Origin: a virus
DNA length: 22,029 bases
Reading direction: 5' to 3' (one strand)
Virus record (IMG/VR): IMGVR_UViG_3300030103_000364
Coordinates: 1-22,029 of that record
Shown here: positions 1-22,029 of the stretch, piece after piece
Layout of the letters: each line of letters starts with the position of its first letter
How positions within the stretch are numbered: position 1 is the first letter of the stretch
The notes under the pieces: generated by a model
Databases searched by the model: none
The model's input: the letters and a program-made list of their open reading frames with translations, nothing else
What the model was told of the DNA's origin: nothing
Position numbers and translations under genes: made by a program

Positions 1-3000
1 CTATCAATACGCATAGATTCAGAACCATTTGCAGAAAATTTAATTGGATTACCTGCAATATCAATAGTAGCAAATGCATTAGCAGCATCATTAATACCTT
101 GTAGTTGAACTGTACTGTTAGTATTTTGAACAGCAAAGTTTGCATCTGTTGCTACTTTTACTCTTAATGGTGCTGTTGTGCTTGTAGTTCCAATGGAAAC
201 CTTGCCATCACTAGCAATACGCATTTTTTCTGCACCTGCTGGGAAGAAACCTATAGCATTTCCAACATTGCCAATTTCTGCCTCTCCATTATTATCCTTT
301 AATTGTATTGCAGCTACAGAATCTGTGCTTTGAAATCTAGCAACTACATTTGATGTACCTGAATTTACATGAAGTGTGTAACTAGGAGATGAGTCTCCAA
401 TTCCTACTTTGCCTGAAGAATCAATACGCATTCTTTCTGTGTTGTTTGTGCCAAAGACAATATGTGCGTTTTCAGCGTTCCATAAAAATGCACCACTAGC
501 ATTATTTGCATAAACACCGCCTGAAAGGTAGAGGTTTTTGAATCTTGCTCCTGAAGAACCTAAATCTATAGCATTATCATTATTAGTTCCATTACCATTA
601 GCAGGAGTTATTGTGTCTGTAGCGTTTGCAAACTTTAAAAAAACATTACCTTGTCCAACTTGTATTGCACTGCTATAAGCACTAATACTTCCAACTGTTG
701 TATTGTCTTTTCTAAATAATGCAATATCTCCATCACTGGTTCTACGATTTAAAATTAAAGGGGCATCTCCATTTCTTGTTGCTACAATAACATCTTGTCT
801 ATTTAACTCAATACCATCGGTTGCTGTACCTTCTGCTGTTTTACCAACTAATACAGTTCCATTAGAATCTATCCTCATTCTTTCTGCTGTAGCAGCACCT
901 GTTGATTGTGTTTTAAATGTTAAAGCAGCATTAGTTTGTGAACCATCTTGTATTGCTAATATTTCTGCTAAATTTGAATCAAAATCAGTATTTCCAAACC
1001 TTAATATTCCTAAATCTCCTGAAGTATTTGCACTTGTTCTTGAAAGTAACAATACACCTGCATCTCCACTATCAACATGTAAATCTGTTTGTGGGCTTGA
1101 AGTTCCTACACCTAATCGCCCTGATTCATCAATAATCATTCGGTCTGTTAGTGTGCCATTTGTAGCTGAAGTAGAAAATGTTAATTCTCCTCCTACATTT
1201 CCTGCTGCTTTAGTACCTTTAATCTTACCAAAATTATTTGGACTGCCTGTTCCTGAAGTAAATCCTTGAAAACTAATTGCTCCACCAACACCTGTAGCAG
1301 CAGATGTAGTATCTCTTACTATAATAGTTGCTGATGAACTGTGTATGTCTAAAGCTGTTGAAGGACTACTCGTTCCAATTCCAACATTTCCTGAACTATT
1401 TATTAAAAGAGCATCAGAACTATTTGTCACAACCCTGTATGTAGAAGTAGCTTCTAATCTTAGCTCATTATTGTTCCAACCTATTCGGCTATTAGTAGCT
1501 GTGTCGTCTGAGTTTCTAAATTCAATAGCACCAAAGTTTGCATTGACGGTAGTTCTATATACTCTTATGCCTTCGTCACCCCCTGTTTGAATTGCAAGTT
1601 TAGCACTTGGACTGTCAGTTCCAATTCCAACACGCCCTAAAGCATCTATTCTCATAGCTTCTACTGGTGCATTAGATGTATCAGATTTTGTAGTAAAAGC
1701 TAACCCAGTAGAAGAACCAAAAGTATTTTCAGCAACTAAATTTATTGTTGCTCTTGGATGACTAGCACTACCTGAACTTCCTGATGTGTCATCAGAGTCA
1801 AATGCCAAGGATGACATAGTATCACCTACGCTAAAACTTGTATCTCTAGTGTCAGTAATTGTTAAAACAGCAGCAGAACCTGCTACTTCTAAAGCTGTTG
1901 AAGGACTACTCGTACCAATTCCAACCGAGCCACCAGCTTTTACTACGAATTTATCTGCTGTTCCTGCTGAACCAACACTTAATGCTACATCATCTGTTGC
2001 ATCACCTGCCTTAATTCGTACTCCATTGCCTGTAGCTTCAAAAACATCCAGTCTGTAACTTGGCGAAGCTGTGCCGATTCCAAGATTTCCTGCGCTTATA
2101 TGGTTTGCTGTGCCATCTGCATAAAAAGCTATTTTTTCTGTAGTACCATCAAACATATGGAAACGAGCTTTGCCATCTGCTTTTTCACCAACTTTAAATA
2201 TAGCATTTGTACTACCATTAGCTTGTAGAGTAAACCCAGCATCTTGTGAACTTGTAGAGTTTGATTTGACTGTTAAAGGAGAGGTTGGCGAAGTCGTGCC
2301 TATTCCTAATCTTTCAGTACTAGCATCCCAAAATAGAGCTTGTGTAGTTCCTGTATCTTCGTAAAAGGATATGTCTCCAAGATAGTTTATAGATAATCGT
2401 TTTTTGTTATTAACAGCTAGACGGATTTCTTCAGTAGCATCGTCGTTTGTCGGGATAATAACTATCCCCGTTTGCTCAATAGAATCACCAATCCAATTAA
2501 ACGTATTAGGAGTTTGTGGTAAATAAATCTTTCCGTTTGCACCGTCTAGGGTAAGACCATCCATTGTGGCTGTACCTGTTACATCTATACCTGTTGAGGT
2601 TGTTTGAAGTTTAGTAGCTCCTCCGCTTTTTATAAAGGCATTTCCATTAATTAAATTAAGAGCATCTTGTCCTGCTGAATTTTGCAAATAAATGTGTGTG
2701 CCTAATATAAACAGCGAGCCATCAGCATTTACCTCATGAATATACGATTGATTATTAGCTGAGTGATATATCTTTAAGTCATTACCAGCACCAAATAACG
2801 CTTTGTCATCATCGCCAAAATTAATATCAGCACTTGTTGTTAAACCATCTGTTGTTATTACGCCTGTTACATCTATACCTGTACCAAAGCTAACTGTACC
2901 ACTATCAGCAACTACTAAAGCAGTAGCATTGTTACCAACAACAGTAGTTGAGCCAGTTCTATAAATAATATTTGCACTATTAGCTCGGTTATTAAGAGTG

Positions 3001-5102
3001 TCTGACATTAAGATGCCACCTGAGCCTACTTTTACATCATGATTAAATATAGCTGTACCAGCATCTGACATATCAAGAGTAAGGGCTGTTATAAGAGAAG
3101 TGCCATCTTGTCCTTTAAAGACTATATCTCCATCATCAACTTGTGATTCAATTTGAAAATTATCGCCATTTTTTAATATTCTTCCATATTCTGTAGAAGC
3201 ATCAAAAAATCTTATAACTCCACTATCTGAATCAAGAGAAATGTTTCCACCTACATCTAAAGTAAAATCTCCACTATCAGAAATAGTAGAACCATTAATA
3301 GTTATATCATCTACTGTAAGTGTTGTAAGAGTTCCAAGACTTGTAATATTAGGTTGTGCTGCTGTTTGTAAAGTACCTGTAACATTACCCTCTAAATTAG
3401 AAACTAAAGTGCCTGTAGAAGTTAAAGTTATATTACCTGTAGAAGTACCATCTGCTGTAGTAAGTCCTAACGCAAACTTATCATTAGACTCGTCCCACAT
3501 AAAAATAGCATTGTTTTGATTACCTCTGTTTATTAACATACCTGAATCATTTACAGGACTACCTGTTAATCCTGCATTAAGCTGAAATAAATTATCTTCT
3601 ATATCTAAATTTGTAGTATCTAAAGAAGTAAGTGTTCCATTAACAGTTAAATTACCTGCTACAGTTAAATCATTTGCTATTTGTACATCTGAGGGTAATG
3701 TTAGTGTTATATCAGCAGATTCACTTCCACTACCTGATACTGAAATTTTATTAGCTGTACCAGTAATGGTTTGTACATAATTACCAGTAGTATCTGTTCC
3801 TAAAGCTACGCTATTTGCTGCTATTGTGGTACTTAAACTTATATTACCTGTTCCATCGAAGCTAACACCTGTAGCTGTAACATCTCCTGATAAAGCAATA
3901 GTTCTACCTGTAGCAAGTGCTGTAGCAGTATCAGCCACAACACCGCTTAAATTATTAATAAATGTGTTTGTAACCCTAGCATCAATAGCAGAATTTGCTC
4001 TTGCATCTGTATAGTAAAGATTAGAGCTTCCTTCACCTATATCATCTGTATCAAATGTATGTGAACCACCTAATGCTATTGCTTGTGAATTGATTGTTAC
4101 ACTTGAATTAGCAAGTTTAGAGTTAGCAATAGAACCAGCTAACATAGCATTTGTAATACCACTTGCTTTTACTCTAAGTGCATCTGAATTTATTTCTATA
4201 GAAGAATCATCAACGCCTACAGCAAGTGTTACATCTCCTGAAGTACCACCACCTGTAAGACCATTACCTGCTACTACAGAAGTTATATCCCCTGTTTGTC
4301 CATCTATTGTAAGAGTTCCAGCACCATCATTGTATGTTAGTGTAATTCCTGTTCCTGCTGTTAATAATGTGTTTACTTGGTCATCTACCCTTTCAGCAGT
4401 AAAATATTTGTTTGAACCCTCCCCAATATCATCTGTATCTAAAGTTATGTTTGCAGTACCATCAAAACTTACACCTGATATTGTTCTAGCTGTAGCTAAA
4501 GCAGTAGCAGTAGAAGCATTACCAACTAATGCACCTGTAACTTGATTAAATACCACATTATCTGAAGTACCAACAGATTGACCAATAGCAAAAGTTACGC
4601 CATTACCTGTAGCTGTTGATGTAACACCTGTACCGCCTAATAGCGATAAAGTTTCTGAATCTAAATCAATTGCAATAGTTGAGCTACCATCTGATATATC
4701 TAAATCTTGTGCTGTTACCTGGCTATCTACATAAGCCTTAATTGATTGTTGTGTTGCTAAAGCTGTTGCTGAGTTTGATGCTAAATTATCTTCGTCAAGT
4801 ATTGAGCTAACTGTTGAACCTGAACCAAAACTCAATGATGTAATACCATTTATAGTACCTGCATTTATATCTACTGCATTGTCTGTACTTATACTCATTG
4901 GCATGGTTATCCATGCTGTATTATCAGAATTTCTTAATTTCAAAACTCCTGTAGCAGTATCTATCCACCATTCATAAGCAAAAGTTGTTGAAGGTTGTGT
5001 TGCACCACTATTGTTCGTTGCAATAGCAGATAAAGCATTATTTAGGTCTGCTCTAAAATCTGCTCCTGATTGATTTATTAAATTATAATCGTGTTGTGCC
5101 AT
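1..5102 (-). CDS. Giant repeat-rich tail fibre protein, C-terminus cut off by the window
   Basis: This reading frame stays open from ATG 5102 to the left edge, giving 1700 complete codons and no stop, so the gene continues outside. A GAGGA ribosome binding site lies 7 nt before the ATG. The N-terminus (MAQHDYNLINQSGADFRADL, then a WWIDT motif near residue 46) is, from memory, the usual head of fibre proteins in marine phages. Residues about 90-480 hold paired modules (DTDDIGEGS, LATxRTI, GVSFDGT). From about residue 930 to the edge there are roughly ten imperfect repeats built on MRID-S-G-x-VGIGTSSPS-x-L-x-V, spaced about 55-100 residues. Low aromatic content and high Ser/Thr/Ala/Gly/Asn fit a beta-rich trimeric fibre. 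It probably sits at the tail tip and contacts the host surface. An S74 chaperone domain may follow beyond the edge, but that is a guess. Confidence 0.9.
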   Translation of the reverse strand, partial: MAQHDYNLINQSGADFRADLNNALSAIATNNSGATQPSTTFAYEWWIDTATGVLKLRNSDNTAWITMPMSISTDNAVDINAGTINGITSLSFGSGSTVSSILDEDNLASNSATALATQQSIKAYVDSQVTAQDLDISDGSSTIAIDLDSETLSLLGGTGVTSTATGNGVTFAIGQSVGTSDNVVFNQVTGALVGNASTATALATARTISGVSFDGTANITLDTDDIGEGSNKYFTAERVDDQVNTLLTAGTGITLTYNDGAGTLTIDGQTGDITSVVAGNGLTGGGTSGDVTLAVGVDDSSIEINSDALRVKASGITNAMLAGSIANSKLANSSVTINSQAIALGGSHTFDTDDIGEGSSNLYYTDARANSAIDARVTNTFINNLSGVVADTATALATGRTIALSGDVTATGVSFDGTGNISLSTTIAANSVALGTDTTGNYVQTITGTANKISVSGSGSESADITLTLPSDVQIANDLTVAGNLTVNGTLTSLDTTNLDIEDNLFQLNAGLTGSPVNDSGMLINRGNQNNAIFMWDESNDKFALGLTTADGTSTGNITLTSTGTLVSNLEGNVTGTLQTAAQPNITSLGTLTTLTVDDITINGSTISDSGDFTLDVGGNISLDSDSGVIRFFDASTEYGRILKNGDNFQIESQVDDGDIVFKGQDGTSLITALTLDMSDAGTAIFNHDVKVGSGGILMSDTLNNRANSANIIYRTGSTTVVGNNATALVVADSGTVSFGTGIDVTGVITTDGLTTSADINFGDDDKALFGAGNDLKIYHSANNQSYIHEVNADGSLFILGTHIYLQNSAGQDALNLINGNAFIKSGGATKLQTTSTGIDVTGTATMDGLTLDGANGKIYLPQTPNTFNWIGDSIEQTGIVIIPTNDDATEEIRLAVNNKKRLSINYLGDISFYEDTGTTQALFWDASTERLGIGTTSPTSPLTVKSNSTSSQDAGFTLQANGSTNAIFKVGEKADGKARFHMFDGTTEKIAFYADGTANHISAGNLGIGTASPSYRLDVFEATGNGVRIKAGDATDDVALSVGSAGTADKFVVKAGGSVGIGTSSPSTALEVAGSAAVLTITDTRDTSFSVGDTMSSLAFDSDDTSGSSGSASHPRATINLVAENTFGSSTGLAFTTKSDTSNAPVEAMRIDALGRVGIGTDSPSAKLAIQTGGDEGIRVYRTTVNANFGAIEFRNSDDTATNSRIGWNNNELRLEATSTYRVVTNSSDALLINSSGNVGIGTSSPSTALDIHSSSATIIVRDTTSAATGVGGAISFQGFTSGTGSPNNFGKIKGTKAAGNVGGELTFSTSATNGTLTDRMIIDESGRLGVGTSSPQTDLHVDSGDAGVLLLSRTSANTSGDLGILRFGNTDFDSNLAEILAIQDGSQTNAALTFKTQSTGAATAERMRIDSNGTVLVGKTAEGTATDGIELNRQDVIVATRNGDAPLILNRRTSDGDIALFRKDNTTVGSISAYSSAIQVGQGNVFLKFANATDTITPANGNGTNNDNAIDLGSSGARFKNLYLSGGVYANNASGAFLWNAENAHIVFGTNNTERMRIDSSGKVGIGDSSPSYTLHVNSGTSNVVARFQSTDSVAAIQLKDNNGEAEIGNVGNAIGFFPAGAEKMRIASDGKVSIGTTSTTAPLRVKVATDANFAVQNTNSTVQLQGINDAANAFATIDIAGNPIKFSANGSESMRID
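1348..1385 (-). repeat. Near-identical 38-bp direct repeat, copy 1, in the giant fibre gene
   Basis: This segment matches 1888-1925 at 37 of 38 positions. Both encode the same fibre repeat core (VGIGTSSPSTALD/E). The copies lie 540 bp, or exactly 180 codons, apart. Such near identity at DNA level inside divergent protein repeats suggests a recent duplication or gene conversion. Confidence 0.85.
1888..1925 (-). repeat. Near-identical 38-bp direct repeat, copy 2, in the giant fibre gene
   Basis: Partner of 1348-1385. The single difference is a T/A change in the triplet for the residue before the IGTSSP core. The other repeats of the same protein motif in this gene are far less similar at DNA level. 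Confidence 0.85.
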
Positions 5103-5159
5103 TTTTATTTCCTCTTGTAAATTTTATACCTATGTTTGTTATTTATAAATCATTTACGG
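5103..5159 (-). promoter_or_regulatory. Leader of the fibre gene with ribosome binding site and possible -10 box
   Basis: This 57-nt gap separates the 69-aa gene from the giant fibre gene. On the minus strand it holds AGAGGA 7 nt before the fibre ATG, a clear ribosome binding site. A TATAAAAT stretch at about 5128-5121 could be a -10 box, but no convincing -35 element precedes it. The ribosome binding site is solid. The promoter is only a possibility. Confidence 0.35.
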
Positions 5160-5369
5160 CTATATATTTATAATATTATTTACATAACCCATTTGTTCAT
5201 CTGCTGTTGCAATAGCTTTTTGTAAATACTGTTCTGTTTTTTTATAATCAATATTATTGTTGCTATCTAAAACACATGGAACTTCAAAATATGCCATATC
5301 ACTTAACCTTGTGTATGTACAAAAATCAGTAAAATTATCTTCTTCTCGTTTGACATATATATAACTCAT
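5160..5369 (-). CDS. Small protein of unknown function between two virion genes
   Basis: 69 aa starting at ATG 5369 (MSYIYVKREEDN). The frame is open further upstream, but that part lies inside the preceding gene. The chosen ATG overlaps the preceding stop codon by 4 nt (ATGA), the usual coupled arrangement. The protein is acidic to neutral, without a signal peptide or membrane segment. A probable helix lies at residues about 43-65. I do not recognise the family. Its position between a tail-associated protein and the giant fibre suggests a virion accessory protein or a fibre assembly helper, which is inference from context only. Confidence 0.65.
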   Translation of the reverse strand: MSYIYVKREEDNFTDFCTYTRLSDMAYFEVPCVLDSNNNIDYKKTEQYLQKAIATADEQMGYVNNIINI

Positions 5370-5953
5370 GTGAAATCTAAAGCAACTGTTGCATAAATAC
5401 TTCCCGATGCTGCTCCTGTAAACCTTGCACCTAAATTCCAAAACCTTAAATTTGCTGCTGGATTTGTATAGGTTAAATCTGTTCTATTAACCGAAGATGT
5501 ACTTGAAGAACCAGCAGATGTAGTTTTTGTCATTGTTAATGTAGTCCAACCTGCATTGTCTGTTGGTGTACCACTATTATCATGTATAAAAAAGAAGGTG
5601 TTGCCATTATTAGTATCGTAAAAACTAAAGCTAGGCGTGTTTGAATATAAATCACATGATGTATCAGATGCAGAACCAAAACCACCATTTATTGTTGGTG
5701 AAAAACCTCTAAATGTTTGACCTGCAAAAACAGTTGTACCTATTGTTAATGTAGTTTGCCATAAAGATGAAGAATGTGTTTTAGCATAAAAATCTGTTAT
5801 TGATATAGCACCTGAAGATACACCTGCTAGTGTTCTTAAATCTGTTTCTCCTAAGGAAGATGTAGCTGTTGCACTTCTTCCTAATTCAACATTTATTGAC
5901 CTATTAGCAGTTGTTCCACCAATAGACATTTCGCCACTACTTGCTAATGTCAT
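5366..5953 (-). CDS. Tail-associated virion protein with conserved N-terminal anchor motif
   Basis: 195 aa with ATG at 5953 preceded by AAGGAG at 7 nt spacing, the strongest ribosome binding site in the window. It overlaps the end of the gpJ-like gene by 17 nt. The first 60 residues (GEMSIGGTT, RSINVELG, SSLGETDLRTLAG, SGAISITDFYAK) form a motif I recall from many small minor-tail or fibre proteins in phages, where it appears to be an attachment head. The rest (about 61-195) is Ser/Thr/Gly-rich and beta-like, ending in a pattern (FTGAASGSIYATVALDF) typical of a beta-sandwich. It is probably a decoration or receptor-binding component at the tail tip. The function is inferred from motif and position. 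The coding call is firm. Confidence 0.8.
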   Translation of the reverse strand: MTLASSGEMSIGGTTANRSINVELGRSATATSSLGETDLRTLAGVSSGAISITDFYAKTHSSSLWQTTLTIGTTVFAGQTFRGFSPTINGGFGSASDTSCDLYSNTPSFSFYDTNNGNTFFFIHDNSGTPTDNAGWTTLTMTKTTSAGSSSTSSVNRTDLTYTNPAANLRFWNLGARFTGAASGSIYATVALDFT

Positions 5954-8900
5954 TAATCTGCTCCTTTAACATATCTATTGTTTTTTGTTGTTCTTTCATT
6001 CCTTCAACAAGTAAAGGTATTAATTTTTCATACCAAATAGTTTTATATTTAGAATCAATTGGAGCTTCCGTAACAATTTCAGGTAAAACTTTTTCAACCT
6101 CTTGTGCATTTAATCCTACTTGTAACCTTTCATTGCTATAACCTAAATCTTTAGCTACTTGATTTTCTTTAAAATAATATCCATTTAAATTCATAATTTT
6201 ATCAATTGGATTTTTTATTTTGCCTTTAAAGTCTTTTAATCTTTCATCTGAATAAAATGCTGTAATGTTATTTGTGGCTCTGATTTCACCTGTTGTACCT
6301 GAAGAAGCTGTACCAACACCTAATGAATCAGTTTGTATATCGCCTGTGAATACTGCATTTTGAGAAGTGTCTAGGGTTAGTGCTAAAGCGCTGCTTGAAA
6401 AAAATTTTAAAGTGTTATCAGAAGTAAGGGTGGCTTTGCCTAGCACATCATAACCTAAAGAGAGCTTTGTTGTTAAAGTTGCATTATTGTGTGTTTGTGA
6501 TTGTATTTTAAAAGAACCATTTCCATTTTGGCTAACTAATCTTGCATCTGCTTCAATAGTTCTATCGTTAATAACTGATACATTATAAACCTTACCAATA
6601 ACTAAATCAGGTTGTGAACCAGTAGCTTCAAAATTACCAGCAACAACAAAATCTCCATCAATAGCAGCAGTTTCATTAAGAGTTAATAACCCAATACCAC
6701 CGACTTCACTATATGCTAATACATTATTTAAAGGCTCATTATTTAAAGTAATAACACTAGCATCTAAAGTGCCTGTAACAGTAGCATTAGTTACATTTAA
6801 AGATGTAGCGGTTATACCACCTGAAATAGTTGCATTTGTTGCTGTTAATGCACCATTACTAGCTACAACAAAAGCTCCTGAACCTAAATTTATTGATGAT
6901 GATGAACCATTTATAGTTAAACCTGAATTATTTATAGTTACATCACCACCACTAACAGTAACACTAGCAGCATCTAAAGTGCCTGTTGTAATGCTATTTG
7001 CTGATAAATTATTTACTTTTGCATCTGTAACAGCATCATCTGCTATTTGGATAGTACCAACACCGCCTGATTTAATAATTAAATTACCATTACCATCTGT
7101 ATCAATAGTGACATCATCAATTTGTAAGTTATCAGCATTTAATGTGCCTGTTGTTATGTTATCTGCATTTAAGTTAGTAACAGTTACATTACTTGCATTT
7201 AAAGTGCCTGTAGTAATATCGTTTGCAGATATAGTCCCAAAAACACCTGAAGCAGATGTTAGTGTGTTTGCTGCTATATCTCCTGCTTCTATTGTATTTG
7301 CTGCTATGTTTGCAGAAAGTATTGTAGATGCTGCAATTTCTGAGGTTGTAATTGTTTGTGCAAGTATTTCTGTAGCTGTAACTGCATTTGCTTGAATACT
7401 ATCTTGATTAACTGCATCTGTAGCTATTAATGCATTTGTAACAGCATCATCTATTATTTTTGCGGTTGTAACAGCATCATCTGCTATTTTAACGCTAGTT
7501 ATTGAACCATCTTTGATATCAGCAGCTACAGTTGGTTCATCTGCAACAGTAAATGTAAGAGTAGCAGCAGAAGATTCTGAGCCTAGTGTATTCAATGAAG
7601 TAACACTAGCTACATAATTAGTTCCTTTAGATATAAAATTTAAGTCACAATTTTCAACATCTACTATCTTATTTATTACTTGATTGCCTGAAGAATCAAC
7701 GACATTAACTCTATATTGATAGTTAGGAAAATCTGTTGGTGTGTTCCATGCTAAGAAAGGTCTACCTGTAGAGCTAGAATCAGTATCAGTAAACGCTAAT
7801 CCTGTTGGTGCTTTAACTGCATAAGCAGATGGTAAATTTGCAAGTTCTTCTACTGGTTCTTGTGGCGGTACTTCCCATGTATATACATCAAAATATTCTA
7901 TAAGACTTACAGATACTAAACCGTCTGATTGCAATTCTAATGCTTCAACTCTACAAACTTTATTGTTAAATCCTAGACCTGCATAAGTAAATGAAACTAT
8001 ATCATTTACATTTAATTTATACATTTCAGGTGTTCCTAAAAATTGTATAGTTGTTTGATTTCTGCTTCTAACTAATATTGCCTTACCCATGTTATAAGCA
8101 ATATAAGGGTCGCTAATATATGGAAACTCTGCTTTTATTTCTAATTCTTCACCACCATCATCTGAAGTAAAATCATTTGCATCGGTTGTGGCAGAATGTA
8201 AAACCGTTGCTGTATCTAATTCATATTTTTTATTACCGTTAAAAAATTCAATTATAACTTTGTTAGCTCTTTTATCTTTATTACCATAATCAACACTTAT
8301 ACCAGCATCCGAAATAATATGATTGTCTGTAATACTAAAAGTAGATGTTCCTGTATCTTCTATTGCTAATTCATATTTACCATCTACATAAAGGAATAAA
8401 CCTCGCATATTTGCAAGTAATTCTTTAGCATTATCCATAACATTTTTATTTGCATCTAAATAACCATTACAATGAAATCTTTTTACTTTTAATATATATG
8501 TGCCTGTATTAGATGCATAATCAGCACCTAATACTGTATCTACATAAACCCTATATTCTTCTGTTGTATCAAAAAATTCGTCTCTTCTAACATCTTTAAC
8601 ATTAATTTGATTAAGAATTGTTGTGCCTGCTGCATTGTTTAAAGTTAGCCTTTCACCTATCTTATTTTGAAACCAATCTCTATTAGCATTACCACCTAAA
8701 ATATTAATATAATCATTACCACTACCACCACTCCAAGTAATACCTTGTGTTGAACCATTAAAGTATGGTTGGTCAACTAGAGTATCAGCAGTATTAGCAG
8801 CAGTAGAAAATGTAGATGTGTTAATTTTTGCAATTGGTAAACCCTTACCATATTCATCATTTGTAATGTAATCTAAGAAACATAGTGAAGGATTATCTGA

Positions 8901-9653
8901 CCACTTATAGGTTGATACAGTACCAAATGTTTGAGAAGCATCTCTAGGGTCAAAAACCTTTTTTCCCTTTACCTGTACAGTTAATTGCGGTACGCCTGAC
9001 CATATACCCTCTTTATCATATCCAAAATGTGCTGCTATATAACAAACACCATTTAACTTATGTGCTGAAGTCCAATTTGGCATTGATGCTACCAGCATTG
9101 GGTCTGCTGTTTGCGTAGCAGCTCCATGATGTAGATTCATAACGTATCTATATTTAGATGTTGGTGAAGTACCAAATTGACCTGCTCCTGCATTAATTCC
9201 AGTCCCATTTTGTGAAACGGTATTTAGCGAGCCTGAACCTGAAGAAATTTTATCTGAACCTATATAACCGCCATCCCTAAATCTTGCAGAATCGTATAAT
9301 GTGTTTCCATCAAGCTCAATTGTTCTACCAATAATTTCCTCACATTCTCCTACTGCTAAAGCATACACCACATATAAATCTCTTGAATCATTTGCATTTG
9401 TGTCCATGTAGATTATTTGTGCGCCTACTCTACGAGTACCATATATAATTGGTAATTTACCACCAGCAGAAGTTTTGTTTGCAAGTATGTCCTGACCTTT
9501 TGCAAGCATTTGTTTTGCTTGCATAAAACCTTTAACACCAACTGCTAGGGTGGCTACTTGCATTGCAAATCTTATAGGATTTTTTAATGCATAACCAATA
9601 AGATTTTTGCCAACTGCTTTAAAAAAACCACCTACTGCTGACCAAAATGCCAT
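5937..9653 (-). CDS. gpJ-like central tail-tip/fibre protein with C-terminal S74 chaperone
   Basis: 1238 aa from ATG 9653, which shares an A with the preceding stop (TAATG). A GTG four codons upstream is less likely. Residues 1-60 are hydrophobic and glycine-rich. Residues about 62-600 resemble the gpJ/tail-tip family (KLPIIYGTRRVGAQIIYMD, EGIWSGVPQLTVQVKGKKVF). A fibronectin-III-like domain covers about 615-705. Next come ordered repeats (DAVTxAKI, then TIxAxxIAA, then NITTGTLNADNL) at about 708-890, and beta-rich material to about 1110. The last 104 residues are an intramolecular chaperone of endosialidase (S74) domain starting at SDERLK, Ser1135. In this family that Ser-Asp pair performs self-cleavage after trimerisation. 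The protein would cap the tail tube and reach the host receptor. Confidence 0.88.
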   Translation of the reverse strand: MAFWSAVGGFFKAVGKNLIGYALKNPIRFAMQVATLAVGVKGFMQAKQMLAKGQDILANKTSAGGKLPIIYGTRRVGAQIIYMDTNANDSRDLYVVYALAVGECEEIIGRTIELDGNTLYDSARFRDGGYIGSDKISSGSGSLNTVSQNGTGINAGAGQFGTSPTSKYRYVMNLHHGAATQTADPMLVASMPNWTSAHKLNGVCYIAAHFGYDKEGIWSGVPQLTVQVKGKKVFDPRDASQTFGTVSTYKWSDNPSLCFLDYITNDEYGKGLPIAKINTSTFSTAANTADTLVDQPYFNGSTQGITWSGGSGNDYINILGGNANRDWFQNKIGERLTLNNAAGTTILNQINVKDVRRDEFFDTTEEYRVYVDTVLGADYASNTGTYILKVKRFHCNGYLDANKNVMDNAKELLANMRGLFLYVDGKYELAIEDTGTSTFSITDNHIISDAGISVDYGNKDKRANKVIIEFFNGNKKYELDTATVLHSATTDANDFTSDDGGEELEIKAEFPYISDPYIAYNMGKAILVRSRNQTTIQFLGTPEMYKLNVNDIVSFTYAGLGFNNKVCRVEALELQSDGLVSVSLIEYFDVYTWEVPPQEPVEELANLPSAYAVKAPTGLAFTDTDSSSTGRPFLAWNTPTDFPNYQYRVNVVDSSGNQVINKIVDVENCDLNFISKGTNYVASVTSLNTLGSESSAATLTFTVADEPTVAADIKDGSITSVKIADDAVTTAKIIDDAVTNALIATDAVNQDSIQANAVTATEILAQTITTSEIAASTILSANIAANTIEAGDIAANTLTSASGVFGTISANDITTGTLNASNVTVTNLNADNITTGTLNADNLQIDDVTIDTDGNGNLIIKSGGVGTIQIADDAVTDAKVNNLSANSITTGTLDAASVTVSGGDVTINNSGLTINGSSSSINLGSGAFVVASNGALTATNATISGGITATSLNVTNATVTGTLDASVITLNNEPLNNVLAYSEVGGIGLLTLNETAAIDGDFVVAGNFEATGSQPDLVIGKVYNVSVINDRTIEADARLVSQNGNGSFKIQSQTHNNATLTTKLSLGYDVLGKATLTSDNTLKFFSSSALALTLDTSQNAVFTGDIQTDSLGVGTASSGTTGEIRATNNITAFYSDERLKDFKGKIKNPIDKIMNLNGYYFKENQVAKDLGYSNERLQVGLNAQEVEKVLPEIVTEAPIDSKYKTIWYEKLIPLLVEGMKEQQKTIDMLKEQINDISK

Positions 9654-10201
9654 TACATTCCCCACCTAACATCTTCTTTTACTTGTGTTGCAAACTCCAT
9701 ACCTTTATCACCACTACTAAATGTTTGTTGTGATTCATCTGTAAAATGTCTACCTTTAGTTAAATTCCAGTTTGACCAATGACTAGCAACTATCATACTT
9801 AATACAGAATCATCTATGCTCTCTTTTATAGAGACATTTCTTATCTGACCTGTAAAATAATTAATAGCACCTACAATAGCTTCATTAGAATCGAAATAAG
9901 CTAAATATATTTCTACTGTTTTATCTGTAAATGCACCGCTTTGCACTAATGACCTAACCTGGTCTGTAATGTTTGAAAAACCTATATTAATTTCATCAAC
10001 TTGTAATTGTCCTGTCTCAGTAGTTGCATCAACTGTTAAGAAAGAACCGCCAGCTTCATAAGTATTAGAATCATGTACAACATTCGTATAATAATCAGTA
10101 AGCCTAATTGTGGATGATAAATTAAGTTCAACTAAAAAAGCTGTTTTAGTTGCTGTTGCAGAGACTTGTGTTTGTAATGCGGTTGATAAACTTCTAGGCA
10201 T
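9653..10201 (-). CDS. DUF2163-type tail-tip hub protein (gpL position)
   Basis: 182 aa, ATG at 10201, joined to its neighbours by TAATG overlaps on both sides. The N-terminus (TKTAFLVELNLSSTIRLTDYY, then an NTYEAGGSF turn) and the C-terminus (HWSNWNLTKGRHFTDESQQTFSSGDKGMEFA) follow the pattern of the DUF2163/BR0599 family. That family occupies the tail-tip hub of siphoviruses and gene transfer agents, in the place of lambda gpL. Lambda gpL binds an iron-sulphur cluster, but no four-cysteine set is visible here. It should connect the distal tail ring to the gpJ-like protein. In many relatives an NlpC/P60 peptidase gene follows directly, but here the gpJ-like gene follows instead. Confidence 0.75.
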   Translation of the reverse strand: MPRSLSTALQTQVSATATKTAFLVELNLSSTIRLTDYYTNVVHDSNTYEAGGSFLTVDATTETGQLQVDEINIGFSNITDQVRSLVQSGAFTDKTVEIYLAYFDSNEAIVGAINYFTGQIRNVSIKESIDDSVLSMIVASHWSNWNLTKGRHFTDESQQTFSSGDKGMEFATQVKEDVRWGM

Positions 10202-10806
10202 TAGCTAATAACCTCTCTAACATCAAATGAAATAGTATATAAACCACTAGCATTTGTTGAATACATAATCTCATTGTTTTCAAGATATACAGTAAAACTA
10301 GGTTTATTAACAGTTACAGCTTCATTATCTGCTAAAGCAGTTATTAAATTCGGAGATATTAAAGCAGTTAGCTCACCACTTGCGTTTGAATCAACATCTG
10401 ATTGCACCATATAAACTTTAGAATGATTTGCAAACTTAATTAAATCACCAGCTTTTAAAGCACCTGTTGTATTTGCTGTAAAACCATCTAAAGCTATAGA
10501 AGCATCTGTTGCAACATGCGAACCTGCAACTAAAATATCTGTTTCGCCTTTTGATGCACCTAAATTATCTAATGGTGCTTGAATAGTAAAATCTTCAAAT
10601 GAACCTTTTTGTTTTTGTAAAAATGCAAATATTTCTTGTGCTTTTTCTTGTTGCATTGGTGGCATTTGTACTGTAAATGAAAAATATTGTGAGCCTATTT
10701 GTCTTACTTGTTTTCTACCTGATAAAGTCTGATTTAGTAAAGTAGGTCTATTATCTTTAAATTGTAATGCTGTAAAATTTGGATTTGTTGGAAATTGACC
10801 TGACAT
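10201..10806 (-). CDS. Distal-tail-like minor tail protein
   Basis: 201 aa, ATG at 10806 in a TAATG junction with the tape measure gene. The N-terminal part (LLNQTLSGRKQVRQIGSQYF, then FSFTVQMPPM and an FLQKQKGSFEDF stretch, about residues 22-75) and the closing beta strands (YTISFDVREVIS) fit minor tail proteins that form the ring below the tape measure, the place of lambda gpM or of a Dit protein. Residues about 85-165 look like an inserted beta-rich domain (DGFTANTTGALKAGDLIKF). The position directly after the tape measure and before the DUF2163 protein supports this role. The exact family is not certain. Confidence 0.65.
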   Translation of the reverse strand: MSGQFPTNPNFTALQFKDNRPTLLNQTLSGRKQVRQIGSQYFSFTVQMPPMQQEKAQEIFAFLQKQKGSFEDFTIQAPLDNLGASKGETDILVAGSHVATDASIALDGFTANTTGALKAGDLIKFANHSKVYMVQSDVDSNASGELTALISPNLITALADNEAVTVNKPSFTVYLENNEIMYSTNASGLYTISFDVREVIS

Positions 10807-12503
10807 TATACAACTCCCATTTTTCCTTGATTGTTCATAGCATTATTAATAATGCTTGTTATAAGACCTTTTCTTGATGCTAATAACTGGTCAAAACCTG
10901 CTGCATCTACTGTTGATATATTAAAATTAACTGTTGCTCCCATGCCCTGACCTTTTGTATGGTCTATTACAGTTTCATTAGGATGTAATATTGCTGGAAA
11001 ACCACCTTTACCATCTATACCACCTGACCTTGAACCACTACCTGTAAAGCCACCACCATCTGCACTAAATAATTTACCAAATGATGAAAACGATTGTTCA
11101 AAAAATCCTGTTAATGGTTTTAATATTGTTTGTTGTATAGCTATTCTTAAAAGTTGTTCTACAACAAAATCAGCAAAATCTTTAAACTCTAATTTGCCTG
11201 CTCTTAATGAAGAAACAATAGAATCTTCAAATTTTTTCATTGATTGTACTGCTGTTGTTTCTAATGTTTTTTGTAGTCCTTTCTCACCAAGACTATCTTT
11301 AAATGCTTCTATTGGACTTAATAAATTTGTAAGACTTGCACCAAATTCATCGCTACCGTTTGTAATTCCCTCATAAGATGCTCTTAAATCATCTAAAGTT
11401 AATTTGTAATTTCTTACCTTGTCTGCTGTAACTTTTGATTGTTCACCAAAATTAGAAGTACGCATATTTATAACTAATAACTCATTATTAAGTATAAATA
11501 TTTCTTCTTGCAGTCCTGCAATTTCTTTTTCAAATGCACCAAATGGTCTTAATCTAAGCATGTTAATTTGAAATTGTGCAAAACTTATCTGTAATTCTTT
11601 TAGTTTTGCTTCACCATCATTTACAAATTGTGTTAGTTCGTCTTTAAATAAACCAAATTGTTCAACACCAACTGCTACAAATTCAATAATAGAATTAGCT
11701 ATTTTTAAACCTAGCGCATCCATACCACCAGCATCATTTATCATTTGTTGTATTCTTTTAGATATTTCTTCTCTAAGTTTTTCAAATACTGGTAAAAATG
11801 ATGTTGTTATATTATTAACAAAAGAACCTATCTGTTGCTTAATAACGCCTATAGCATCATTAAATTTTTCTGTTCTTCTTATAACAGTTTCGTCTAAAAC
11901 TAATCCTAATTCTTTTGCTCTAGCAATAAATTTTGTTAATCCTTTGTCTGATAAGTCTGTAATAGCACCAGTCAAAATAACACCTTGCCTTCCAAATAAA
12001 TTTGCTAAAGCTGTTGCTCTTTGTGTTTGTGAACTTAAATTAGATATGCCTTTTGCAGAATCTTCAAGTATTTCATCAAATGAACGCATTGAACCATCTG
12101 CATTTTGTATTTCTACACCAATGTCTTTAAAAATATCAGCTTGTGTTTTTAGACCTCTTCTAGCGTCACCAACACTTCTAGCAAATTTAATTAATGCAGT
12201 ATTAGCACCTTCTATTGTAGTACCTGATTCTCTTGCTGCTAAATGAAATGCCTGTAATGTATCAGTAGCTATACCAGTTTGTGTTGCAGTTTTACCAATA
12301 GCATCAACAGCCTGGAATGACCTATCAACAACTAAAGCAAGTGCTGTAGCTGTTCCAGCAGCAGCTACGCCAATACCAGCAATACCCTTAGATGTTTTAG
12401 CTGCAACACCACCAATACCTTTTAAGCTATTAGTAACTTTATCAAATGCTGCTTTAGTCTTATCTACTGCTGTTAATTCAAACTTAACTTTTTTATTTGC
12501 CAT
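10806..12503 (-). CDS. Tail tape measure protein
   Basis: 565 aa, ATG at 12503, overlapping the end of the frameshifted chaperone extension by 11 nt. It is Ala/Gly/Lys-rich, with long helical stretches and one hydrophobic segment near the N-terminus (about 44-60, GIGVAAAGTATALALVV). Residues about 75-220 (ESGTTIEGANTALIKFARSV, then FGRQGVILTGAITDLSDKG) match the tail length tape measure family. The C-terminus carries a Gly-rich linker and GGFPAILHPNETVIDHTKGQ, a motif common at the end of lambda-type tape measures. It sets tail length and is held extended by the chaperone encoded just upstream. At about 1.5 angstrom per residue the tail would be near 85 nm, on the short side for a siphovirus. 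That length is an inference. Confidence 0.9.
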   Translation of the reverse strand: MANKKVKFELTAVDKTKAAFDKVTNSLKGIGGVAAKTSKGIAGIGVAAAGTATALALVVDRSFQAVDAIGKTATQTGIATDTLQAFHLAARESGTTIEGANTALIKFARSVGDARRGLKTQADIFKDIGVEIQNADGSMRSFDEILEDSAKGISNLSSQTQRATALANLFGRQGVILTGAITDLSDKGLTKFIARAKELGLVLDETVIRRTEKFNDAIGVIKQQIGSFVNNITTSFLPVFEKLREEISKRIQQMINDAGGMDALGLKIANSIIEFVAVGVEQFGLFKDELTQFVNDGEAKLKELQISFAQFQINMLRLRPFGAFEKEIAGLQEEIFILNNELLVINMRTSNFGEQSKVTADKVRNYKLTLDDLRASYEGITNGSDEFGASLTNLLSPIEAFKDSLGEKGLQKTLETTAVQSMKKFEDSIVSSLRAGKLEFKDFADFVVEQLLRIAIQQTILKPLTGFFEQSFSSFGKLFSADGGGFTGSGSRSGGIDGKGGFPAILHPNETVIDHTKGQGMGATVNFNISTVDAAGFDQLLASRKGLITSIINNAMNNQGKMGVV

Positions 12504-12645
12504 TCCTTCTTCTCTGTTCAGCTAACTCTAGGTAAGCTATCCATCCTTGATATTCATGGACACTAATTTTTTGCAACTCTTTTAAAGTTTTGCCTAGCTT
12601 TTCAGCTAATGCATATTGCATGTATAAATTAGTATCCTCTATTAG
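12493..12645 (-). CDS. Frameshift-only extension of the tail assembly chaperone (gpT-like part)
   Basis: A 50-codon open stretch in the -1 frame relative to the upstream chaperone, ending at TAA 12495-12493 inside the tape measure start. It has no good start of its own. If ribosomes slip on A AAA AAC (12651-12645), re-reading base 12645, they produce a 161-aa fusion. The encoded peptide (LGKTLKEL, then HEYQGWIAYLELAEQRR) has the G-K-T-x-x-E-L ... E-x-x-G-W-x-A-Y-x-E-L pattern seen in gpT-type domains of tail chaperones. In lambda the G/GT ratio controls assembly, and the T domain recruits the tail tube and tape measure. The sequence pattern is seen directly. Slippage itself is inferred. Confidence 0.82.
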   Translation of the reverse strand, partial: LIEDTNLYMQYALAEKLGKTLKELQKISVHEYQGWIAYLELAEQRRRNGK

Positions 12646-12977
12646 TTTTTTTTAGTTTCCTCAATAGGTTCTTGTCCCATAATTTGAGTTGCAACATCAA
12701 CTAAGATTTCTCTATCAACATTGTTAAGCAAATCGTTCTTGTCACCTATGTTAAAAATTTTTTCTCCATTTTCATCAAGTGCTTTATAAATTAATACATA
12801 AGCCATCATTGTTAAGTTATCTTCTTTGCTCATTTTGTATAGCTTAGAAGTTTCGCCTAATGTTAATGGCTTTGTATAGATATTTAATGGTTTATCTTCT
12901 GAACCCCATTCAGGTACTTGTATTACTTTTACATCTTGCTCTGCAAAATGCGTTTTAGCTCTCTCTATAGCTTTCAT
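12642..12977 (-). CDS. Tail assembly chaperone, short form (gpG-like)
   Basis: 111 aa, ATG at 12977, starting 3 nt after the stop of the tail tube gene. It is acidic and mostly helical, with a beta-like start (DVKVIQVPEWGSEDKPLNIYTKPLTLGETSKLY is spread over about residues 15-47) and a helical second half (NLTMMAYVLIYKALDENGEK). This is the common pattern of short phage tail chaperones lying between tail tube and tape measure genes. The last codons form an eight-A run followed by C and then TAA, giving a classic -1 slippery site. The short product would coat the tape measure before tube polymerisation. It is not expected to be part of the finished virion. Confidence 0.82.
   Translation of the reverse strand: MKAIERAKTHFAEQDVKVIQVPEWGSEDKPLNIYTKPLTLGETSKLYKMSKEDNLTMMAYVLIYKALDENGEKIFNIGDKNDLLNNVDREILVDVATQIMGQEPIEETKKN
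12645..12651 (-). promoter_or_regulatory. Programmed -1 ribosomal frameshift site, A AAA AAC
   Basis: On the minus strand the chaperone ends ACT AAA AAA AAC TAA. The last seven bases before the stop, in frame A-AAA-AAC, are a canonical X-XXY-YYZ slippery heptamer inside an eight-A run. The stop codon follows at once, which favours pausing. A short inverted repeat (ATGCA-ATA-TGCAT) lies about 30 nt downstream, but I cannot say whether it stimulates slippage. No strong Shine-Dalgarno-like stimulator is seen immediately upstream, although GAGGA occurs 9 nt before the A run (ATTGAGGAAACT). Confidence 0.82.
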
Positions 12978-12979
12978 AA

Positions 12980-13369
12980 TTAATATGTAGTTGTAGTTAA
13001 ACCACCAGTACCTTGAACAGTAATACTAGCTTCTACTAATCCATCAAAAGATGAAGAAATAGATTTACCAGTTACTATTGCTGTACCAGTTAGTTTTACG
13101 TCACCACTTGCTGTACCTTCAGGTGCAAAATTTAAAGTTACAGATGCGCCTACTGCTAGTGCTGTTTGTCCATTTAAATCAGCTTCATCGTAAAGAACAT
13201 CGACTGAACCGCTAAAGTCTTTAATAGATGCTAAGTATGATTTTGCACTATCACCCATTGAAGTATCTTCAACAGTATCAATAGTTTCATCAATACTAAA
13301 ACTTCTAATCTCGCCTATGTCGTTTGAACCAACTTGAACTGTACCTTCTTTTCCAAGATGTGTTGCCAT
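12980..13369 (-). CDS. Major tail tube protein
   Basis: 129 aa, ATG at 13369 with GAGGA 7 nt upstream; that site overlaps the end of the 48-aa gene. The protein is rich in beta strands and small residues. It begins MATHLGKEGTVQVGSNDIGE and continues with a strand-loop region (SFSIDETIDTVEDTSMGDSA) that is highly characteristic of short tail tube subunits. The C-terminus (FDGLVEASITVQGTGGLTTT) is the typical final strand plus flexible tail. About 130 residues is the usual length for the short single-domain type. Hexameric rings of this protein build the tail tube around the tape measure. The position just before the chaperone and tape measure supports the call. Confidence 0.85.
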   Translation of the reverse strand: MATHLGKEGTVQVGSNDIGEIRSFSIDETIDTVEDTSMGDSAKSYLASIKDFSGSVDVLYDEADLNGQTALAVGASVTLNFAPEGTASGDVKLTGTAIVTGKSISSSFDGLVEASITVQGTGGLTTTTY

Positions 13370-13371
13370 AA

Positions 13372-13518
13372 TTATTCCTCGTTTTTAGTTTTAGAAGAAG
13401 GTTTAACTTTATCTTTTGATGGGATTGCTTCTTCCTTCCAACCCTTTTTCTTTAGATACTCAACAGAATCAGGTTGAGCATCAATAGAACTTTTGCCATT
13501 TGGACTAATCATTTTCAT
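13372..13518 (-). CDS. Small 48-aa protein between tail terminator and tail tube genes
   Basis: A 49-codon frame from ATG 13518 to TAA 13372, reading MKMISPNGKSSIDAQPDSVE and then YLKKKGWKEEAIPSKDKVKP before ending SSKTKNEE. The ribosome binding site GAGGA lies 7 nt before this ATG. The in-frame ATG at 13524 would sit too close to it. The gene fills most of the gap between the terminator (stop 13532) and the tail tube gene (start 13369). Its last codons (GAG GAA) supply the tail tube ribosome binding site, as in coupled genes. The motif D-S-V-E-Y-L-K-K-K-G-W is followed by a lysine-rich tail. Similar short proteins with a V-x-x-L-x-x-K-G-W motif occur in phage structural operons, but no function is known to me. 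Confidence 0.75.
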   Translation of the reverse strand: MKMISPNGKSSIDAQPDSVEYLKKKGWKEEAIPSKDKVKPSSKTKNEE

Positions 13519-13531
13519 AATCATTTCCTCG

Positions 13532-13978
13532 TTATACTGCTACATCAGGATTTTGTTCCTGGACATAGTATTTGGTTAAAAATATAAGGGTAGCTACCGC
13601 TAATGGTTTCTCTCCCTCTGCATTAAATTCAATTTCTGTACTTTCTAAATAACAATCTTTTGCTAAACCGTTTAGCGTTGTATCAGCAGCTATAGCACTT
13701 TCAATTTCTTTAGATGAAGTGTCTATAGTGTCGTCAAAGTTAGTTGTATCTTTAACGTATATTTCTACTGCTACAGATAAATTTCTTTCGCTTAATCTAT
13801 TTGTACTAATTACCATAGGCTCTGAATCCTCAGATTTTGTATAGATTAATAGTGCTGGTGTACCACCAGTTTCTAATGGGTAAACTCTACTTTGATAAAC
13901 TCTATTACCTGTTGTAGTCAATCCTGTTAGAGTTGTACCTATTTCTTCTCTAATTTGTTGTCTTACATGATTTGCCAT
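13532..13978 (-). CDS. Tail terminator protein (gpU-like)
   Basis: 148 aa, ATG at 13978 in a TAATG junction with the preceding connector gene. The N-terminal helix (HVRQQIREEIGTTLTGL), the segment NRVYQSRVYPLETGGTPALL, and the C-terminal strand EKPLAVATLIFLTKYYV are what one sees in tail terminator/minor tail U proteins. These close the tail tube with a hexameric ring at the head-proximal end. Location after the head-tail joining genes and before the tail tube gene is the standard place. No odd feature is visible. An alternative label would be tail completion protein of the DUF3168 type, which is structurally related. Confidence 0.72.
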   Translation of the reverse strand: MANHVRQQIREEIGTTLTGLTTTGNRVYQSRVYPLETGGTPALLIYTKSEDSEPMVISTNRLSERNLSVAVEIYVKDTTNFDDTIDTSSKEIESAIAADTTLNGLAKDCYLESTEIEFNAEGEKPLAVATLIFLTKYYVQEQNPDVAV

Positions 13979-14331
13979 TAGATTTCCTCTAACTCTAATG
14001 CAGTAAAACCTGTTCTATCACTCTGAATAGAAACAACTGTATATGTTTGTGCTGCTTTTAAAGTATTACCATTTACATCTTTTATAGCCGATGCTGCTAA
14101 TGTGTTTCCATGTGCAATACTAGGAACATCAATACTTCTGCAATATGCTATTGGTTGTGTTGCTTCAACTCCAACCTCTAAACCTTCTTGTTCTATAAAT
14201 TCATTATTTAAAATAATATTTATAGTTTTTGCTGTACCACTATTAGTCCATACAGCTTCAATACCATGTCCGTAATTAATATCTAAGTAAGCTGACATAT
14301 CCTCTTCAGTCTCCATTACATACGTTGACAT
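13978..14331 (-). CDS. Head-tail joining protein, paralogue B
   Basis: 117 aa, ATG at 14331 in a TAATG junction with paralogue A. It is a small acidic beta-rich protein. The middle reads TINIILNNEFIEQEGLEVGV, then EATQPIAYCRSIDVPSIAHG, and it ends in FTALELEEI. This lines up along its length with the neighbouring 133-aa protein: shared E-F ... E-G-x-x-V-x-V-E-x-x-Q-P-x-A ... D-V-P-x-I, and a closing beta hairpin. The fold pattern (acidic start, V-E-x-x-x-P, D-V-P) resembles lambda gpFII-type head-tail attachment proteins. It would sit under the portal as a connector ring. Confidence 0.7.
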   Translation of the reverse strand: MSTYVMETEEDMSAYLDINYGHGIEAVWTNSGTAKTINIILNNEFIEQEGLEVGVEATQPIAYCRSIDVPSIAHGNTLAASAIKDVNGNTLKAAQTYTVVSIQSDRTGFTALELEEI

Positions 14332-14732
14332 TATTGAGCTTCCAGTAAAACTGTAACCATGCCAACATTATCAGGTTGCACTTCTCTAACTATAAAAGTA
14401 GTTTCAGGTGTTAATACTGAACCTTTATTGGTTGTTATTGCATTTACAACAATCCTATCTTGTTGCGAAATATAAGGTACGTCACTAGCTTTTATCATTG
14501 CTCTAGGTTGATACCCTTCAACTGCTACAGAATTGCCCTCTATATTAAAAAATTCTTGGTCTATTAATAAATTTATATTAGTAGTATTTCCTGAATCAAT
14601 ATCAAACCAAGTATCTATAAGACCCTCTCTTGAATCCCATAATGCATTTTGTACTTCAAAAAATATAGCAGATACACCACCAATTTGGTTGTCTACATAA
14701 GAATTAAAATCTGCTGCACTTTCTAAAGCCAT
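14331..14732 (-). CDS. Head-tail joining protein, paralogue A
   Basis: 133 aa, ATG at 14732 with AGAGAT a few nt upstream. Segments NINLLIDQEFFNIEGNSVAV and EGYQPRAMIKASDVPYISQQ match paralogue B closely, and both end in a V-x-x-[VI]-Q-x-D-x-x-G strand pattern. The protein has a longer N-terminal helical part (SAADFNSYVDNQIGGVSAIFF) than its partner. Phages of this type usually carry one gpFII-like gene at this site. Two in tandem suggests duplication, with one copy perhaps acting as head completion and the other as tail-side connector. The family assignment rests on pattern and position, since identity to lambda gpFII is low. Confidence 0.7.
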   Translation of the reverse strand: MALESAADFNSYVDNQIGGVSAIFFEVQNALWDSREGLIDTWFDIDSGNTTNINLLIDQEFFNIEGNSVAVEGYQPRAMIKASDVPYISQQDRIVVNAITTNKGSVLTPETTFIVREVQPDNVGMVTVLLEAQ

Positions 14733-14734
14733 TA

Positions 14735-14938
14735 CTATCTCTTTTTAGTTGGTTTGGTATCTGATTTTTTTAAGCCCACGCTTCTATCAGATTTTTTTGG
14801 TTTACTTTTAGCAACATAGACTTCAGCTTTCATATAAGAGATTAGTGTATTACCTTCAATCTCAGGTAATTCAACTACATCGCCTGTATGTACTTTTTGT
14901 CCGTTAGCCATCGTGTCTTGTAAAATTTTATATTTCAT
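14735..14938 (-). CDS. Small lysine-rich head protein (gpFI position)
   Basis: 67 aa from ATG 14938 (MKYKILQDTMANGQKVHTGD). The frame is open to 14983, but an upstream start would place a strong hairpin inside the coding region. An ATG at 14941 gives one extra Met and is equally possible. Residues 1-44 form a small beta-like domain (VHTGDVVELPEIEGNTLISY). The tail from about 47 is almost entirely Lys/Ser/Thr/Pro and strongly basic. Small proteins of this form follow the capsid gene in many siphoviruses. The position equals that of lambda gpFI, though similarity to gpFI is not evident. No clear ribosome binding site is present. Confidence 0.65.
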   Translation of the reverse strand: MKYKILQDTMANGQKVHTGDVVELPEIEGNTLISYMKAEVYVAKSKPKKSDRSVGLKKSDTKPTKKR

Positions 14939-14950
14939 CATTTTTAAGTT

Positions 14951-14968
14951 GGGGGTATTGCTACCCCC
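14951..14968 (-). terminator. GC-rich hairpin just after the capsid gene
   Basis: On the minus strand GGGGGTA-GCAA-TACCCCC is a perfect 7-bp stem with a GNRA-type tetraloop, 22 nt after the capsid stop. It stands out in this AT-rich DNA. No T-run follows on the minus strand, so a full intrinsic terminator is unlikely. A partial terminator, a 3' end stabiliser for capsid mRNA, or a processing site fits better. The structure is seen directly. The role is inferred. Confidence 0.6.
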
Positions 14969-14990
14969 ATTCCATTTCATCATTAGTTAA

Positions 14991-17564
14991 TTAATCACTT
15001 GATTTACAGAAAGAAACTGCATGTCTAACAGCAGTATCAATTGTTTGTAATGCAACTATTCTTAAACTACCTGATTTGCTATGTGTGAAAGGGTCTACAG
15101 TTATATCGAGACCGCCGTACATACCAATTAATAGGTCTGCAAAGTTACCAAAATAAAAGTCACCACTTGTTACTTGATTACTTCTAACAACATTGTAGCC
15201 ATTCATATTTCCGTCAGGTGAAACAACAAACTGAGCAGTACCAGTAGCCTTTTCAGTTGTTTTTAATGTTCCATAATCTGCTGGTCTACAAATATAGCTT
15301 AATGAACCCATTAGAGCATTATCATTAGCAACTGCGGATTCCATTGCAACAATCTCAGACCATGTCGGATTTGCAGCAGCAAAAGTTGTTGTGTTAATAC
15401 CTGAAGTATTCGCAATACCAGTAGGTTGCCCTGAAGAGCCACTACCAGCCAATGCACCTAAATCAATTGCAGTAGCGATTGATTGAGTTAAATCGTCTCT
15501 GATTAAGTTTTCAACATCTAGTGAAGATTGTTGTAACAATAGTCTTGTGACATCTGTATGCGCTCCAATTACTTTTGGTGACATTGTTACTGAACCAGTT
15601 GTAAATTCTGATTCGCTTGAATCTCCGCCTTCTGTAGCAATCCAACCAGCAGAAGCACCAGCAGTTTTCTTAGGTATTACAACATTGCCTTGTAATCCTC
15701 TAAGCATAGTAGCACCAGCTTGCATTACTGAAGATGCATTTCTTAGCACGTCTATGAAATCACCGCCCCTGTAATCTTCTGCTATAAGTGTTGAGTCATT
15801 AGAAGTATTTAAGTCTCTTTTCCAGTTTCTTAATACGTCTGTTGGTAACATAACACCTTGTGCTGTTTTACCATGTTCTCTAGCAGCAGCTTCAGAACAT
15901 TCAAATTCAAATGCTGCTTCTTCTTGCGCTCTTCTATCAGAAGGGTTAGCTAAAGCTCTAATTGCTTTTACTAAGCTAAATTTTCTGACTTCTTCTTTAG
16001 TCATACCGATTTCTGAAGGTGTTTCAAGTGGAGTATCGTTAGAAATATTTTCTAGTAATACGCCCCTAAATTCCTCTACAGAGATACCATCGGCAATCGC
16101 TTTATCAGCTAAATCTCTTTTATTGTGTCTAGCAGCTAAATCAATAATTTCTTTTGAATTTCTTTTAAATTCAGCTTTTGCTTCATCAATAGTTTGAGTT
16201 CTAACTTCGTCAAGATTAATATCTTGTTTCTTTTCGTTTTCCATTAGTTTTACCTCAATGTTTGTATTTTGTTTATCTTTAGAACGTCCAACTCCGACTA
16301 ACCTACTTTGGTCTGCTGGAATACTTACGGAAGATACTTCCATAGGTGTCCAACTTGCCTTGTAGTAAGTTTCATCGTCTTTACCCATTCTGTTTAATTT
16401 GTCGATTCTATAACCTACAGATATATTCATTCTTATATTGTCTTTTATATCCTCAAACACTTCACGGGCTAGAGCAGACTTACCAAGCCTTACTACTGCG
16501 GTTGTCCTTTTCGCAGTCTCGTCAAGTTTAAATTCTTCTATTACACCAATTTGTTTTTCCATGTCATGGTCTAACAATAAAGGCGCACGTCCTGAATTTA
16601 TAAACTCCATGTTTATATCTTCAGGTGAATGTCCTAGCACTTCCATGCCAAATGACCTTTCAACTGGCTCTTCACTTGATACGCCAACTCTTACTGTTCT
16701 AGTTTCCTCGTCAATATATGAGTTTTTAGATAAATCAATAGTTCTATACTTCATAGGCATATCTACTACTTTTCTATCTTCTTCTTCATCATAGTGATAA
16801 GGTCTTTCAGTTTCAGTCGTATCTATATCAACTGCTTCGCCTTCTTCTTTATCCTCATGTTTAGCAAATTCAACAATAACTTTATCGCCTTCTTCGCTTA
16901 CGTTGAGGATATGTCTATCTTCTTTATTCATATTCATTTCCTCTTCATTATTTAATAAAGGATTTTCTTCTGATTCTTGCAAATCAAAATCTGTTATTTC
17001 CCTAATAGGATTTATTTTTGTAAGTGTGCTGAACTTGTGACCAACTTCTGTATCTGTAGGTTCACCACTTCTATACACTTGAATTAATGCTGCTGGATTA
17101 TCTTCTGTACCAGTAACAGTAAAATCACTATTAGGAATGTTAATTTTTCCATCTCTTTCAATTTTTATAATTTTTCCTCTAGCTCTACCACCAGCACTAT
17201 TCCAGCTAACAAAATCGCCAACTTTTAGTGCGTTAGGTTCTGCTCTTTCATTTTCTTTATTCATTTTTTCCACTAATCTCCTTGACCATGAATATCCTGC
17301 ATCGCCACCCCATAATGCCCATGCAATTCTTCCGTTTGATGGATAGCCATCTTCACCAGGACTGAAGCCTTCAGCATCTTTGTCAACTTCATGTCTGCTA
17401 AAAAAACTAAACATTCTTTTTACAGTTTCTTCAGATAGATTTTCATTAGCCACTATCTGTCTAGCTCTTACAGCACCAACCCTTGTGCCACCTCTTCCAA
17501 ATTCTTCTCTCCAATCTAAGCCTTTTTTAGCTTCAGCTCTCATTCCTTCATTGGGTTTAGGCAT
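14991..17564 (-). CDS. Prohead protease-major capsid fusion with N-terminal module and Tudor-like domain
   Basis: 857 aa from ATG 17564, overlapping the portal stop by 8 nt. A TTG seven codons upstream is less likely. Domains in order: residues about 14-100, a module (DWREEFGRGGTRVGAVRARQ ... GRIAWALWGGDAGYSW) that I recall beside phage head genes but cannot name; about 112-185, a Tudor-like DUF2945 domain (VGDFVSWNSAGGRARGKIIK); an acidic linker; about 265-430, an S78 prohead protease with likely His333 (LLLDHD), Ser382 (MNISVGYR) and Glu409 (MEVSSVSIPAD); about 441-535, a helical scaffold/delta segment; about 560-857, an HK97-fold capsid protein (ASSVMQAGATML, GWIATEGG, SPKVIGAHTDVTR). Two internal ATGs, at 16931 and 16244, each have a GAGG site and could give 646-aa and 417-aa products. 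Confidence 0.9.
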   Translation of the reverse strand: MPKPNEGMRAEAKKGLDWREEFGRGGTRVGAVRARQIVANENLSEETVKRMFSFFSRHEVDKDAEGFSPGEDGYPSNGRIAWALWGGDAGYSWSRRLVEKMNKENERAEPNALKVGDFVSWNSAGGRARGKIIKIERDGKINIPNSDFTVTGTEDNPAALIQVYRSGEPTDTEVGHKFSTLTKINPIREITDFDLQESEENPLLNNEEEMNMNKEDRHILNVSEEGDKVIVEFAKHEDKEEGEAVDIDTTETERPYHYDEEEDRKVVDMPMKYRTIDLSKNSYIDEETRTVRVGVSSEEPVERSFGMEVLGHSPEDINMEFINSGRAPLLLDHDMEKQIGVIEEFKLDETAKRTTAVVRLGKSALAREVFEDIKDNIRMNISVGYRIDKLNRMGKDDETYYKASWTPMEVSSVSIPADQSRLVGVGRSKDKQNTNIEVKLMENEKKQDINLDEVRTQTIDEAKAEFKRNSKEIIDLAARHNKRDLADKAIADGISVEEFRGVLLENISNDTPLETPSEIGMTKEEVRKFSLVKAIRALANPSDRRAQEEAAFEFECSEAAAREHGKTAQGVMLPTDVLRNWKRDLNTSNDSTLIAEDYRGGDFIDVLRNASSVMQAGATMLRGLQGNVVIPKKTAGASAGWIATEGGDSSESEFTTGSVTMSPKVIGAHTDVTRLLLQQSSLDVENLIRDDLTQSIATAIDLGALAGSGSSGQPTGIANTSGINTTTFAAANPTWSEIVAMESAVANDNALMGSLSYICRPADYGTLKTTEKATGTAQFVVSPDGNMNGYNVVRSNQVTSGDFYFGNFADLLIGMYGGLDITVDPFTHSKSGSLRIVALQTIDTAVRHAVSFCKSSD
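16242..16259 (-). promoter_or_regulatory. Internal ribosome binding site and ATG for a separate major capsid protein
   Basis: Minus-strand GAGGT lies 7 nt before an in-frame ATG at 16244 (product starts MENEKKQDINLDE). Translation from here gives 417 aa, a normal length for an HK97-type capsid protein with its delta domain. It would leave out the protease. The signal is as good as those of the separate genes in this window. Actual use is inferred. Confidence 0.6.
16929..16944 (-). promoter_or_regulatory. Internal ribosome binding site and ATG before the protease part
   Basis: Minus-strand AGAGG lies 8 nt before an in-frame ATG at 16931 (MNKEDRHILNV), between the Tudor-like domain and the protease domain. 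Starting here would give a 646-aa protease-capsid protein without the N-terminal module. The site is in a Glu-rich coding stretch (GAA GAG GAA), so it could be coincidence. Confidence 0.4.
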
Positions 17565-19050
17565 CTTCGTCACTTCCACCTTCAATATTTGGTTCTAATG
17601 GCATTTTTGCTGCTCCAAAAGGTTGATATGCCAATTCAATATCGTATTGTTTAGCTAATTCAATCTCTTTTTGGTGTTGTTCAAATAATTCTTCTGTATC
17701 TCTGCCATAAGCAGCAGAAATATCTGAATAAGTTATTGTTCCGTTTTGTAATCCAACGACATTAGCTTGCATTTCTTTTAAAGGGTCAATCCATGCAAAA
17801 CTTCTTGGTATATAGTTGATAGCATTGGCAAATTTTTCATATTTACCCATCGGCAAATTGATATAGCCTGTAGATATAGACATTTCTAACCAAGATTTAA
17901 AAACTGGTCTTACAAAATGGTCTATTACAAACTGTTGATACAATTGATACATGCTTCTATCTTCTAAAGCACCTTGTCTTATTGATGAATAATTTACTGA
18001 AGTTAAATCGTTACTCAAAGCGTGGTATGAAATGTTTAATCCACTAGCAATACTTCTTAATACGTTTGTTGTAAATGATTCAAATGCAGAAGTGGGATGT
18101 GTAGGGTCAAATGCTTTAAAATCCATTCCTGCTGGTAATTGTTCAAATACGCCTGCTTGTGCATTAGTTGTAGGTGAAAAAGTATCTTCATACTCACCAT
18201 CGCCAACATAAGAATTGCCATCGCCTGAAGTAAAGAAACCCATTTTAGATGCTCCGACTCTTGCAGCAACTATTTCAGCTTCAAGATAACCATTTAACAT
18301 CTTCACATTAGCCATTGCAGTCGATACTAGAGATACGCCCCTAGTTTGCTCTGCTCTTTGTGGTAAATAAGCGTGTATTATTTCTTCTGCTGGAACTCTT
18401 ATATGTTGATTTTGACTAACATAGCTTCTATCGTATGGATGGTCTTTATATAAATGGTAAGCTACTGGCTTATCGTTCTTATCTACCTCAACACCCATTT
18501 TAATTTTATTGCCAGTAGGTTTGTATAAGTCATTCTTATTTTCATCTAAATGGTCTGCTTCTAAAAACTGTAATTGGAATCCAAATGGTGAATTGTTTAC
18601 TTTTACTTTTCTTATTAGTACTTCACCGTCTCTGCATAGTGATTCTATAAATATTTTTTGACAATCCAGGAAAGTTAATCTTCCATTTGTAGTACATACT
18701 CCTAATTGTTGCCATTCCTTCCATGCAGTTTCAATAAGCTGGTTTCCAGCAAGGTCTAGTGTGCCATTTGCGTTACGACTCTTGCTGGATACTCTTATGC
18801 CATGCTTTCCGATAACATTTGATACCATTAGGTTTAGGTATCTCGCTATGTAGCTATCGTTTCTTGCAAGCTCTCTAGCTCTATCTCGCAATATTCTTAT
18901 GTTATCTCGTATTTCTGCATCGGCACTTGTTGAACTTGTTAAAAAGTCTGCAAACAACCTACCTGTATTAGCACCTGTATAGCTTCTTCTATAAGGAAAT
19001 TTCTTTTGTTTAGGTTTTTCTCTTCCTAAAATTCTGTCATACCAAGCCAT
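17557..19050 (-). CDS. Portal protein, lambda type
   Basis: 497 aa, ATG at 19050 with GAGGT upstream and a TAATG junction with the gpW-like gene. It shows the lambda-type portal (Phage_portal_2) pattern: a basic start (YDRILGREKPKQKKFPYRRS), a helical segment (RDNIRILRDRARELARNDSY, about 47-66), then VLIRKVKVNNSPFGFQLQFL, LEADHLDENKN, and a HAYLPQRAEQTRGVSLVSTA motif near the middle. A stem/clip region and an acidic C-terminus (NIEGGSDEDA) follow. Twelve copies form the ring at one capsid vertex through which the terminase pumps DNA. Lambda gpB is 533 aa, so the length is normal. Confidence 0.92.
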   Translation of the reverse strand: MAWYDRILGREKPKQKKFPYRRSYTGANTGRLFADFLTSSTSADAEIRDNIRILRDRARELARNDSYIARYLNLMVSNVIGKHGIRVSSKSRNANGTLDLAGNQLIETAWKEWQQLGVCTTNGRLTFLDCQKIFIESLCRDGEVLIRKVKVNNSPFGFQLQFLEADHLDENKNDLYKPTGNKIKMGVEVDKNDKPVAYHLYKDHPYDRSYVSQNQHIRVPAEEIIHAYLPQRAEQTRGVSLVSTAMANVKMLNGYLEAEIVAARVGASKMGFFTSGDGNSYVGDGEYEDTFSPTTNAQAGVFEQLPAGMDFKAFDPTHPTSAFESFTTNVLRSIASGLNISYHALSNDLTSVNYSSIRQGALEDRSMYQLYQQFVIDHFVRPVFKSWLEMSISTGYINLPMGKYEKFANAINYIPRSFAWIDPLKEMQANVVGLQNGTITYSDISAAYGRDTEELFEQHQKEIELAKQYDIELAYQPFGAAKMPLEPNIEGGSDEDA

Positions 19051-19613
19051 TAAAACCTCACTTTAATAGTATTTCCTGAAGCCTGTTTGTTATTAATTCT
19101 TGCTTTTTTTACTTCTTGTAAATATTCAGCCTTATATCTATCTCTAAACGTCATTAATTCATCTATAGACATTCTTGATAATGACCTACCAGCTATAGAC
19201 ATTGATGATTGGTCTATATTTGCTCGGTTTTGAATAACCGCTTCTATAGCGTCAAGCACAATTTTTGCATGTGACCTAACAGCATTATCAAATACGGTAC
19301 TAAAACCATCTGATATTATTTTTTCAGCACTATCTGACGTTCTAACAATAATTTCATCCCATCTATAGTCGCCAGCAGTATGTGAACTGGTACTAGATGT
19401 TGAAATTATGTATTCATCATTGCTCTCTGAAGCAGTTAGGGTGAAATTAGAAGCTGTAGAACCATCTATTAAATAAAACTTATACTTTAAAGAATATGCT
19501 GCTAATGGATAGTCTATTGCTAAATTTGTTTTTTTCCATGCCCAAAAGTCTCCTTTCTGTAAAATTTCAGGAACTTCTGTAGGATAATTAGTTGAATCAA
19601 ATGCGTTGCTCAA
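19050..19613 (-). CDS. gpW-like head-tail connector protein, TTG start
   Basis: 187 aa beginning at TTG 19613 (SNAFDSTNYPTEVPEILQKG follows). The TTG is supported by GAGGT about 7 nt upstream, and there is no ATG in the N-terminal part. Residues about 25-105 form a beta-rich domain (KYKFYLIDGSTASNFTLTAS, then TAGDYRWDEIIVRT). The C-terminal 80 residues are helical and end SMSIAGRSLSRMSIDELMTF, then RDRYKAEYLQEVKKA and a short basic tail. That C-terminal pattern is common in proteins between large terminase and portal in lambda-like marine phages, the place of gpW. It probably helps close the head under the portal. The N-terminal domain is not found in the 68-aa lambda gpW. Confidence 0.7.
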   Translation of the reverse strand: MSNAFDSTNYPTEVPEILQKGDFWAWKKTNLAIDYPLAAYSLKYKFYLIDGSTASNFTLTASESNDEYIISTSSTSSHTAGDYRWDEIIVRTSDSAEKIISDGFSTVFDNAVRSHAKIVLDAIEAVIQNRANIDQSSMSIAGRSLSRMSIDELMTFRDRYKAEYLQEVKKARINNKQASGNTIKVRF

Positions 19614-19696
19614 ACAAAAACCTCGTATGTAAATTAGATTAATCTACCTTTAAAGCTATGCACCATTTTATAAATGTCAAGTTTATAGTATGAAGT
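19614..19696 (-). promoter_or_regulatory. Intergenic leader with perfect -35 hexamer and 12-bp palindrome
   Basis: This 83-nt gap, between the large terminase stop and the gpW-like gene, is the largest between two genes in the window. On the minus strand TTGACA (19680-19675) matches the sigma-70 -35 consensus exactly. The best -10 at 16 nt spacing is TAGCTT, which is weak. Downstream lies a perfect 12-bp palindrome, TAGATTAATCTA (19646-19635), then the GAGGT ribosome binding site. TATAAACTT occurs twice, at 19701-19693 and 19687-19679. A promoter for the head and tail genes is plausible but unproven. Confidence 0.35.
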
Positions 19697-21517
19697 TTAT
19701 AAATCTTTCCAAGAATAGGCAAAATTAGTACTTTTATGATTGTTTTTTAGTTTTTTAGGTTTGTTTTGTTCAATTGGTGCTTCATTATTAAGTATTCTGC
19801 TCTCAATCAAGTCCCAATTAGGGTTTAGTATGTATATAGCAGCAAAACAGTACACTAAACAGTCTAATGCTTCGTTTCTTGGTCGTGTTTGCTTCCAAAC
19901 TAACGATTTTCTACCTCTTATGAATTTAGCAACTCTTTTTTCTGCTGTAAGCTGTTTAAAGTACTCTTCATCGACATCTGAAGGGAAATGTAGGGTAGAT
20001 TGATTAGAATCTGTAGATAAACGTGCAAAAATGGCTTCTTTTGCTGAATCTGTACCTACACCATATAAAACTGCTCTATTTTTACCAACATAAGTAGGTT
20101 TATTGGCTATAGGCTTACCTGCAACACTTAAACCCTTTACCGCAAATACTCTTCTAGCTTGTCTAGGCTTAGTAAATTGATAAACTTGGTTGGTAGAATG
20201 TCCACCTGAGTCAATGCAAGTACATGATATAGGTATCATTCTTCCTGTTTCAGTTGTAAATCTCTTTTTTAAAAATGCGTCTAAGTCTGCCCAACAACCA
20301 GCAGCGTTAGGGTCTCCCCAAAATATACGATGGTCTATAACCCATGCTTCATAATTTTTACCAAAACCAGTAAGTGTTATTTCTAATCTATCTTTTTGTG
20401 TATCTACACCAGCAACAATAACCAAAACATCCTCAGGTATTGTGGTGTGGTCGTAATTTAATCTTTTTTCTAATAAAGTGTCATACTCTACTGCATCGCC
20501 CTGTTCTTCCCATGATTCTCCTAAAGCAGTATTTATAAATGTTTTTAAAGTTTCAGGATTTTTTTTAGCTTCTAAAAAGTTAGTAGCCATTTCACCCCAA
20601 GTTGACCAAACGCTATATAGTTCTGATATATGGAATCCAGCTACGTTAGATGTTTTGTTTGTTGCTCTCCACTCACCATTTTTAACCATCCATTGTTTTT
20701 TTGATTCTTCAATAACCACTCCACATTCTTCACATGCATAACTTGCAGTTTCAGGTTTATCTTCTTCCCAAATTACATTTTTCCATTTTAAAACTTGTTT
20801 ATGGTTGCACTCAGGACATGGGACATAAAAGTATCTTTTGTCTGACTCTTCAAAAGCATCTTCTATTATTGAGATACCTTTTATTGTTGGTGTTGAACAC
20901 ATAAATATTTTTCTATTCCAAAAAGTTTTAGTTCTAGCTGTTGCCAATGCTACTGGACTACCTTCCTTACCCATTTCATATCTATCAACTTCATCCATTA
21001 ATAATATTCTTATTGGTCTTGATGCTAAACCAGCAGCAGAGTTAGAGCCAACTATTGTTAGGTGTCCGCCAGCAAATTTTTTGTGCATAGTTGTATTGTT
21101 TGCATCTCTACTTCTTGCGTCTTTTACACAACCTCTTAACTTCTCACTATCTCTTATCATCGCTGAAAGTCTATCTTTACTAAAGGCTTGACCCATTTGT
21201 AAAGTAGGTTGCACTATTAATATTGGAGAAGCATCCTGGTCTATGTAATAACCTATAGCATTAAGTATGATTTCTGTTTTACCGACTTGTGAAGAAGTCA
21301 TAACAACAATCCTTTCAATGCTAGGATTGTTAAATGCATCCATTATCTCTCTTTGATACTCTGCTCTATCAGTTCTCCATTGACCAGCTTCAGCACTAGA
21401 TTCAGGCGATAGTTTTCTGTATCTATCTGACCAATCAGATATTTTTAGATTTGGTGGACTCTTCCATATCTGATTCGTATTCCGAACCACCTCTTCTATA
21501 TTTTTTAGGTATTCCAT
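19697..21517 (-). CDS. terL: Terminase large subunit, lambda gpA type
   Basis: 606 aa, ATG at 21517, overlapping the small subunit by 83 nt. The conserved start of the family (PPNLKISDWSDRYRKLSPES) begins at residue 21, so the true start cannot be much later. Walker A is SSQVGKT (75-81), Walker B is ILLMDE (171-176), and the coupling motif is CSTPT (207-211). A zinc-ribbon-like insertion has CPEC at 234-237 and CEEC at 262-265. The nuclease domain follows, with likely acidic residues Asp372 (VDTQKDR), Asp436 (CIDSGGH) and Asp552 (NEALDCLVY). It cuts concatemeric DNA and drives packaging into the prohead through the portal. Lambda gpA is 641 aa, so this is full length. Confidence 0.95.
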   Translation of the reverse strand: MEYLKNIEEVVRNTNQIWKSPPNLKISDWSDRYRKLSPESSAEAGQWRTDRAEYQREIMDAFNNPSIERIVVMTSSQVGKTEIILNAIGYYIDQDASPILIVQPTLQMGQAFSKDRLSAMIRDSEKLRGCVKDARSRDANNTTMHKKFAGGHLTIVGSNSAAGLASRPIRILLMDEVDRYEMGKEGSPVALATARTKTFWNRKIFMCSTPTIKGISIIEDAFEESDKRYFYVPCPECNHKQVLKWKNVIWEEDKPETASYACEECGVVIEESKKQWMVKNGEWRATNKTSNVAGFHISELYSVWSTWGEMATNFLEAKKNPETLKTFINTALGESWEEQGDAVEYDTLLEKRLNYDHTTIPEDVLVIVAGVDTQKDRLEITLTGFGKNYEAWVIDHRIFWGDPNAAGCWADLDAFLKKRFTTETGRMIPISCTCIDSGGHSTNQVYQFTKPRQARRVFAVKGLSVAGKPIANKPTYVGKNRAVLYGVGTDSAKEAIFARLSTDSNQSTLHFPSDVDEEYFKQLTAEKRVAKFIRGRKSLVWKQTRPRNEALDCLVYCFAAIYILNPNWDLIESRILNNEAPIEQNKPKKLKNNHKSTNFAYSWKDL

Positions 21518-21962
21518 TTTCGCTTAGTTCATCAAGTGCTTCATGCACTTGTTCTTTAATTAATAATTCTGCTTCAGCATATTTATCAACAGTTATTACT
21601 TGATGTGCAACTCTTGATGGTATGCCTAACAACTTGGCTCTTGCATTAGATACATAGTCAGTCCAGGTATCTTGTACTAAATTAGCTGGTATCAAGTTTC
21701 CTTCTAGTTCTTCAACCTCTAATTCTGCTTTTCTAGCTTGTGCTGCTGTTAATTTAGTCTTTTCTTCTGCTATATCACCTGTTCCGCTTCGTTTATTGTA
21801 GCCACCTAGTTTTCTAAGGTAGGAAATGTATGCAAATCTGCAAACATCAACATTTAAAGGACTTCTTCCTTTTTTTGAAGGTAAAATACCGTCTCTTATT
21901 AGTTCAGATATGCGTTTTACGCTTAAATCAAGGTGTTCAGCTACTTCTCGTTGTGTTGCCAT
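21435..21962 (-). CDS. terS: Terminase small subunit, Nu1-like
   Basis: 175 aa, ATG at 21962. An N-terminal winged helix-turn-helix (TQREVAEHLDLSVKRISELI, residues about 3-22, then DGILPSKKGRSPLNVDVCRF) is the DNA recognition domain of Nu1-type small terminases. A helical region (KLTAAQARKAELEVEELEGN, about 73-92) is the assembly segment. The C-terminal part overlaps the start of the large subunit gene by 83 nt and would bind that subunit. The ring recognises the packaging site on phage DNA. No strong ribosome binding site precedes the ATG; AGGT lies about 15 nt upstream. Confidence 0.85.
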   Translation of the reverse strand: MATQREVAEHLDLSVKRISELIRDGILPSKKGRSPLNVDVCRFAYISYLRKLGGYNKRSGTGDIAEEKTKLTAAQARKAELEVEELEGNLIPANLVQDTWTDYVSNARAKLLGIPSRVAHQVITVDKYAEAELLIKEQVHEALDELSENGIPKKYRRGGSEYESDMEESTKSKNI

Positions 21963-22029
21963 ATTTTATGAATATTTACCTAAGTTATATTTGCCTGTCG
22001 CTAAAAAAATACTGCGGTGCGAATTTACC
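21963..22029. other. Right edge: non-coding leader before the terminase genes
   Basis: 67 nt up to the window edge without a recognisable gene. On the minus strand it contains a seven-T run and a TATAAC hexamer that could be a weak -10 box, with no convincing -35 at 15-19 nt. A packaging site is often close to the small terminase gene, but nothing here is diagnostic of one. Confidence 0.3.

Follow-up and report, generated by a model that had tools for sequence, protein, structure and literature searches.

Probable nested translation and an interchangeable N-terminal slot in a prohead protease-capsid fusion gene of a marine phage

On the minus strand of the window, by which we mean the whole stretch of 22,029 nt that was analysed (IMG/VR record IMGVR_UViG_3300030103_000364, from a marine phage), a single open reading frame joins a head module, an Hva1-type Tudor barrel, an S78 prohead protease, a delta (scaffold) domain and an HK97-fold capsid, in that order. 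Comparison with homologous genes makes it probable that this is a nested gene, which would yield products of 857, 646 and 417 aa with the short capsid form in excess and with the modules at its front as accessory guests. Indeed, the signals found around two internal methionines strongly support that ribosomes also start at M441 and, in the clade of the window, at M212. Hence the description of the locus as one frame, given in a first-pass annotation, stands for the ORF, which is single, but should not be read as one protein.

The frame occupies 14991..17564 (-). It opens with an ATG at 17564, shares its first 8 nt with the end of the portal gene, stop included, and has its own stop ending at 14991 (857 aa); an alternative TTG start at 17585, seven codons upstream, gives 864 aa. 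The first-pass annotation had named the four domains, their order and these exact coordinates, all of which agree with the Pfam, NCBIfam and PHROG matches along the ORF, but it had left the strand unstated; on the plus strand 14991-17564 contains stops throughout. A Shine-Dalgarno (SD) sequence precedes M1 in 77 of 77 clade members, with a mean of -7.1 kcal/mol, so that translation of the 857-aa form is expected as well.

The head module (17235..17564, -; residues 1-110) is followed by the Tudor/SH3-like barrel (17013..17219, -; residues 116-184), where Hva1_TUDOR PF11160, formerly DUF2945, matches at 123-174 in the numbering of the 864-aa form with 27.3 bits against a cut-off of 24.1. An SH3-like barrel is predicted by AlphaFold2 at 118-184, and its most relevant fold match, 4p5n (TMt 0.60, rmsd 2.5, Foldseek E 0.25), is weak by itself. 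The protease lies at 16275..16772 (-; residues ~265-430) and is matched by the NCBIfam HK97 prohead protease model TIGR01543 at 334-428 (E 7e-7, 29.5 bits against a curated cut-off of 59) and by the protease/MCP-fusion model NF045541 with 140 bits against a cut-off of 525, over model positions 1-294 of 634 only. It gives no match to Pfam PF04586, a family for which two homologues of the same architecture (L350 and L353) pass. His333 and Ser382, which we take to be the catalytic positions of an S78 protease, are kept in 237 of 239 and 186 of 188 scored homologues, respectively, and the fused S78-type protease is predicted to act inside the prohead. The delta domain was placed by its conserved position and start at 15870..16244 (-; residues ~441-565, the 3' limit being approximate), and its scaffold role would be that of its HK97 and D3 counterparts. 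Finally, the capsid domain (14994..15761, -; residues ~602-857) is matched by TIGR01554 and by Phage_capsid PF05065 at 609-861 in the 864-aa numbering (E 6e-39, 134.6 bits against a cut-off of 24.2), while PHROG 617, 'major head protein', spans 279-862 (E 1e-147, profile positions 9-621 of 626).

The neighbouring genes are those of a siphovirus-like phage, with portal (17557..19050, -; phrog_21, E 3e-103), terminase large subunit (19697..21517, -; phrog_15, E 9e-254), head-closure and tail genes. Several further features were observed on the minus strand. Two adjoining genes at 13978-14732 each gave a match to head-closure Hc1 (phrog_82) and may have arisen by tandem duplication, and a shorter gene lies at the corresponding position of the cultured Roseobacter phage CRP-811. 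At 12500-12977 a gene of tail-chaperone size ends in GAAACTAAAAAAAACTAATAG, likely a slippery poly-A site of a frameshifted tail chaperone, and is followed by about 138 nt more of coding-like sequence before the tape measure gene. At the left end, an ORF resembling a fibre gene, at least 1700 aa long and with repeated 'GIGTSSPS' motifs (3-5102), runs off the window, and the plus-strand ORFs found within these limits are antisense to it.

In order to compare the gene across its family, relatives were collected by a search of viral contigs, which returned 80, nearly all full length, and by two further searches, which added about 160. M441 (16242..16244, -; MENEKKQDINLDEV...) is the position at which delta-MCP begins, with a predicted product of 417 aa. 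Although the sequence linking protease and delta is hypervariable, 194 of 202 homologues have a Met at most 14 aa upstream of the delta motif. In the clades of the window and of CRP-811 this delta-Met is preceded by an SD, which is GAGGTAAAACTAATG in the window (GAGGT at 16252..16256, -, 7 nt upstream of M441) and AAGGAGATAAAAATG or AAAGGAGGCTACTATG elsewhere, and which persists while the residues encoded there change (IEVKLM, TKVRIM, FKEIKM, QKEATM). An SD energy of -6 kcal/mol or lower is reached at 66% of the delta-Met sites compared to 12% of 5171 other in-frame ATGs. The second internal start, M212 (16929..16931, -; MNKEDRHILNV...), stands where the protease part begins, has a GAAGAGG at 16940..16946 (-) and is predicted to give the 646-aa product; its support is confined to the clade of the window.

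The SD signals were compared with shuffled genes in which the amino acids were fixed and synonymous codons were sampled according to the usage of the gene in question. The energy observed at the delta-Met was -7.04 against an expected -2.09 kcal/mol in the window clade (n = 17, p 8e-6) and -8.21 against -5.20 in the CRP-811 clade (p 1e-6), and at M212 it was -8.47 against -3.42 kcal/mol over 13 nonredundant sites (p 1e-4), all of these p-values overstating independence since the homologues are kin. Other ATGs displayed no excess of SD strength over the synonymous shuffles. Synonymous constraint, the z-scores of which are overdispersed (standard deviation 1.9-2.8), peaks gene-wide at M212 in the window clade, where the windows rank 1-2. 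All top 15 windows lie just after the delta-Met in the clade of Synechococcus phage S-CBS1, as do 6 of the top 15 in the CRP-811 clade, and the delta-Met of the window clade is not a top constraint site (best z 3.5 on this overdispersed scale, rank about 110). A second constraint peak of the window clade was observed within the capsid domain, at 15409-15454 (-; residues ~702-718, LGALAGSGS...GIANT).

By median, the RNA around the delta-Met falls within the 1% of gene windows with the least folding in the S-CBS1 clade, within 6% in the window clade and within 12% in the CRP-811 clade. An SD was looked for at the delta-Met of the S-CBS1 clade and is absent; given that this site is within the least folded 1%, the profile is the one expected for SD-independent starts. 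Furthermore, the more distant ep3-like phages have a Met at the same boundary, which is often preceded by a suitably spaced GAGG. A literature search that reached few of the subscription journals gave no account of such starts within fusions of protease and capsid.

The HK97 prohead contains 415 MCP and about 60 proteases, and that of D3 about 90 proteases (PMC12749128). A fused gene read from its first start alone would impose a 1:1 ratio of protease to capsid, whereas with nested starts the short capsid subunits would outnumber the protease-bearing ones and the excess of capsid would be restored. The starts at M1, M212 and M441 would thus provide a full form, a protease-delta-MCP and a delta-MCP, the last being the bulk subunit and the two longer forms minority subunits, and capsid would outnumber protease despite the in-frame fusion, as it does in HK97. 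By analogy with HK97 and D3, the long forms would be built into the shell by way of the delta-MCP part that they contain, and the protease and front modules of these minority subunits would point into the prohead; once the shell is assembled, the protease would cut delta and free itself together with the modules. The front modules would in this manner be loaded into the prohead by their fusion to a head protein. The same HK97/D3 biology agrees with the earlier proposal that the modules enter the prohead along with the protease.

The main alternative is a single polyprotein, in which each subunit would carry the modules and the protease 1:1 and separation would be due solely to proteolysis after assembly; a proteolytic cut in the same linker could indeed part protease from capsid with no new starts. 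The intact frame of most relatives and the conserved catalytic positions of the protease are consistent with such a product, and fused protease-MCPs are already known in other phages, namely Paracoccus prophages (PMC6536676). However, it would leave unexplained why a variable linker keeps a Met together with an SD that depends on codon choice, as well as the synonymous constraint and the unfolded RNA at that Met, and it would put about 400 copies of protease plus modules in each prohead, far above the 60-90 of HK97 and D3. We therefore regard it as unlikely. Still less likely, to the point of being hard to credit, is that the SD-ATG signals are leftovers from formerly separate genes and now unused. 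The domains do exist as separate genes elsewhere and a fusion would have joined genes with their own starts, but signals without use would be expected to decay, while the SD outlasts residue changes and beats the synonymous expectation in well separated clades.

The four-part order module-Tudor-protease-capsid is identical in about 105 complete metagenomic ORFs, in the cultured CRP-811 (61% identity) and in a separate MAG contig (L336). The homologues sharing this fusion, which the first-pass annotation had proposed to look for, are thus numerous, and the architecture it had considered unusual is in fact common among relatives. That annotation had also taken a stop codon or frameshift in the linker regions of close relatives as the sign of an assembly error. 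A few relatives are broken, with an in-frame TAG in the protease of L136 and frameshifts in L255 and L344, all of which look like single-read errors. The TAG of L136 (L136:3868-3870) lies in a relative that is otherwise intact and is probably a sequencing error, and capsid could there still be produced from the internal start. Neither this stop nor the frameshifts of L344 were accepted as gene boundaries, being taken as errors or decay, and L255 does not show protease and capsid as naturally separate genes, since its frameshift falls inside delta. These few broken relatives would speak for an assembly or sequencing artefact, but such an origin is virtually inconceivable when many contigs, with about 105 ORFs between them, and CRP-811 agree in the order of the parts; on this comparison the four-part fusion is confirmed as genuine and assembly error is excluded.

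The region in front of the protease differs between relatives. Designating the head module H, the Tudor domain T, the protease P, the capsid C and two other small modules X1 (marked by 'RGVGAYYTNP') and X2 (marked by 'RPYPNEHAARL'), the roughly 105 ORFs above are H-T-P-C, and the other complete ORFs are H-X1-P-C (65), H-P-C (48), H-X2-P-C (28) and module-X2-Tudor (9), plus rare orders, with 73 P-C that have no recognised front module. Genomes with different fronts become homologous again at one position, immediately ahead of the Met of 'MNKEDRHILNV'. The closest case is L047, which is 95% identical from residue 196 onward, yet has no head module and no Tudor: its gene begins right after the portal with MNNDLTGFDSV, and neither module was found elsewhere in its 34.4-kb contig. 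L047 is the only one among the window-like genomes that truly lacks a module; L449 and L463, listed as module-less by a script, were rejected as they look like frameshifted copies, and L481 was left out as evidence since its open frame begins past the M212 region.

These sequences lead us to infer that the N-terminal slot is modular and that the front modules can be exchanged for one another and are accessory, not essential. Given that they are naturally absent or swapped, an essential role in assembly or a dedicated regulation of the protease is argued against; for assembly as such they are not needed, as the close relative L047 does without either module. Since the proteins to which they are fused are head proteins that presumably face inwards, the modules are most likely low-copy guests inside the prohead.

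The head module matches phrog_2859, a family of unknown function (E 4e-32), as do 14 of 14 aligned modules, and has invariant residues at A12, G25-G26-T27, R33, M51, R57, W85-G86 and G90. AlphaFold2 predicts a five-helix domain (pLDDT 94.4, pTM 0.85). Searches gave no match in Pfam (best E 0.044, for one homologue), none among PDB sequences and none to a PDB fold by Foldseek (best E 4.6); weak matches to HTH_Tnp_Tc5 and PRA-CH were set aside as chance level. The module is joined to S78 proteases that have no capsid part (L297, L346), to portals (L280, L288, HRTV-4), to ClpP-type proteases and to a portal/gpF-like protein, and it is also present in phage head proteins for which predicted structures exist. 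In the phages L280 and L288 it is fused together with X1 to the portal C-terminus. The modules also exist as separate genes, another expectation of the first-pass annotation that was borne out, in Vibrio phage 1.123.O, S-CBS4 and PaBG, and as an adjacent pair in Limnohabitans DC31 (head module in gp129, Tudor in gp128). Moreover, the same domain, with 43-57% identity for phrog_2859 and the free homologues, is encoded on the chromosomes of sphingomonads, rhizobia and other proteobacteria as a stand-alone protein of about 105 aa. Unlike the phage fusion, these homologues are chromosomal and single-domain or, in Xanthomonas, tailed; no neighbour is conserved across families around the free-standing bacterial genes. 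The Xanthomonas proteins (L390, L391, L406, L413) have a long Lys/Ala-rich tail resembling histone H1-like proteins, below the cut-offs of those families, and a conserved C-terminal 'KAAGRPYPNLVDNMAVA' motif.

Among several roles that may be considered for the head module, a nucleic-acid-associated one is the likeliest and is put forward tentatively, being favoured by the H1-like tail of the Xanthomonas relatives and by the setting. The module might bind nucleic acid or the packaged genome within the head, a reading with which its partners, head proteins that would face the interior in HK97-type heads, are consistent, and the annotators of PaBG labelled the module a DNA-binding protein. On the other hand, neither an HTH or other DNA-binding family in Pfam nor a PDB fold in Foldseek was matched, and in Xanthomonas the tail rather than the module may be the DNA binder. 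A specific regulation or targeting of the protease by head module and Tudor appears improbable: the modules usually directly precede an S78 protease, even where no capsid is fused (L297, L346), but the head module is also found on portals, gpF-like and ClpP-type proteins and alone, and protease-capsid genes free of modules are common, as the 73 P-C ORFs and L047 show. Rather more speculative, and in our opinion doubtful, is a long product acting as a cargo loader, whose swappable guests, one of them related to the free proteobacterial protein, would enter the prohead as a few copies, be cut loose by the fused protease and leave together with the genome, their target being the host nucleoid or the incoming DNA; the nested starts would then set the number of guests per head.

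With respect to known systems, the PHROG 617, NF045541 and ep3-like fusions also have protease, delta and capsid in one frame, and ep3 is homologous over residues ~272-855 of the window protein with 40% identity; unlike the window gene, ep3-like genes have neither head module nor Tudor, and internal starts are unmentioned in the annotations and literature examined for these fusions. CRP-811, of the CRP-822 type, shares with the window both the four-part order and the gene neighbourhood; its gene is annotated merely as 'major capsid protein', and the paper describing it contains neither 'protease' nor 'fusion' (PMC12629253). CRP-821 and CRP-406, in contrast to the window, have the head module with other front modules or alone. 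In Synechococcus phages S-CBS1 and S-CBS3 the head module precedes the protease-capsid and a conserved Met precedes delta, as in the window, but X2 takes the place of Tudor and the internal Met has no SD. HK97 and D3 differ in having protease and MCP as separate genes and no front modules, while the predicted delta-MCP of 417 aa is close in size to HK97 gp5 (385).

An in-frame internal start in a protease gene that gives a second, shorter head-assembly product is known from lambda C/Nu3, where the nested product is a scaffold, not a capsid, and the protease family is unrelated to S78. By sequence comparison, the window gene would likewise have an internal start with its own ribosome site. We regard the gene as a protease-capsid fusion whose N-terminal slot is swappable and which very likely gives rise to nested products.

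Protease-capsid fusions pose a stoichiometry puzzle, given that the capsid subunits of HK97-like heads outnumber the proteases about seven to one. The conserved internal starts, if true, would solve it, and they are testable in the cultured CRP-811, S-CBS1 and ep3-like phages. For annotation, caution is advised in that the whole 857 aa should not be equated with 'the major capsid protein'. The head module itself is a widespread, structurally uncharacterised domain common to phage heads and proteobacterial chromosomes, and the swappable slot at the front of the gene would be a natural way of loading foreign domains into the capsid interior.
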